This document shows, in pieces, positions 1 through 54,705 of a stretch of 54,705 bases of DNA (position 1 is its first letter; each line of letters begins with the position of its first letter). Under the pieces are notes generated by a model that saw nothing but the letters and a program-made list of their open reading frames with translations, was not told where the DNA came from and ran no database searches. The translations under genes and the position numbers were made by a program. This DNA comes from Saprospiraceae bacterium (lineage in GTDB: Bacteria > Bacteroidota > Bacteroidia > Chitinophagales > Saprospiraceae). The stretch is from positions 1 through 54,705 of the forward strand of contig JAIPBL010000039.1 in NCBI GenBank assembly GCA_021739645.1. Reading direction: 5' to 3'.

Positions 1-3
1 TGT

Positions 4-73
4 TTGTGGTCGCCCAATTTATTGGGCTGACCGAGATGGCCAACGGTCTGCCCAATAAATTGGGCGACCACAA
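4..73. repeat. Long near-perfect hairpin (24-bp arms)
   Basis: Positions 4-27 and 50-73 are perfect reverse complements (24 bp). After one T/T mismatch, a further 5-bp stem (29-33 with 44-48) leaves a 10-base loop. Each arm is itself an imperfect palindrome around CCCAAT..ATTGGG. There is no T-run, so a simple terminator is unlikely. It may be a REP-like or MITE-like element or the end of a mobile element; the neighbouring gene to the left is outside the window. Confidence 0.75.
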
Positions 74-161
74 TTTGGACTGACACATAACTTTTTGCCA
101 AAAGCCATCGTTGTAGTAGTCTACACCATTTTTATCAGTATTAAATTTTTTTACCATTCCT

Positions 162-1823
162 ATGAAGCAATCCGCAATCCTTGCCCTGTTTTTTTTCTTC
201 GCAAATGCCTTAGCCGCCCAGTGCATTTCGGGCGACTGTAAAAACGGAACGGGCATTTATCTCTATCCCAGCGGCGCCAAGTACATCGGCCAGTTCAAAG
301 ACAATGAAATCCACGGCATAGGCACCTGCTACTATACCGACGGCAGCACCTACCGTGGCGAGTGGGCACACCGTTTCCAGGAAGGTCACGGCATCAAAAC
401 CCTCGAAGATGGTCGCATTTGGGAAGGCGACTGGAAAATGGGCCTTCCGCTCGATTCACTCGGCCAGCCCATCGCCAATCTTTTTCCCGACAAAGAACCC
501 GAAGTGCAAACGGGCTGCCTCGCTGGCGATTGTGAGAATGGTGAAGGCACCTTTGCCTACGCTGGTGGCAGCAAGTACGTCGGCAAGTTTAAGGACAGTA
601 AGCCCGAAGGCCAGGGCATTTTTACCTATACAAATGGCGACCGCTACGAAGGCAACTTCAAGGCAGGCCTGAAAGAAGGTGTCGGCATATTTCACTACGC
701 CGACAACACGCAGACCACCGGCGAGTGGCGGGAGGGCGAGTACCTCGGCAACTCCAAAATCGAACACGGCAAGGTCGGCTGCATCGAAGGCGACTGTCAG
801 AACGGACGTGGCACCTACATTTATAAAGACGGCGTGGCCAAGTTCGTCGGTAATTTTGAAAACGCCATGCCTGACGGCGAGGGCGTCATCTACTATTCCA
901 ACGGCGAACGCTACAAGGGCAATTGGGCACTAGGCAGCTTCAACGGCCAAGGCTCGCTTTTCCTGACCGATGGCACAGAGGTAGCGGGCTACTGGAAGGA
1001 TGGCTCTTACATGGGAGCTTCCCTGCCCAAACCCGTGGAGGCAACCCCACCGGCCATGCTCGACCCGGAGGCTTATATCGCCATCCGGCAAGCGAGCCAG
1101 ATGAGGGTCTGGGCCGTTGTGGTGGGCATATCCGCTTACGACCACATGCCTACACTGCGCTACACCGACGACGATGCCTACCGCATGTACGCCTTCCTGA
1201 AAAGCCCCGAAGGCGGCGCATTGGCTGACAACCAAATCAAAATCCTGATTGATGAAGACGCCACGCACGAGAAAATTTTGGCAGCTATGACCGATATTTT
1301 CGGCAAAGCTGGCAAAGAGGACCTGGTAATGGTTTACTTTTCTGGCCATGGACTTCCGGGGTCGTTTTTGCCCATTGATTTTGATGGGTTCAACAACAAG
1401 CTAGACCACGAAGACATCAATAAAATCATGGAGAGCAGCCCCGCCAAATACAAACTCTGCATCGCAGATGCTTGCCACTCCGGCAGCCTACTGGCCATGG
1501 CTGAAAAGAGCGGAACCATCCGAAATGTGCTGGAGGATTACTATAAAACATTGGCACAGGCAGAGGCTGGCACGGCACTCATCATGTCATCGAAAGGGGA
1601 GGAGACTTCGCTGGAAAGCAGCGGCTTGCGCCAAGGTGTTTTCAGCCACTTCCTCATCCGGGGCCTGAAAGGCGAGGCTGACAAGGACGGAAACAAAATC
1701 GTGACGGTGCAGGAACTTTTCAATTTTGTGGACGAGAACGTGCGGGCGTACACCATCAACCGCCAGTCGCCGGTTATCAAGGGACAGTTTGACCCGAAGA
1801 TGACGGTGAGCGTGGTGAGGTGA
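162..1823 (+). CDS. Secreted MORN-repeat caspase-like protease (peptidase C14)
   Basis: 553 residues. A signal peptide (about residues 1-20, ending ALAAQ) is followed by three repeated blocks of roughly 100 residues. Each block opens with a cysteine pair of the form C-x2-GDC-x-NG-x-G and then carries MORN repeats (YxG.F..G.GxxxYxdG type). From about residue 314 a caspase-fold domain begins (VWAVVVGISAYDHM). The catalytic dyad is visible: His396 in FSGHG and Cys438 in DACHSG. MORN repeats commonly mediate membrane or protein binding, and the caspase domain would cut after a basic or acidic residue; the substrate is unknown. The signal peptide puts the enzyme in the periplasm or outside the cell. 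The last codons and the stop lie inside a short GTGAG tandem repeat (about 1814-1835). It appears monocistronic. Domain assignments are firm; the role is inference. Confidence 0.9.
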   Translation: MKQSAILALFFFFANALAAQCISGDCKNGTGIYLYPSGAKYIGQFKDNEIHGIGTCYYTDGSTYRGEWAHRFQEGHGIKTLEDGRIWEGDWKMGLPLDSLGQPIANLFPDKEPEVQTGCLAGDCENGEGTFAYAGGSKYVGKFKDSKPEGQGIFTYTNGDRYEGNFKAGLKEGVGIFHYADNTQTTGEWREGEYLGNSKIEHGKVGCIEGDCQNGRGTYIYKDGVAKFVGNFENAMPDGEGVIYYSNGERYKGNWALGSFNGQGSLFLTDGTEVAGYWKDGSYMGASLPKPVEATPPAMLDPEAYIAIRQASQMRVWAVVVGISAYDHMPTLRYTDDDAYRMYAFLKSPEGGALADNQIKILIDEDATHEKILAAMTDIFGKAGKEDLVMVYFSGHGLPGSFLPIDFDGFNNKLDHEDINKIMESSPAKYKLCIADACHSGSLLAMAEKSGTIRNVLEDYYKTLAQAEAGTALIMSSKGEETSLESSGLRQGVFSHFLIRGLKGEADKDGNKIVTVQELFNFVDENVRAYTINRQSPVIKGQFDPKMTVSVVR

Positions 1824-1836
1824 GGTGAGGTGAGGT

Positions 1837-1868
1837 GGCAGTTCGACAGTGGGCAGTTGGCAGTCAGC
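1837..1868. repeat. GGCAGTT-word intergenic repeat
   Basis: Just after the caspase stop there are several copies of GGCAGTT/GACAGT words, the same vocabulary as near 3120, 18790, 18960, 31210 and 39390. It is one member of the dispersed short-period repeat family described in the findings. Confidence 0.6.
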
Positions 1869-1920
1869 GGGAAAGTAGTGGATTGGCAGTCACTGCATTC
1901 ATGTTGATTCGACAATGCGT

Positions 1921-1951
1921 TTTGATTTTTAAACTTATCATCTTAGTTTTG
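1921..1951 (+). promoter_or_regulatory. Bacteroidota-type promoter for the toxin-antitoxin pair
   Basis: TTTG at 1921-1924, a 19-base spacer and TAGTTTTG at 1944-1951 fit the Bacteroidota consensus TTTG-N(19-21)-TAnnTTTG. The element lies 17 bases upstream of the antitoxin ATG, so the leader would be very short. Confidence 0.7.
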
Positions 1952-1968
1952 GATAAAAAATAAAAGCC

Positions 1969-2223
1969 ATGCCAGCTACTGCAACCGCAACTTCTTCAAC
2001 CAATTTTGAAAATCGGAAACTTCGGCTGATAAGCCGTATTGCCCAAATGGACGATGAGGCAGTTTTGAGCTTAATCGAAGACCTTGTTGAAGCGGATTCT
2101 GAAGCTGTTTTGACAAAGGAAGAAACTGCCATCGTCGAGCAACGGTTGGTTGGTTTTAGGGCGAAGCCCAATGAATTCGTGACACTTGAACAAATGGCTG
2201 GCAAAATCCAGAACAGGCAATGA
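1969..2223 (+). CDS. Antitoxin-like small protein of a type II toxin-antitoxin pair
   Basis: 84 residues, acidic and predicted helical (for example LIEDLVEADSEAVLTKEE), with no signal peptide. It sits directly before a RelE/ParE-type toxin gene and overlaps it by four bases (ATGA), the usual antitoxin-first arrangement. Known antitoxins of this kind bind the cognate toxin and repress their own promoter; a good promoter lies immediately upstream. I do not recognise a named DNA-binding fold, so the antitoxin call rests mainly on context, size and composition. Confidence 0.75.
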   Translation: MPATATATSSTNFENRKLRLISRIAQMDDEAVLSLIEDLVEADSEAVLTKEETAIVEQRLVGFRAKPNEFVTLEQMAGKIQNRQ

Positions 2224-2522
2224 GCTACTCCGTGATTTTGATTCCACTTGCAGAGGCGGATATTTTGGAAGCATGGGATTGGTACAAAAATGAATCGCCG
2301 GGACTTGAGCAAAAATTCTGGGACGCCATTTACAAATCCCTTTTACAAATAGCAAAGCATCCTTCCCGTTTCACTTTGGCAAAAGCAGATATTCGAGTGG
2401 CTTTCGTCAAGCGTTTTCCCTACAAGATTATTTTCTACACTAACGAGGCCATGAAACGGGTGGAGGTGGTAGCTGTTTTGCACAAAAAGCGGCATCCGGG
2501 TGTTTGGCAACGAAGGGTTTAG
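2220..2522 (+). CDS. RelE/ParE family toxin
   Basis: 100 residues with the RelE/ParE superfamily pattern: an N-terminal strand (SYSVILIPLAEADILEAWDWY), a two-helix region with F.....L...P.R, then the strand pair around RVAFVKRFPYKIIFYTN and the basic end VVAVLHKKRHPGVWQRR. Family members either cleave mRNA on the ribosome (RelE) or poison gyrase (ParE); which applies cannot be told from sequence alone. The start overlaps the antitoxin stop, giving translational coupling. The reading frame is intact, so the module may be active. Confidence 0.88.
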   Translation: MSYSVILIPLAEADILEAWDWYKNESPGLEQKFWDAIYKSLLQIAKHPSRFTLAKADIRVAFVKRFPYKIIFYTNEAMKRVEVVAVLHKKRHPGVWQRRV

Positions 2523-2545
2523 TCAACGGATGCAAATCTGGCTTT

Positions 2546-2613
2546 ATGCGAATTAGGTGTTGAAGCAGAATTCTCCGAGGTCATTTCGGCAACTTCCAAC
2601 TCCTAATTCGCAT
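2546..2613. other. Imperfect hairpin after the toxin gene
   Basis: A perfect 12-bp stem (2546-2557 with 2602-2613, core GCGAATTAGG/CCTAATTCGC) extends inward with mismatches. It lies 24 bases after the toxin stop and may end or stabilise the toxin-antitoxin transcript, though no clear T-run follows. Confidence 0.5.
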
Positions 2614-2710
2614 GCTTTACTATTTTTGCATCAGCCTGCTAAAATAGTACAACTATTTTCACAAAAACTCAAAATCCTGCCTTTTTACCTTCTAAAACCC
2701 GTCATTCAAA

Positions 2711-2917
2711 TCAAACCAATCCATCGCCAGCTGCACCCATCGCCAGCCTCCACCAAGGCAGAAACCTCACGCTCGTGCCATCGAGTTTTTCTACGGCATC
2801 GAGTGACAGATTCACCACCCACGCCTCAGCCGGGCGATAGGTATCAATAAAATTCCTGAACGAACGGGTGAGCATCGGCTTCACCAAAGCACTACACTTC
2901 ACATTTAACCCGATATT
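2711..2917 (-). pseudogene. C-terminal remnant of a DUF4143-type AAA ATPase
   Basis: The minus strand encodes about 68 residues, from after an in-frame stop near 2918 to a stop at 2711. The segment has the look of the C-terminal end of DUF4143-family ATPases: SFRNFIDTYRPAEAWVVNLS followed by DGTSVRFLPWWRL. The ATPase core and any credible start codon are missing, and the upstream DNA is AT-rich and non-coding, so this is a decayed fragment. The rest of 2523-3143 holds no gene I can support, only the hairpin at 2546 and the terminator at 3041. A larger predicted-ATPase gene of a related class occurs at 9367. Confidence 0.55.
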
Positions 2918-3040
2918 TTATGAAGTCAAGGTTAGAAATTATCGGAAAAAAAATTATTTTGGGGTTCAAAATTTTGGCTGGAAGGTAAATACGGGAGGAT
3001 GGTGACACCTTTTGAAAAAGTGTTACCGCTTTGCCAACAA

Positions 3041-3078
3041 AAAAAAGAGCGGGCAACCACAGGTCGCCCGCTCTTTTT
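3041..3078 (-). terminator. Bidirectional intrinsic terminator
   Basis: Stem GAGCGGGC (3047-3054) with GCCCGCTC (3066-3073), flanked by an A-run on the left and a T-run on the right. It can stop minus-strand transcripts from the gene ending at 3144 and plus-strand transcripts from the left. Confidence 0.85.
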
Positions 3079-3113
3079 AATTAACCCTAGTCGTATTAGC
3101 AGTGCCTTGACTG

Positions 3114-3143
3114 CACACTGCCAACTGTCGAACTGCCAACTGC
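3114..3143. repeat. AACTGCC-word repeat
   Basis: Repeated ACTGCCAACTG words immediately beside the stop codon of the minus-strand gene at 3144. Same family as the repeats at 18951 and 39379, in complementary orientation to the one at 1837. Confidence 0.6.
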
Positions 3144-4877
3144 TTATCGTATCACCTGAAACTTCTTCGACCTAAAGCCCTCCGGTGTATTGACGGACAT
3201 GAAATAAGTGCCAGTTGCCAGTTTGCTCACATCAAATGAGTAACGGCCCTTCTGCACATGGTCCAAAGTCCGGCTGCTCACGAGGCGGCCTGTGAAATCA
3301 AGGATGTGCACTTCCACTTCGGTAGCGGGGTTGTCCAGTGCAAGCTCCAAGTTGATGTTGTTTGTAGTTGGGTTCGGCGACACCGCAATTTTATGGTCAT
3401 CTAGTGCCGTAGTGGTGCCAGTAGCGAAGCCGTCCAAGTGAAGGCGAACAATGCCTTGGTAGGCACTTCCCCAACCATCGGTATGCAGGCTGTCTGTGAA
3501 AATCATTGTGCCTACTTCACCTGCCAAGCGCTCATTGCCACCGAAGGCGTACTTGGGCGGGATGCCCGTACCAGCCTCAGCGCCATTGTACTGTACCATG
3601 ATGAGGTACATTTTGTTGGCAGCAAGATTCACAGGGCTTGGGAATTCTACGGTGATGAACTCAAAGCCTTGGTCGTCTTGAGAAATGATATATTCCGTCG
3701 TAGTCAATGGAATAAGTGGCCCACCGTTTTCATTCAACCCGTTGTAGGAGGTTAATCCAGCAGGGTAGGGAATGCTTCCATTGCCATCAGGGTCAGCGTT
3801 GTAAAGCACAATGTCAAAGCGGTCGGCATCAGGGTCACCAGAGTACAGCTCATCAGGATTGCTAATCATAAACGACATGTGGGTAGCCACGACCGGGGTA
3901 GGCCCAGTGCGGTACACGTTGCCCATGTCGTATTGGAAAAAGTAAAGATTAACAAAGTTCGCACTGTCTGGCTCAATGGTGCCATTGGTGTTTGGTACGA
4001 TGACGCCATTGTCTATTGCAAACGTATAATCTGTGATTACGAAATCCTGTGTTATTTCATCGGGAGTCAATGAATTGGTGAACTTCACAGAATAAGTGCC
4101 AATCGCAGTAGGCGTGTAGGAATCATCAAACTTTACGTTGTTAACCGAAACTGGCGCCACATTAATCAGCGTTTGGCTGAGGGTGGTAGTTGCTCCACCC
4201 GGGGCGGTGATTTCTGCGTTGATGGTCACAGAAGGAAGCGTATTGACGGCGTCAATGTTCAAGAAGGTGACACCAATATCCGACAGCGGTTTCACCGCAG
4301 TCAATGGTGTGTGGTAGCTGTAAGCCGTACGAGGACCTCCGAATGCCCTGACGGTGAAGGTAGCTGTAACAGGTTCGCCAGCGTCGAGTTTGGAGAGGAT
4401 GATGTCGCCGTCATCACGGGTAATGAAAATAGAGGGGATATGTGTTTCCGCAGCATATAATGCTCCAGACATGCCTACAAGGCCACCTCCATCTGCATTG
4501 TAGGTGTGGTTGACGATAATGACCCCAACAGCGCCTGCCTGCTGGGCACGGTAAGCTTTTAAGGTGAAGTTGCAATCTCCACGGCGAATGAGCGCTATTT
4601 TACCGGTTAGGTCATTGAAAGCCATGGAATCGCAAAGCAGAGAATCCGATTGGCTACCTAAGCTGTCCTGGCTATATGCCCAAATCAGTGGTGCAGAAAC
4701 CGTCTGAGCCAGTGTATCGCCCCAGTCTGCACCAGAAGAATATTCAAAAACCTTGTCAAAGCCTCCGGTTGATTGAACTGAAAATTCAACGGGAATAGGT
4801 GAAGTGTTGGGTATTTGCGCCATCAACTGCGACGCCATTGCGCCCAAAAACACGAGTAGTGTAAATGCTTTTTTCAT
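3144..4877 (-). CDS. Secreted PA-domain protein with T9SS sorting domain
   Basis: 577 residues. Signal peptide 1-20 (MKKAFTLLVFLGAMASQLMAQ). A protease-associated (PA) domain follows at about 85-165, recognisable from GKIALIRRGDCNFTLKAYRAQQAGAVGVIIVN. The middle contains beta-rich adhesin-like sequence (ITAPGGATTTLSQTL) and a long unassigned region. The last 80 residues are a type A T9SS C-terminal sorting domain (VSPNPTTNNINLEL ... GTYFMSV ... KKFQVIR). PA domains usually accompany secreted peptidases, but no peptidase motif is visible here, so it may be a binding module. It shares architecture with the gene at 7160. The start is set by the signal peptide. Confidence 0.88.
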   Translation of the reverse strand: MKKAFTLLVFLGAMASQLMAQIPNTSPIPVEFSVQSTGGFDKVFEYSSGADWGDTLAQTVSAPLIWAYSQDSLGSQSDSLLCDSMAFNDLTGKIALIRRGDCNFTLKAYRAQQAGAVGVIIVNHTYNADGGGLVGMSGALYAAETHIPSIFITRDDGDIILSKLDAGEPVTATFTVRAFGGPRTAYSYHTPLTAVKPLSDIGVTFLNIDAVNTLPSVTINAEITAPGGATTTLSQTLINVAPVSVNNVKFDDSYTPTAIGTYSVKFTNSLTPDEITQDFVITDYTFAIDNGVIVPNTNGTIEPDSANFVNLYFFQYDMGNVYRTGPTPVVATHMSFMISNPDELYSGDPDADRFDIVLYNADPDGNGSIPYPAGLTSYNGLNENGGPLIPLTTTEYIISQDDQGFEFITVEFPSPVNLAANKMYLIMVQYNGAEAGTGIPPKYAFGGNERLAGEVGTMIFTDSLHTDGWGSAYQGIVRLHLDGFATGTTTALDDHKIAVSPNPTTNNINLELALDNPATEVEVHILDFTGRLVSSRTLDHVQKGRYSFDVSKLATGTYFMSVNTPEGFRSKKFQVIR

Positions 4878-4969
4878 ACTAATTCAATTTTTTGTTAAAA
4901 GTAATTTATTCCGAAGGTGGTAAAAATATCATTTCTCCCAAAAATAAGGTAGCAACATCGAATAAAAAG

Positions 4970-5010
4970 AAAAAGCGCCACCCGGAAACTGGTCCGAGTG
5001 GCGCTTTTTA
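4970..5010 (-). terminator. Intrinsic terminator of the BNR-protein gene
   Basis: Stem AGCGCCAC/GTGGCGCT (core 4975-4981 with 4998-5004) flanked by A5 and T5. It lies downstream of the gene ending at 5079 and upstream of the gene starting at 4877. Its core is the same as that of the terminator at 7071. Confidence 0.85.
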
Positions 5011-5078
5011 TCTCAAAACATTGGCAAATGGCCACTTGCAGTGGTTGCGGAAGGCCAGTTTCTCCAACAGCCTATTTT

Positions 5079-6980
5079 TTAACGAACTACCAATTTGCTT
5101 GACGCTATCCGGTCACCTGCTTGCAGGGTTACGATGTACATGCCGTCAGCGAAGGTTGAAGTATTTAGGTCGAAACCGTGCTTGCCTTGGTTCTGAACCC
5201 CCAACTTGGCGGTCTTCACCACTTGACCAAGCGCATTTGCAACGTTGATCGTTACGGGTTCAGCCGCCGCCAATTCATACGTCAGAATGGACATGGAAGA
5301 ACTTGGGTTTGGCGAAATAGCGAAGTCAAAAACATCAGGGCTAACCGTAGTCGTGTTGCTGATGATTCCCAAATCAGCCACATCCAAGCCGATATGGTTG
5401 ATGTAGTTGGTGCTTGCTGCATCCATATCGCCACGAACAGACAGACCCGGCTCAAAATCCTGCTGATAGATGATGTCGGCACGGTAGTCAACGTGCCGGG
5501 CAATGGCTGGGAACATCGTTTCGTAAACACCGCTGAAATCCGTAAATTCCTCAACGTAATCTTCAGAAGTCAAATCCAGCGGGTCACTCCAAGTTGAGCC
5601 TCCATCTTCGGAGAAGATGACATACACGTGGCGGTTGTGCTGCTGATTCGGCGTTGCATCTGGGTTGATATAGTTTTCTGTCAAACCAGAATAGGCCACG
5701 TAAATGCGGCCATCTGCATCAATACCTGCACTCGGGTGTGAGGTCAAAGAGGCATAATAAAGCGCAATGTCGGAGATGGCAGCGATGTCCGCCGTACCAT
5801 TGCCATTGGCATCAATGATGCCTTCCACTGCGTAAACCGAAGCATCTTCATCCATGTCCTCGTTCCAGTAGTGAAGCCCCATCGTGGCTGGGTAGTAGCT
5901 GGAGTTGGCAGCGGCGTCGTCCATGATGTACATTTCACCGTACCAGAGGTGAACCTTGCCATCGTTGTCAACGAGCACATCGCCCGCATTGTCAGAGGAT
6001 TGGATGGCCAATGAATCTGGGGCATTCGGGTCGGAAGGCAACTGGTCGTAGGTGTAACCGGAGTCCAGCACATAACCGTCAATCGGGAAATCCTTCACCG
6101 TCCAGGTTGTCCAAGTGTCGCCATTGTCTGATGATTTGGCAATTTTCACATCGCCATAATCTCCAATAATCCCCACTGCCACGGTTTCGCCAGAGGCATC
6201 GATGGCATAGGAGTCGGCATCCATCCGTGAGTAAAAGTCGCTGTTAACATCTGGCAGTTTGATGTCCTGTTTGTCCCAAGTTGTACCGCCGTCAGTGGAG
6301 CGGAAATACAGGATATGCCCATCGCAGCCATCATACACTGCGCCGCCATTGCCAGTAGGCAACGTAATGGCTATCACGTGAAGCGTGTTGCCATCAGCGC
6401 CTCCAACTTCCATCCGTGGCCAAAGCAAGCCTGGAGGAGCTGCTGTTGGGACATCTGAATATTGCCAAGTACCGCCAACATTCTTGCTGACCCGCAACTT
6501 AGCATCGGAGGTGTGGGCAACGGTTACGACAGTGCCATCGGCAAGCGTAACAACGTTTGGCCAGCCAGTCCGCACATCTTCTATACGGGCCGTAGCGTAT
6601 GGCCCCCATGATTGGCTGGATGGCGTGAAAACATTGTAGCCAGTACCCCGGTCAGGATACCCGCCAAGTGCGTCTGCGCCGAATGTGTAAGTACCGTACA
6701 AGGTGCCATCCGCCAATTTGGTAACCCTGTTTGGCGTGGAGCTGTTGCTTTGCAAGTCGTAAAGTGTCTCGCCGAGGGTGTTCTCCCCTAGGGAACGATC
6801 AAGCAGTGGCAAGTTTGGATTGGCGATAACCTGGCCAACAGGTTCCATGCCTGTCATGGCCACTTTGTTGCGAGGCATAGGCGCTTGCTTGAACCGCAAG
6901 TTGTGCGAGCGGAGGGGGGCTTGAGCTACGAGTTGGGACATGATTGCCCCAAGGAAAAATAGTGTAAGTAATTTTTTCAT
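5079..6980 (-). CDS. Secreted BNR/sialidase-like propeller protein with T9SS sorting domain
   Basis: 633 residues. Signal peptide 1-19 (MKKLLTLFFLGAIMSQLVAQ). At least three Asp-box (BNR) motifs are visible: STDGGTTWDKQ, SSDNGDTWTTW and SEDGGSTWSDP. They are the hallmark of sialidase-type six-bladed propellers. The end is a type A T9SS sorting domain (ISPNPSSSMSILTYEL ... GMYIVTLQAGDRIASSKLVVR). Asp-box proteins include sialidases and many non-enzymatic binding propellers; the catalytic Arg triad of true sialidases is not evident, so an enzyme function is not claimed. Transcribed toward the terminator at 4970. Confidence 0.87.
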   Translation of the reverse strand: MKKLLTLFFLGAIMSQLVAQAPLRSHNLRFKQAPMPRNKVAMTGMEPVGQVIANPNLPLLDRSLGENTLGETLYDLQSNSSTPNRVTKLADGTLYGTYTFGADALGGYPDRGTGYNVFTPSSQSWGPYATARIEDVRTGWPNVVTLADGTVVTVAHTSDAKLRVSKNVGGTWQYSDVPTAAPPGLLWPRMEVGGADGNTLHVIAITLPTGNGGAVYDGCDGHILYFRSTDGGTTWDKQDIKLPDVNSDFYSRMDADSYAIDASGETVAVGIIGDYGDVKIAKSSDNGDTWTTWTVKDFPIDGYVLDSGYTYDQLPSDPNAPDSLAIQSSDNAGDVLVDNDGKVHLWYGEMYIMDDAAANSSYYPATMGLHYWNEDMDEDASVYAVEGIIDANGNGTADIAAISDIALYYASLTSHPSAGIDADGRIYVAYSGLTENYINPDATPNQQHNRHVYVIFSEDGGSTWSDPLDLTSEDYVEEFTDFSGVYETMFPAIARHVDYRADIIYQQDFEPGLSVRGDMDAASTNYINHIGLDVADLGIISNTTTVSPDVFDFAISPNPSSSMSILTYELAAAEPVTINVANALGQVVKTAKLGVQNQGKHGFDLNTSTFADGMYIVTLQAGDRIASSKLVVR

Positions 6981-7070
6981 ACTGTTTCAATTTTGTTAGA
7001 AGAAAATATTTCTGTTGGCTTAAAAGTATAAAATCTTCTGCTATCCAAAATACATCTGTTGAATAAATTC

Positions 7071-7111
7071 AAAAAGCGCCACTCGAAAGCTTATTTCGAG
7101 TGGCGCTTTTT
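7071..7111 (-). terminator. Strong intrinsic terminator (18-bp stem)
   Basis: Perfect 18-bp stem, 7071-7088 with 7094-7111, and a 5-base loop. A5 and T5 at the stem ends make it bidirectional. It closes the gene ending at 7160 and shares its core (AAAAAGCGCCAC) with the terminator at 4970. Confidence 0.9.
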
Positions 7112-7159
7112 GCATTAAAAACGGAGATACACAGCCCTCACGGAGGGTTGTGTCAGTAT

Positions 7160-8941
7160 TTAGTGCTGAACGGTAAAACGCTCAGCCTTGATGCCTTGGT
7201 CAGTAGTAACGACGATGAAATACTGGCCAGCAGCGAACTGAGACACGTTAAAGCTAGCTTTGTCGTAGTCAGTGTTCAATGTTTTGCTGCTATTGTAAAC
7301 CATGCGGCCAGCATTATCACGGATGGTGTAGGAGATGCCGCCAGTAGCGGATTTCAGCTTGGACTCTACTACCAACTGGTTGTTGGCAGGGTTCGGGCTA
7401 AGGGTCACGGCTACATTTGATGGAGCAACTTCGATGCTAGGCGAATCGTATTGGTTGATGATCAATGCTGAAGCGATAGCACCTCCAACATCCGTGAACA
7501 AGCCACCGCCTTCAATGTCTGGAACGGAGTTGTCCCAAGCAGTGATGACGATGTATGGAAGGTCGAAGTCCCGCTGGATTAGCCCATTGTCCATGGCTAC
7601 TGTTTGGTCATAACCATCGTCAAAACCAAAGAAAACAATGGCCGAGCCCTCGTAACGTACGCCCAAAAAGTATCTTTTGTTGTCTCCAGGAACTACATAG
7701 CCACCTGGTTCCAGTTCAAGGTAGTCATAGATATCGGCCTTTACCCAAGCGCTGGTGGCCGAGGTGTCGGCAAACGTTACTGGGGCATAACCAACTATGG
7801 TCAACTCATCGTTTGTGATACCTTCATCAGAATTGAGGTCATCCCACTCATAAACATAGCCAGTGACAGAATTGGCTTCTAATCCACCGAGTGTGCCAGT
7901 CTGCGGGAAAATTTGGAATTGAATGCTGTCGAGCTTGTACCCAGCGCCTTCTGGCACTTCGAAACCAGCGAGGAACTCAACACTGCCACCTCCGCCAACG
8001 GTGCGGCCGATAGAAGATATTGGGCGGTTGTTGGTAAAATCCCAACGTCCCCTGCAGTAAACGTTACTGCTGAATACGAACTGAGAGGTAAACTCGTTGT
8101 CGCTTACTGCTTCCGGAGAATCGCCCTCTGAACTTGAAACCGAGTAGGTAATATCATATACACCAGCACCTTCTGTTGGAGTGTAGTCTGCCAGTTGAAT
8201 AAAGCCAGATGAATCTTTAGCTAATGATGCAAGGCTGTTAACCTCGTCATAAACTAGCGTAGCAGATCCGCCAGCAGGTGTATGTGTAATAACCCCTTCA
8301 GCTTGAATGCTTGTAGCACCATTCAAACCCTTGTTCAGGACGTTGACGCCAGGTGTAAATCCGACTCCCAATGCTTCCGCTTGGTTAACTGGCATGACAC
8401 CGTTCACCATGTTGCTCAATCGTTTAGCGGTGAGGGCCAAGTCGTTTTCAAACACCACATTGCCGATGGTCATGTTCACGGTCTCCGTCATCATGGTGGT
8501 GCGAATGGTCTGCCCTTCTTCGTAGGAAAGCATTACCGCAGGAATAGTGACAGCTGCACCATTCACACCTGCACCCATCGGGATAGTACCGAGGCCTGCA
8601 TTTGCTACACTGTTGAAAACAACCACTGCGATAGCACCAGCATTTTCAGCATTCAGGCATTTTAGGCCAAATTCGCATGTGCCGCGGTCAATCAGTGCAA
8701 TTTTACCAGCAAGTTCAGCGGCGTTCGTTGCTGCTTCGCAACCCTGCGTTGGGTTTGCACTGCCATCATTCACGAAAACTACGTCACCCGTCCAAGTTCC
8801 TGAAGTAAGGTCTGCGCCGAATGCAGCAGCATCAAAGGCTTTTGAGCCAGCAATGCTGGCTGGTGAATTCACTAGCACAACCTGCGCAGAGACAGTGAGC
8901 GCCAGAAAAAGCGTACAAATTAGTGTTGTAAAAATCCTCAT
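7160..8941 (-). CDS. Secreted PA-domain protein with T9SS sorting domain
   Basis: 593 residues. Signal peptide 1-19 (MRIFTTLICTLFLALTVSAQ). PA domain at about 80-160 (GKIALIDRGTCEFGLKCLNAENAGAIAVVVFN). The central region is beta-rich (about 200-500) with no recognised catalytic motif. Type A T9SS sorting domain at the end (LSPNPANNQLVVESKL ... GQYFIVVTTDQGIKAERFTVQH). It is clearly paralogous in layout to the gene at 3144: signal, PA domain, then a segment with L......GVxxxNxG and matching carbohydrate-binding-like stretches. Part of a run of three cargo genes on the minus strand. Confidence 0.87.
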   Translation of the reverse strand: MRIFTTLICTLFLALTVSAQVVLVNSPASIAGSKAFDAAAFGADLTSGTWTGDVVFVNDGSANPTQGCEAATNAAELAGKIALIDRGTCEFGLKCLNAENAGAIAVVVFNSVANAGLGTIPMGAGVNGAAVTIPAVMLSYEEGQTIRTTMMTETVNMTIGNVVFENDLALTAKRLSNMVNGVMPVNQAEALGVGFTPGVNVLNKGLNGATSIQAEGVITHTPAGGSATLVYDEVNSLASLAKDSSGFIQLADYTPTEGAGVYDITYSVSSSEGDSPEAVSDNEFTSQFVFSSNVYCRGRWDFTNNRPISSIGRTVGGGGSVEFLAGFEVPEGAGYKLDSIQFQIFPQTGTLGGLEANSVTGYVYEWDDLNSDEGITNDELTIVGYAPVTFADTSATSAWVKADIYDYLELEPGGYVVPGDNKRYFLGVRYEGSAIVFFGFDDGYDQTVAMDNGLIQRDFDLPYIVITAWDNSVPDIEGGGLFTDVGGAIASALIINQYDSPSIEVAPSNVAVTLSPNPANNQLVVESKLKSATGGISYTIRDNAGRMVYNSSKTLNTDYDKASFNVSQFAAGQYFIVVTTDQGIKAERFTVQH

Positions 8942-9366
8942 GTTAAATGTGTTTTGTTAAGTTGAATAACCCCCGGCCAAGGTTTTCGCAAAAACGCTTG
9001 ACGGGTATTTAGATAAAGGCTTAAGATTACAAGTTTTGGAAGGATTTGGGTGCCAAGCAAATCTGCTTTCAAGCAGTAAAGGTAACAAATCAGGGATTTG
9101 AAGGAAAAGCGATTTTAGTTAATTGGGTCATTTTGCAGTCAATATTGCAAAACCAAGGAAGTATTTTCGACTTGTCCAAATGGGCAGTTTTGATTTGTTG
9201 CAGTTTCGTGTTTTCAATCCTTTGCCTTTTTTACCGCTGCCTCCACCTCCTTTGTCGCTTTTTCCAGCTCCGCCACCTGTTGTTCCCGGTCGCTGTTGTT
9301 CCCCTTTTGCCTATTATGCACGAGGGCATGATAGGTTCCCATTTTGGAGGCTGGCAGCCCCTCAAT
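8942..9366. other. Intergenic region holding clpB tail copy A
   Basis: 425 bases between the PA-domain gene and the AAA ATPase. The left part (8942-9215) is the upstream region of the gene starting at 8941 and shows no gene. The right part holds the degenerate clpB 3'-end copy listed separately. Confidence 0.6.
9222..9297 (-). pseudogene. Degenerate copy A of the clpB 3' end
   Basis: Read on the minus strand, this stretch encodes [19 protein letters not shown], then AVKKAKD and a stop. The authentic ClpB end at 11350 reads [19 protein letters not shown], then [11 protein letters not shown] identity is obvious over about 75 bases. The frame stays open back to the TAA of the neighbouring ATPase gene (9367), and an internal ATG at about 9340 would give a 42-residue product. 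It shares CACCTGTTGTTCCCGGTCGC with copy B (10949), whereas the true clpB differs there, so copies A and B share a more recent history with each other. Confidence 0.8.
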
Positions 9367-10800
9367 TTATGGGACAAACAAGCAGTCCATGTCCAGTGAC
9401 AGGGCCAAAGAGCCGAGGGAATGGGCATTCGGCTTGACGCCAAAGGTGCTGAGCATGACCCAGTTGACCAATTTTTTCGTGCCGGTGCTTTCCCTGAAAA
9501 CCCGCAGCTTTTCCCGCAGGGCATCGGAGTCTGCCTTGGTGAGGGTGAGGGCGGTGCTGTAAAATTTGATTTCAACGAGGTTGATGACCCGGTCGTTCCG
9601 GTCAATGAGCAGGTCAACCTGGGTGCCCGGTCCGTCGCTGCTGCCCGTTTTCACAAAAGTGGATACCGAAGAATAGATGCCCGAAATGCCAAGGGCCTTT
9701 TTGATTTGGGGTATGTGCTTCAGGCAGATATTTTCAAAAGCGTAGCCGCACCAGGTCTTGAATTCCTGTGTTTGGCTGAGCATGTTCCAGATGTCCTCCT
9801 CGTCATGGGGGTGCTGCTCGATGAACCGGAGGTAGAACAGCGAATACTCGTCGCTGAGGCGAAAGACTTTTTCTTTTTTCTTTTTGCCGAAGGGGAAATA
9901 CTCGGACACGAAGCCCGATTCTATGAGTTCTTGCAGCACTTTTGTCACCCTACCGCCGTCCGGGAAAGGGATAGTCCGGACTACCTCCCCACGCACCATG
10001 CCGTAGTGCTTGCCAGCCAAGGCACGGATGATGGAAAGGTGGTAATCGGAATGGCTGAAAAGAGCTGGGTAAAGGCTCAAAAACTCGTCTTTCAGCAGTC
10101 CACCCTCTGAAAAACAAATTTGGTTGATGTTCTGGGTGGCACTCATGTGCCCAGCGACCTCTTTGAGGTAGTGCGGGATGCCGCCCAGTGCCATGTAAAT
10201 CAAAAGGATATGGTAGCGGTCAAGCACAATGCCCCGCCCAGCGAGATATTCTTCGGTTTCTGCAAGGGAAAATGGTTTTAGCCGGATACGCTTGGTCACA
10301 CGGTTGTGGAGTCCTCCTTTGTTGCGCAGCACGTTTTGAATCATCCACGAAGCGGACGAGCCGCAGATGACCACCACGATGTCCCGGTTGACCGCCCAGC
10401 TGTTCCAAAAATAGCTCAACCCCCTCAAAAACCCGGACTTGTGCGAATCGAACCAAGGCAGTTCGTCCAAAAAAACGACCATTCGGCCCTCCTTCTTTTT
10501 GCGGTCGAGTGCTGCGCTGAGTTGGTGGAATGCATCGAGCCAATTGGCAGGCTTCAGCACCGCTGCCCCTTCAAAAAAGGTCTCATTGAGCCGTAGGCTG
10601 AAATTTTGCAACTGCTCCGAAAGTGGGGCTTTTTGCAAGCCGCTTGCCTCAAAATCAATTTGCCCGCCATAAACATGCTTGACCAAAAAGGTCTTTCCGA
10701 CCCGTCTTCGACCAATAATAGAAACCATTTCTACCTCTGGGGAAGCCAGTGCTTCCTCCAAAACCCTGATTTCTTCCTTCCTTCCAATGAATTTGCTCAT
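9367..10800 (-). CDS. Predicted AAA ATPase (ATPase_2 with C-terminal DUF234-like nuclease fold)
   Basis: 477 residues from the ATG at 10800 (MSKFIGRKEE); a longer start at 10842 is possible but would run through the repeated TTCGGAAT boxes, so I prefer the shorter one. The N-terminus has the family's FIGRKEEIRVLEEAL signature. Walker A is GRRRVGKT (30-37) and Walker B is VVFLDELPW (LDE at 111-113). A helical middle follows. The C-terminal region has D396 in VDLLID and E410-x-K412 in VEIKFY, the spacing of a PD-(D/E)xK-type core as proposed for DUF234. These ATPases are common, variably present accessory genes of unknown biological role. The gene lies between two degenerate copies of the clpB tail, suggesting it was inserted there. 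Confidence 0.85.
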   Translation of the reverse strand: MSKFIGRKEEIRVLEEALASPEVEMVSIIGRRRVGKTFLVKHVYGGQIDFEASGLQKAPLSEQLQNFSLRLNETFFEGAAVLKPANWLDAFHQLSAALDRKKKEGRMVVFLDELPWFDSHKSGFLRGLSYFWNSWAVNRDIVVVICGSSASWMIQNVLRNKGGLHNRVTKRIRLKPFSLAETEEYLAGRGIVLDRYHILLIYMALGGIPHYLKEVAGHMSATQNINQICFSEGGLLKDEFLSLYPALFSHSDYHLSIIRALAGKHYGMVRGEVVRTIPFPDGGRVTKVLQELIESGFVSEYFPFGKKKKEKVFRLSDEYSLFYLRFIEQHPHDEEDIWNMLSQTQEFKTWCGYAFENICLKHIPQIKKALGISGIYSSVSTFVKTGSSDGPGTQVDLLIDRNDRVINLVEIKFYSTALTLTKADSDALREKLRVFRESTGTKKLVNWVMLSTFGVKPNAHSLGSLALSLDMDCLFVP

Positions 10801-10815
10801 GCCCATTTTTTTGCC

Positions 10816-10903
10816 TTCGGAATATGGGCAAATGTAGTGCATTCCGAATGTAAAAAAAATTATCCGCTTCGGAATGTGTAAGAAACAACTAAGATTCCGA
10901 AGC
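10816..10903. promoter_or_regulatory. Four evenly spaced alternating TTCGGAAT boxes
   Basis: TTCGGAAT at 10816-10823, ATTCCGAA at 10841-10848, TTCGGAAT at 10868-10875 and ATTCCGAA at 10894-10901. The outer pair extends to a perfect 10-bp inverted repeat (GCTTCGGAAT 10866-10875, ATTCCGAAGC 10894-10903). Spacing between box starts is 25, 27 and 26 bases. The array covers the region just upstream of the ATPase start, where an operator or element end would sit. Confidence 0.7.
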
Positions 10904-10948
10904 CCAAAAAGGGCTGATGGGCCTTCAGTATAGATTTGGGTAGATAGG

Positions 10949-11013
10949 TGGCCTTTTCCAGTTCCGTCACCTGTTGTTCCCGGTCGCCGCTTTTTTTCGC
11001 CTTCGGTGAACTG
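10949..11013 (-). pseudogene. Degenerate copy B of the clpB 3' end
   Basis: Minus-strand translation gives [21 protein letters not shown], aligned to [21 protein letters not shown] of ClpB, then diverges. It covers the part of the ClpB tail upstream of, and overlapping with, the part in copy A. Copies A and B overlap by the stretch coding DREQQV-x-ELEKAT (about 40 bases), as if one duplicated tail had been split by insertion of the ATPase segment. Confidence 0.8.
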
Positions 11014-11062
11014 CTGATTTAGGGGATGACTGAATGGCTCGGTGGCTTTTTATGGAATTGGA

Positions 11063-11287
11063 TTAAAGGCCACCAAAACTGCTCATGTCACAACCTGCCT
11101 GAACGATTTTGATGGCCTCTTCCAGTTCTGTGTTGGTCGCCTTGCCTTTCTTGGGTTGTTTTGGCGTTCCGGTAGGCTGACTGGAGGCTCTATGCTTTTC
11201 TAACAAAAACCCAATGAAATCCATCACCTCTTTTTTGAGAGCATCTGGCAATTGTTGAAGCTGTGTGAAAATTATTTGGTCTGACAT
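11063..11287 (-). CDS. DUF2281-like small protein (orphan antitoxin-like)
   Basis: 74 residues from the ATG at 11287 (MSDQIIFTQLQQLPDALKKEVMDFIGFLLEK); a start at 11320 would add 11 residues. The pattern of a short strand, L..LP..L..EV.DFI.FL, then a charged linker is that of DUF2281 proteins, which often pair with a downstream PIN-domain toxin. Here the expected toxin position (below 11063) instead holds the clpB tail copy B, so the partner is absent. A perfect -7-like box TAAATTTG lies just upstream, near 11330 on the minus strand. The gene begins only 63 bases after the clpB stop. Confidence 0.65.
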   Translation of the reverse strand: MSDQIIFTQLQQLPDALKKEVMDFIGFLLEKHRASSQPTGTPKQPKKGKATNTELEEAIKIVQAGCDMSSFGGL

Positions 11288-11349
11288 GATTGATTGGTTT
11301 GATTGACCTTTTGTACCCATGCAAATTTATCAAAAAATACTTGGGTTTA

Positions 11350-14127
11350 TTAGTCCGATTTCACCTTTTTTACCGCTGCCTCCACCTCCTTTGTCGCTTT
11401 TTCCAGTTCCGCCACGTGCTGTTCCCGCTCTCCACTTTTTTTTGCTTTTGGTGAAACAGCAGCTTTGCCATTGGACTTTGGTGCAGCTCCCATCCATTCT
11501 GCCACCGATTTTGCGCCAGCCACTTTTGCTTTTCCGAACTTCAGTTCATCTCCATTTGCCTCCACATACACCGTATCGCCTTCCTCAAAAGTGCCGCCCA
11601 GCACGTGCTTCGATAGCTCGTCAATCAGCAGGTCTTGCAGCGCCCGCTTCATCGGTCGGGCACCAAATTGTGGGTCGTAGCCTGCGTCGCCGAGCACATC
11701 AATGGCGGCTTCCGTGAGCGCCAGTCCGAGGCCCTGACGCTGGAGCAGTTTCTCTGTTTTGCGCAGCAACAAGAACAACACCTGCCGAATTTCGGCCTTG
11801 CTCAACGGCGTGAAAACGATGACTTCGTCAATGCGGTTGAGGAATTCCGGGCGCAGCGTTTCCTTTAGCGTGGTCATCACCTCTTCTTTCGTCGTGGCAA
11901 TGATTTCTGCCCGGTGTTGCTCGCCGAGGGCGTCCAGGTCCTCAAAGTTTTCGAGGATTTTCTCGGATGCCATGTTGCTCGTCATGATGACGATGGCGTT
12001 TTTAAAACTGGCGGTGCGGCCTTTGTTGTCCGTCAGGCGGCCCTCGTCGAGCACTTGCAGCAAGATGTTGAAGGTGTCCGGGTGCGCCTTTTCTATCTCG
12101 TCGAGCAGCACGATGGAGTAGGGCCTGCGGCGCACGGCCTCGGTGAGTTGGCCGCCCTCGTCGTAGCCGATGTAGCCGGGAGGGGCGCCAACGAGGCGGC
12201 TCACGGTGTGCTTCTCCTGGTACTCGCTCATGTCAATGCGGACGATGGCGTGTTCGTCGTTGAACAGCACCTCGGCCAGCGCCTTGGCGAGTTCCGTCTT
12301 GCCCACGCCCGTCGGGCCGAGGAAGATGAACGAGCCGATGGGGCGGTTTTCGTCCTGGAGACCCGCCCGGCTGCGGCGGACGGCATCGCTCACGGCCTTC
12401 ACGGCTTGCTCCTGCCCGATGAGGCGCTGGTGCAGTTCGCCTTCGAGGTTGAGCAGTTTGTCCCGTTCGCTCTGCATCATCCGGCTTACGGGGATGCCCG
12501 TCCAACGGGCCACGATGTTTGCGATGTCGTCGGCGGTGACTTCATCGTTGGTGAAACGCTGGTCTTCCGGCAGTTTGGCGAGTTTGGTTTCGGCTTGTTT
12601 CAGCGCTTTTTGTTCGTTGGGGAGGTCGCCGTATCGGATTTTTGCCACGGCTTCGAGGTCGCCGCCACGTTCCAACTTGTCGGCTTGCTGCTCCAGCCCT
12701 TCTATTTTTTTCTTGATGGCCTGCATCGTGTCCACGATTTCTTTTTCGTTCTTCCAAGCGGCCCGCAGGCTGTCCCGTTTTTCCCGGGCATTGGCGATTA
12801 GCCCAGTGATGGCAGTCACTTTGGTGGTCGCATTCTCCCGTTTCAGCGCCTCTTTTTCGATTTCGAGTTGGCGCACTTTGCGGTCCCATTCGTCCACCTG
12901 CTCCGGCACGGAGTCGAGTTCGAGGCGGAGCTTTGCGGCAGCTTCGTCAATGAGGTCAATGGCCTTGTCGGGCAGTTGGCGGTCGGCCACGTAGCGGTGC
13001 GAAAGCTCGGCGGCGGCCACGAGCGCCTCGTCGCTGATGTCAATTTTATGGTAAACCTCGTACTTCTCCTGCACGCCCCGGAGGATGGAAATCGTATCCT
13101 CCACGCTCGGTTCTTCAATCAGCACTTTTTGAAAACGCCGCACGAGTGCCTGGTCTTTTTCAAAATGCTTTTGGTATTCGTCGCTTGTCGTTGCGCCGAT
13201 GGTGTGCAGCTCGCCACGGGCGAGGGCGGGCTTGAGGATGTTGGCGGCGTCCATGGCGCCGTTGCCGCCGCCAGCGCCCACGAGGGTGTGGATTTCGTCA
13301 ATGAACAGGATGATTTCGCCGTTGGAGTTCTGCACCTGCTTGATGACGGCCTTGAGGCGCTCCTCGAACTCGCCCTTGTATTTTGCGCCAGCGATGAGCG
13401 AGGAGATTTCGAGGGTGTAGATTTTTTTGCTCCGCAAATTGTCCGGCACGTCCTGTTTGATGATGCGCCAGGCGAGGCCCTCGACGATGGCCGTCTTTCC
13501 CACCCCAGCGTCGCCGACGAGGATGGGGTTGTTTTTTTTCCTTCGGGAAAGGATGTGTAGCACCCGCCGGATCTCGTCGTCCCGCCCCACGATGGGGTCG
13601 AGCTTGCCTTCTTCGGCCATGGCGTTCAGGTTCACGGCGAATTTGGTCAGTGCGTTGAACTGCTCGTCGCTGCTCTGGTCGGTCACTTTTTCGCCCTTGC
13701 GGAGTTCAATGATGGCCGCTCGGAGGTTGTCGTCGTCGGCACCGAGCATTTTGAGGAGCTTGCCCGCCTTGTCCTCGCCTTGCAGGATGCCCATCAGTAC
13801 CAATTCGATGCTGATGTACTCATCGCCAAAATCAGGGAGCATTTTTTTCGCCCTGGCCAGTGCTTTGTTTGCCTCTGGCGTTAGGAACTGCTTTTCGGTG
13901 CCGCTCACTTTTGGGGTAAGTTGGATGAGCGTTTCGAGCTGCCGCTTTAGTACGTTCATGTCGATGCCGCATTTTTCAAACAGAAAAGTGGCCACATGCT
14001 CGTCCGTTTCTAGGATTCCACGCAGCAGGTGGGCGGTGTCCACGTTCTGTTGGCTGTTGCTTGCAGCGATTTGCTGTGCTTTTAGGATGCAGTCCTGGGC
14101 TTTGATGGTGAAGTTGTCGTAGGTCAT
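11350..14127 (-). CDS. clpB: ATP-dependent chaperone ClpB (disaggregase)
   Basis: 925 residues. ClpB pulls polypeptides out of aggregates through its hexameric pore, working with DnaK in the cytoplasm. Domain order: Clp N-terminal repeat (1-145), first AAA domain with Walker A GDAGVGKT (205-212), the coiled-coil middle domain (about 400-530) that ClpC lacks, second AAA domain with GPTGVGKT (about 608), and the C-terminal small domain ([23 protein letters not shown]). The protein is about 65 residues longer than Escherichia coli ClpB (857): after the small domain there is a Lys/Ala/Glu-rich tail ([20 protein letters not shown]...). The DNA for this tail is the piece duplicated twice downstream. 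Long open frames on the opposite strand (11914-12801, 12868-13560) are GC-bias shadows. Confidence 0.97.
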
Positions 14128-14130
14128 GTT

Positions 14131-14166
14131 GATTTACGATTGGGCGATTTACGATTTACGATTGCG
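14131..14166. repeat. Period-7 repeat GATTTAC upstream of clpB
   Basis: Heptads GATTTAC, GATTGGG(C), GATTTAC, GATTTAC, GATTGCG begin 3 bases upstream of the clpB ATG, so they would lie in its leader or promoter. A member of the short-period repeat family. Confidence 0.6.
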
Positions 14167-14254
14167 AGGATGCGCAAAAGTAGCTTTTTAAAAAAAATTG
14201 GAAAGAAGAATGGATGAAGGGCACGGGAAAGCAGATGGAAGTTTCAACATGCAA

Positions 14255-15454
14255 TCACCTCATTGGCTTCAAGTACACGGTCTTCCTGATGGGATTGGCA
14301 AAATCGGAATACATGGATTCGAGTTGAAGAAAAACAGGATAATAACCTGGGCGGCTTATGATGAGCCTGTATTTTTTTCCGGGAAAAATGGGCAGCTCCA
14401 AGTTGTTGTTCTCTGACCGCAGGATGGTTGCTTCGATGATGCCGGTCTCTATGTTTTCCAACTCAATGTTGCAGCCGTACAGGGCTGCGCTGTCCATTTC
14501 GCTCATCGTATTAAGCAAGATGCTGCCTGTCAATTTGCCCATGAAAATGGCGAATTGGCCAGCACTTTCAGGATTCAGCTGATTGGGCCTGGTGGAGCAG
14601 AAGTAGCTGATTTGACTGGGCTGGTGGTAGCTGAAATAAAGTTCGTCGAAGCTGGTATTTGCCAAGCTTAGGTTTTCGGCGGCCAGCCATGCTCCGGCAG
14701 CGTTTTTTGAAGTTCGATAAACGTCAAAACCGCCCAACCCGCTAGGCATGTTTGAGCTGAAAAATATCATTTGGGCATGGGTGTAAAAAAAGGGCGTCAC
14801 CTCATCGTTGGCCGTATTGAAAGGCATGTTGACAGGATTGCCGAAGGTGCCATCCCGCTCAATGGCGCAGCACCAGATGTCGAAGCCACCCTTGCCGCCG
14901 GGGCGGTTGGAGGAAAAGTACAGCACCTCTTTTTTTAGCTTCAAATCATACCCGCATGTGGGCTGCTTGTTGATGACGCCTGCATCGTTGATAGACTTTG
15001 GCAACATAACGACGTGGCCCCAGGAGCCATCATATAGTTTGTCCCTGTACCAAATTTCGCTTTGGGTTGGCTTATCACCTTTGGATTCCTTGCAAGCAGT
15101 GTAATAAATACGGTCTCCCCCCACGCTAAGTGTGGCCTCCGCAACATTTATTCCTTCTTCTTTTGGGTTGATTAGTTGTGGAATTGCAGCTTCATCACGG
15201 ATTGCAGAATATAAACGACTGACCATGCCGATGCCGCTCTTCTTTGGCACTTTCACCGTAAAGTAAACCTTGTCGCCATAGCGGAACGGAGCGGTTGCCC
15301 CTGTGGTAAAGTTCAAATTATTGTTGGCCAACTTCACCTCCCCGGTATTTGGGTCAGATGGCATGGTTGGAGGTAAACCTGCGGTTTGGGCATTTATTTG
15401 CACACTGCAAAAACAACAGAGTAAGAATACTTCAAGCAGTTGTATATGCTTCAT
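14255..15454 (-). CDS. Secreted PD40 (WD40-like) propeller protein
   Basis: 399 residues. Signal peptide about 1-22 (ending SVQINAQ). The body carries PD40 propeller motifs of the type LYFSSNRPGGKGGFDIW and IFFSSNMPSGLGGFDVYRT, as found in the middle domain of PorE-like and other OmpA-family proteins, but the C-terminal OmpA peptidoglycan-binding domain is absent. Instead there is a carboxypeptidase-regulatory-like beta-sandwich at the end (CNIELENIETGIIEATILRSENNNLELPIFPGKKYRLIISRPGYYP). It is therefore a shortened relative of the protein at 26581. It probably acts in the periplasm or at the surface; role unknown. Confidence 0.8.
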   Translation of the reverse strand: MKHIQLLEVFLLCCFCSVQINAQTAGLPPTMPSDPNTGEVKLANNNLNFTTGATAPFRYGDKVYFTVKVPKKSGIGMVSRLYSAIRDEAAIPQLINPKEEGINVAEATLSVGGDRIYYTACKESKGDKPTQSEIWYRDKLYDGSWGHVVMLPKSINDAGVINKQPTCGYDLKLKKEVLYFSSNRPGGKGGFDIWCCAIERDGTFGNPVNMPFNTANDEVTPFFYTHAQMIFFSSNMPSGLGGFDVYRTSKNAAGAWLAAENLSLANTSFDELYFSYHQPSQISYFCSTRPNQLNPESAGQFAIFMGKLTGSILLNTMSEMDSAALYGCNIELENIETGIIEATILRSENNNLELPIFPGKKYRLIISRPGYYPVFLQLESMYSDFANPIRKTVYLKPMR

Positions 15455-15607
15455 TCTTTGAAATAAAGGAATTTATATCGGTTAGTAGTTGAAGATTGGG
15501 ACGCCAATTTAGCAAAAAAGGGTCAAATGTTTTGAGGTGTGCAAAGGTAATGGGTTTGTTGGGGAATTGGGAACTGCAATCTTTTAGCACAATGAACCAA
15601 TCATTTT

Positions 15608-15615
15608 TACCTTTG
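15608..15615 (+). promoter_or_regulatory. -7 box TACCTTTG
   Basis: Perfect TAnnTTTG element 31 bases before the lipoprotein ATG. No clear TTTG at the usual upstream distance, so only the -7 half is supported. Confidence 0.45.
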
Positions 15616-15645
15616 GTGAAAAATAATTCCCGTAATTAAGACATC

Positions 15646-16449
15646 ATGAAAAAATATAGCCATTTCTTGGTTGTGCTGGTCATTTGCATTGGTTTTCTTT
15701 TCCAATCGTGTAAAAATGAAAAACCAACACCCCCTCCTGCTCCGCTTACCATTGAGTCCGTCAATATCGAGCGCAAAAACGGCCCCGACTGCGATAAACC
15801 GGACAGCCTCATCGTGAATTGTGCCCACGTCAATTTCAGCTATCCACAACTCAAGGACGGCTCGGACTCCATGCGTCAGGCTGTTGACGCTTGGGCGAGG
15901 GAATTCATGATTAGCTGGGTTGGCATGTCGGAGGAGCCGGACAATTTTCCCCCACTCGACGAGGCCATCACCAACTTCTTCAACATGCACCAGGAACAGG
16001 TGAAGGAAATGCCCGATGCCCTTGCGTACTATGTCGCCGAAACGAAGGACACCGTGCTGCTCAACGACGGTAAGTACCTAACCCTCAAACTGGACGGCTA
16101 CAGCTACATGGGCGGTGCGCACCCCAATGCCAGCTCATCGGTTGTGACTTTTGAGGTGGCTACCGCAAAAAAAATATCGCTTGACCAACTCGTTACGGAG
16201 CTCGATGCGCTGAAAAAAGCAGCAGAAAAGAAGTTCCGGGAAGTGCGGCCAGAACTGTTTAAGTCAGAAAATGAAGGTGGTTCCGGATTTGAATTTGATG
16301 AAACCTTTGAATTCAAACTGGCTGACAATATTGGGCTGGTGAAGGATGGCATCTACTTCATTTATGTTCCCTATGAAGTCGGCCCTTGGTCTATCGGAGC
16401 AACGGAGTTCGTGCTTCCGTACAGTGAGATTCAGCAAATCAGGAAGTAG
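15646..16449 (+). CDS. Lipoprotein with DUF4163/DUF3298 (PdaC/RsiV-like) domains
   Basis: 267 residues. Lipoprotein signal peptide with lipobox FQSC (Cys21). A low-complexity proline linker (KPTPPPAP) is followed by the DUF4163-like region (VNFSYPQLKDGSDSMRQAVDAWAREF) and a DUF3298 region containing the conserved LKLDGYSYMGGAHPN and the terminal FVLPYSEIQQI. These domains occur in anti-sigma factor RsiV (lysozyme binding) and in the deacetylase PdaC, but here no deacetylase motif is present. Likely an outer-membrane or periplasm-facing lipoprotein; function unknown. Confidence 0.8.
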   Translation: MKKYSHFLVVLVICIGFLFQSCKNEKPTPPPAPLTIESVNIERKNGPDCDKPDSLIVNCAHVNFSYPQLKDGSDSMRQAVDAWAREFMISWVGMSEEPDNFPPLDEAITNFFNMHQEQVKEMPDALAYYVAETKDTVLLNDGKYLTLKLDGYSYMGGAHPNASSSVVTFEVATAKKISLDQLVTELDALKKAAEKKFREVRPELFKSENEGGSGFEFDETFEFKLADNIGLVKDGIYFIYVPYEVGPWSIGATEFVLPYSEIQQIRK

Positions 16450-16882
16450 TCGGGTTCAGGTTTCAACGGCGTTTCAGGTTTCAATTGGGCACTCCCGAAA
16501 CCTGAGCCCTACTGAAACCCGAAACCGTCTGCTATCCCTGAAACCAGTGAAATTCGACTTTGCACCTTGAAGTACGCTGTCAAATTCGCAGAACGTTTCT
16601 AACTTTGGAAAGTCATTTCATCTATCCCACCACAATAGAACTACGAACTTCCTAACATTCCGGAAAAAAAAACGATTGAAACATCAGTCGCCATTCTCCG
16701 TACATTTTGATTAAGGAAAAAATGGGCTTTTCGCCCTGTTTTGTTCAAAAATAAGCAATTGAAAGAGCCGACAAAGAAGAAAGGTAAGAAGGTAACCCAC
16801 TGATTTACAGTAGATTAAAAGCCGAAAACCCTTGCCCTCCATTTGCCTGTGCCGCTTTCGTCCCAAATCAGATTTAAAAATT
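16450..16882. other. Intergenic region with inverted CAGGTTTC words
   Basis: 433 bases with no gene. Near the left end, TCAGGTTTC (16474-16482) and GAAACCTGA (16497-16505) form a 9-bp stem, surrounded by further GGTTTCA/TGAAACC words in inverted arrangement; this may end the lipoprotein transcript. The right half is the AT-rich upstream region of the OmpA gene. Confidence 0.5.
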
Positions 16883-18760
16883 ATGAAGAAATTACTTCTC
16901 AGCATGGCGGTCGTGCTGTGCCTGCTCCAAACAGTTGTACTCGTCGCTCAGGACGATGCAGCCCCACTCAACGGCATTTCTGCAAAAGTGCTTTTCATTG
17001 ATTACAACACCCCCAATTCCATTGATGGATTCAAACCTACCAACGGAATTGAGTTGGCCTACCTTCGCAATATCAACGAAAACTTTGCGATAGGCATCCC
17101 ACTGAAAGTAGGGATCGCCAGCATCAATGGTAGCGAAGACAAGACCACGCTTTTCAGCCTGGATGCCGTTGGGCAGTTCCAAATAGGGAGCGTTGAAAGC
17201 ATCGTACGGCCTTACCTCTTTGCAGGTATTGGGATAGTTTTTGAGCAATTTGAAGAAAACAATGCGCAGATTCCCCTCGGCCTCGGCCTATACGTGCGGG
17301 CGGGCGGCAGTTCGTTTTTCACGGTGCAGGGCGAATATCGAAACTCCTTTGGTGAGAATAGAGAAAACCTCCAGCTTGGTATCGGTTGGCATTTTAAACT
17401 GAAACCACAGCCCCGCGTGGATGGCCCACTTGATACCGACGGCGACGGCCTCCCCGATGCCCAAGACTACTGCCCCAATGAGGCAGGCACCATGCTCGCC
17501 AACGGCTGCCCCGACAGCGACGACGACGGCGTGCCAAACGGTGAGGACGATTGCCCAACCGTAAAAGGCCCTGCCGAAAACCGTGGCTGCCCGGTCAACG
17601 CTCCTGCACCTGTCACACCTCCCGTGCCAGCAGCCATAGGCGACCGTGACGGCGACGGCATCAACGACCTCCTCGACCAGTGCCCAGACCAACCCGGCAC
17701 CATTGCCCTCAAGGGTTGCCCACCAAGTACGCCTGCCCAACAGCCGACAGTGCCTGCTACCACCACGCCGCCGGTTGTTGTTGCTCCGCAACAAACTCAA
17801 GTGCCAGCGGGCGGTGCCAATATTGACTCCGATGGCGACGGCCTCGTGGACAGCCGTGACGAATGCCCAACCGTGGCCGGTCCAATTCAACTCCTCGGCT
17901 GCCCGGATAGCGATAACGACGGTATTAAAGACAAAGACGACCGTTGCCCAAATATACCCGGTGAAGCCCTCCACAGTGGCTGCCCTGATACCGACAAAGA
18001 CGGCATCGCCGACGACAAGGACGATTGCCCGAACTTGGCAGGAAAATCCTCCGCCAATGGTTGCCCCGATGCAGATGGTGACGGCACGCAAGACCGTGAC
18101 GACGATTGCCCCAACGAAAAAGGCAGCGCTTCGAACCGTGGTTGCCCGGTTTACGATGCCGACAACGACGGCATACCCGACAAGGACGACCTTTGCCCGA
18201 ACCAACGTGGCCCTGTTTCCACCAAAGGCTGCCCCGATACGGACAGTGACGGCATTCCCGACAAAAGTGACCTCTGCCCGACGGAGGCTGGCGTGGCTGG
18301 TGCCAACGGTTGCCCGGACGGCGACGGCGATGGTACGCCGAACCACCTTGACAAATGCCCAGACGAGAAAGGCACCAACGAAGGCTGCCCCGATATTTCG
18401 ACGGAAGACAAGGAGGTACTGGCTTTTGCTGCAAAAAACGTCCAGTTCGAGACAGGCAAGGCTACGCTGAAAGCGCAGTCTTACACTTCATTGGATAAGG
18501 TGGCTGAAATTTTGAAAAAATACCCCCGCTACAACCTCAACGTGGACGGCCATACGGATGATACTGGCGATGCTGGTGCCAACCGCATACTTTCAGAAGA
18601 AAGGGCTTCTTCCTGCTACCAATACCTCTTGGCACGTGGCGTAGATGTGAGCCGGATGAATTACAAAGGCTACGGCGAATCAAAGCCTATCGCTCCGAAC
18701 AACAGTGAGGAAGGACGTGAACGGAACCGTCGGGTGGAGTTCAACATGTTTGTCCGGTAG
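16883..18760 (+). CDS. OmpA-family outer membrane protein with ten TSP3 calcium repeats
   Basis: 625 residues from the ATG at 16883 (MKKLLLSMAVVLCLLQTVVLVAQ signal peptide); an upstream in-frame ATG at 16832 would place the signal internally and is less likely. Residues about 25-180 form an eight-stranded-type barrel domain. Ten thrombospondin type-3 repeats (DxDxDGxxDxxDxCP) follow, interrupted by two Pro/Thr-rich linkers. The end is an OmpA C-terminal peptidoglycan-binding domain (NVDGHTDDTGD ... RILSEERA ... GYGESKPIAPN ... NRRVEF). It would anchor the outer membrane to the cell wall, with calcium stiffening the linker. Ten TSP3 units is more than in OprF-like proteins. Confidence 0.93.
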   Translation: MKKLLLSMAVVLCLLQTVVLVAQDDAAPLNGISAKVLFIDYNTPNSIDGFKPTNGIELAYLRNINENFAIGIPLKVGIASINGSEDKTTLFSLDAVGQFQIGSVESIVRPYLFAGIGIVFEQFEENNAQIPLGLGLYVRAGGSSFFTVQGEYRNSFGENRENLQLGIGWHFKLKPQPRVDGPLDTDGDGLPDAQDYCPNEAGTMLANGCPDSDDDGVPNGEDDCPTVKGPAENRGCPVNAPAPVTPPVPAAIGDRDGDGINDLLDQCPDQPGTIALKGCPPSTPAQQPTVPATTTPPVVVAPQQTQVPAGGANIDSDGDGLVDSRDECPTVAGPIQLLGCPDSDNDGIKDKDDRCPNIPGEALHSGCPDTDKDGIADDKDDCPNLAGKSSANGCPDADGDGTQDRDDDCPNEKGSASNRGCPVYDADNDGIPDKDDLCPNQRGPVSTKGCPDTDSDGIPDKSDLCPTEAGVAGANGCPDGDGDGTPNHLDKCPDEKGTNEGCPDISTEDKEVLAFAAKNVQFETGKATLKAQSYTSLDKVAEILKKYPRYNLNVDGHTDDTGDAGANRILSEERASSCYQYLLARGVDVSRMNYKGYGESKPIAPNNSEEGRERNRRVEFNMFVR

Positions 18761-18785
18761 GGGCAACCCTTGCGGTTGCCCTTTC

Positions 18786-18826
18786 AGGGCAGTTGGCAGT
18801 CAGTTCGACAGTTGTTTAGTCGGTGA
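18786..18826. repeat. GGCAGTT-word repeat after ompA-like gene
   Basis: GGCAGTTGGCAGTCAGTTCGACAG-type words follow the OmpA stop. Complementary words occur at 18951-19012 on the far side of the terminator, so the two copies face each other across the convergent intergenic region. Confidence 0.55.
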
Positions 18827-18862
18827 CTGCGATGCCTTCTGGTTATGCATCTGCAAATGTTA

Positions 18863-18898
18863 AAAAAAGCGGGCGACTTGTGTCACCCGCTTTTTTTT
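18863..18898. terminator. Bidirectional terminator between convergent genes
   Basis: Stem GCGGGCGAC (18869-18877) with GTCACCCGC (18882-18890), between A7 and T8 runs. The single C-A mismatch on the plus strand becomes a G-U wobble on the minus transcript. It serves the OmpA gene on the left and the MscS gene on the right. Confidence 0.88.
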
Positions 18899-18950
18899 GA
18901 TTGAATTTTTTTGAGGAAAAACGAACACTTCCAAGTAATCCAAGTTCATC

Positions 18951-19012
18951 AACTGCCAACTGCTCCCGAGTACTCGGGAGCAACTGCCAACTGCCAACTG
19001 CCAACTGCCAAA
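18951..19012. repeat. AACTGCC heptad repeat around a 20-bp perfect palindrome
   Basis: 18962-18981 is a perfect 20-base palindrome centred on GAGTACTC. It is followed by four tandem AACTGCC heptads and preceded by AACTGCCAACTG. It lies immediately downstream of the MscS stop. Confidence 0.7.
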
Positions 19013-19014
19013 CT

Positions 19015-19881
19015 TCACTTTTTGCCAATATGGTTCACCACCCGTCGCACTGTTTTTCGGCGGATATCCCTTTCCAGTTCCCGGTTGATGCTCTTGAGGG
19101 TGTACTGGAACTTGAGGTCGAGGCTGTCTTTCTTTATTTCCACGATTTTGAGTTCAAAAGACCCCTCTTCAATGCTGCCATGGTGGTCGCAGAGGCATTC
19201 AATTAAGTCGTTTTCGAGTTCCTCAATGGTGTCGAGGAAGGTGAGATTCATCTCAAACTCGATGCTCACTTTGCGGATGCCTTTCTTGGTGTAGTTGATG
19301 ATATTGCTGGTAAAGACGGTGTCGTTAGGAATGAAAATGGTGTCGTCATCGTCGTTGAGCAAGGCGATGCGAGAGATGGAAATGTCCATGACTTTGCCTT
19401 TGTTCTCCGCAATTTTGACGTAGTCACCGATGGAAATTTCATCGGAAAAACTGATAGAGATGCCACTGATGATGTTGGCAATGTAATCTTTTGTGATAAT
19501 GGCGATGGCTGCTGCCACGATGGTCAATCCAGTAAACAGGCTTTTAATATCTATGCCGAAAAAACTGAGGAATGCAATCAACACCACAGCTGTGGTCAAT
19601 AGAATATAAATATTCTCGATGCCCACCATGACGTTGTCTGGCCTATCGGCAGGCAAGTTTTGCCGCCGACGGTATAGGGCAACTGCCCCGATTTTCAACA
19701 AGTTGAGTCCCAATAACAGGATAAGGAAATTGAGGAGAATATTGGTGATACCCAAGAGGTGCTCACTGTTGATGTTGAGCGGCAAATTGAAATCGCCCTT
19801 CCAAAGGTTGGAGCGGACCTTTAGGTAAATAAGGGCGAAGAGCGCCAAGTATTTAAGGAAAATAAAGAGAAATCTTGCCAT
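19015..19881 (-). CDS. Small-conductance mechanosensitive channel (MscS family)
   Basis: 288 residues with three predicted transmembrane segments (about 10-22, 45-68, 85-110) and the pore-lining TM3 (LFTGLTIVAAAIAIITKDYIANIISGISISFSDEISIGDYVKI), the MscS signature region. The beta domain then carries GKVMDISISRIALLNDDDDTIFIPNDTVFTSNIINYT. MscS channels open under membrane tension to release solutes on hypo-osmotic shock. It uses the terminator at 18863. It lies 59 bases downstream of corA on the same strand and could be co-transcribed with it. Confidence 0.93.
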   Translation of the reverse strand: MARFLFIFLKYLALFALIYLKVRSNLWKGDFNLPLNINSEHLLGITNILLNFLILLLGLNLLKIGAVALYRRRQNLPADRPDNVMVGIENIYILLTTAVVLIAFLSFFGIDIKSLFTGLTIVAAAIAIITKDYIANIISGISISFSDEISIGDYVKIAENKGKVMDISISRIALLNDDDDTIFIPNDTVFTSNIINYTKKGIRKVSIEFEMNLTFLDTIEELENDLIECLCDHHGSIEEGSFELKIVEIKKDSLDLKFQYTLKSINRELERDIRRKTVRRVVNHIGKK

Positions 19882-19940
19882 GTCATTTTAGGCTGCCAGC
19901 ATACGGCAGCATGTTTTAGCCGATGAGAAGGGGGTTTAAT

Positions 19941-21008
19941 TCACATCCATTTTTTCTTTTTGAAATAAAACAGCAATGCAATCGCAATAGCAACCATGAA
20001 TCCCCAGAGGTAAAAATAGCCATTTCTGTAGTGCAGCTCCGGGATGTTGTCGAAGTTCATGCCATACATCCCGGCGAGGAAAGTAAGCGGCACGAAGATG
20101 GTCGTAATGACCGTGAGCACTTGCATCACGTTGTTCATGCGCAGGCTGAGTTCACTGTGGTACAATTCGATGAGGCCGTTCAGCATGTCACGGTAGGTTT
20201 CGGTGAGGTCAGCTATGCGAAGTACGTGGTCGTACAGGTCCCGGATGTAGATTTCGGTGCTCTCATCCACCGCACTGCATTCACTGCGGGAAAACTTATT
20301 GACGGCGTCCCGTAGCGGCATGACCGATTTCCGCATGGCCAGCATCTGGAACTTGAGGTGATAAATATTTTCCTTCGTTGTTTTGGTTGGACTATTGGTG
20401 ATTTCTATTTCGAGCTGCTCCATCCGTTCCTCAAACCTGTCCAGCACCTCGAAGTAGTTGTCCACCACGTTGTCAATCAATGCATATGCGAGGTAGTCCG
20501 ATTTGCGGGAGCGGATGCGGCCACTGGACACTTCGAGGCGCTCCCGTACTGCCTTGAAGGTATCGTCCTCGTTTTCCTGAAAGGTGATGATGAAGTTTTC
20601 ACCGAAAAAAATGGAAATCTGCTCCGAATTCAGTTCGTGGGTCGTGCTGTCGTAGTTAAGCGATTGAACCACGACAAAAGCATCGTTGCCATACTCCTCA
20701 AACTTGGGTCGCTGCTGCGTGTGCAGTATGTCTTCCAACACCAGGGAGTGGATGTTGAACTGCTTGCCGAACTGCTCAATGAGCGGCACATCGTGAAGAC
20801 CCATCAGGTCGAACCAAGTGACCACGTCGGGGGAGATGGTGAGCGCCTTGCTATCGGTAGGGTGTTTGGCAGATTCGAGCAGGTCAGGATTGTACCTAAT
20901 GCGAAGCAATTCTGGATTCTCCAACCGGCGTTCTCCGGTATATTCCAAGGTGCCGGGCGGTGCTCCTGCACGCTTGAGCTTTCGTTTGTACGGCTTTTTT
21001 GATTTCAT
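19941..21008 (-). CDS. corA: Magnesium/cobalt transporter CorA
   Basis: 355 residues from the ATG at 21008 (MKSKKPYKRKLKRAG); an ATG at 21050 adds 14 residues overlapping the upstream terminator and is less likely. The cytoplasmic domain is followed by two C-terminal transmembrane helices, with the diagnostic YGMN motif (GMYGMNFDNIPEL) at the end of TM1. CorA pentamers conduct Mg2+ into the cell. The basic N-terminus and the very basic C-terminal tail (FKKKKWM) are typical. Upstream on the same strand, the thioredoxin-like gene is separated by a terminator, so corA needs its own promoter. Confidence 0.93.
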   Translation of the reverse strand: MKSKKPYKRKLKRAGAPPGTLEYTGERRLENPELLRIRYNPDLLESAKHPTDSKALTISPDVVTWFDLMGLHDVPLIEQFGKQFNIHSLVLEDILHTQQRPKFEEYGNDAFVVVQSLNYDSTTHELNSEQISIFFGENFIITFQENEDDTFKAVRERLEVSSGRIRSRKSDYLAYALIDNVVDNYFEVLDRFEERMEQLEIEITNSPTKTTKENIYHLKFQMLAMRKSVMPLRDAVNKFSRSECSAVDESTEIYIRDLYDHVLRIADLTETYRDMLNGLIELYHSELSLRMNNVMQVLTVITTIFVPLTFLAGMYGMNFDNIPELHYRNGYFYLWGFMVAIAIALLFYFKKKKWM

Positions 21009-21027
21009 TTGAAATGGTGTAAAACTG

Positions 21028-21065
21028 AAACAGCGCCGCAAGTTACACACTTGGCGGCGCTGTTT
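21028..21065 (-). terminator. Intrinsic terminator of the TlpA-like gene
   Basis: Stem AAACAGCGCCGC (21028-21039) with GCGGCGCTGTTT (21054-21065), extended by AAG/CTT past a one-base bulge. T-rich sequence follows on the minus strand. Confidence 0.8.
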
Positions 21066-21086
21066 TACGCAAAATACTTGCTTTAC

Positions 21087-22532
21087 TCACCTGCTCGCCC
21101 CGCTCGTCACCCGCTTGTGGCTCTCAATGATTTCGGGCAATTGTTTCACGCCCACCCGGTTGGCGATGATTTTCTTGTTCTTGTCCAACAGGTAAAGCTT
21201 TGGCAAGGAAGTGCCATAAAAAAGTTGTAGCGCACGTGCCCGGGTGTAGGGGTCAGCGGTGATGATCCACGGCATGTGCTTCTCGTGGATGTTCTTCACA
21301 GCATCCTCCAGTTCGGTGTGGTTGGCGGAGGAAATAGAGAAAATCTCCACGCCTTTGTTTTTCCATTCTTCGTAAAATGGAATCAGTTCCTCGGTCATGT
21401 GCTTGCAATGTCCGCAGTTGGGTTTCCAGAGGAAAATAACGGTGTACTCCGCCTGCACGTCGTAGGGGCTGATGAATTCGTTGGTGAACTTGTCCTCCAC
21501 GGGGTCGTAGCGCTGCACTTTCACATTCGGGGCAGGGTTGCCGATGAGCACGTTGCTGTTCATGTAGGCGTCGTCGGTGATTTTCTTGAGGTTTTCCGGC
21601 GTCACCCAGTCTGCGATGCCAGATTTGTAGTATTTGTCGGAGAGCCGAATGAACACAGCATCGAGGCCCATGATTTCGGGGGTGTAATACTTGTTGAGCA
21701 AATAGGGCAGCAGGTACTTGAACACCTCCACATTTGCCCTCGATTTTTCTACCAGCCAGTCGGCGGCAGCCCAAACGCTGTCGGGAGACTGGAGGGTCAT
21801 TTTGTCCAAAAAGCGGTCGGTTTTTTCTTTCAAATACGGTGTGTTCACGAAGATTTCATCCGAAAAGTCGAACCCATCCCAGAAGTGCGCCCGGTAGTAG
21901 CGGAACTGGAAACTGCTGTCAATGCTGCCATCTGCCTTTTTTGGTGCTTCGGGTATTTCGGGGTCTTGGAAGGCACCGATGAGCTTGGCGGTGTAGGTGT
22001 TTGGGTTGTCTTTTCTGTACTTGTTCTGGCGGTCCCGCACCGTTTTTGAGATGTCTTCGAGCTGTTTTTTTAGCTTTTCCTGCTGTTTCTCGTCCGTTTC
22101 GGCGGCGATGGCTTCCTGTATTTTCTTCGATTCGGCCACTTGGTCAGACATGAATTTTTGGTATTCCAGTAGCAGTTGGTTGTCCTTCGAGCCTTTGACT
22201 TTCAGGTTTGGGTAAAAATCCGGGGCCTTAGTCGTCACCGAAAAATGCTGCTCCGACTTCGTCACCACGAACTCGAAAAACTTGTTGTCCGGTGGCATGA
22301 GAATCAGGTAAATGCCCGGCGCCAGTGGCTCTTCACCCTCGAAAATGTATTTGCCATTTGAGACAGCTACCGTGTCCTTGCTGTACACTTTTTCGGCACG
22401 ACGATAGCCGAGATAGACCTTTTCGCCGGTGTAGCCGTCAATGGTCACGTCTATTTTGTGGCCCTGGGCAGTGCTCGTTTGGTGGAGCAACAGTATTTGG
22501 AACAAGGAAAAAATGAAAACGGAAAGCTTCAT
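21087..22532 (-). CDS. TlpA-like thioredoxin-domain protein (DUF4369 + DUF5106 type)
   Basis: 481 residues from the ATG at 22532 (MKLSVFIFSLFQILLLHQTSTAQ signal peptide). The N-terminal beta domain (GYTGEKVYLGYRRAEKVYSKDTVAVSNGKYIFEG) matches DUF4369. A charged helical region (about 130-180) and a DUF5106-like middle follow. The C-terminal thioredoxin fold has the active site NCGHCK and cis-Pro region SLPKLYLL. Such exported proteins act as thiol-disulfide oxidoreductases in the Bacteroidota periplasm; the partner is unknown. A perfect -7 box (TAAATTTG, minus strand, 22561-22568) lies about 29 bases upstream of the chosen start. Confidence 0.87.
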   Translation of the reverse strand: MKLSVFIFSLFQILLLHQTSTAQGHKIDVTIDGYTGEKVYLGYRRAEKVYSKDTVAVSNGKYIFEGEEPLAPGIYLILMPPDNKFFEFVVTKSEQHFSVTTKAPDFYPNLKVKGSKDNQLLLEYQKFMSDQVAESKKIQEAIAAETDEKQQEKLKKQLEDISKTVRDRQNKYRKDNPNTYTAKLIGAFQDPEIPEAPKKADGSIDSSFQFRYYRAHFWDGFDFSDEIFVNTPYLKEKTDRFLDKMTLQSPDSVWAAADWLVEKSRANVEVFKYLLPYLLNKYYTPEIMGLDAVFIRLSDKYYKSGIADWVTPENLKKITDDAYMNSNVLIGNPAPNVKVQRYDPVEDKFTNEFISPYDVQAEYTVIFLWKPNCGHCKHMTEELIPFYEEWKNKGVEIFSISSANHTELEDAVKNIHEKHMPWIITADPYTRARALQLFYGTSLPKLYLLDKNKKIIANRVGVKQLPEIIESHKRVTSGASR

Positions 22533-22678
22533 GTTTTTGGAAAGTTTTAAATTCAACGGGCAAATTTAGGCGGTTTACCCCTTTTCAGCACGGATGGGGT
22601 AGGGGATTAGGAATTTGTTTGAAAAAAAGCAGAAGCTGCTCGAAATCCCAAACCACTCAGCATTCCCAAAAAATCAAA

Positions 22679-22686
22679 TACTTTTG
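22679..22686 (+). promoter_or_regulatory. -7 box TACTTTTG before the oxygenase gene
   Basis: Perfect TAnnTTTG match; the -33 TTTG is not evident. Transcription would begin around 22692, which places the hairpin at 22700-22734 at the very 5' end of the mRNA. Confidence 0.5.
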
Positions 22687-22699
22687 CGCACTTCGTTGA

Positions 22700-22734
22700 A
22701 ACTGAACGGGTGATTCAAAATCACCCGTTCAGTT
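22700..22734 (+). promoter_or_regulatory. 15-bp perfect hairpin in the oxygenase 5' leader
   Basis: 22700-22714 pairs perfectly with 22720-22734; the loop is TCAAA. It ends 24 bases before the ATG at 22759. No T-run follows, so it is not a standard terminator. It could be an operator palindrome or an RNA stability/regulatory stem. Confidence 0.7.
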
Positions 22735-22758
22735 AGCGACAAATTTACCAATAGCAAC

Positions 22759-23595
22759 ATGCAGTTTTTAGATAGATCGCTCCCTGACCTAGTAGCCCTC
22801 GGCGAACAGCGCCACGAATCCTACAAGAACGCCAAGCCCTTCGCCAGCACCTGGTTCGACGATTTTTTCAATAAAGATGCCCTGAAAAAAGTCCTCGCAG
22901 AGTTCCCGGAACTTGGCCAGCCCGGCAAGGACGAGGTGTTTTACGCCAACCCCAACGAAGTGAAGCACGCCTCCAAGGGCGAGTACAAATTCGGCCCAAC
23001 CACCCGTGAATTCATGCACTTCATGAACTCGCAGCCTTTTTTGGAGTTCCTCCAAAACCTGACGGGCATCAAGGAAACGCTGGTGCCGGACCCCTATTTC
23101 GAGGGCGGCGGCTGCCACCAAATCAAGACAGGTGGCTTCCTGAAAGTGCACGTGGACTTCCACAAGCACAAGATGATGGGCCTCGACCGCCGGGTGAACG
23201 TGCTCGTTTACCTGAACGAAGACTGGGACGAAGCCTGGGGCGGCCATTTCGAACTCTGGGAAAAGGACATGAGCAAATGCGTTACCCGAATTGCCCCGCA
23301 CTTCAACCGCATGGCCATTTTCTCCACCACCGACTACTCCTGGCACGGCCACCCCGATGCCCTCGCCTGCCCGCCCGACCGCAGCCGCAAGTCACTGGCG
23401 CTGTACTACTACACCAATGGCCGCCCGGACAGCGAAGTGAGCGAAGCCAACCGCAAGCGAATCACCACCACCTTCACCGCCCGCAAGGGGCAGGACAGCG
23501 CCAAAATGACCGCCTTCAACAACTTGGTGAACCTCGCCAACGACCTCTTGCCGCCGATTGTGGTGAAGGGAATCAAGAAGTTTCGGAAAAATTGA
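22759..23595 (+). CDS. 2-oxoglutarate/Fe(II)-dependent dioxygenase (prolyl-4-hydroxylase-like)
   Basis: 278 residues, no signal peptide. A double-stranded beta-helix oxygenase is indicated by the iron ligands His131 and Asp133 (HVDFH) and His196 (SWHGHPD), with a downstream Arg/Ser pair (SRKSLALYYY) for 2-oxoglutarate. The stretch RRVNVLVYLNEDWDEAWGGHFELW is typical of the P4Hc/2OG-FeII_Oxy_3 group, many of which hydroxylate proline in proteins or act in glycan or natural-product biosynthesis. Substrate unknown. Divergent from the TlpA-like gene; its terminator is at 23627. Confidence 0.9.
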   Translation: MQFLDRSLPDLVALGEQRHESYKNAKPFASTWFDDFFNKDALKKVLAEFPELGQPGKDEVFYANPNEVKHASKGEYKFGPTTREFMHFMNSQPFLEFLQNLTGIKETLVPDPYFEGGGCHQIKTGGFLKVHVDFHKHKMMGLDRRVNVLVYLNEDWDEAWGGHFELWEKDMSKCVTRIAPHFNRMAIFSTTDYSWHGHPDALACPPDRSRKSLALYYYTNGRPDSEVSEANRKRITTTFTARKGQDSAKMTAFNNLVNLANDLLPPIVVKGIKKFRKN

Positions 23596-23626
23596 GGCAA
23601 CTGAAGCGCACGATTTTTTCAAAAAC

Positions 23627-23661
23627 AAAAGCCATCCTGCGAAATCCGCACGATGGCTTTT
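23627..23661 (+). terminator. Terminator between oxygenase and small lysine-rich gene
   Basis: Stem AAAAGCCATC (23627-23636) with GATGGCTTTT (23652-23661). It lies between two convergent genes and can act on both strands. Confidence 0.75.
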
Positions 23662-23698
23662 GAATTAAGTTACTGAAAGGCGTGAAAGCCGTCCGAAA

Positions 23699-23818
23699 TC
23701 AAGAATTGTTGGACTTCTTGGCGGTCTTCTTCACTTTCTTTTCCGCCCGTTTTTCCTTCAAATTCTTCACTGGTGCTTTCTTGTCCTTTTCCTTTGCTGG
23801 TGATTTGTCCTTTGCCAT
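23699..23818 (-). CDS. Small lysine-rich protein (39 aa)
   Basis: ATG at 23818, stop at 23699: 39 residues beginning MAKDKSPAKEKDKK and containing NLKEKRAEKKVKK. About 40 percent lysine, with alternating K/E and no hydrophobic segment. It lies convergent with the oxygenase gene and shares the terminator at 23627. Comparable tiny MAK...KEKRAEKK proteins are, to my knowledge, frequent in Bacteroidota genomes but uncharacterised; nucleic-acid or ribosome binding is only a guess from charge. Coding bias (GCC/AAG third positions) and the clean terminator support it being real. Confidence 0.7.
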   Translation of the reverse strand: MAKDKSPAKEKDKKAPVKNLKEKRAEKKVKKTAKKSNNS

Positions 23819-23919
23819 GATGTTGCGTTTTAAATTTTGGGCTAAGGTAGGGATAGCGGTCGAATTCGAAAGTGGTTAATTGAAAAATTAGGCTAATTCT
23901 TTAGCCATTGAACATAAAG

Positions 23920-23958
23920 AATAAGAAGGGACACACCCCAAAGCGGTCCCTTCTTATT
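23920..23958 (-). terminator. Terminator of the SprB-repeat T9SS gene
   Basis: Perfect 13-bp stem, AATAAGAAGGGAC (23920-23932) with GTCCCTTCTTATT (23946-23958). Downstream of the minus-strand gene ending at 24025. Confidence 0.8.
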
Positions 23959-24024
23959 GAAATTTTGATGGTTGATTGTTGTCCCTAAGCAAATGTTTTG
24001 CTTTTGCAGATAACTACAACATGA

Positions 24025-26352
24025 CTATCGAGTCACAACTAGCCTACTTGTTAACGTGCCACCACTCACCGTCAGTTTGAGCATGTACACGCCAGTTGGT
24101 TGGTCGGAAAGGTCAAATTCGAATTGTCCGTTGGAAGTAGTGTCCTTCGCCTTTGCAATTACCCTACCTGTGATATCCAAGATATTCACCGCTACATTTT
24201 CCATGGAATTTAATTCCAGTTTTACCAAGAATTTCCCACTGGTTGGGTTGGGTGAAATGGAAAGGGATTGCAAGGATTCAATATTGGCAAGGCCAGAAAC
24301 GACATCAACGGAGGCTTCGCCTGCACAGCCGTAGGCATCGGTCACGATGACAGAATAGGAGCCAGTTGGCAGCCCAGTGGCGGTGGCAGTGGTTTGCCCA
24401 TTTGACCACAAGTAGGTGAATGGGGCAGTACCACCTGTTGTGTTGGCTGTAGCGCTGCTGTTGCCATTGTCCACAACCGTGACGGTTGGTGCACCTGTCG
24501 GTGAAAAAGTAACGACGAGAGAATCTGTTGAAACACTGCAAACTGAAGCAGTGGGCGCAGCTGCATTGGAATATGCTACACTATGGATGACCCAATCGCC
24601 TTCCAAGGGTGGAAGTGAGTTGAAACTTAAAATGCCATTCAAGTCGCTGTTGTAAGTGTCGGACAACATGGCACCTGTGACTGTGAAACCTCCTGCCAAA
24701 CCGCCCGTGCCACCCAATTCATCACTAAACTCCAGCCCATAGCCACCAGCGGTTGGGATGTCTTCTGTTCCGTCAGTTGCAATATCGAAGGTAGCATCAG
24801 GGCCGCATACCGTTACCGGAGCTGAACTTGCTAGTCCACCAGCTGAACAAGGTATGGTGGGGCAAACTGCGCCTCCAAGGCAAGTCAGGGCAGGGTAGCC
24901 ATTGTCAGTGGAAGTGCTTGGGCCTCCGCCACAAAATCCATCTTGGTTGATAACAATCAGGTAAGTGCCGTCTTCGGTGGCTGTCCAAGTGATGGTACAA
25001 CCATCGCCGTCGCCAGCGCCAAATGCATCTATCGCTCCGCTCGGGGCAATGATGGTAAACTCTGGTATCCAAGTGCCAGCGCCAGGACCATTGCACATAC
25101 TGAACGCATAAGTGCCACCAGCTATAAAACCATCCACAGAATAGGCTTCTGAGGCCCAGACCTCAAAGTCTTGTATTTCATTGAAAGGGCATCCCGTGCC
25201 ATCGTCGCAAGGGGCCCCGCCAAAAGCAGAATTGAAGTCTGTCCAGCCGGAGGTCGGGCTTGGGTTTAGCCATTCCGTACATTCAGTCGGTATTCCTCCA
25301 CCAACAATGATGGCGTCATCCGCTGAGCAACCAAAAGCATCTGTAACAGTGACTGAATAAAGCTGGCCACCAGTCAAGCCTGTGGCGGTTTCTGTTGTTT
25401 GCCCATCCGACCAGAGGTAAGTATAGGTGCCGGGGTCGCCAAAAGTTTCGACGTTAGCAGTTACAGAACCGTTGTTGTTGTCAACAAGGTTGGGGAATAA
25501 TAAAGTAGAAAAATTGATAACCATAGAGTCGGCTGAAAGGCTACAAATGCTAGCGAAGGCATCGTTGACATCAGCGTAGGTTACGCTGTAAACCACCCAG
25601 GTTCCTGCAAATGGCGGAAAACCGTAGAAGCTAAGTGTGCCATTGAAATCACTGTCAAAGGTGGAGGAATCCGGCGTGCTTGTAAACAAGAAATTGCCAT
25701 TTAGCGCGCCTGTTCCACCTGGGCTGTTGCTGAAAAACAAGCCGTGTCCACCTCCTGTAGGTATTTCTGCCGATGTGTTGATGACAGTAGCGGAATAGCC
25801 TAAACACAAGTTGACTGTATCGGTGGTCAACAGTGTACCTGCTTCACAGGCAGTTGCACAGATAGCACCGCCCGTGCAAGTCAGTGCAGGGTAGCCGTTA
25901 AAGTCGGTAGTGCTCGGATTCCCGCAATTCCCAGCTTCATTGATTACAATAACATAGGTGCCGCTTTCAGAGGCGGTCCAAGTGATGGAACAAGCGTCGC
26001 CGTCGCCAGCGCCAAAGGCATCCACGGCACCACTGGGTGCAATGATGGTGAACTCAGGCACCCAACTTCCCGCACTTGGGCCATTGCAGATGCTAAAAAC
26101 ATAAGTGCCACCAGCCATAAAGTTGTTGGCCTGATAAGCTTCGGATGCGCCAACCTCAAAAGCAGATATTTCATTGAACGGGCATCCGGTTCCATCGTCA
26201 CAAGGAGCCCCACCAAAATTGAGGTTGAAGTCAATGTAGGCGCTCGGGGGTGCGGGGAAAAGCCAATCAAGGCATTGGGCTATGGATTGGTTAACTGCGA
26301 ACAGGCTTATAAAAAGTAGCGCAGCAAGAGTAGCGTAATTTTTTTTCATCAT
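24025..26352 (-). CDS. Secreted T9SS cargo protein with duplicated domain and SprB repeats
   Basis: 775 residues. Signal peptide ending NQSIAQ; the ATG at 26349 is an equally good start. The protein is an internal duplication of about 350 residues. Each half has a Cys-rich domain (FGGAPCDDGTGCPFNEI ... PEFTIIAPSGA.DAFGAGDGD.C.ITWTA ... GTY.IVIN) and then an SprB-type repeat (TYLWSDGQTTETATGL ... YSVTVTDAFGC). The end is a type A T9SS sorting domain (ISPNPTSGKFLVKLEL ... GVYMLKLTVSGG). SprB repeats are named after the gliding adhesin SprB, so adhesion is a reasonable guess. No enzyme motif seen. Confidence 0.88.
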   Translation of the reverse strand: MMKKNYATLAALLFISLFAVNQSIAQCLDWLFPAPPSAYIDFNLNFGGAPCDDGTGCPFNEISAFEVGASEAYQANNFMAGGTYVFSICNGPSAGSWVPEFTIIAPSGAVDAFGAGDGDACSITWTASESGTYVIVINEAGNCGNPSTTDFNGYPALTCTGGAICATACEAGTLLTTDTVNLCLGYSATVINTSAEIPTGGGHGLFFSNSPGGTGALNGNFLFTSTPDSSTFDSDFNGTLSFYGFPPFAGTWVVYSVTYADVNDAFASICSLSADSMVINFSTLLFPNLVDNNNGSVTANVETFGDPGTYTYLWSDGQTTETATGLTGGQLYSVTVTDAFGCSADDAIIVGGGIPTECTEWLNPSPTSGWTDFNSAFGGAPCDDGTGCPFNEIQDFEVWASEAYSVDGFIAGGTYAFSMCNGPGAGTWIPEFTIIAPSGAIDAFGAGDGDGCTITWTATEDGTYLIVINQDGFCGGGPSTSTDNGYPALTCLGGAVCPTIPCSAGGLASSAPVTVCGPDATFDIATDGTEDIPTAGGYGLEFSDELGGTGGLAGGFTVTGAMLSDTYNSDLNGILSFNSLPPLEGDWVIHSVAYSNAAAPTASVCSVSTDSLVVTFSPTGAPTVTVVDNGNSSATANTTGGTAPFTYLWSNGQTTATATGLPTGSYSVIVTDAYGCAGEASVDVVSGLANIESLQSLSISPNPTSGKFLVKLELNSMENVAVNILDITGRVIAKAKDTTSNGQFEFDLSDQPTGVYMLKLTVSGGTLTSRLVVTR

Positions 26353-26478
26353 TAGAAAATGTTTATTGGTTAATTAATTCGGCAATTTAGCTCCAACCTT
26401 TTTTACAAATGGATTTAAGCATAATAATCTCAATGAAATGCAAGTGAAAAGACATATTGCCATTTTGAGTATCAAAGT

Positions 26479-26513
26479 AAAATGGCCAAGTACAGAGCGC
26501 ACTTGACCATTTT
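26479..26513 (-). terminator. Terminator of the PorE-like gene
   Basis: AAAATGGCCAAGT (26479-26491) pairs with ACTTGACCATTTT (26501-26513); the one mismatch is a G-U wobble on the minus transcript. U-rich sequence follows. Nothing else is seen in 26353-26580. Confidence 0.75.
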
Positions 26514-26580
26514 GGCTTAATTTCATTTTGAAGATGTTTCAAAAAATCTATCGAACTTGATAGAGCAAGACATCTCTGTG

Positions 26581-28554
26581 TCACAACCCTTCCAACACCG
26601 TAAAACTCGTCCGCCTGTTCAACTGATGCTCCTCCTCCGTGCATCTGGCGCAGGCGCAGGTTGCCTTCGGTAATGATTCCCCGTAGCCCTTCGCCGAGAG
26701 GCGCTCCACCGAAATGCCCCTCGACACGAGGTAGTCCACGGCGGACTGCGCCCGTCGCTGGCTGAGTTCGGCGTTGTAGCCGTCGTTGCCCCGGCAGTCG
26801 GTGTGCGAGCTGAGTTGGATGCGGATTTTGGGGTTCAGTTCCAGGTTCCGGGCGAGGGCGTTCAGCGTCGGTTGGGCATCCGGGCGGATGTCCCATTTGT
26901 CAAAGTCGTAGTAGATGTCCTCCAGCACGATTTCCTTGTTGAGGAAGATTTTGTCCAAAACAACCTCCACTTCAAAGGTCTGCACGGGGTTGTTCGGGTC
27001 CTTACCAATGCCTTTTGTGGAGAAAAAAGTTTCTCCCGTCAGGTAGCCGTTTTTCGTCGCAATGAATTGATAGTCTGTGTTTTCCGTCAAGTCCATACTG
27101 AAAAAACCATCCTCGGCCACCGTGAAATTTTTTACTTCCTTGCCAAATTTCACCTCAACCATTGCGCCATTGAGCGGTTTGCGGCCCAGTACTTTGGTGT
27201 CGGGGTTGTCGGCCTCGGCGTAGATTTTTTCCAGTACATAGCCTTCCAGTTTCAGCTTGTACTCAGCCACGGGCTTCACAGGTTCTGGCGGCGGTATGCG
27301 CCGCTCGAAACGGTAGAGGTCATCATTCCCATTTCCGTCCGGTCGGTTGGAGCTGAAATAGCCGACTTGCAGCACATCCAGCCCTTTTTTCGCTTGGTAA
27401 TCAATCACGTAGGCAAAATCGTCGGAGCCAGAGTTGAGCGGTGGCTTGAGGTTCTGCACAGGAGCCCATGCGCCGCCAGCACTTTTGTAGGTTTTGAAAA
27501 TGTCCAGTCCGCCCATGCCGGGATGGAAGTCGCTGGCGAAGTAGAGCGTGTCGCCGTCCAGCCACGGGAATTTCTCGTTGCCGATGGTGTTCACGGTGCG
27601 GGGCATGAGTTTGGGTTCGGTCCATTTTTCGTCCCGGCCACGTTCGCTCGACCAAAGGTCATAGCCGCCCCAGCCGTCCTTGGAATTAGAGGAAAAATAA
27701 AGCGTGCTACCGTCGGCGCTGAGGGCCGGGTGACCGTAGTTGATGCCGTTTTGCTGAAAAGGCAGTGCCACAGGGTCTGACCACTTCGAGCCGTCCCATT
27801 TGCTGGATATTATTTTGCAGAAATTGTCCTCTTTTTTGTCACCGTAGCAGCGGGTGAAGTAGAGTTCCGTATTAGCCTTATTAAACGTGGCCGTACCTTC
27901 GTTGTTTGGGGTATTTAGTTGGTTGTCAAATGGTTGCACATCGTTGGACTGCAAGTCGGCGGTAAACAGGTCGGAGAATTCATTGCCCGTCCATTTGTAG
28001 GTATCGTCGCCGGTGGCGGCTTGTCGGTCGGAGGTGAACACGATTTTACCTGGCTGAAAAATGGCCGGAGCATAGTCTGCACCGGGGCTGCTGAAAGGTA
28101 AAATGGTGGCAGCATACGCCTTTGATTTCTCTTCTTTCCAGCCTTTGGCCACTTGGCAAGCGGCAATTTCCCGTTTGTACTCGTAGGGGCTTCCGATTTC
28201 AATGCCCAGTTCCTTGAACTGTTTCATGGCCTCGTCGTACTGCTCTTGTTGTTTGAGGGAGTAGGCGTATTCCCGAAGGGCGTCGGTGCCATAGCCATCG
28301 TCGAAGGCTTTTTTGTACCAATCGGAGGCGCTGGCTGGCTTGTTGAGCATCCGGTAGCTTTCGCCGAGTTGGAAGGCGATTTTGCCTTTTTCTACCCGGC
28401 TTTTGGCTTTTTGGTGCTCTTTTTTGAGCAAATCCACTGCTACTGCATACTGTTTTCGGTCCACAGCAAAGTTGCCATCCTTGACTTTTTGGGTGTAGTT
28501 GCAAGCAGCGAGCGCAAAAATTGCAAATAAGAAAAAGGCGTATAAACTCTTCAT
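26581..28554 (-). CDS. PorE-like OmpA-family lipoprotein (T9SS component candidate)
   Basis: 657 residues from the ATG at 28554 (MKSLYAFFLFAIFALAAC, lipobox LAAC); an in-frame start at 28617 would bury the signal peptide. Domain order is TPR-like helices (about 25-130), a PD40 five-bladed-type propeller (about 160-420; LYFSSNSKDGWGGYDLW, LYFASDFHPGMGGLDIF, YFSSNRPDGNGNDDLYRF), a carboxypeptidase-regulatory-like domain (about 440-540) and an OmpA peptidoglycan-binding domain (IYYDFDKWDIRPDA ... SSHTDCRGND ... NAELSQRRAQSAVDYLV ... GYGES). This is the architecture and size of PorE of Porphyromonas gingivalis, which tethers the T9SS to peptidoglycan. Several PorE-like paralogues are usual per genome, so orthology is not certain. 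Confidence 0.85.
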   Translation of the reverse strand: MKSLYAFFLFAIFALAACNYTQKVKDGNFAVDRKQYAVAVDLLKKEHQKAKSRVEKGKIAFQLGESYRMLNKPASASDWYKKAFDDGYGTDALREYAYSLKQQEQYDEAMKQFKELGIEIGSPYEYKREIAACQVAKGWKEEKSKAYAATILPFSSPGADYAPAIFQPGKIVFTSDRQAATGDDTYKWTGNEFSDLFTADLQSNDVQPFDNQLNTPNNEGTATFNKANTELYFTRCYGDKKEDNFCKIISSKWDGSKWSDPVALPFQQNGINYGHPALSADGSTLYFSSNSKDGWGGYDLWSSERGRDEKWTEPKLMPRTVNTIGNEKFPWLDGDTLYFASDFHPGMGGLDIFKTYKSAGGAWAPVQNLKPPLNSGSDDFAYVIDYQAKKGLDVLQVGYFSSNRPDGNGNDDLYRFERRIPPPEPVKPVAEYKLKLEGYVLEKIYAEADNPDTKVLGRKPLNGAMVEVKFGKEVKNFTVAEDGFFSMDLTENTDYQFIATKNGYLTGETFFSTKGIGKDPNNPVQTFEVEVVLDKIFLNKEIVLEDIYYDFDKWDIRPDAQPTLNALARNLELNPKIRIQLSSHTDCRGNDGYNAELSQRRAQSAVDYLVSRGISVERLSAKGYGESLPKATCACARCTEEEHQLNRRTSFTVLEGL

Positions 28555-28762
28555 CGTTTCAGTTTTTTTGAAAAAACGCTTCATTCCGGGCTTTGTTGCC
28601 GTGAAATGGACGGCCAAATTACCGAACGGTTCTTTTGCTGGCGCAAAATCTTCCTTTTATACCGACGAAAAGGCATTCCAAACTGCTGATTTTCATCAAA
28701 ATAATCTTTTCTTTGCTTTGGCTTTCGAACTACGCAACATACTAACAAAAACATGTAATACT

Positions 28763-29227
28763 ATGAGTAACTCACTTCTCGTCACTTCTGACCTTCGTTC
28801 TGTTGTTTTGATAGATAGTTTAAAAAATGACCAAAAGCTTTCGATTGGCAAGCGGGGCGTTTTGTTATCCGTGCTTGGCAGTGACATCTGCGCCACCGAA
28901 GTGCCAGCCAGTCTAGAAAAATTCGTGGATGACACAGCAAATAGCAGTAAGGCGTTCTACGAGTTCGACGCAAGCGATGCCATCAAGAATCAGCTGTGCA
29001 TCACCTATAATGACGGGAATAACACGGTTTTTATTATTGGGATAACGGATGTAATTGCCAATCTTTCGGGACCAACTGAAATACCCCAGAATAAGGTAAA
29101 AACATTTTCTGTAAAAATGAAGAACAATACTAACACCGGATTAACTTCTCCAAGTGTTATTTTGGTTCGTCTGGAGACCATTGGCATAAAGCGGCTAATA
29201 CGGTTCTATTATCTGCCATCAGCATAA
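28763..29227 (+). CDS. Hypothetical protein, 154 aa
   Basis: ATG at 28763 (MSNSLLVTSDLRSVVLID). The frame is open further upstream to 28499, but that part overlaps the start and leader of the divergent PorE-like gene. No signal peptide, no membrane segment and no family recognised. The protein alternates strands and loops (RGVLLSVLGSDICATEVP, NTVFIIGITDVIANLSGP). It overlaps no other gene and ends 10 bases before the convergent gene at 29237. Together with that gene it forms a lower-GC stretch, suggesting the pair may be accessory DNA. Confidence 0.6.
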   Translation: MSNSLLVTSDLRSVVLIDSLKNDQKLSIGKRGVLLSVLGSDICATEVPASLEKFVDDTANSSKAFYEFDASDAIKNQLCITYNDGNNTVFIIGITDVIANLSGPTEIPQNKVKTFSVKMKNNTNTGLTSPSVILVRLETIGIKRLIRFYYLPSA

Positions 29228-29236
29228 TTGTTTTGA

Positions 29237-30697
29237 CTATTTCAATTTTGTATTTGCCCATATCATGAGTTCGTCTAATCCAAGCAGATTTTCTGTGTTG
29301 GGTTGTTGCTTTAATTCTGATAAGTATTGACGAAGGGTTCGGACAGAAGATTTAAATTCGTTGACTGGTGCATTGAAGATAGGCTTAAGGTAAACATTCA
29401 AAACTGTTTCTTCAATGGATTCTTGACTATTTTCATTTGCTTTATAAAACCGGAAAGCTGACCGGATTTCTAGGTCTAGTTGCTCATATTTGTCAAGCTC
29501 ATAGAATGATATAATTTTGTAAATTCTAATTATACGATGGATGTCCAATCTGCCACTGGTTTTCATCGTTTTTACAATATGGTCAACCCATTTAATACAA
29601 TTATGGAAATCTCCAACCAGAAAATATACAGTAACTATATTGCCTGCTAATACAATATTTTTTTTTAAGCCAAATTTGTTCATACCCTCAATGATTTCAG
29701 GCAATAGTTTATTGGCATCCGAAAATTCATTCTTGTTTAAATGGTACAATAACTTAGAAAGTGATATGTACCGAAATATCACTTTTTGGTTATGCAAGTT
29801 TCCACTAGATTTTTCATTTTTAAGGCGTTCATACCATTCCTGTGCTTCATTTTTTTTATCCTCCAATTTATAGCAACAGTTTACCAAATTGGCGATTTCG
29901 TTAATGTATCTATGGAATTCCTCTTCTTTAATCATTGGTAATTCCTCCCACCATTCTACGGCTTTTCTTGAATAAGCATAAACATTATCCATGTCGCCCA
30001 AAATATTGTAATACACCATGTTGCATTGTAGATACCTTCGCATGGCCTGCAAAGAACTCGGCTTATTTTCACTATTAAGTAATTCGAGCGGGAGCTGCTT
30101 CTTCATTGTCTCAACCCGGTTTTCATCATTGGGATTAAAGTCCCGATATAGTTCCAATAACAACCGATAATACAAATCCAAATACTTCAACTCCTCATCA
30201 ATCGCCTTCAGCGTCCGTTCCCGTTCCTCGTTCAGCGTCTCGATGTGCTCCAACTGCACCCTCGCCCGCCGGTCAAAGAGCGACACCTGCTCCTCCCGGT
30301 TGATTTCCAACAGTGTAAACTGGTCTTCCAGTTCGGCGGCCATAGCCTTTGCCTCGGCAATGCGCTCGGTACTTTGGTCGTAGAGGCCCCGCTCGTAGAG
30401 GTAGCGGGCATCCATCAGTCGCTCTTTCACCTGGGCGGCCTTTGAGGATTGGCTGCGGTAATCCCGCATACTGCGGAGGATGGCCTCATATAAATAGGCC
30501 TTGTCGGAGGAGAGGTTGGCAGCGAATTTCTTTTTAAGCGGTTCCTCGTCGTACTCCTCTTGGTTGTTCACCGCATCGAAAAGGGCGAGGTAGCGGCTGT
30601 CAGAGCGGCCGCTCTTTTTGGCGTCCAACACGAAGTAGCGTTTCTCCGATTTGGACATGGCCTGTACGAGGTGGAAAAGGTCTTCTTTACTTCGCAT
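29237..30697 (-). CDS. Large helical (TPR-like) protein of unknown function, 486 aa
   Basis: Starts MRSKEDLFHLVQAMSKSEKRYFVL. Almost wholly alpha-helical, with a coiled-coil-like stretch (about 130-175, LNEERERTLKAIDEELKYLDLYYRLLLELYRDF split over several helices) and TPR-like helix pairs afterward (YYNILGDMDNVYAYSRKAVEWWEEL; AQEWYERLKNE). No signal peptide or catalytic motif. The codons for roughly the first 170 residues are GC-rich and those for the rest markedly AT-rich, with the change near 30170. The N-terminal MSKSEKRYF pattern is, from memory, seen in uncharacterised Saprospiria proteins; that is not verified here. Confidence 0.75.
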   Translation of the reverse strand: MRSKEDLFHLVQAMSKSEKRYFVLDAKKSGRSDSRYLALFDAVNNQEEYDEEPLKKKFAANLSSDKAYLYEAILRSMRDYRSQSSKAAQVKERLMDARYLYERGLYDQSTERIAEAKAMAAELEDQFTLLEINREEQVSLFDRRARVQLEHIETLNEERERTLKAIDEELKYLDLYYRLLLELYRDFNPNDENRVETMKKQLPLELLNSENKPSSLQAMRRYLQCNMVYYNILGDMDNVYAYSRKAVEWWEELPMIKEEEFHRYINEIANLVNCCYKLEDKKNEAQEWYERLKNEKSSGNLHNQKVIFRYISLSKLLYHLNKNEFSDANKLLPEIIEGMNKFGLKKNIVLAGNIVTVYFLVGDFHNCIKWVDHIVKTMKTSGRLDIHRIIRIYKIISFYELDKYEQLDLEIRSAFRFYKANENSQESIEETVLNVYLKPIFNAPVNEFKSSVRTLRQYLSELKQQPNTENLLGLDELMIWANTKLK

Positions 30698-30998
30698 GGG
30701 TTGGTGTTTGTTCAGCCCGACAGAAGGTATTCTGACGAGCCATTGTTGTCAAAAGCGGCCAAAAAGTAGGGAAATCATTTTTTTTCATTTTTTTTCTGGC
30801 CTTTGGAAGTTCCAACTTTATAGAGTTGTGACCAGCATTTTTTCCTTAAATCTATTCTCGTTTTAGCAAAATCAAATTCCTTAAAACGCTGAAAAATAGT
30901 GTTTTATGGTAAAATATTTTAATGCACAAACTACCAAGCTATGATGCCGCACGATCAAATCCTATCGGTAGAAACTCCAACTGTGACCCAAATATGGA

Positions 30999-31028
30999 TT
31001 GTAGGCGTCTTGGCCCGCCTTACTTTTG
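30999..31028 (+). promoter_or_regulatory. Bacteroidota-type promoter without an obvious gene
   Basis: TTG at 30999-31001, a 19-base spacer and a perfect -7 box TACTTTTG at 31021-31028. Transcription would start near 31035 and reach the terminator at 31331. Confidence 0.55.
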
Positions 31029-31034
31029 TATCAT

Positions 31035-31366
31035 CAAAAATGATTAAGTCAAAGGACGGTATCAAGATAAGAAAGCACTGATAAAATCCCTGTAAGAAAC
31101 AAAGCGATGAACAAACATATCATGGGATTAATTTGAGATGGCGAGTGTTGGGTGATGAGACTTCCTCGTAAGACCCTGACCCCAATGACCCGCCCCTTTT
31201 AAAGTTCGACAGTTGGCAGTTTGACAGTTTGCAGTCAGGTGCTGCCCAACTTTTTAAATACAGAACAATGAACAAACCCTTTTTTGACCAAAGATTTTGG
31301 AGCGGTTATAAGTAGTTATTTTCTGTTGTCGGGTTTACCCGTTTTTGATTGGTAAACCCATTTTTT
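31035..31366 (+). ncRNA. Candidate non-coding transcript
   Basis: About 330 bases bounded by a promoter and an intrinsic terminator. It contains a possible stem AATCCC (31085-31090) with GGGATT (31124-31129). It has no open frame of note and includes one GGCAGTT-word repeat (31205-31236). I found no tmRNA, RNase P, SRP or tRNA signature, so the identity is open. Confidence 0.3.
31331..31366 (+). terminator. Plus-strand intrinsic terminator with no upstream gene
   Basis: GGGTTTACC (31331-31339) pairs with GGTAAACCC (31351-31359), followed by ATTTTTTG. Confidence 0.8.
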
Positions 31367-31578
31367 GAATTTCCTATTTTATTGAGCGATACCGGCAAAA
31401 GTACCCGGAGCATTAAACTTAAGGGTGAAAACTACCCCCTACGGCGAGGAAGCACAGCCCGGAAACAACTGGTAAAGGCTTCGCAAACTGATGAACGACC
31501 AAATGGGTTTCCCTTAACCGGAAAGACATTTACCCTTAACAGCATCAGGAAAAAAGGGCGCTTCCTTGCCTTCTTTAG

Positions 31579-31650
31579 TTTTGAGTTGCGAATTATGAGT
31601 TTTGAGTTGTCCCCAGCTCGCAACTCATTACTCAAAACTCGAAACTCCTA
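31579..31650. repeat. Period-7 inverted repeat of TTTTGAG/CAACTCA words
   Basis: About ten consecutive heptads: TTTTGAG, TTGCGAA, TTATGAG, TTTTGAG, TTGTCCC, CAGCTCG, CAACTCA, TTACTCA, AAACTCG, AAACTCC. The second half is an approximate reverse complement of the first, so the whole can fold as a long imperfect hairpin. Confidence 0.75.
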
Positions 31651-31727
31651 ACATGTAATATTGGGTGTTCTCATAGTGTGTGGGCTACCCCTGTACCAAA
31701 CGAGGGCAGGGCGTAGTTTAAAATTCC

Positions 31728-31764
31728 AGGGTTTGTCGAGCGTAAGTTCGGCAAACCCTTTTTT
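31728..31764 (+). terminator. Second plus-strand terminator with no upstream gene
   Basis: AGGGTTTGTCGA (31728-31739) pairs with TCGGCAAACCCT (31748-31759) with one U-G wobble on the plus strand, followed by TTTTTG. It implies a transcript arriving from the left. Confidence 0.8.
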
Positions 31765-31770
31765 GTTGTT

Positions 31771-31841
31771 GGGTAATTAGGTTATTGGGAGATTGAGGTA
31801 TTCGCCAATATCCCAATCATTAAATAACCCAACCCCTCAAT
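31771..31841. repeat. Period-8 inverted repeat beside the phosphoribosyltransferase stop
   Basis: Octads GGGTAATT, AGGTTATT, GGGAGATT, GAGGTATT and then the complementary AATATCCC, AATCATTA, AATAACCC, AACCCCTC. The right edge reaches the last codons of the gene ending at 31837. Confidence 0.7.
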
Positions 31842-32331
31842 TCAAATACACCCCAAACGGTTGATTGTCAGGAATTTGTACGTCAATGTTTTCGAGCAGG
31901 GTAGTAGCGAGGGAAAGGCCAAAATAGTCCACTTTCACGGGAAAGGATTTGTGGGTACGGTCAACCATGACGGCTATCTCCACTTTCTTGGGCAGGGTAT
32001 CGAGAATGGGCTTGCAGGCATAAAAAATGGTGCGACCAGTATTGGCCACATCGTCCACCACGATGATGGTTTTATCTTGTAAATAAGGGATTGGCAAGTC
32101 GAGCAATATCTCTGAAGATAGCGGGTCGGCTGGGTTGATGTGGAGGTGGGTCAGTGTGATAGTTTGGCTACTGAGGGCCGCCAATTCAGCATGTAGCAGC
32201 CGTGCGAATGCCATGCCTCGGTTATTGATTCCAGCGAGAATGATTTCTGGCTCCTCATAGTTGTGCTCCAATATCTCGATGGCAAGGCGCCGTATCTTCT
32301 GTCGTATTTTATGGTCGTCAAGTATTTGCAT
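31837..32331 (-). CDS. Phosphoribosyltransferase (PyrR-like)
   Basis: 164 residues. The type I phosphoribosyltransferase signature VVDDVANTGRT (91-101) binds PRPP. The preceding strand-loop (EIILAGINNRGMAFARLL) and the flexible hood region fit PyrR/hypoxanthine-type enzymes. PyrR in other bacteria controls pyrimidine genes and has uracil phosphoribosyltransferase activity, but no pyrimidine gene is nearby, so the substrate is left open. Cytoplasmic, single gene; heptad repeats lie on both sides (31771 and 32339). Confidence 0.85.
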   Translation of the reverse strand: MQILDDHKIRQKIRRLAIEILEHNYEEPEIILAGINNRGMAFARLLHAELAALSSQTITLTHLHINPADPLSSEILLDLPIPYLQDKTIIVVDDVANTGRTIFYACKPILDTLPKKVEIAVMVDRTHKSFPVKVDYFGLSLATTLLENIDVQIPDNQPFGVYLN

Positions 32332-32338
32332 GAGAAAG

Positions 32339-32375
32339 AAGTAAAAAGTAAAAAGGACAAAGTAAAAAGTGGGTG
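32339..32375. repeat. Period-7 repeat AGTAAAA
   Basis: Heptads AGTAAAA, AGTAAAA, AGGACAA, AGTAAAA, AGTGGGT just upstream of the phosphoribosyltransferase start (in its leader region, minus strand). Confidence 0.65.
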
Positions 32376-32471
32376 TCCAAACGTTGGCAAACTTGCTTCA
32401 GAGTGATGTTACTCCATGGTTGTAGCCACAATTTTTACAAATTTACAAAACTTCCAAGCCCCCTCAATCCG

Positions 32472-32501
32472 GAATCGCAAATCGCAAATCCGCAATCGTC
32501 A
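32472..32501. repeat. Period-7 repeat AATCGCA
   Basis: Heptads AATCGCA, AATCGCA, AATCCGC, AATCGTC reaching the 3' end of the DoxX gene, whose stop is at 32499-32501. Confidence 0.6.
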
Positions 32502-32969
32502 AGCGCCCGCCACTTTTGTTGTTGCAAAAAGGCGCTTGACGCTGTACCTGCTGCTACCATTCACCATCACCATTAACAGGCCACCAACGATGGCCAGGTT
32601 TTTCATAAACATGACCCCCTGCATCCGCCGAAAAACCTCGGAGCCTTCCATCTGAAGCTGTGGGCAGCTAACGGCCATTTTACATTCGAAAGGCACGTTC
32701 CAGAAGTCATGGACAATGAAGGTCACCGGAACCCAATAAAGCAATAACAGAAAAGAACCCAGGCTTGACCTGTAACCGGACAATATCATTAAGCCACCAA
32801 GTACCAGCAGTATAATGGCGCCATAGAGCAGAAAATCAGGCTGCCATTTTAGCCCATAAAAATCCATCTTGTTTTTGGTTTCCTTGAAAAAAAAGATGGA
32901 ATCGTACGCTTCGTAAAGAAAAATGAAGGACAACAAGATGCGCCCAAGCAGGTCAGTAAAGTTTTTCAA
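32499..32969 (-). CDS. DoxX-family membrane protein
   Basis: 156 residues with four predicted transmembrane segments (about 5-22, 48-66, 70-90, 118-138). Features of the DoxX/DoxD-like family are visible: LLGRILLSFIFLYEAYDSIFFF at the start, LLVLGGLMILSGYRSSLGSFLLLLYWVP in the middle, and RMQGVMFMKNLAIVGGLLMVMVNG near the end, the last being the typical N-x-A-x-x-G-G-L segment. Family members take part in quinone or sulfur redox or in membrane oxidant defence; a specific role cannot be given. Not clearly in an operon. Confidence 0.85.
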   Translation of the reverse strand: MKNFTDLLGRILLSFIFLYEAYDSIFFFKETKNKMDFYGLKWQPDFLLYGAIILLVLGGLMILSGYRSSLGSFLLLLYWVPVTFIVHDFWNVPFECKMAVSCPQLQMEGSEVFRRMQGVMFMKNLAIVGGLLMVMVNGSSRYSVKRLFATTKVAGA

Positions 32970-33045
32970 TTTTAGATGTTTGTGGTGAACGATTCAAATG
33001 GGGAGGGCAAAGTTCTGCTTAAATTCTGAAAGAAACGCACTTGCG

Positions 33046-35448
33046 CTACTTAAAAAACAGCACCTCCACCTTCCCGCCTTCCAGTGCTTTTCGCTCGTTC
33101 CGCCAAACCATTTCCCCGTCCAGTCCCTTGGGCAGCATCACCACGGCCTTGTAGCCATTGTCCATTTTGTCCAGTTTCACGGAGATGTTTCCCAGCGGGT
33201 GTGGCATTTTCCCTTCGGCAAAAGTCAGGCTGCCCAGGTTCGGTTCAATTCGCACGGTCCCGAACCCCGGCGACCCCGTGTTGATGCCCAGCACCGTGCT
33301 CAAAAGCTGGTAATTCGGCGCAGCGCTCCAAGCGTGGCAGTCGCTGCGGGTCGGTTCGGGTTTCTCGGCGAAGGTCGTCAGGCCCATGTCCAGCATGGCC
33401 CGCCAGTCGTCGAGTTGGGGCGAAAGCTCGTCGCCCATGCCCGTTTTTTTCAGTGCTTCCAGCAAATAGAAGCGGAAGTAGAGCGTGGTCTGCGTGATGC
33501 TTTTGTCGGCCATTATTTTGCGGAGCAAAGCAGGTTGTTGTGCCTTCGGCAATGCGTCGGTCAGCACGGCGAGGATGTTGGCGTGCTGGCTGAACGTGGC
33601 CTTCGTCGGGTTGTCGGCAAACATGCCCCGAGCCTCATCCCAACAAAGACGGTAAGTGGCCTCCACGAGCGAGTCAGCACGGCGGGAGTAGGCCGTAGCC
33701 TTTTCTTTTTCTCCAAAAAAATCGAACAGCGCCGCCGCCTGCCGCAGCGTGTAGGCATACTGCAAGGTCAGGATGGACGACCCGCCCCGTGCCACGCCGG
33801 GCGGTACGCCGCCGATGCGCTCCTCCTCGCTCCATTCCCATGACCAGTCCACGAAGTTCCACCATTCCACAGGGCCGAGCATTCCATTGGGTGCGATGCG
33901 TGCCTCCTCCCAGGCCAGCACATCCTCGATGCCCGGCCTGAATTTTTTTACAAAAACCTCGTCGTTGCGGAGCATCCAATAATCATAAACCATGCTGACC
34001 CAAAATAGGGAGTAGGTCGGGATGATTTGCATATCGTTGCAGGGGTAGCGGCTCTGCGTCAGGCCGTCGGGGATGCGGCTGTTGTCAAAATCCTCGATGC
34101 TTTTGCGCACCAGCCGGTCGTCGCCGCTGACGTAGAGCGAGATGAGCGCTTGAATCCGGGTGTCGCCGACGTAGCTGAGTTGCTCGTAGTACGGGCAGTC
34201 AAAGTAGGTCTCCCCAGCACAGCGTTGGGCGGTGCGCCAGCCCACTTTCCAGATTTGCTCGTGGGTGGGGTCGCTACTCTTGAAACTGGCCTTCGCCTCC
34301 AGCGGGTAGCCGTAGCTCATCCCGTGCAAGTCGTTGATAGTCAAGGGTTCATCACCCGTTTCGATGTCGAGTTGGAGCCAACGCCAAGTACGGAACCACA
34401 GCGGTCGGAACACCCGTCCCTTGCCGCCGTCCGGCGAAAAACGGTCTTGAATGCCCATGATTTCCTTGCCTTCCCATTCGTTGCGGTTGCCCTTTTGGCG
34501 GTTTTTGTCAAAAAGCGCCTCGGCGTAGGTGAGCGTGATTTTTGCGCCCTTGCCGCCCGTGGTGGTGAGGGTGGGGTAGGCGTTTACGAGCATTTTTTGG
34601 TCAATCAAAATTTTACCTTTTGTGTTTTTGGGAATGACGAACGGCAGCGAATCAGTCGCTTGGGCTTTCGCTTTGCCGGGGTTTGTGGATGCAAAATTTG
34701 ACCTCACCACGTTGCCCATTTTTATTTTCTCTTCGGTAAAAAGCGGGATGCTCCTCGGCACGAGCATCCAGTTGCCATCCGACCCCAGCCCCCGAGGCTT
34801 CCCGGCGAACCAGAGCTGCTCGGCGTTTTTCCATTTAGAATCATCAAAACCGGGTTGCTCCCAACCCCAAGGATAGCGGCTGGCGTCCACGTCGTCGCCG
34901 TCGCCGGTTACGAAATAGGCTTGCAATTTTCCACGGTCAACGGGCAGTGGGCGGTAGGCCTCATTGCGCAGCACCCGCCAAGTTTTGTCGGTGTTCACAA
35001 GGTCTTCGGCCTCCGTATTGCCTTGCAGGATGAAGCCCGTTTGGTAGCTGATTTGGGCGAAAGGGGCGTGTTCCGCTGCGTTCCAGACAATGGCGGCGAG
35101 GGTATTTTTTCCTGCTTTCAGTTGTGGAGCAATGTCCACCGTCTCAAAATTCCAGTGGCCGAGGTCGCTGCGGGCGGGGCCACTGCTCACGGGCTGACCG
35201 TTGACGAAGAGGCGGTACCGGTTGTCAGCGCTGACGTGGACGACGAAGCTGGCAGGTGCCTTTTTTAGGTCAAATGTTTTCCGAAAATGATAGACACCGT
35301 ACTGCTTGGGCGACTCGCCAGGGCAGACTACCCAGCGTGCCTTCCAGAAATTGTCGAGGATGCGGGGGGCGATGTTGGCTGTTGGCGCTTGGCTGTTGGC
35401 GCTTGGCAGTCCGAGGAAAATAAGGAAAATGAGTGGCAGGCTTTTCAT
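33046..35448 (-). CDS. Secreted alpha-L-rhamnosidase-like glycoside hydrolase (GH78 type)
   Basis: 800 residues with a signal peptide (MKSLPLIFLIFLGLPSANSQ). The N-terminal carbohydrate-binding-type sandwiches (FRKTFDLKKAPASFVVHVSADNRYRLFVNG) match the bacterial rhamnosidase N domain. The six-hairpin (alpha/alpha)6 catalytic domain (about 400-720) contains ETYFDCPYYEQLSYVGDTR, the counterpart of the GH78 DCPxRDERLGWTGD segment, and WNFVDWSWEW. The tail is a C-terminal beta-sandwich (GFGTVRIEPNLGSLTFAEGKMPHPLGNISV). GH78 enzymes remove terminal L-rhamnose from plant or algal glycans. The altered acidic segment (YEQLSYVGD) suggests a divergent subgroup, so rhamnose specificity is not certain. 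No T9SS domain; periplasmic. Confidence 0.88.
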   Translation of the reverse strand: MKSLPLIFLIFLGLPSANSQAPTANIAPRILDNFWKARWVVCPGESPKQYGVYHFRKTFDLKKAPASFVVHVSADNRYRLFVNGQPVSSGPARSDLGHWNFETVDIAPQLKAGKNTLAAIVWNAAEHAPFAQISYQTGFILQGNTEAEDLVNTDKTWRVLRNEAYRPLPVDRGKLQAYFVTGDGDDVDASRYPWGWEQPGFDDSKWKNAEQLWFAGKPRGLGSDGNWMLVPRSIPLFTEEKIKMGNVVRSNFASTNPGKAKAQATDSLPFVIPKNTKGKILIDQKMLVNAYPTLTTTGGKGAKITLTYAEALFDKNRQKGNRNEWEGKEIMGIQDRFSPDGGKGRVFRPLWFRTWRWLQLDIETGDEPLTINDLHGMSYGYPLEAKASFKSSDPTHEQIWKVGWRTAQRCAGETYFDCPYYEQLSYVGDTRIQALISLYVSGDDRLVRKSIEDFDNSRIPDGLTQSRYPCNDMQIIPTYSLFWVSMVYDYWMLRNDEVFVKKFRPGIEDVLAWEEARIAPNGMLGPVEWWNFVDWSWEWSEEERIGGVPPGVARGGSSILTLQYAYTLRQAAALFDFFGEKEKATAYSRRADSLVEATYRLCWDEARGMFADNPTKATFSQHANILAVLTDALPKAQQPALLRKIMADKSITQTTLYFRFYLLEALKKTGMGDELSPQLDDWRAMLDMGLTTFAEKPEPTRSDCHAWSAAPNYQLLSTVLGINTGSPGFGTVRIEPNLGSLTFAEGKMPHPLGNISVKLDKMDNGYKAVVMLPKGLDGEMVWRNERKALEGGKVEVLFFK

Positions 35449-35577
35449 CTAAGTGGTGGGTTTAGTTTTTGTCAATTATTCGGCAAGAAAGTGGTTTTTG
35501 TTAAATAAATTGAATTCAAACCCAACCTTTGGCTAACTTTCGTTCGTCTTGCAAACTGCACCTAAACCCTTAATTTT

Positions 35578-36300
35578 ATGAAGATTCATTTTTTCACGCT
35601 TTTCCTTCTGTTTTATGGCTTCCAGCTCTTCGGTCAAAACAAACAGACCACCACAATTACGACGAGGGAGTCAAAAGATACTGGCATCATTGCCCAACTT
35701 GCCAAAGGAAACGAGAACTCCAACTCCGACTTTCACGACGAAATAGGCATCAATTTCACACGGTTCCTCGATGAAGCGATTGATTTTGGTGGCAACGAAA
35801 CGACGCTCAGTCCTTACCTTTTTACTTACAAGCGACTCAATCAAAGCGGCGACGGCTTTCGCATGGGGGCGGGGTTTGACTTTTCCCGCAGCAAAGGGGA
35901 CATATCCGGCAATTTTTTTGATGACGAAGCGAAATCAGCCAGCAGCTCACTTGACCTAAGGATAGGCAACGAGCACCAGCGAAAAATCACTGATCGTTGG
36001 TCATATTATTATGGTTTCGATGGCCTTATCGGGTACAGCGTTCTCGATGTGAAATCCAGTAATGCGAAAATTACCAACTCCTCCATGTACGGAGGCATTG
36101 GCCCAGTAATGGGGGCACAATTCATGTTCAACGAGCGGGTTGGGCTTTTCACGGAGGCTTCTTTTTACCTTGTTCAATCGTTCCTCAACGAGAAAATAGA
36201 ATTTACTTCTAGTTTTGAGGAAGATGAAAAAAGCAAGTCCAACGCTACCAATCTGAGCTTTCAAATACCAACTAACATATACCTGTTCTTCAAATTTTGA
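35578..36300 (+). CDS. Outer membrane beta-barrel protein
   Basis: 240 residues. Signal peptide MKIHFFTLFLLFYGFQLFGQ, then amphipathic strands with alternating hydrophobic residues ending in the terminal aromatic IPTNIYLFFKF, typical of outer membrane barrels. No named family recognised. The next gene starts 29 bases later on the same strand, so the two may share a transcript. Confidence 0.75.
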   Translation: MKIHFFTLFLLFYGFQLFGQNKQTTTITTRESKDTGIIAQLAKGNENSNSDFHDEIGINFTRFLDEAIDFGGNETTLSPYLFTYKRLNQSGDGFRMGAGFDFSRSKGDISGNFFDDEAKSASSSLDLRIGNEHQRKITDRWSYYYGFDGLIGYSVLDVKSSNAKITNSSMYGGIGPVMGAQFMFNERVGLFTEASFYLVQSFLNEKIEFTSSFEEDEKSKSNATNLSFQIPTNIYLFFKF

Positions 36301-36329
36301 CCATCATTTTTCACCATAAACAACCCAAT

Positions 36330-37427
36330 ATGAAAAATCTCAACCATGTCGTTTTTGCTTTAGCTACTTTGGCATTTTTTGCTGTGGCTTGCCAAAAAGA
36401 CAGCAATTCCTCCTTGCCAACGCCTAAACTGGTGCAGGGTCAATACGATTACCTCGACTTGAATCTGCCCTTCTCCCATTTCAGTGAGGATCAGCTTTCC
36501 TCCGCTTTCCCTAACTATAAGAACGTAGAAAACCCACTTACCAATGAAGGAGCCACACTGGGCAGGGTGCTCTTCTACGATGGCCACCTTTCCATAAATA
36601 ACCTCATTTCCTGCGGTTCTTGCCATCTTCAGTCAAAGGGGTTTGCCGACCCAGTGCCATTTAGCACAGGTTTCAAGCTTGGAAAAACCACCCGCAACTC
36701 CATGTCGATTGCCAATATGTCCTTGCAGCGCAATTATTTCTGGGACAGAAGGGCCAGTAAATTGGAGGAACAAGTGATGATGCCTGTGCAAAACCACATA
36801 GAAATGGGCATCGAAAAGCTAGGGGTGTTGCCCATAAAACTGGCAGAAGTTCCCTACTACCCAGCCTTGTTTGAGGCCGCATTTGGCGACTCGGAAATCA
36901 CTGAAGAGCGGATAAGCTTTGCGCTGGCGCAATACCTGCGAAGCATGGTTTCCGGCAACTCTCGTTTCGATGAAGGCGCTGCCAATGAATTTTCAAATTT
37001 CACCGAATTGGAAAAAATAGGCATGGAGCTATTTACTGGTTGGGACAGTCGTGCTGGTTGTGCCAATTGTCATGGTGGACTTTTGTTTGATGGATGGAGT
37101 TCGGAGAACATCGGACTTGATGCTGTTTACACCGACCAGGGCCAAGGGGATGGCAGGTTCAAAGTGCCGTCGCTTCGCAATGTCGCAGTGAGCGCACCCT
37201 ACATGCACGATGGCCGATTCAACACCCTCGAAGAAGTCATTGACCATTATGACAATGGGGTGAAAATGAATCCTGGATTGAGCTGGTCCCTGATTGATTC
37301 GACTGGCCAGGGAGCGAAGCGGTTGGGGTTGACTTCCATCGAAAAGAAGGCGCTTGTCGCCTTTCTAAAAACTTTGACCGATGAACAGTACCTGAAAGAC
37401 CCCAAATTCAGCGACCCTTTCAAGTGA
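36330..37427 (+). CDS. Di-haem cytochrome c peroxidase (CcpA/MauG family) lipoprotein
   Basis: 365 residues from the ATG at 36330 (MKNLNHVVFALATLAFFAVAC; lipobox AVAC). Two CxxCH haem c motifs: CGSCH (95-99) and CANCH (244-248). Conserved family stretches GRVLFYDGHLSINNLISCGSCH, FKLGKTTRNSMSIANMSLQRNYFWDRRA and FKVPSLRNVAVSAPYMHDGRFNTLEEVIDHYD are present. These enzymes reduce hydrogen peroxide with electrons from the respiratory chain or oxidise other substrates. As a predicted lipoprotein it faces the periplasm. The terminator at 37456 ends the transcript. A start at 36297 would overlap the preceding stop and bury the signal. Confidence 0.92.
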   Translation: MKNLNHVVFALATLAFFAVACQKDSNSSLPTPKLVQGQYDYLDLNLPFSHFSEDQLSSAFPNYKNVENPLTNEGATLGRVLFYDGHLSINNLISCGSCHLQSKGFADPVPFSTGFKLGKTTRNSMSIANMSLQRNYFWDRRASKLEEQVMMPVQNHIEMGIEKLGVLPIKLAEVPYYPALFEAAFGDSEITEERISFALAQYLRSMVSGNSRFDEGAANEFSNFTELEKIGMELFTGWDSRAGCANCHGGLLFDGWSSENIGLDAVYTDQGQGDGRFKVPSLRNVAVSAPYMHDGRFNTLEEVIDHYDNGVKMNPGLSWSLIDSTGQGAKRLGLTSIEKKALVAFLKTLTDEQYLKDPKFSDPFK

Positions 37428-37455
37428 AAATGAGGCGTGGGTAAAGAGATTGCCT

Positions 37456-37499
37456 AAAAATGCGCAGTGGACATAGTTGCTACTGCGCATTTTTTTTTT
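37456..37499 (+). terminator. Intrinsic terminator after the peroxidase gene
   Basis: AAATGCGCAGT pairs with ACTGCGCATTT and is followed by ten or so T residues; also usable on the minus strand by the plsC gene. Confidence 0.88.
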
Positions 37500-37501
37500 G
37501 C

Positions 37502-37531
37502 TCCCCAATTCCCTAATTCCCCAATTCCCCA
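37502..37531. repeat. Period-8 repeat CCCCAATT overlapping the plsC 3' end
   Basis: CCCCAATT, CCCTAATT, CCCCAATT, CCCCAAG. It contains the plsC stop codon and encodes its last residues (GELGN). Confidence 0.6.
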
Positions 37532-38241
37532 AGAATCACCCCCCGTACCCGGTCGGAAAGCGCCTCCACATCTGCCATTGTCAGCCCGGCCGTCTCGATG
37601 GGTTTACTCCAAATAATGCGCACGGTACCCGGCCACAAGTCAAGACCTGAATCGGGATTTGTGATGCTTTTCACCCTGACCAACGTCTGGATGGCGATGG
37701 GTTTCTGCGACTCGATGGCAATGCGGAACGCTCCTTTGTGGAACGGTAGCAGCGGGTCAGTGGAGCGGTTTCGGGTGCCTTCAGGGTAAATAAAAACGGA
37801 GTAGCCCTCCGATAGGGTTCGGTGCAGGTATTTCATGCTGCTGGAGCGGGAGCTGGCACTTGAGCGGTCCACCAACACGCAGAGTTTGCGCACGATGAAG
37901 CCAAAAAGAGGCACTTTCACCAGTTCTTTTTTTGCCAAGAATTTGTAAACGCCGGGGTAGGCACGGGCATTTATCATGAAATCCAATGCTGTCAGGTGGT
38001 TGCTCACGATGATATAGGACTTGCCGATGTCGATATTTTGAAGCCCTTCAATTTTGAAGCGAACAAGCGTCAAACCAAAGTAAATTCGGGTATAAACTTG
38101 GTGGCTGAACCAAAAGATGTACCGCACCCACGGCCTTGGGAACACCAGGAACGCCAAGTAGTAAAATGGGAAAAGTACGAGCCAAAGCAGAAAAAAAACA
38201 AGGATGCCGTAGATTGCCCAAAGTTTTCTAAGTATTTTCAT
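37513..38241 (-). CDS. plsC: 1-acyl-sn-glycerol-3-phosphate acyltransferase (PlsC family)
   Basis: 242 residues. Two hydrophobic N-terminal segments (about 8-34) anchor it in the inner membrane. The acyltransferase motif I HxxxxD is H82-LTAL-D87 (SNHLTALDF) and motif III is PEGTR (153-157). It transfers an acyl chain to lysophosphatidic acid to make phosphatidic acid. The final codons lie in a period-8 repeat. Divergently oriented to the dehydrogenase at 38431. Confidence 0.92.
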   Translation of the reverse strand: MKILRKLWAIYGILVFFLLWLVLFPFYYLAFLVFPRPWVRYIFWFSHQVYTRIYFGLTLVRFKIEGLQNIDIGKSYIIVSNHLTALDFMINARAYPGVYKFLAKKELVKVPLFGFIVRKLCVLVDRSSASSRSSSMKYLHRTLSEGYSVFIYPEGTRNRSTDPLLPFHKGAFRIAIESQKPIAIQTLVRVKSITNPDSGLDLWPGTVRIIWSKPIETAGLTMADVEALSDRVRGVILGELGN

Positions 38242-38280
38242 CGCAATGTTAAATTGGGCGCAAAGCTCTTATTTATTGAG

Positions 38281-38425
38281 ACATTAGACAACAGACTTTA
38301 GACTTCAGATGGAGTAAGTATTAAATACGGAGCCTAAAACTTGCTTTTAAAGGCTTCAATTACCATCTTTTCTGAAAGTCATCTATCATCTAAAGTCTAT
38401 TGTCATCGGTCTCTTGTCTAACGTC
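38281..38425. repeat. Period-7 words forming inverted arms between divergent genes
   Basis: Left arm (38284-38311) reads TTAGACA, ACAGACT, TTAGACT, TCAGATG. Right arm (38380-38425) reads CATCTAT, CATCTAA, AGTCTAT, TGTCATC, GGTCTCT, TGTCTAA. The arms are roughly complementary and flank about 70 bases. Located between plsC and the dehydrogenase start, so it is not only a 3'-end feature. Confidence 0.7.
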
Positions 38426-38430
38426 TTTTT

Positions 38431-39390
38431 ATGAAAAATATCGTCATTCTTGACGGCTACACCGCCAATCCCGGCGACCTGTCTTGGGCGCCATTGGAGG
38501 CACTAGGCCACCTGACCGTCTTCGACCGGACGCCCCCAAACCTCGTGGCGGAACGGGCCGCCAACGCCGACATCGTGCTGACCAACAAAGCAGCGTTCGA
38601 TGCTGCTACCCTCGCCCAACTTCCCAAACTGCGCCTTGTCAGCGTGCTGGCCACCGGTTACAACGTGGTGGACGTAGCTGCTGCCCGAGAACTGGGTGTC
38701 ACTGTTTGCAACGTGCGGGGCTATGCTGCCAATGCCGTTGCTCAGCATGTTTTCGCTCTAATTTTGGCAATTACCAACCGCATTGCGGAGCACAACCAGC
38801 ATACGGCAGAAGGCGGCTGGGCAGCTTCACTCGATTGGAGCTACACGCTCACCCCGATTTGGGAACTGGCGGGTAAAACGATGGGCATCTACGGCTTTGG
38901 TCAAATTGGGCAGCGGGTGGCAGACATTGCACAAGCTTTCGGGATGCGGGTGGTAGCAACTCACAAGCACCCGGAGCGTGACCGTAGGGCAGGTGTGGAC
39001 TTTGTTTCTTTTGATGAACTGCTGTCACAAAGCGATATCCTTAGCCTTCACGCACCTTTAAGTCCTGAAAACCAGGGCATTGTGAATTTGAATTCGCTGG
39101 CGCAAATGAAGCCATCGGCCTTGTTAATCAACACTGGGCGTGGTGGTCTGATAGTGGAGGCTGACCTGAAAACGGCATTGGAGACTGGCTTGATTGCTGG
39201 GGCTGGATTGGATGTGCTAACGGAGGAGCCGCCAAGAAAAGGAAGTCCGTTGATAGGTTTATCGAATTGCCTGGTCACGCCTCATAATGCTTGGGCAACT
39301 CGTGAGGCGAGGCAACGGATGATTGAGGAATCGGCGGAGAATGTGCGGGCGTTTTTGGCCGGATGGCCGAGGAATTTAGTTGGCAGTTAG
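38431..39390 (+). CDS. D-2-hydroxyacid dehydrogenase (glycerate dehydrogenase-like)
   Basis: 319 residues. NAD-binding motif GIYGFGQIG (GxGxxG) at about residue 152. The catalytic triad region is visible: Arg in NTGRGGLI, Glu in TEEPP and His in TPHNAW. The N-terminal VLATGYNVVDVAAARELGVTVCNVRGY is the family signature. It interconverts a 2-hydroxyacid and 2-oxoacid; hydroxypyruvate reductase is the best guess. Its last codons (GTT GGC AGT TAG) are supplied by the start of the 24-bp inverted repeat at 39385. Confidence 0.92.
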   Translation: MKNIVILDGYTANPGDLSWAPLEALGHLTVFDRTPPNLVAERAANADIVLTNKAAFDAATLAQLPKLRLVSVLATGYNVVDVAAARELGVTVCNVRGYAANAVAQHVFALILAITNRIAEHNQHTAEGGWAASLDWSYTLTPIWELAGKTMGIYGFGQIGQRVADIAQAFGMRVVATHKHPERDRRAGVDFVSFDELLSQSDILSLHAPLSPENQGIVNLNSLAQMKPSALLINTGRGGLIVEADLKTALETGLIAGAGLDVLTEEPPRKGSPLIGLSNCLVTPHNAWATREARQRMIEESAENVRAFLAGWPRNLVGS

Positions 39391-39457
39391 ACAGTTCACA
39401 GTTGGCAGTCGGCGGGTGCTTCCACTCGATCGGCTGCCAACTGTGAACTGTCTAACT
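39385..39457. terminator. 24-bp perfect hairpin made of GTTGGCA heptads, between convergent genes
   Basis: 39385-39408 and 39434-39457 are perfect reverse complements, extended inward by four weaker pairs. The arms consist of GTTGGCA, GTTCACA and similar heptads. The left arm includes the stop codon of the dehydrogenase; the right arm ends 11 bases from the stop of the LysM gene. It probably acts as a transcript end barrier for both, though it lacks T-runs. Confidence 0.7.
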
Positions 39458-39467
39458 GGCGAACTTA

Positions 39468-39971
39468 TTAGGCAATCGGCGGAATGCGGAGCACCTGGCC
39501 TGGGTAAATCTTGTCAGGGTGCGTTAGCATTGGCTTGTTGGCCTCGAAGATAGTTGGGTACTTCATGGCATTGCCGTACTGCTCTTTGGCTATTTTGGAA
39601 AGGGTATCGCCCTTAACAACCGTGTAGAACACTGCCTCTGGTTCCGGTTCTGCAGCAGAAACGGTCATCCAGTCATCTACGGATGCGATGCCAGCTACGT
39701 TGCCGATGGCAAGGATGACTTTTTCCTTTTCCGACTGGCTGTCAGCTTCACCAGTGACGGTAGCCTTGTCATCGTCCACTATAATATTAAGATTGGTGAC
39801 TTGAAGGCCAAGCGATGTTACGTGGTTGGTCAGGCGCATGGCCAACTGTGCATTTTCGAGTTGGTCGAGCGCACTTGGAGTAGCAGGTGCCGCCGGAGTG
39901 GCTTTGGTTTCGGCTTTTTTGCCGCCGAAAAGGGCTGTGCCTGCGTTTTTCAAAAAAGAAAATAGACCCAT
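39468..39971 (-). CDS. BON-LysM protein (Kbp/YgaU-like)
   Basis: 167 residues, no classic signal peptide. A short N-terminus (MGLFSFLKNAGTALFGGKK) and Ala/Pro linker precede a BON domain (about 36-105; LTNHVTSLGLQVTNLNIIVDDDKATVTGEA) and a C-terminal LysM domain (about 115-165; YTVVKGDTLSKIAKEQYGNAMKYPTIFEANKPMLTHPDKIYPGQVLRIP). This is the architecture of E. coli YgaU/Kbp, a potassium-binding protein, and of related BON-LysM proteins of Bacteroidota. The promoter is at 40054. Confidence 0.9.
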   Translation of the reverse strand: MGLFSFLKNAGTALFGGKKAETKATPAAPATPSALDQLENAQLAMRLTNHVTSLGLQVTNLNIIVDDDKATVTGEADSQSEKEKVILAIGNVAGIASVDDWMTVSAAEPEPEAVFYTVVKGDTLSKIAKEQYGNAMKYPTIFEANKPMLTHPDKIYPGQVLRIPPIA

Positions 39972-40053
39972 GATTCAATTAGTTTTAAAATGTTAGACTG
40001 TCCTTTATCTGCGAGTTGCATACACCGGGCAGTGTAGATTAATGTAGTTGGGG

Positions 40054-40083
40054 CAAAGGTATTGTTTTTAGAAGTCCAACAAA
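40054..40083 (-). promoter_or_regulatory. Promoter of the BON-LysM gene
   Basis: Read on the minus strand: TTTG (40083-40080), an 18-base spacer, then the perfect -7 box TACCTTTG (40061-40054). About 80 bases upstream of the ATG at 39971. Confidence 0.65.
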
Positions 40084-40330
40084 AATTGCCCCGAAAAAGA
40101 TACATGATGTTGACGAAAAGCATGGCAAACGTCACTTAATTTTTACTGGAAATTCAGGGTGTTGCCAGGTTGTTTTATCGCTGGAGGTAGCATTTAGAGT
40201 AAAAGATGTTTTCCCGCAAATCTTCCAATGTGCCAACCAATACGGCTAATTGAGGCAAGTTGTGCTGTCCAAATGAAACACATAGTTATATAACGACTGA
40301 AACAAAAACAAGGGAATTGAGTAAAAGGCG

Positions 40331-40569
40331 TATATTTGCGCAGTTTTTTCGGAAGGCGTTTAAAAATTCATAATTTGTTCACATAAATTATTGATTTATA
40401 AGCCTTTAACAATCATACATCAACATTTTTTCCGAGGTTTTACTACTCGAAAAATGTGGATTTGGGCCAAGCAACATGCCGGGTTTGCACCGGATGGCAT
40501 TTGAAAAATGCTTCATTCGGGTGTTGAGCGGCAGTTCCCCAGATTTCACAGCTAAAAAAATAGCTTGTC
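40331..40569 (+). promoter_or_regulatory. secDF promoter box and long structured leader
   Basis: Perfect -7 box TATATTTG at 40331-40338; the predicted leader is about 225 bases. Right after the start region, 40353-40376 and 40385-40406 form a long imperfect AT-rich hairpin. A 16-codon frame (ATG 40454, stop 40502-40504; MWIWAKQHAGFAPDGI) follows, overlapping a second stem with ATGCC (40476-40480)/GGCAT (40496-40500) arms. The rest of 39972-40569 has no gene. Confidence 0.45.
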
Positions 40570-43500
40570 ATGCAAGGAAAAGGTTTTATTAAGTTCTTTC
40601 TCGTGGCTTTTGCCGTGGTCTCCCTCATTCAATTTGCGTTCATGATTCCCACTTGGGGAGTTGAGAGCAAGGCGGACAAATATGCGACTTCAAAATGCCC
40701 GGACGGGAAGGGCACTGTTTGTTTCAGGCAACAACGGGCCAGTTACCTGGATTCGATTTCCAGTGAAACAATTTTCAGGATTCCATTGCTCAAATCCTAT
40801 ACTTATCAGGAGTTGAAAGGCTCTCAGTTGGGCTTTGGCCTCGACCTGAAAGGTGGTATGAGCGTTTTGCTGCAAGTTGACTTGCGTGACTTTATTCGCG
40901 CGATGACCGGTAATTCGTTGGATAAAGGGGTTGAAGATGCTTTGAAAAAAGCGACAGAACTGCAACAAAACTCACAATCCGATTATATTTCGCTGTTTGA
41001 CCAGGCTTGGAAGGAAACTTCAGGAGGCAGGGCATTGAACTCCGTTTTTAAACGCAATGAATTGCTGAAAAACGAAATCAACGCCAGTTCGTCAGATGCA
41101 CAAGTAATTGCCCTGCTTCGCCGGGAGGCTGACCTGACGGTTGGTCGTACCTACGAGATGCTCAAGCAGCGTATTGACAAACTCGGCGTGGTAGGCCCAA
41201 CGGTTTCTTTGGACAAAGGCCGTGACCTTATCCTTGTGGAGTTGCCTGGTATTGAGAATCCGCAACGTGCTCGTACATTTCTACAAAGTGCTGCCAAACT
41301 GGAGTTCTGGAATGTGTACCGCATTACCGATGGAGCAGTTGGAAGTGCTTTTGCTGCCGCAAACGACAAGCTGAAGAAGATGGAGTCTGGTGAGGTAACT
41401 ACCAGTACCGTTACAATTGACAGCTCGAAAGTAGATTCGCTGGGTAATAAGATAATGGACACCATTGAGGTGGCCGGCAGCAAAGTGGATACAGCAGGAG
41501 TTGACCTTACTTCCACAAGTGGGCCATTGTTCGATATTTTCACGCCAAACAATGGTTCCCGTGGTTATGCAGTGATGGGTCAGGCGGAGCGCAATAAGCG
41601 TGATGAGGTCATGGCCATGCTTTCCAAGCCAGGTATTAAGGAATTGTTTCCTTCAAATGTCACTTTCTTTTGGTCTCGCAAGCCCGCCAAAAACGATAAA
41701 GGCGAGCAAACAAAGGATATTTATGAGCTTTATGCCATCAAAAAGGAGCCTGGCAAAAACACTGCTCCGCTTGAAGGTGATCACGTGACAGATGCCGCTG
41801 CCAGCCCAAACCCTACAACTGGGGAATTGGCTATCAGCCTTCGAATGGATCCAGAAGGCGCTCGTATCTGGGGCGCCATGACGCAAAAAGCTGCCACCGA
41901 TAATAACCGTGAAATCGCTATCGTATTGGATAGTGCAGTAGTTTCAGCTCCGAGTGTTCAGAATCCAATCCTTAGTGGTTCCTCTGAAATTACAGGCAGT
42001 TTCACATTGGAAGAAGCAAATGATATTGCCAGCATCCTTGAAGTGGGCAAATTGCCTGCGGGCACCAAAATCATCCAAGAATCGTTGGTTGGCCCTTCAC
42101 TCGGCAAGGAGAATATTAACACAAGTATGAGCGCGCTTTTACTGGGCTTTTTGCTCGTGTTGGCGTTTATGATATTCTACTACGGCTCTGCGGGTATTTT
42201 CTCCATCATCGTATTGTTTTTGAACATTATTTTCCTTTTAGGTACTGTGTCTTCTATCGGTACTGTTTTAACGTTACCCGGTATTGCAGGTATCGTGCTA
42301 ACCATCGGTATGGCGGTAGATGCGAACGTAATCATATTTGAAAGGGTACGAGAGGAGTTGCGAGAAGGGAAATCACTTATGGTGGCAATTCGCGAGGGCT
42401 ATCGTCACTCTTATTCTGCCATCATTGATGGAAACTTGACTACCCTTTTGACGGCCATTGTACTTGCTGTATTTGGTCTTGGGCCAATCAAAGGGTTTGC
42501 TGTCATTTTGATATGGGGCATAATCTTTACCTTTTTCACTGCAGTTTTGGTCAGCCGTCTTCTCATTGAGTGGTGGGTTGGCAAAGGGAACAACCTTTCG
42601 TTTTGGACTTCGCCAACGAAAAACGTTTTGGCCAACCTCAATGTGGATTGGATGGGCAAGCGTAAACTGTTTTATGGTGTTTCAACCGTTATTACAGTGC
42701 TCGGTATTGTTTCGTTTTTTACACGTGGTTTCGACCTTGGTGTTGACTTCAAGGGAGGTTTTTCTTACAATGTCGTTTTTGAAAAGGCCACGGAGGCAGA
42801 GGCCATCCGTGAAGCATTGACCGCACCGTTTGGTAAAACGCCGATTGTGAAGGCTGTTGACACCGAGAATACTTACAACATCCTGACTGATTACAGGGTA
42901 AAGGATGATGGAGACAATGTCCAGGAGGAAGTCATGGAAAAACTTCACGAAGGACTTGCTACTCTGGCAGGCGGCGTATCTTTGGATGATTTCAAGAGCC
43001 CAGATGGGATAAAGACCCACATCATTTCTTTCAGCAAAGTTGGTCCTACGGTGGCTGATGACCTTCGGAAGAGTGCTTGGAAGGCTGTCTTCTTTGGGTT
43101 GCTCGTCATTTTCCTCTATATCTTGCTCCGCTTCAACAAATGGCAGTACAGCCTTGGTGCTGTCATCGCAACATCACACGACGCTTTGATAGTAGTGTCA
43201 TTGTTCTCGCTCTTGCATGGCATCCTGCCTTTCCCGATGGAAGTTGATCAGGCGTTCATTGCTGCGATACTTACCATCATTGGTTACTCCGTGAACGATA
43301 CAGTTATCGTGTATGACCGTATCAGGGAGTACTTTGGGAAATATCCTGACAAAGAGAAACACGAGATAATCAACATGGCCATCAACAGCACGATGAGCCG
43401 TACGCTCATTACCGCCTTGACGACCCTGTTCACCGTAATGGTGCTCTGGATATTCGGTAGCGGTAGCATTAAAGGCTTTGCTTTCGCCTTGGTGATTGGC

Positions 43501-43647
43501 GTAGCAGTTGGTACTTATTCCTCCGTCTTTATCGCATCGCCAGTAATGGCCGACCTCTCCAAAGGTGACATCCGAATCTCTAGTCGCCCAACAGGTGGTG
43601 GAAAAGAAGACAAGAAGTCTTTTACAAAAGCTAAATCTAAAGCTTGA
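40570..43647 (+). CDS. secDF: Protein translocase subunit SecDF (fused)
   Basis: 1025 residues: SecD and SecF in one polypeptide, as is usual in Bacteroidota. N-terminal TM (FFLVAFAVVSLIQFAFMI), the SecD motif LGFGLDLKGGMSVLLQVDL (about 88-106), a large periplasmic P1 region, then the SecD transmembrane bundle (TLPGIAGIVLTIGMAVDANVIIFERVREEL) and the SecF half starting near residue 690 (FFTRGFDLGVDFKGGFSYNVVFEK ... TIIGYSVNDTVIVYDRIRE). SecDF uses the proton-motive force to pull exported proteins through SecYEG. The tail is Lys-rich. It would serve all signal-peptide proteins in this window. The terminator is at 43674. Confidence 0.97.
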   Translation: MQGKGFIKFFLVAFAVVSLIQFAFMIPTWGVESKADKYATSKCPDGKGTVCFRQQRASYLDSISSETIFRIPLLKSYTYQELKGSQLGFGLDLKGGMSVLLQVDLRDFIRAMTGNSLDKGVEDALKKATELQQNSQSDYISLFDQAWKETSGGRALNSVFKRNELLKNEINASSSDAQVIALLRREADLTVGRTYEMLKQRIDKLGVVGPTVSLDKGRDLILVELPGIENPQRARTFLQSAAKLEFWNVYRITDGAVGSAFAAANDKLKKMESGEVTTSTVTIDSSKVDSLGNKIMDTIEVAGSKVDTAGVDLTSTSGPLFDIFTPNNGSRGYAVMGQAERNKRDEVMAMLSKPGIKELFPSNVTFFWSRKPAKNDKGEQTKDIYELYAIKKEPGKNTAPLEGDHVTDAAASPNPTTGELAISLRMDPEGARIWGAMTQKAATDNNREIAIVLDSAVVSAPSVQNPILSGSSEITGSFTLEEANDIASILEVGKLPAGTKIIQESLVGPSLGKENINTSMSALLLGFLLVLAFMIFYYGSAGIFSIIVLFLNIIFLLGTVSSIGTVLTLPGIAGIVLTIGMAVDANVIIFERVREELREGKSLMVAIREGYRHSYSAIIDGNLTTLLTAIVLAVFGLGPIKGFAVILIWGIIFTFFTAVLVSRLLIEWWVGKGNNLSFWTSPTKNVLANLNVDWMGKRKLFYGVSTVITVLGIVSFFTRGFDLGVDFKGGFSYNVVFEKATEAEAIREALTAPFGKTPIVKAVDTENTYNILTDYRVKDDGDNVQEEVMEKLHEGLATLAGGVSLDDFKSPDGIKTHIISFSKVGPTVADDLRKSAWKAVFFGLLVIFLYILLRFNKWQYSLGAVIATSHDALIVVSLFSLLHGILPFPMEVDQAFIAAILTIIGYSVNDTVIVYDRIREYFGKYPDKEKHEIINMAINSTMSRTLITALTTLFTVMVLWIFGSGSIKGFAFALVIGVAVGTYSSVFIASPVMADLSKGDIRISSRPTGGGKEDKKSFTKAKSKA

Positions 43648-43673
43648 TAAGTAAGCTTCTAGCATGAAATCAA

Positions 43674-43720
43674 AAAATCCCCTTCGCCAATTTGTTTGTG
43701 CGAAGGGATTTTTTTTTTTG
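43674..43720 (+). terminator. secDF terminator
   Basis: AATCCCCTTCGC pairs with GCGAAGGGATT (one bulged C), followed by a T11 run. Confidence 0.9.
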
Positions 43721-43815
43721 CTAAAAATGAAAATGCAATTTCAGTTTTGGCACGGTTGTTGGCTTAGAGGTAAATACGTAAGTTTTGGTTAATAATTGTA
43801 AGAATTGTCAAAATC

Positions 43816-43844
43816 GCCTGGAGTAAGTTCAGGCTTTTTTTTTT
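43816..43844 (+). terminator. Second plus-strand terminator-like hairpin
   Basis: GCCTG (43816-43820) with CAGGC (43830-43834) and a T10 run. It lies about 100 bases beyond the secDF terminator; a backup terminator or the end of a short RNA. Confidence 0.55.
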
Positions 43845-43846
43845 GC

Positions 43847-43902
43847 CCAAAACTGAGAAGGGGAAATCCGGTTGATGCCAGATTTCCCCTTCTCAGTTTT
43901 GG
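43847..43902. repeat. 22-bp perfect hairpin
   Basis: 43847-43868 and 43881-43902 are perfect reverse complements with a 12-base loop. No T-run follows, unlike the adjacent terminators. The remaining bases of 43648-44035 hold only terminators; no gene is seen. Confidence 0.7.
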
Positions 43903-43974
43903 ATATTAGCTTTCACTAAGGCAGCTTTCCCAAAATAGCTGTGGGCGTCTAAATTTGAGCAAGTACTCAATAAA

Positions 43975-44010
43975 AAAAAGGAATCAACAGTAAGCCGTTG
44001 ATTCCTTTTT
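43975..44010 (-). terminator. Terminator of the infC-rpmI-rplT operon
   Basis: 14-bp stem AAAAAGGAATCAAC (43975-43988) with GTTGATTCCTTTTT (43997-44010), downstream of rplT on the minus strand. Confidence 0.88.
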
Positions 44011-44035
44011 AATAGGAAAGAACCTTTAAGGAAAA

Positions 44036-44380
44036 TTATTTCGCAGCGTTTAATACCGCCTTGAACGAGTCAGGGTGATTCAGTGCAAGGTCTGCGAGCG
44101 ATTTCCGGTTAAGGTCAATATTGTTGGTAGAAAGTCTGTGCATCAACTTGGAATAAGTTGTACCATTGATACGGGCGCCTGCATTGATACGGGCAATCCA
44201 TAATTGGCGGTAAGCACGCTTTTTTAATTTACGACCGATGAAGGCGTAACCCATTGCTTTGTCAACTGCATTTTTCGCAACGGAGATTACATTTTTCCTT
44301 CTGCCAAAGTAGCCTTTGGCTGCTTTGAGGATTTTTTTGCGTCTTGCACGAGACGCTACAGCATTTACTGATCTAGGCAT
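44036..44380 (-). CDS. rplT: Ribosomal protein bL20
   Basis: 114 residues, full length, with the family core [41 protein letters not shown] split over its basic N-terminal helix and the globular C-terminal half ([18 protein letters not shown]). It binds 23S rRNA early in 50S assembly. Last gene of the infC-rpmI-rplT operon; in other bacteria L20 represses translation of rpmI-rplT by binding the leader, and the 83-base gap to rpmI contains a small CACGC/GCGTG stem. Confidence 0.98.
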
Positions 44381-44463
44381 AATTTCGAATTTTTAGTACA
44401 GCTCAGGGAAACACGCGTTGGCGTGCATACTTGTAGCCTGGACTCTCGTTAAAAAATCTGGGT

Positions 44464-44661
44464 TTATCCAACAGCAAGCAGGCGCTTAGCGCGAGCTTCT
44501 TCTGTTGAATCTACTACAGTGGTGCCAGCATGGCGCAATTTGGCTTTGGCGCTTTTACCCCAAAACCTGTGAGAGGTGTTGGCGTGGCCACGCTTGACCT
44601 TACCAGAACCAGTTAGCGAAAAGCGCTTTTTGGAACCGGAATGTGACTTCATTTTAGGCAT
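44464..44661 (-). CDS. rpmI: Ribosomal protein bL35
   Basis: 65 residues from the ATG at 44661 (MPKMKSHSGSKKRF). An open frame extends upstream to 44754, but the conserved N-terminus of bL35 sets this start. The family residues SGKVKRGHANTSHRFWGKSAKAKLRHA are present. A 50S subunit component, between infC and rplT. Confidence 0.98.
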   Translation of the reverse strand: MPKMKSHSGSKKRFSLTGSGKVKRGHANTSHRFWGKSAKAKLRHAGTTVVDSTEEARAKRLLAVG

Positions 44662-44771
44662 GATGAACGTTTTTTTTAGTAAAGGAGCGCAAAGGTAAGC
44701 AACTACCTCAGTCATTTCCAAACTAAGATGGATTTTAAGTTGTGGAACGGACAAATATTGGCTGTGTTCGT

Positions 44772-45362
44772 CTAGGCTTTCTTTTTCTTTGGTGTCAAAA
44801 CCACTATCATCCGCTTGCCTTCCAATTTGATGGGGGCTTCGGGTGTGCCAACATCCTCTAGTTCTTTTACAAACCGTTCCAAGAGGTCACGTCCACGATC
44901 TTTGAACACGATGGTTCTTCCAAAAAAATGCACGTAGGCTTTTACCTTGGCACTTTCTTCAAGAAAGTTTTTGGCGTGTCGAGTCTTGAACTCAAAGTCG
45001 TGGTCGTCCGTGTTTGGACCAAAACGAATTTCTTTCAAAACTGTCTTGGATGCCTTGGCTTTCATCTCCTTTTCCTTCCTTTTCTTTTCGTAGAGGTACT
45101 TGTTGAAGTCTGTCAACCTGCAAACAGGTGGGGATGCATTTGGCGAGATTTCGATTAGGTCAAGCTGTGCCTTATCTGCCCAAAACAAGGCTTTTCTCGT
45201 TGACACGATGGAGCCTGCTTCTATAGTTTCGCCAACTAGGGTACTGACATCCTCCAAGTTTTCACCTACTAGGCGAATCTCAGGGATCCTTATCTGCTCG
45301 TTGATGCGAAACTTGGGCTCTTGCGGCCTTGAGTAATTGCGGTTATAATGTCCTTTTGCCAA
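44772..45362 (-). CDS. infC: Translation initiation factor IF-3, TTG start
   Basis: 196 residues. The N-terminal domain (FRINEQIRIPEIRLVGENLEDV) and C-terminal domain (KEIRFGPNTDDHDFEFKTRHAKNFLEESAKVKAYVHFFGRTIVF) are intact. IF-3 keeps 30S free and checks start codons. No ATG lies in frame at the N-terminus: the reading frame opens at TTG (45362-45360), giving MAKGHYNRNYSRPQEP. A rare start codon fits the known IF-3 self-regulation through start-codon discrimination (AUU in E. coli). An upstream ATC in the same frame is an alternative. The promoter is at 45408. Confidence 0.95.
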   Translation of the reverse strand: MAKGHYNRNYSRPQEPKFRINEQIRIPEIRLVGENLEDVSTLVGETIEAGSIVSTRKALFWADKAQLDLIEISPNASPPVCRLTDFNKYLYEKKRKEKEMKAKASKTVLKEIRFGPNTDDHDFEFKTRHAKNFLEESAKVKAYVHFFGRTIVFKDRGRDLLERFVKELEDVGTPEAPIKLEGKRMIVVLTPKKKKA

Positions 45363-45407
45363 ATGGAAATAGATTTTGTTAAGAAAGTTATGATGGTTGA
45401 TTTGGAA

Positions 45408-45440
45408 TAAAGGTAGATTCTCGTCCTGCTTTACTCCAAA
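45408..45440 (-). promoter_or_regulatory. Promoter of the infC operon
   Basis: Minus strand: TTTG (45440-45437), a 21-base spacer, then TACCTTTA (45415-45408), one mismatch from the TAnnTTTG consensus. 46 bases upstream of the TTG start. Confidence 0.6.
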
Positions 45441-45560
45441 AAATCATTCGTGTAAGGTTGAAAATACTGCTTTTATTATGACAGTTTTATCAATGTTTAG
45501 ATAAAATGCCTGAAAGGCAATTGATTTGAAAAACATTTCATCACAAACGTAGAAAACAAA

Positions 45561-45596
45561 CGGCCAATGCCCAACTACTGTGTTGAACATTGGCCG
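45561..45596 (-). terminator. Probable clpC terminator
   Basis: CGGCCAATG (45561-45569) pairs with CATTGGCCG (45588-45596), with extra inner pairing CCAAC/GTTG. T-rich DNA follows on the minus strand. Between clpC and the infC promoter. Confidence 0.65.
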
Positions 45597-45637
45597 GATA
45601 TTTTTCAAAATACTAGAAAAAAGCAAAAATACTCATG

Positions 45638-48187
<2,550 letters not shown>

Positions 48188-48833
48188 ATCAAATTGAATC
48201 GGTGAAATTTTTAGAATCGGGGAATTGAAGCAATGTTAAGGGGAATTGAACAAGTTTCAAAATGAAGGAAAGAAAAGTTGCCCAATCGGTCAATTTGCTA
48301 CCAACCATTTATCCTTGTCATACTCACCTAACCTAATGCCGCATTGATATCCAGTTTTGGTAAAAACAATGCCAGCATTTTAAAATCAACAATTCCACTG
48401 CGCATTTATAGTGAAAAAAGTGAAACATGCCAAACTAAATTTCAAGTGCATCACTACCTTTTTTGCAATGCTTGGGCTCACCAAAACCAGATTGCTAAAG
48501 CTTGAATTATTTCGGTTGGCAAAGTTCTGCAAATAAACGTTTTACCCCAACCTAAGTTTGGGACATTTCTGAAAGACTCGTATTTAAACGTTCGAGAATG
48601 AGTAAAAGGAATAGGAGTTTCGTGGTTAAGTCATTGATGTTAAGGATTTTAGGAAAATATTCAATGTACTCCCAATGGTTCTTTATTGATTTGGCAAAAG
48701 AAAAAAATACTTGTTTCATGCGTCGCCCCGACTGTGAATTGAAAATATGGATGATAATATGTTAACTTAGCGCCCTGATTTTAAAGATGACGCCCGGTTG
48801 CCGGGCCACCTAATCACAGCGTAAAAATTTAGC
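48188..48833. other. 646-base intergenic region between divergent clpC and STAS genes
   Basis: AT-rich, no gene recognised. Contains a perfect -7 word TAAGTTTG (48554-48561) without a partner box, a candidate promoter for the STAS gene (48739-48770), and a small GCCCGG/CCGGGC stem at 48791-48805. Confidence 0.5.
48739..48770 (+). promoter_or_regulatory. Candidate promoter for the STAS-rnz pair
   Basis: TTG at 48739-48741, a 21-base spacer and TAACTTAG at 48763-48770. The -7 box deviates from TAnnTTTG, so this is tentative. Confidence 0.4.
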
Positions 48834-49211
48834 ATGAGATATTCTATAGATAAACAGGAAAGATTTGCCGTTCTTCACCTCCACGATGAGAACCTCAATT
48901 CCGTTGTAGCGCCTAACCTTAAATCGGAGCTTGTCATCCTGTCCAACGAGGGTGTTCCAAACCTTATCCTTGACCTCGCCGAGGTAAAATACGTTGATTC
49001 TTCTGGCCTAAGTGCTATCCTCACAGCTAACAGGCTATGGAAGAGCCTTGGTGCGTTTGTCCTCACAGGCATTCAGCATGACACCGTGCGCAAACTGATA
49101 GAAATCTCCAGACTTGATTCCGTATTGACCATCTTGCCTACGCTCGAAGAGTCCAAAGATTTTGTCATACTCGAAGACATCGAACGCTCTTTGAGCGCAG
49201 AGCGTCTGTGA
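48834..49211 (+). CDS. STAS-domain protein (anti-sigma factor antagonist-like)
   Basis: 125 residues, one STAS domain. The motif YVDSSGLSA (53-61) is that of SpoIIAA/RsbV-type antagonists, with Ser57 at the position phosphorylated by partner kinases. Such proteins sequester an anti-sigma factor when unphosphorylated; no kinase or sigma factor is encoded nearby. Its stop TGA overlaps the GTG start of rnz (GTGA), so the two are probably translationally coupled. Confidence 0.88.
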   Translation: MRYSIDKQERFAVLHLHDENLNSVVAPNLKSELVILSNEGVPNLILDLAEVKYVDSSGLSAILTANRLWKSLGAFVLTGIQHDTVRKLIEISRLDSVLTILPTLEESKDFVILEDIERSLSAERL

Positions 49212-50116
49212 GATTTGCCCTAACCATATTGGGGGTCAATGCCGCTACTCCGGCCTTCGGGCGTTTCCCGACATCACAAGTCCTACAATACCACAACCAA
49301 TATTTCCTGCTCGACTGTGGCGAGGGTGCGCAAATGCGCATGAGTGATTTTAACATTCCCCGCCACAAGATTCGCCAGATATTTATCAGCCACCTCCACG
49401 GCGACCATGTTTTCGGGTTGCCGGGCTTGCTATTTTCGTTCGATTTAAAAGGAAGGCAAGAGCCGTTGGAGATTTTCTCGCCGATAGGCTTGAAGGAAAT
49501 GATTTTGGCGCAGCTCCGGCCAGGGGGCATGCTGTCTTTTCCGGTTCATTTCCATGAAATTGATGCCAGCAAACCCATGCTCGTGTTTGAAAATGCCGAA
49601 TTGACAGTCCAAAGTATTCCACTTAAACATGGTATCCCGACGGTTGGCTATATTTTTCAAGAGAAGCCAAGACCACTCAACATCCGCCCAGAAAAGATTA
49701 TTGAGTACCAACTTTCGATAGCTCAAATAAAGGCTGCTAAGGCAGGGAATACGATTTTGCTTGAAAATGGAGAATGCATAGAAAATCAAGAACTAACCTT
49801 GCCTCCAGTACCACTTCGCTCATACGCCTTTTTGACGGACACACTTTATGACGAGGAAGTTTTACCCTATATCTCCGGAGTCGATACGCTCTACCACGAC
49901 ACCACTTTTTGCAACGACCATCTTGAAAATGCTACCCTCACGTTGCACAGCACAGCAAGCCAAGCAGCGGAGCTGGCATGTAAAGCTGGTGTGCGCCAGT
50001 TAATTACAGGCCATTATTCTTCGAGGTATAAAGATTTGGAAGTGTTTTTCGAGGAGGCTAGTGCCATATTCCCCAATACCGTACTCGGATTGGAAGGTAA
50101 TACTTATGAAATTTGA
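49208..50116 (+). CDS. rnz: Ribonuclease Z (tRNA 3' endonuclease), GTG start
   Basis: 302 residues; start codon GTG overlapping the upstream stop. Metallo-beta-lactamase fold with the zinc motif HLHGDH (His62, His64, Asp66, His67), the N-terminal SATPAFGR-like segment (NAATPAFGRFPTS), further ligands in YHDTTF and the C-terminal TGHYSSRY motif. RNase Z trims the 3' trailer of tRNA precursors lacking an encoded CCA. Full length. No tRNA gene occurs in the window. Confidence 0.96.
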   Translation: MRFALTILGVNAATPAFGRFPTSQVLQYHNQYFLLDCGEGAQMRMSDFNIPRHKIRQIFISHLHGDHVFGLPGLLFSFDLKGRQEPLEIFSPIGLKEMILAQLRPGGMLSFPVHFHEIDASKPMLVFENAELTVQSIPLKHGIPTVGYIFQEKPRPLNIRPEKIIEYQLSIAQIKAAKAGNTILLENGECIENQELTLPPVPLRSYAFLTDTLYDEEVLPYISGVDTLYHDTTFCNDHLENATLTLHSTASQAAELACKAGVRQLITGHYSSRYKDLEVFFEEASAIFPNTVLGLEGNTYEI

Positions 50117-50186
50117 AATAAGCCTGCGTTTGCTACTTTGTAGGAATAAATACTTTTCAAAGTTGGAAGCTCCGTGTATCAGAAAA

Positions 50187-50867
50187 TCAAGACAGCTTAC
50201 CCATGTCTCTAATCAGAATAGTATTCCGGTTGAAATAAATCAGATTGTCCTTGCGGAGTTCGTTCATCACCGATGTCACCGTTTGGCGGGAAGTGCCCGT
50301 CAAGTTTGCAATGTCCTGCTGGGTGAGGCAGTGTTTGAACAGCATCTCGAATCCAACCTTGCGTCCTCGTTGGTTGGCACTGTCTTTCAAGAAATCAATT
50401 ATGCGGGAGCGGGCATCTTTGAAGATAAGACCTTCCAGTTTGGTCTCAGCCACCAGTAGTCGACTGCCAACAAGGTGCAGGACGTTGAGGCAAAGTTGAT
50501 GATTAGTGCGCATCAGCACTTGAAAATTAGTGATGGAAATCGTGATAAACAAAGCATCCTCGTTCATGGTGAAGGCGGACTCGTGGCGGTGCTTTTCGCC
50601 CACAAGCCCCAGTTCACCAAACATCGCCAGTGGGTGAAGTATCGTTTTGATAACCTCACGCCCATCGCTCGACAGGGTACAGGTCTTGACAGTGCCCTTC
50701 AGCAGAAAGTAAACCCGGTCGGATGTCTCTCCTGCATCGTAAAGTTGAACTTGTTTGCGCTTGGAATGATATTCAATCATGCCTTCAAGTTTGGTAAAAG
50801 TTTCTTCCGTTAGACCCTCAAAGAGTGGGAAGTGGCGCAGTACATCAATTGAGATTGCAGATTTCAT
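50187..50867 (-). CDS. Crp/Fnr-family transcription regulator
   Basis: 226 residues from the ATG at 50867 (MKSAISIDVLRHFPLFEGL); an upstream frame to 50924 is unlikely as it would cross the operator-like palindrome. Cyclic-nucleotide-binding domain (about 15-130; GETSDRVYFLLKGTVKTCTLSSDGREVIKTILHPLAMFGELGL) with the conserved P-x-x-x-FGE segment, then an HTH_Crp domain (LTQQDIANLTGTSRQTVTSVMNELRKDNLIYF). No Cys cluster for an FeS centre, so it is not a classical FNR. The effector is unknown. A TTGTA-N8-TACAA palindrome lies upstream. Confidence 0.93.
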   Translation of the reverse strand: MKSAISIDVLRHFPLFEGLTEETFTKLEGMIEYHSKRKQVQLYDAGETSDRVYFLLKGTVKTCTLSSDGREVIKTILHPLAMFGELGLVGEKHRHESAFTMNEDALFITISITNFQVLMRTNHQLCLNVLHLVGSRLLVAETKLEGLIFKDARSRIIDFLKDSANQRGRKVGFEMLFKHCLTQQDIANLTGTSRQTVTSVMNELRKDNLIYFNRNTILIRDMGKLS

Positions 50868-50901
50868 AAGCCATGATTTGATTTTGGATGAAGGATAAAC
50901 C

Positions 50902-50919
50902 TTGTACAGACTTTTACAA
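50902..50919. promoter_or_regulatory. TTGTA-N8-TACAA palindrome upstream of the Crp/Fnr gene
   Basis: Perfect 5-bp half-sites TTGTA (50902-50906) and TACAA (50915-50919) with an 8-base spacer, ending 35 bases before the regulator's ATG. Crp/Fnr proteins bind two-fold symmetric sites of similar length, so this may be an autoregulatory operator. Confidence 0.5.
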
Positions 50920-51727
50920 TGCAAAAATGAAGGAAGCTTCGGCTAAGTACATGGACAATCTTCTGCTTTTGTACGAATAATAAAGTTGGACATATTTATG
51001 TAAAGTGTTGAAAATAAATAGTTTGTAATAACAGGCATTACAGAAGTTGTGCGAAAATAAACATGCGTAGGTGCCAACAATCTGGATATTTCTTTTGCCC
51101 AAATTCTAATTTTCTTTTGGCCGGAAACAATAGAGACTACCCAATCCTTGGAAAAGGGAATACCCAAAAGGCCATCGAGGGGAATATCTAGCTTGCTGCA
51201 CAAACGGCTTAGGTTGACGAAAACATATCGCACTCAGGTAGTATTCACCCTTGATTCTAGTGGGTTTCACATCGGCAGCTACTATCTGTTTAGGCTAATT
51301 GCTTAGCCTGGTAAGCAGTTCTGATTGAATATTTTAGAAATTGGAGGGATTGATTTAATTCAAATTAGAAATCCACCTGCTTTGCAGGTGGTTATGTTCT
51401 TTCGGCTTTGCCTTAAAAATAAACACGTTTTCAAGTCAAGAGGGCCGTTAGGAACACGTATTGAGGGCAGGCCCCCTATGGGGGCTTTTCAAAGCCACCT
51501 GCTTTGCAGGTGGATTCTTTACTGGAAATACTTGGCATTCAAGCGGTTTATTCCGTCCATTCGATGGATGCCTTCCCACTTGATGCCGTTCTTTTGGTAA
51601 CTCAACCAAGATTACTTGAAAAATCTAAACTTTGTGCCTTGTCATAAAATTTATCAGTTGCTTTTACGTCATTGAATCCCTAAACATTAAATAACACGGC
51701 ACTGTTAGTCAAAGCGAATTCTGAACC
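50920..51727. other. 808-base region without a convincing gene; REP-like hairpins
   Basis: No open frame here has credible protein features (the longest, 50943-51233 on the minus strand, matches nothing I recognise and has a poor N-terminus). The right half contains the REP-like pair at 51373-51513. The final 100 bases are the AT-rich upstream region of the large gene at 51728. Confidence 0.5.
51373..51513. repeat. Inverted pair of REP-like hairpins
   Basis: The 19-base hairpin CCACCTGCTTTGCAGGTGG occurs at 51373-51391 and 51495-51513. Flanks show the two copies are in opposite orientation (GAAATCCACC at the outer left; the complement of GAATCCACC at the outer right). A GCCCCC/GGGGGC stem (51471-51476 with 51480-51485) lies between them. 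This arrangement is that of REP doublets (REPIN/BIME) mobilised by RAYT transposases in other bacteria; no RAYT gene is in the window. Confidence 0.65.
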
Positions 51728-54705
51728 ATGATGAAATTTAATATGAGTCGATATTTTACCACCTTTCTGCTAAGCCTTTTTTTATGGGAATTATCCGGTC
51801 AAGTGCCCATGGAAGTCATCCGAACCAAGGCTGTGGACCGTTACACGCCCGTCACAAACATCTATTTCGATGGTGAAAAAAAATGGGTGGGCAACAGAAA
51901 AGGGCTTTTTCAAGTCCACTCCCCGGAGCAAGCCACCAATGCCAACCTCGCTCCTTTGGAGTGGTCGCTGATGCAAACCCCTTCTGGCAACCGTGACACC
52001 CGCCTCCCGCTGGAAGATTTGCTAACGCAAATGGGCGCCGACGGTGAAAGTATCCGCAAAAAAGGAGACCGCATCACCGCCGCCATTTTCGAAGAAAAAG
52101 GCAGTCAACTCTGGGTGGGCACTCGAAAATCCGGACTGTTTCAGTTCAAAACACAGCCCGCACTCAAGCTTGTAGAACGCCACACACCAGGTGGTTCCAG
52201 GGAAATAAATACCCTCTTCCTTGACACGGAAGGCCGACTTTGGATAGGTACAGCCGATGGGTGCTTATTTGGCAATGATGGAAAATGGAAACAAGAACAA
52301 AAGTTTTTCAGCATCCGGGCTTTCGCTCAAAGCGGAACCAGCATTTGGGTAATGGGCGATGACCTGCTCTGGAAAGTGGACGCCCGTGAAAAATGGGACC
52401 CGATTGACATTGATGCAAACCTCACTGAAGGTGAAGTCGTTGACATTGCCGTGGACGGCAACGGGATGCTTTGGGTCGCTTCGCAAATCGTGACCAGGTA
52501 CGACCCAGCTACCGAGAAGGCCACGGTGTTCGGGCCAGCTGAGGAGTTCACCAGCCAAGATGTTTCGTGCATGGCCATCGATGCCGAAAACGCTGTCTGG
52601 ATTGGCACCAACGACAAAGGCCTCTACCTCATCCAAAAGGCCGATGCCATCGCCGTAACCTGCCTGCTCGACCATCACCTCAGTTGCGGAGCAAATAAAA
52701 AAGACGCCTCGCTGAAAGTGACTGTCAGTGGTGGTGAGGCTCCATACACCTACACTTGGTTGGGTGGGCTATCTGGCATCAACCCCCAAAACCTTGGCCC
52801 TGGCGAATATTCCCTCACCGTTACCGACAGCAAGGGCAAGTTGAAGTCCACCAAATTCACCATCCCCGACCCAAATATCACCCTCGCAGCTGCCCAGGAC
52901 AAACCTGCTGGCGAAAGTGGTGCTGCCGACGGCGCCGCATCGGTCAAAGTGACGGGCGGCAACCCTCCCTACACCTACAAATGGGACAACGGTGAAACTG
53001 CTGCCAAAGCCACTGCACTCGGAGATGGTCCGCACTCCGTCGTCGTCACCGACAAGGCGGGCTGCGCCGCAACGGCAACGGTTGACATCAAACGGTTGGT
53101 CGCTGCGCTCAACGTCGCCATTGCTCAAACGAAAGCCATCGGCTGCGCTGGCGCAAAAGACGCAGCAATTAAAGCCGAAGTTTCAGGCGGCAAAACGCCC
53201 TACCAATACCAATGGAACACCCCCAGCCTGATGACCGGTGCAAATCTCACGGGGCTTCCAGCTGGTGGCTACTCCGTCACCGTTACGGATGCTACTGGGC
53301 AATCGGCATCGGCTTCGTTCGATGTGAAAAATGTGGAGCCAATTACAGCAAACATCAAAGTTGACGCTCCGGCAAGCACAGGAAATTCCGATGGAAAAGC
53401 AACTGTAAAAGTCACTGGCGGTAGCGGGAATTTTACCTTCAAATGGGACAATGCAGAAGCCACGGCCACTGCCACAAAGCTCGGTCCGGGAAGCCACAGT
53501 GTCACCGTCACAGACCAGACGGGATGCACATCCACGGCCGTTATCAACATTACGGAGAACATTCTGCCGTTGGCGGTGACCATTGCGCAGCAAAGCGAAA
53601 TCAAGTGTTATGGAGAAAAATCGGCTATCCTCCAGACCAAAGTCAATGGTGGCAAAGAGCCTTACAAATACAGCTGGAGTTTGGCTGGAGCCACCAACGA
53701 ATCAGCAAGCGGCCTATCAGCAGGCAATTATTCACTCACAGTGACCGACGCCACTGGACAAACTGCTACTGCCAGCCTCGAAGTCTTTGAACCCAAACCC
53801 TTTAACCTGACCGTGCGGGTAGAAGCCCCTGCCAGCCCGAACAAAGCTGATGGCAAGGCAACCGTAAAAACTACTGGCGGCATCGGGAACCTTGCCTATA
53901 AATGGGAGAATGGTGAAACAACAGCTACCGCTGCAAAACTTGGCCTTGGTACGCACAGCCTCGCTGTGACGGACGCTGCGGGCTGCACGGCCACGGCCTC
54001 GGTGAGCATCACGGAGAACATTTTGCCGCTGGAGGTCAGCATTTCACAAGAAAAAGAAATCAAATGCGCTGGCGAAAAAACGGGCGAAATCAAGGCGGAA
54101 GCCAGCGGGGGCAAACAGCCGTTCAAATACCAGTGGAGTGGGGGCGGCGCCTCCGGCGAAATGGTCGGCAGCTTGCCCAGTGGCAGCTACTCGGTCACCG
54201 TGACGGATGCGACCGGGCAAACGGCCACCAACAAAGCCGAACTTTCCGAACCGAAACCCATTACCCTCACTGCCAAGGTGGACGCTTCCGCCAGCACCGG
54301 CAACTCAGACGGTAAAGCCACCGTGAAAGCATCGGGCGGCACTGGCAATTTTTCGTTCAAATGGAGCAATGGCGAAACGACGGCCTCAGCAACTAAACTC
54401 GGCCCCACCAGCCACACCGTCACCGTGACGGACGCTGCGGGCTGCACAGCCACTACCTCGGTGAGCATCACGGAGAACATTCTGCCACTGGAGGTCTCCA
54501 TTTCGCAAGAAAATGAAATCAAATGCGCAGGCGAGAAAACGGCTTCGCTGAAAGCCGATGTCAGCGGCGGCAAGCCCCCCTTCCGCTACAGCTGGAGTGG
54601 CGGCTCCACCTCAGCGTCGGGCAATTCCCTCGGGGCTGGCAGCTACACCGTGACCATCACCCATGCAACCGGAGCGACCCGCAGCGCCACACAACAGCTA
54701 GCTGG
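51728..54705 (+). CDS. Large secreted protein: two-component-propeller N-terminus plus SprB repeats (3' end outside window)
   Basis: At least 992 residues, open to the window end with no stop. Start ATG ATG at 51728; signal peptide ending LFLWELSGQ. The N-terminal 310 residues hold Reg_prop-type propeller blades (LWVGTRKSGLFQF, LWIGTADGCLFG, LWVASQIVTRYD, VWIGTNDKGLYLI). From about residue 315, SprB-type repeats follow one another (GGxxPYTYxWxxG ... GxYSVTVTDATGQ / GSHSVTVTDxxGC). Two alternating repeat types make a double unit of exactly 459 bases (153 residues): the ACGGAGAAC word recurs at 53552, 54011 and 54470, with a more diverged unit starting near 53093. The last two units are very similar in DNA, so recent duplication is likely. 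A C-terminal T9SS domain would be expected beyond the window. Probably a surface adhesin or filament. Confidence 0.88.
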   Translation, partial: MMKFNMSRYFTTFLLSLFLWELSGQVPMEVIRTKAVDRYTPVTNIYFDGEKKWVGNRKGLFQVHSPEQATNANLAPLEWSLMQTPSGNRDTRLPLEDLLTQMGADGESIRKKGDRITAAIFEEKGSQLWVGTRKSGLFQFKTQPALKLVERHTPGGSREINTLFLDTEGRLWIGTADGCLFGNDGKWKQEQKFFSIRAFAQSGTSIWVMGDDLLWKVDAREKWDPIDIDANLTEGEVVDIAVDGNGMLWVASQIVTRYDPATEKATVFGPAEEFTSQDVSCMAIDAENAVWIGTNDKGLYLIQKADAIAVTCLLDHHLSCGANKKDASLKVTVSGGEAPYTYTWLGGLSGINPQNLGPGEYSLTVTDSKGKLKSTKFTIPDPNITLAAAQDKPAGESGAADGAASVKVTGGNPPYTYKWDNGETAAKATALGDGPHSVVVTDKAGCAATATVDIKRLVAALNVAIAQTKAIGCAGAKDAAIKAEVSGGKTPYQYQWNTPSLMTGANLTGLPAGGYSVTVTDATGQSASASFDVKNVEPITANIKVDAPASTGNSDGKATVKVTGGSGNFTFKWDNAEATATATKLGPGSHSVTVTDQTGCTSTAVINITENILPLAVTIAQQSEIKCYGEKSAILQTKVNGGKEPYKYSWSLAGATNESASGLSAGNYSLTVTDATGQTATASLEVFEPKPFNLTVRVEAPASPNKADGKATVKTTGGIGNLAYKWENGETTATAAKLGLGTHSLAVTDAAGCTATASVSITENILPLEVSISQEKEIKCAGEKTGEIKAEASGGKQPFKYQWSGGGASGEMVGSLPSGSYSVTVTDATGQTATNKAELSEPKPITLTAKVDASASTGNSDGKATVKASGGTGNFSFKWSNGETTASATKLGPTSHTVTVTDAAGCTATTSVSITENILPLEVSISQENEIKCAGEKTASLKADVSGGKPPFRYSWSGGSTSASGNSLGAGSYTVTITHATGATRSATQQLA

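Follow-up and report, generated by a model that had tools for sequence, protein, structure and literature searches.

The 3′ end of clpB in the 54,705-nt stretch of Saprospiraceae DNA analysed here (contig JAIPBL010000039.1, hereafter the window) most probably records two successive, nested insertions with target duplication. We give this reading a probability of about 0.77; as the molecular step we favour repair of a break, either through template switching or through microhomology-primed copying. The same anatomy, in which a small cassette is lodged at a gene end and followed by a copy of that end, recurs at other genes, and cassettes seem to enter many gene ends by a general process of insertion that duplicates the target.

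Along the minus strand, intact clpB is followed in turn by a DUF2281 gene, a partial copy of the clpB tail (copy B), an AAA ATPase gene and a second tail copy (copy A), as set out in Table 1. Both tail copies had been noticed in a first-pass annotation of this DNA, and they are present, as is the overlap of some 40 bases that it described between them. It had also held that the copies resemble each other more than they resemble clpB, which is marginal for copy A: across the 40 nt, A and B agree at 36 positions, A and clpB at 35, and B and clpB at 33. Searched against the 6.16-Mb genome at E ≤ 0.001, a 97-nt query that includes copy A has just three matches, namely clpB, A and B. With three genomic sites only for this query, a dispersed or low-complexity repeat, an origin that the annotation had named as one that would undo its reading, is ruled out for the tail copies.

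Table 1 Features of the clpB end in the window, in the order in which they are read on the minus strand, followed by flanking DNA and a possible regulatory element
Feature	Position	Strand	Remarks
clpB, 925 aa, host gene	11350..14127	-	ends KVKSD*, vs KVKE* in G013
clpB 3′-end block, presumed to be duplicated by the first insertion, ~92 nt	11364..11455	-	extent from adding those of copies A and B
DUF2281 gene, VapB-like antitoxin, probable first-insertion cargo	11063..11320	-	Pfam PF10047, 3e-9
Copy B, left-hand piece of the tail displaced from clpB, probably severed by the ATPase insertion	10948..11010	-	83% identity over 63 nt to clpB (10948-11010 vs 11393-11455)
AAA ATPase, ATPase_2 type, probable second-insertion cargo	9367..10806	-	Pfam PF01637, 8.5e-16
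40-nt target duplication, probably from the ATPase insertion	9254..9293	-	shared by copies A and B; recurs at 10948-10987, 90% identity
Copy A, original clpB 3′ end with own stop (KAKD*)	9214..9293	-	94% identity over 67 nt to clpB (9225-9291 vs 11364-11430)
DNA once immediately 3′ of clpB, upstream of PA-domain gene	8942..9213	-	same in G013
Four alternating TTCGGAAT / ATTCCGAA boxes 5′ of ATPase	10816..10901	-	read by eye; also in G008

The nearest relative, G013 (same genus, ClpB 96% identical, assembly 78% complete), has an empty site, at which the clpB stop codon directly adjoins the DNA that lies behind copy A in the window. The alignment to window positions 9291-8679 (90%, 614 nt) runs from 77 nt 5′ to 536 nt 3′ of the clpB stop, where the G013 contig ends. 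By position, then, copy A is the original end of clpB, and the DNA between it and intact clpB has been inserted. The three gene ends listed in Table 1 (KVKSD* in clpB, KVKE* in G013, KAKD* in copy A) indicate that the first insertion fell just 5′ of the stop codon and that the incoming DNA gave a new stop. In the aligned tail, read by eye, five states are common to clpB and copy A and absent in G013; the sequences suggest that the tail duplication is later than the split from G013.

Neither the ATPase nor a tail copy was found downstream of clpB in G013 (537 nt), G003, G011 or G012, the search for a tail copy in the last three reaching 4.6-9.4 kb 3′ of the gene. The annotation had reasoned that ATPase-free relatives with the same scattered tail copies would speak against it, and none is seen among these four genomes. 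In G008, clpB is followed by a remnant, reduced by deletion, of the window's ATPase (88% to window positions 9654-9366) and then by a tail copy that has decayed to 69% over 77 nt (E 4e-7). Compared to the window insert, the ATPase homology in G008 starts ~36 nt later and stops ~72 nt earlier, which decay could explain. Given the remnant, the ATPase may predate the split, and the sites in G013 or G003 may have been emptied again, which counts against the explanation that we favour; recombination between two tails would remove a cassette cleanly and so provide a route to such a site. In G006 this clpB end is occupied by other cargo, a KilA-N domain piece, together with a separate 72-nt tail copy that runs to the stop. 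In G005 two tail copies, the first including a terminator-like hairpin, belong to a second member of the clpB family and lie in an array that holds a ParE-type toxin, XisH-XisI and, by our own reading, DUF433/DUF5615-like genes. Two further proposals of the first-pass annotation are supported, namely repeated insertion at the clpB 3′ end and an extra clpB end that the ATPase subsequently broke in two, duplicating some sequence at the break.

In the series of events that we favour, the DUF2281 cassette would have entered first, at the last codons of clpB, with duplication of ~92 nt of the tail. Intact clpB would have retained one tail copy and gained its new stop from the incoming DNA, and the other copy, linked to the old downstream DNA, would have been pushed away from the gene. 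The ATPase cassette would later have entered this displaced, dispensable tail with a 40-nt duplication, splitting it into B and A. Because B and A cover ~92 nt and overlap by 40 nt, two nested insertions explain them without any deletion; the order of the two is read solely from their nesting. As to the molecular step, a broken gene end would copy the cassette and re-enter the target upstream of the break, by which the stretch between would be duplicated. Template switching near the gene end fits both the variable repeats and the variable cassette ends, of which the ATPase homology in G008 may be an instance.

The DUF2281 and ATPase genes, both genuine by their Pfam matches as the annotation had them, are the only genes recognised in the window inserts; no integrase, transposase or recombinase was found there, and no terminal inverted repeats are listed at the insert ends in the window. 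The DUF2281 gene also resembles NF050009 TA_VapB (1.6e-9), at 38 bits and so below the NCBIfam cut-off of 60, and by eye no adjoining partner toxin (VapC) was recognised among the window ORFs. Besides its Walker motifs, the ATPase has a C-terminal D-x13-E-x-K that is invariant in an alignment of 10 homologues, and we take this to be the motif of PD-(D/E)XK nucleases. The boxes 5′ of its gene are a possible operator. In the available passages of PMC2701414, Uma2, a cargo protein at other loci, is likewise a predicted PD-(D/E)XK endonuclease. Cassette nucleases of the ATPase and Uma2 types may cause the breaks.

In the window's genome, a scan of 1,315,211 of the 6,157,607 bases returned 34 pairs of repeats, and nine of these, at seven host genes, have a copy at the gene 3′ end. 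The hosts lie on C2, C10, C15, C25, C41 (two hosts) and C28; C17 was left out, its repeat having 23 copies. As C28 is the window and the C41, C53 and C61 stretches were picked for XisH or Uma2 matches, both C41 hosts come from a selected stretch, and the strictly unbiased hosts are those on C2, C10, C15 and C25 only.

For related genomes, straddling repeats were defined as direct repeats on both sides of a gene, within 1.5 kb and with at least 60 bits. Loci of four families were sampled from 36 genomes, rather than taking every match, and the window's own ATPase and DUF2281 loci were excluded from the family counts. Straddling repeats were found at 4/30 XisH, 2/29 ATPase, 7/29 DUF2281 and 2/30 Uma2 loci. 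The pooled raw figure is 15/118, compared to 1/160 control ORFs (Fisher p 1.5e-5), and the single control is the clpB insert of G006. Curation, by our own judgement, removed L085, L167, L178 and L201, which involve a repeat family, duplicated antitoxin genes, low complexity and ABC paralogues, and left 11/118 vs 1/160 (Fisher p 4.6e-4). Uncurated DUF433 loci gave 7/30, so that all cassette loci, also uncurated, stand at 22/148; no straddling repeat was found at the other 126/148 at the threshold used.

The hosts include mutS, an SNF2 helicase, a DEAD-box helicase, a LytTR regulator, uvrA, an AcrB-type transporter and a PfkB kinase, and further a cytochrome-like gene (our own reading) and a lipoyl-synthase-like gene with the insert just past its stop. 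Other gene ends with tail copies, for which the first-pass annotation had recommended a search, thus exist, for instance at uvrA, mutS and the AcrB-type transporter. The cargo includes XisH-XisI, Uma2, DUF2281-PIN, DUF433-DUF5615, PIN_3, HNH, Fic, zeta, ParE and KilA-N domains, one SPFH protein, and some ORFs without a Pfam match. Tandem arrays have one tail copy behind each cassette, and C77 carries four tail copies behind one ORF of 714 codons. The intergenic repeats of L326, L072, L207 and L313 matched no known RNA element in Rfam at gathering scores.

Junctions lie near stop codons. In 17 of 21 curated 3′-end events, no more than 14 nt separate the end of the duplicated block from the stop codon, and the median junction is 0 from the stop; the duplication has a median length of 93 nt (range 51-267 nt). 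Under a null in which the position is free anywhere from -14 to the duplication length, a mean of 5.4 events is obtained and 0 of 100,000 draws reach 17. This test is conditional on the make-up of the list, which consists of hits with a junction from -45 to +80 of a stop together with earlier-seen cases, and in which uvrA, the second clpB and the transporter each give two non-independent events. Omitted from it were L303, L200 and L085, further copies at C77 and mutS, the dispersed repeat C17, the ATPase insertion into the dead clpB tail, and the terminator-type cases C19, lipoyl-synthase/Uma2 (L207), thrS/L313, nadA/L326 and L204. Other junctions fall near terminator-like hairpins, or slightly before or past the stop. 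Cargo is co-oriented with the host in 18/20 cases (p 4e-4, read by eye), and the cassette ends 0-17 nt past its own last stop in about half of 20 cases, again by eye.

Insertions of this kind extend beyond the Bacteroidota. XisH loci from named genomes have straddling repeats in 7/20 cases at a laxer threshold (L104, L109, L110, L115, L116, L118 and L120). On the cyanobacterial contig of L115 there is an array with 120-172-nt repeats. On the Acidobacteria contig of L116, two ORFs that we read as DUF433- and DUF5615-like are followed by a 71-nt copy of a gene end, with the block ending at the stop. Around the XisH-XisI pair of this contig, the 5′ end of the following gene is duplicated; that gene is pyrC by our reading of its first residues. 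Gene 5′ ends are thus also used, more rarely than 3′ ends among the cases examined, and C27 on G000 may be another such case. Duplications between genes occur as well. L104 has the same repeat, on a contig of the same length, as the mutS locus of G005.

The same host end is found in several states within the genus. At uvrA, five of the 11 same-genus genomes examined are occupied (G000, G001, G005, G006 and G008), with differing sets of small genes, each with tail copies. No uvrA tail copy was found in G002, G003, G007, G009, G010 or G012, for which the downstream DNA examined came to 791 nt in G010 and 140 nt in G012, and one 26-nt match in G002 was disregarded. The HNH cassettes of G000 and G005 are related, as are the 118-aa-plus-PIN cassettes of G000 and G001. 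The transporter end holds a single DUF2281-PIN cassette in G006, whereas in G000 another cassette lies nearer the host, between it and a DUF2281-PIN cassette. The tail copy of this further cassette gives 94% vs 86% for the other, and its greater similarity means that it is probably the younger.

Repeated use of the clpB, uvrA and transporter ends across several genomes is what homologous recombination would produce, if a circle or transformed fragment with a cassette and a host tail joined the same gene end in another cell. The repeats would also allow arrays to grow and shrink, in keeping with the tail copy behind each arrayed cassette. However, this process has no way to make the first tail copy at a new gene, and in the uvrA tail tree, built from short sequences and with weak support, the G000 copies group with G000's own uvrA end, apart from the tail copy that follows the related PIN cassette in G001. 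We consider this explanation unlikely but credible.

An integrating element aimed at clpB, as proposed in the first-pass annotation, is very improbable. Such an element would use the clpB 3′ end as its attachment site and bring along a replacement end, as islands do at tRNA genes; the duplicated block does stop at the gene end, as if only restoration of the gene were needed, and the original end is displaced downstream. Yet no integrase was recognised in the window inserts or among the scanned cargo proteins from other loci (a recombinase acting in trans is possible), the duplication length varies from 51 to 267 nt, and one duplication is of a 5′ end. In addition, XisH-XisI cassettes lie behind three unrelated tails, those of the cytochrome-like gene, mutS and the second clpB, and there is therefore no fixed attachment site. 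Scarcely credible is a plain tandem duplication of the clpB end between whose copies unrelated genes fell by chance: copy A by itself would look so, but gene-end copies less than 250 nt apart, with no room for cargo, occur once in 1.3 Mb (a repeat family) vs seven host ends with cargo, the cargo is of few recurrent kinds, control ORFs are straddled in only 1/160, and no tandem clpB tail copies without cargo were seen at the clpB of the relatives examined.

Nested insertion with target duplication, our preferred reading, does not by itself explain where the cassettes enter. Selection for an intact host gene means that insertions at 3′ ends survive; it does not account for closeness to the stop codon. 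As pure duplication plus selection does not predict junctions near the stop, targeting or a further constraint is absent from the model. One candidate is base composition. Gene ends in the window's genome are G-skewed on the coding strand, with a median (G-C)/(G+C) of 0.18 over the last 80 nt of 672 ORFs, compared to a gene-body mean of -0.01 for the same ORFs, and a stretch of E. coli has a mean end skew of 0.05 (27 ORFs). The seven scan hosts have a median end skew of 0.50 with unskewed bodies (Mann-Whitney p 1.9e-4). Gene ends of G002 and G004 are unskewed (p 7e-6 and 2e-5 vs G000), and each of these genomes has no XisH match and one Uma2 match. Against such a link, G003 has skewed ends (16 ORFs) and yet no XisH, Uma2 or DUF2281 matches and one of DUF433, and the unskewed G002 (21 ORFs) has a very clear event, the 267-nt repeat of L164. 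The role of G-skewed ends as insertion targets is thus suggestive only.

It is conceivable, if rather doubtful, that transcription steers entry to gene ends through R-loops. Once the ribosome has left the transcript at the stop, the non-template strand of the tail, rich in G and poor in C, would remain single-stranded, and breaks at the edge of the bubble, at the stop codon or the terminator end, would be repaired by copying the cassette and part of the tail. The cassettes' own nucleases may make the break. R-loops would fit the co-orientation, the stop-codon junctions, the second class of junctions at terminator-like hairpins and the G-skew of the tails.

Several known systems share parts of this anatomy. 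Genomic islands at the 3′ ends of tRNA genes duplicate the host 3′ end and leave the gene intact, as is the case here; in contrast to such islands, the insertions described above have tiny cargo, many protein-coding hosts and no fixed attachment site, and no integrase was found. Integron arrays consist of one- or two-ORF units, head-to-tail, with a repeated element between them. The arrays seen here are likewise made of small units placed head-to-tail and split by a repeated element, but here the host gene's tail serves as the repeat, which varies between sites.

The closest parallel is with restriction-modification (RM) genes, whose insertion with long target duplication was reportedly described by Nobusato et al. 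(2000) and Furuta et al. (2010). According to the available passages of PMC3874152, RM genes insert into the chromosome with no link to a known mobile element, and the direct target repeats that result are variable and long, of the order of 100 bp, and the available parts of PMC1643837 and PMC3031569 also concern this type of insertion. Common to both are an empty-site relative (here G013) and long, variable target repeats on both sides, with no transposase or terminal inverted repeats found in the window. The cargo differs, being antitoxin/toxin, XisH-XisI, Uma2, Fic or AAA-ATPase genes here and an RM system in those passages, which also contain no stop-codon sites, arrays or apparent preference for G-skewed ends. 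For the cargo itself, the available text of PMC2701414 treats DUF433-PIN pairs and Uma2 as toxin-antitoxin-like and notes that Uma2 forms cassettes of paralogous genes. The phrases 'direct repeats' and 'mechanism of mobility' do not occur in that text, and the insertion anatomy is visible here. We found no description of such anatomy for toxin-antitoxin genes in the accessible portions of the open-licence literature. Apparently new, then, are the toxin-antitoxin and nuclease cargo, the arrays, the stop-codon junctions, the co-orientation and, as a suggestive feature, the G-skewed ends.

To our knowledge, it is an open question by what means toxin-antitoxin, XisH-XisI and Uma2 genes on the chromosome move in the absence of transposons. 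The footprints described here can be counted, as the divergence of a tail copy gives the relative age of each insertion, and empty and occupied sites are both available within one genus. For annotators, an orphan tail downstream of a gene can flag an insertion. Stop-codon junctions together with G-skewed targets make transcription-linked insertion directly testable.

Within the genome that contains the window, two loci carry repeated elements at gene ends. In L308, a 714-codon ORF is followed by four copies of its own tail, with small ORFs between the copies and a ParE-type toxin accompanying the first. In L313, a 44-47-nt element that begins about 30 nt past the stop codon of the threonyl-tRNA synthetase gene occurs three times 3' of that gene, and its copies flank DUF5615-type and zeta-toxin genes.

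The coding strand at gene 3' ends in this genome is rich in G and poor in C (658 ORFs, 1.3 Mb). Between 40 and 20 nt before the stop codon, G stands at 0.32 and C at 0.18; in the sequence preceding that interval, both stand at 0.26. The examined stretches of two related genomes (G002 and G004) and of E. coli did not show this skew.

Outside Bacteroidota, copies of one 120-172-nt intergenic repeat in L115 separate XisH-XisI from other genes, which read as PIN/antitoxin. In L116, the 5' end of a gene that reads as pyrC is duplicated, and the copy, upstream of XisH-XisI, is a target duplication at the gene start.

Coordinates of the features
Locus	Positions	Feature
Window	10816-10901	Four boxes, alternating, upstream of the ATPase gene
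Window	45689-46771	Another Clp-type ATPase
L308 (G000:C77:6000-17000)	6742-9957	ORF and tail copies
L313 (G000:C132)	1982-3755	Element array
L115 (cyanobacterium SU3)	1582-4912	Intergenic repeat array
L116 (Acidobacteria contig)	3929-3983; 5038-5093	Duplicated 5' end

The window also encodes another Clp-type ATPase, which shares 49% identity with ClpB across 360 residues. As for the AAA ATPase behind clpB, the boxes TTCGGAAT and ATTCCGAA that alternate upstream of it are also found upstream of its remnant in the related genome G008; the set looks like a candidate operator. The family of this ATPase is expanded in three related genomes, with 18 matches in G016, 10 in G010 and 9 in G037.
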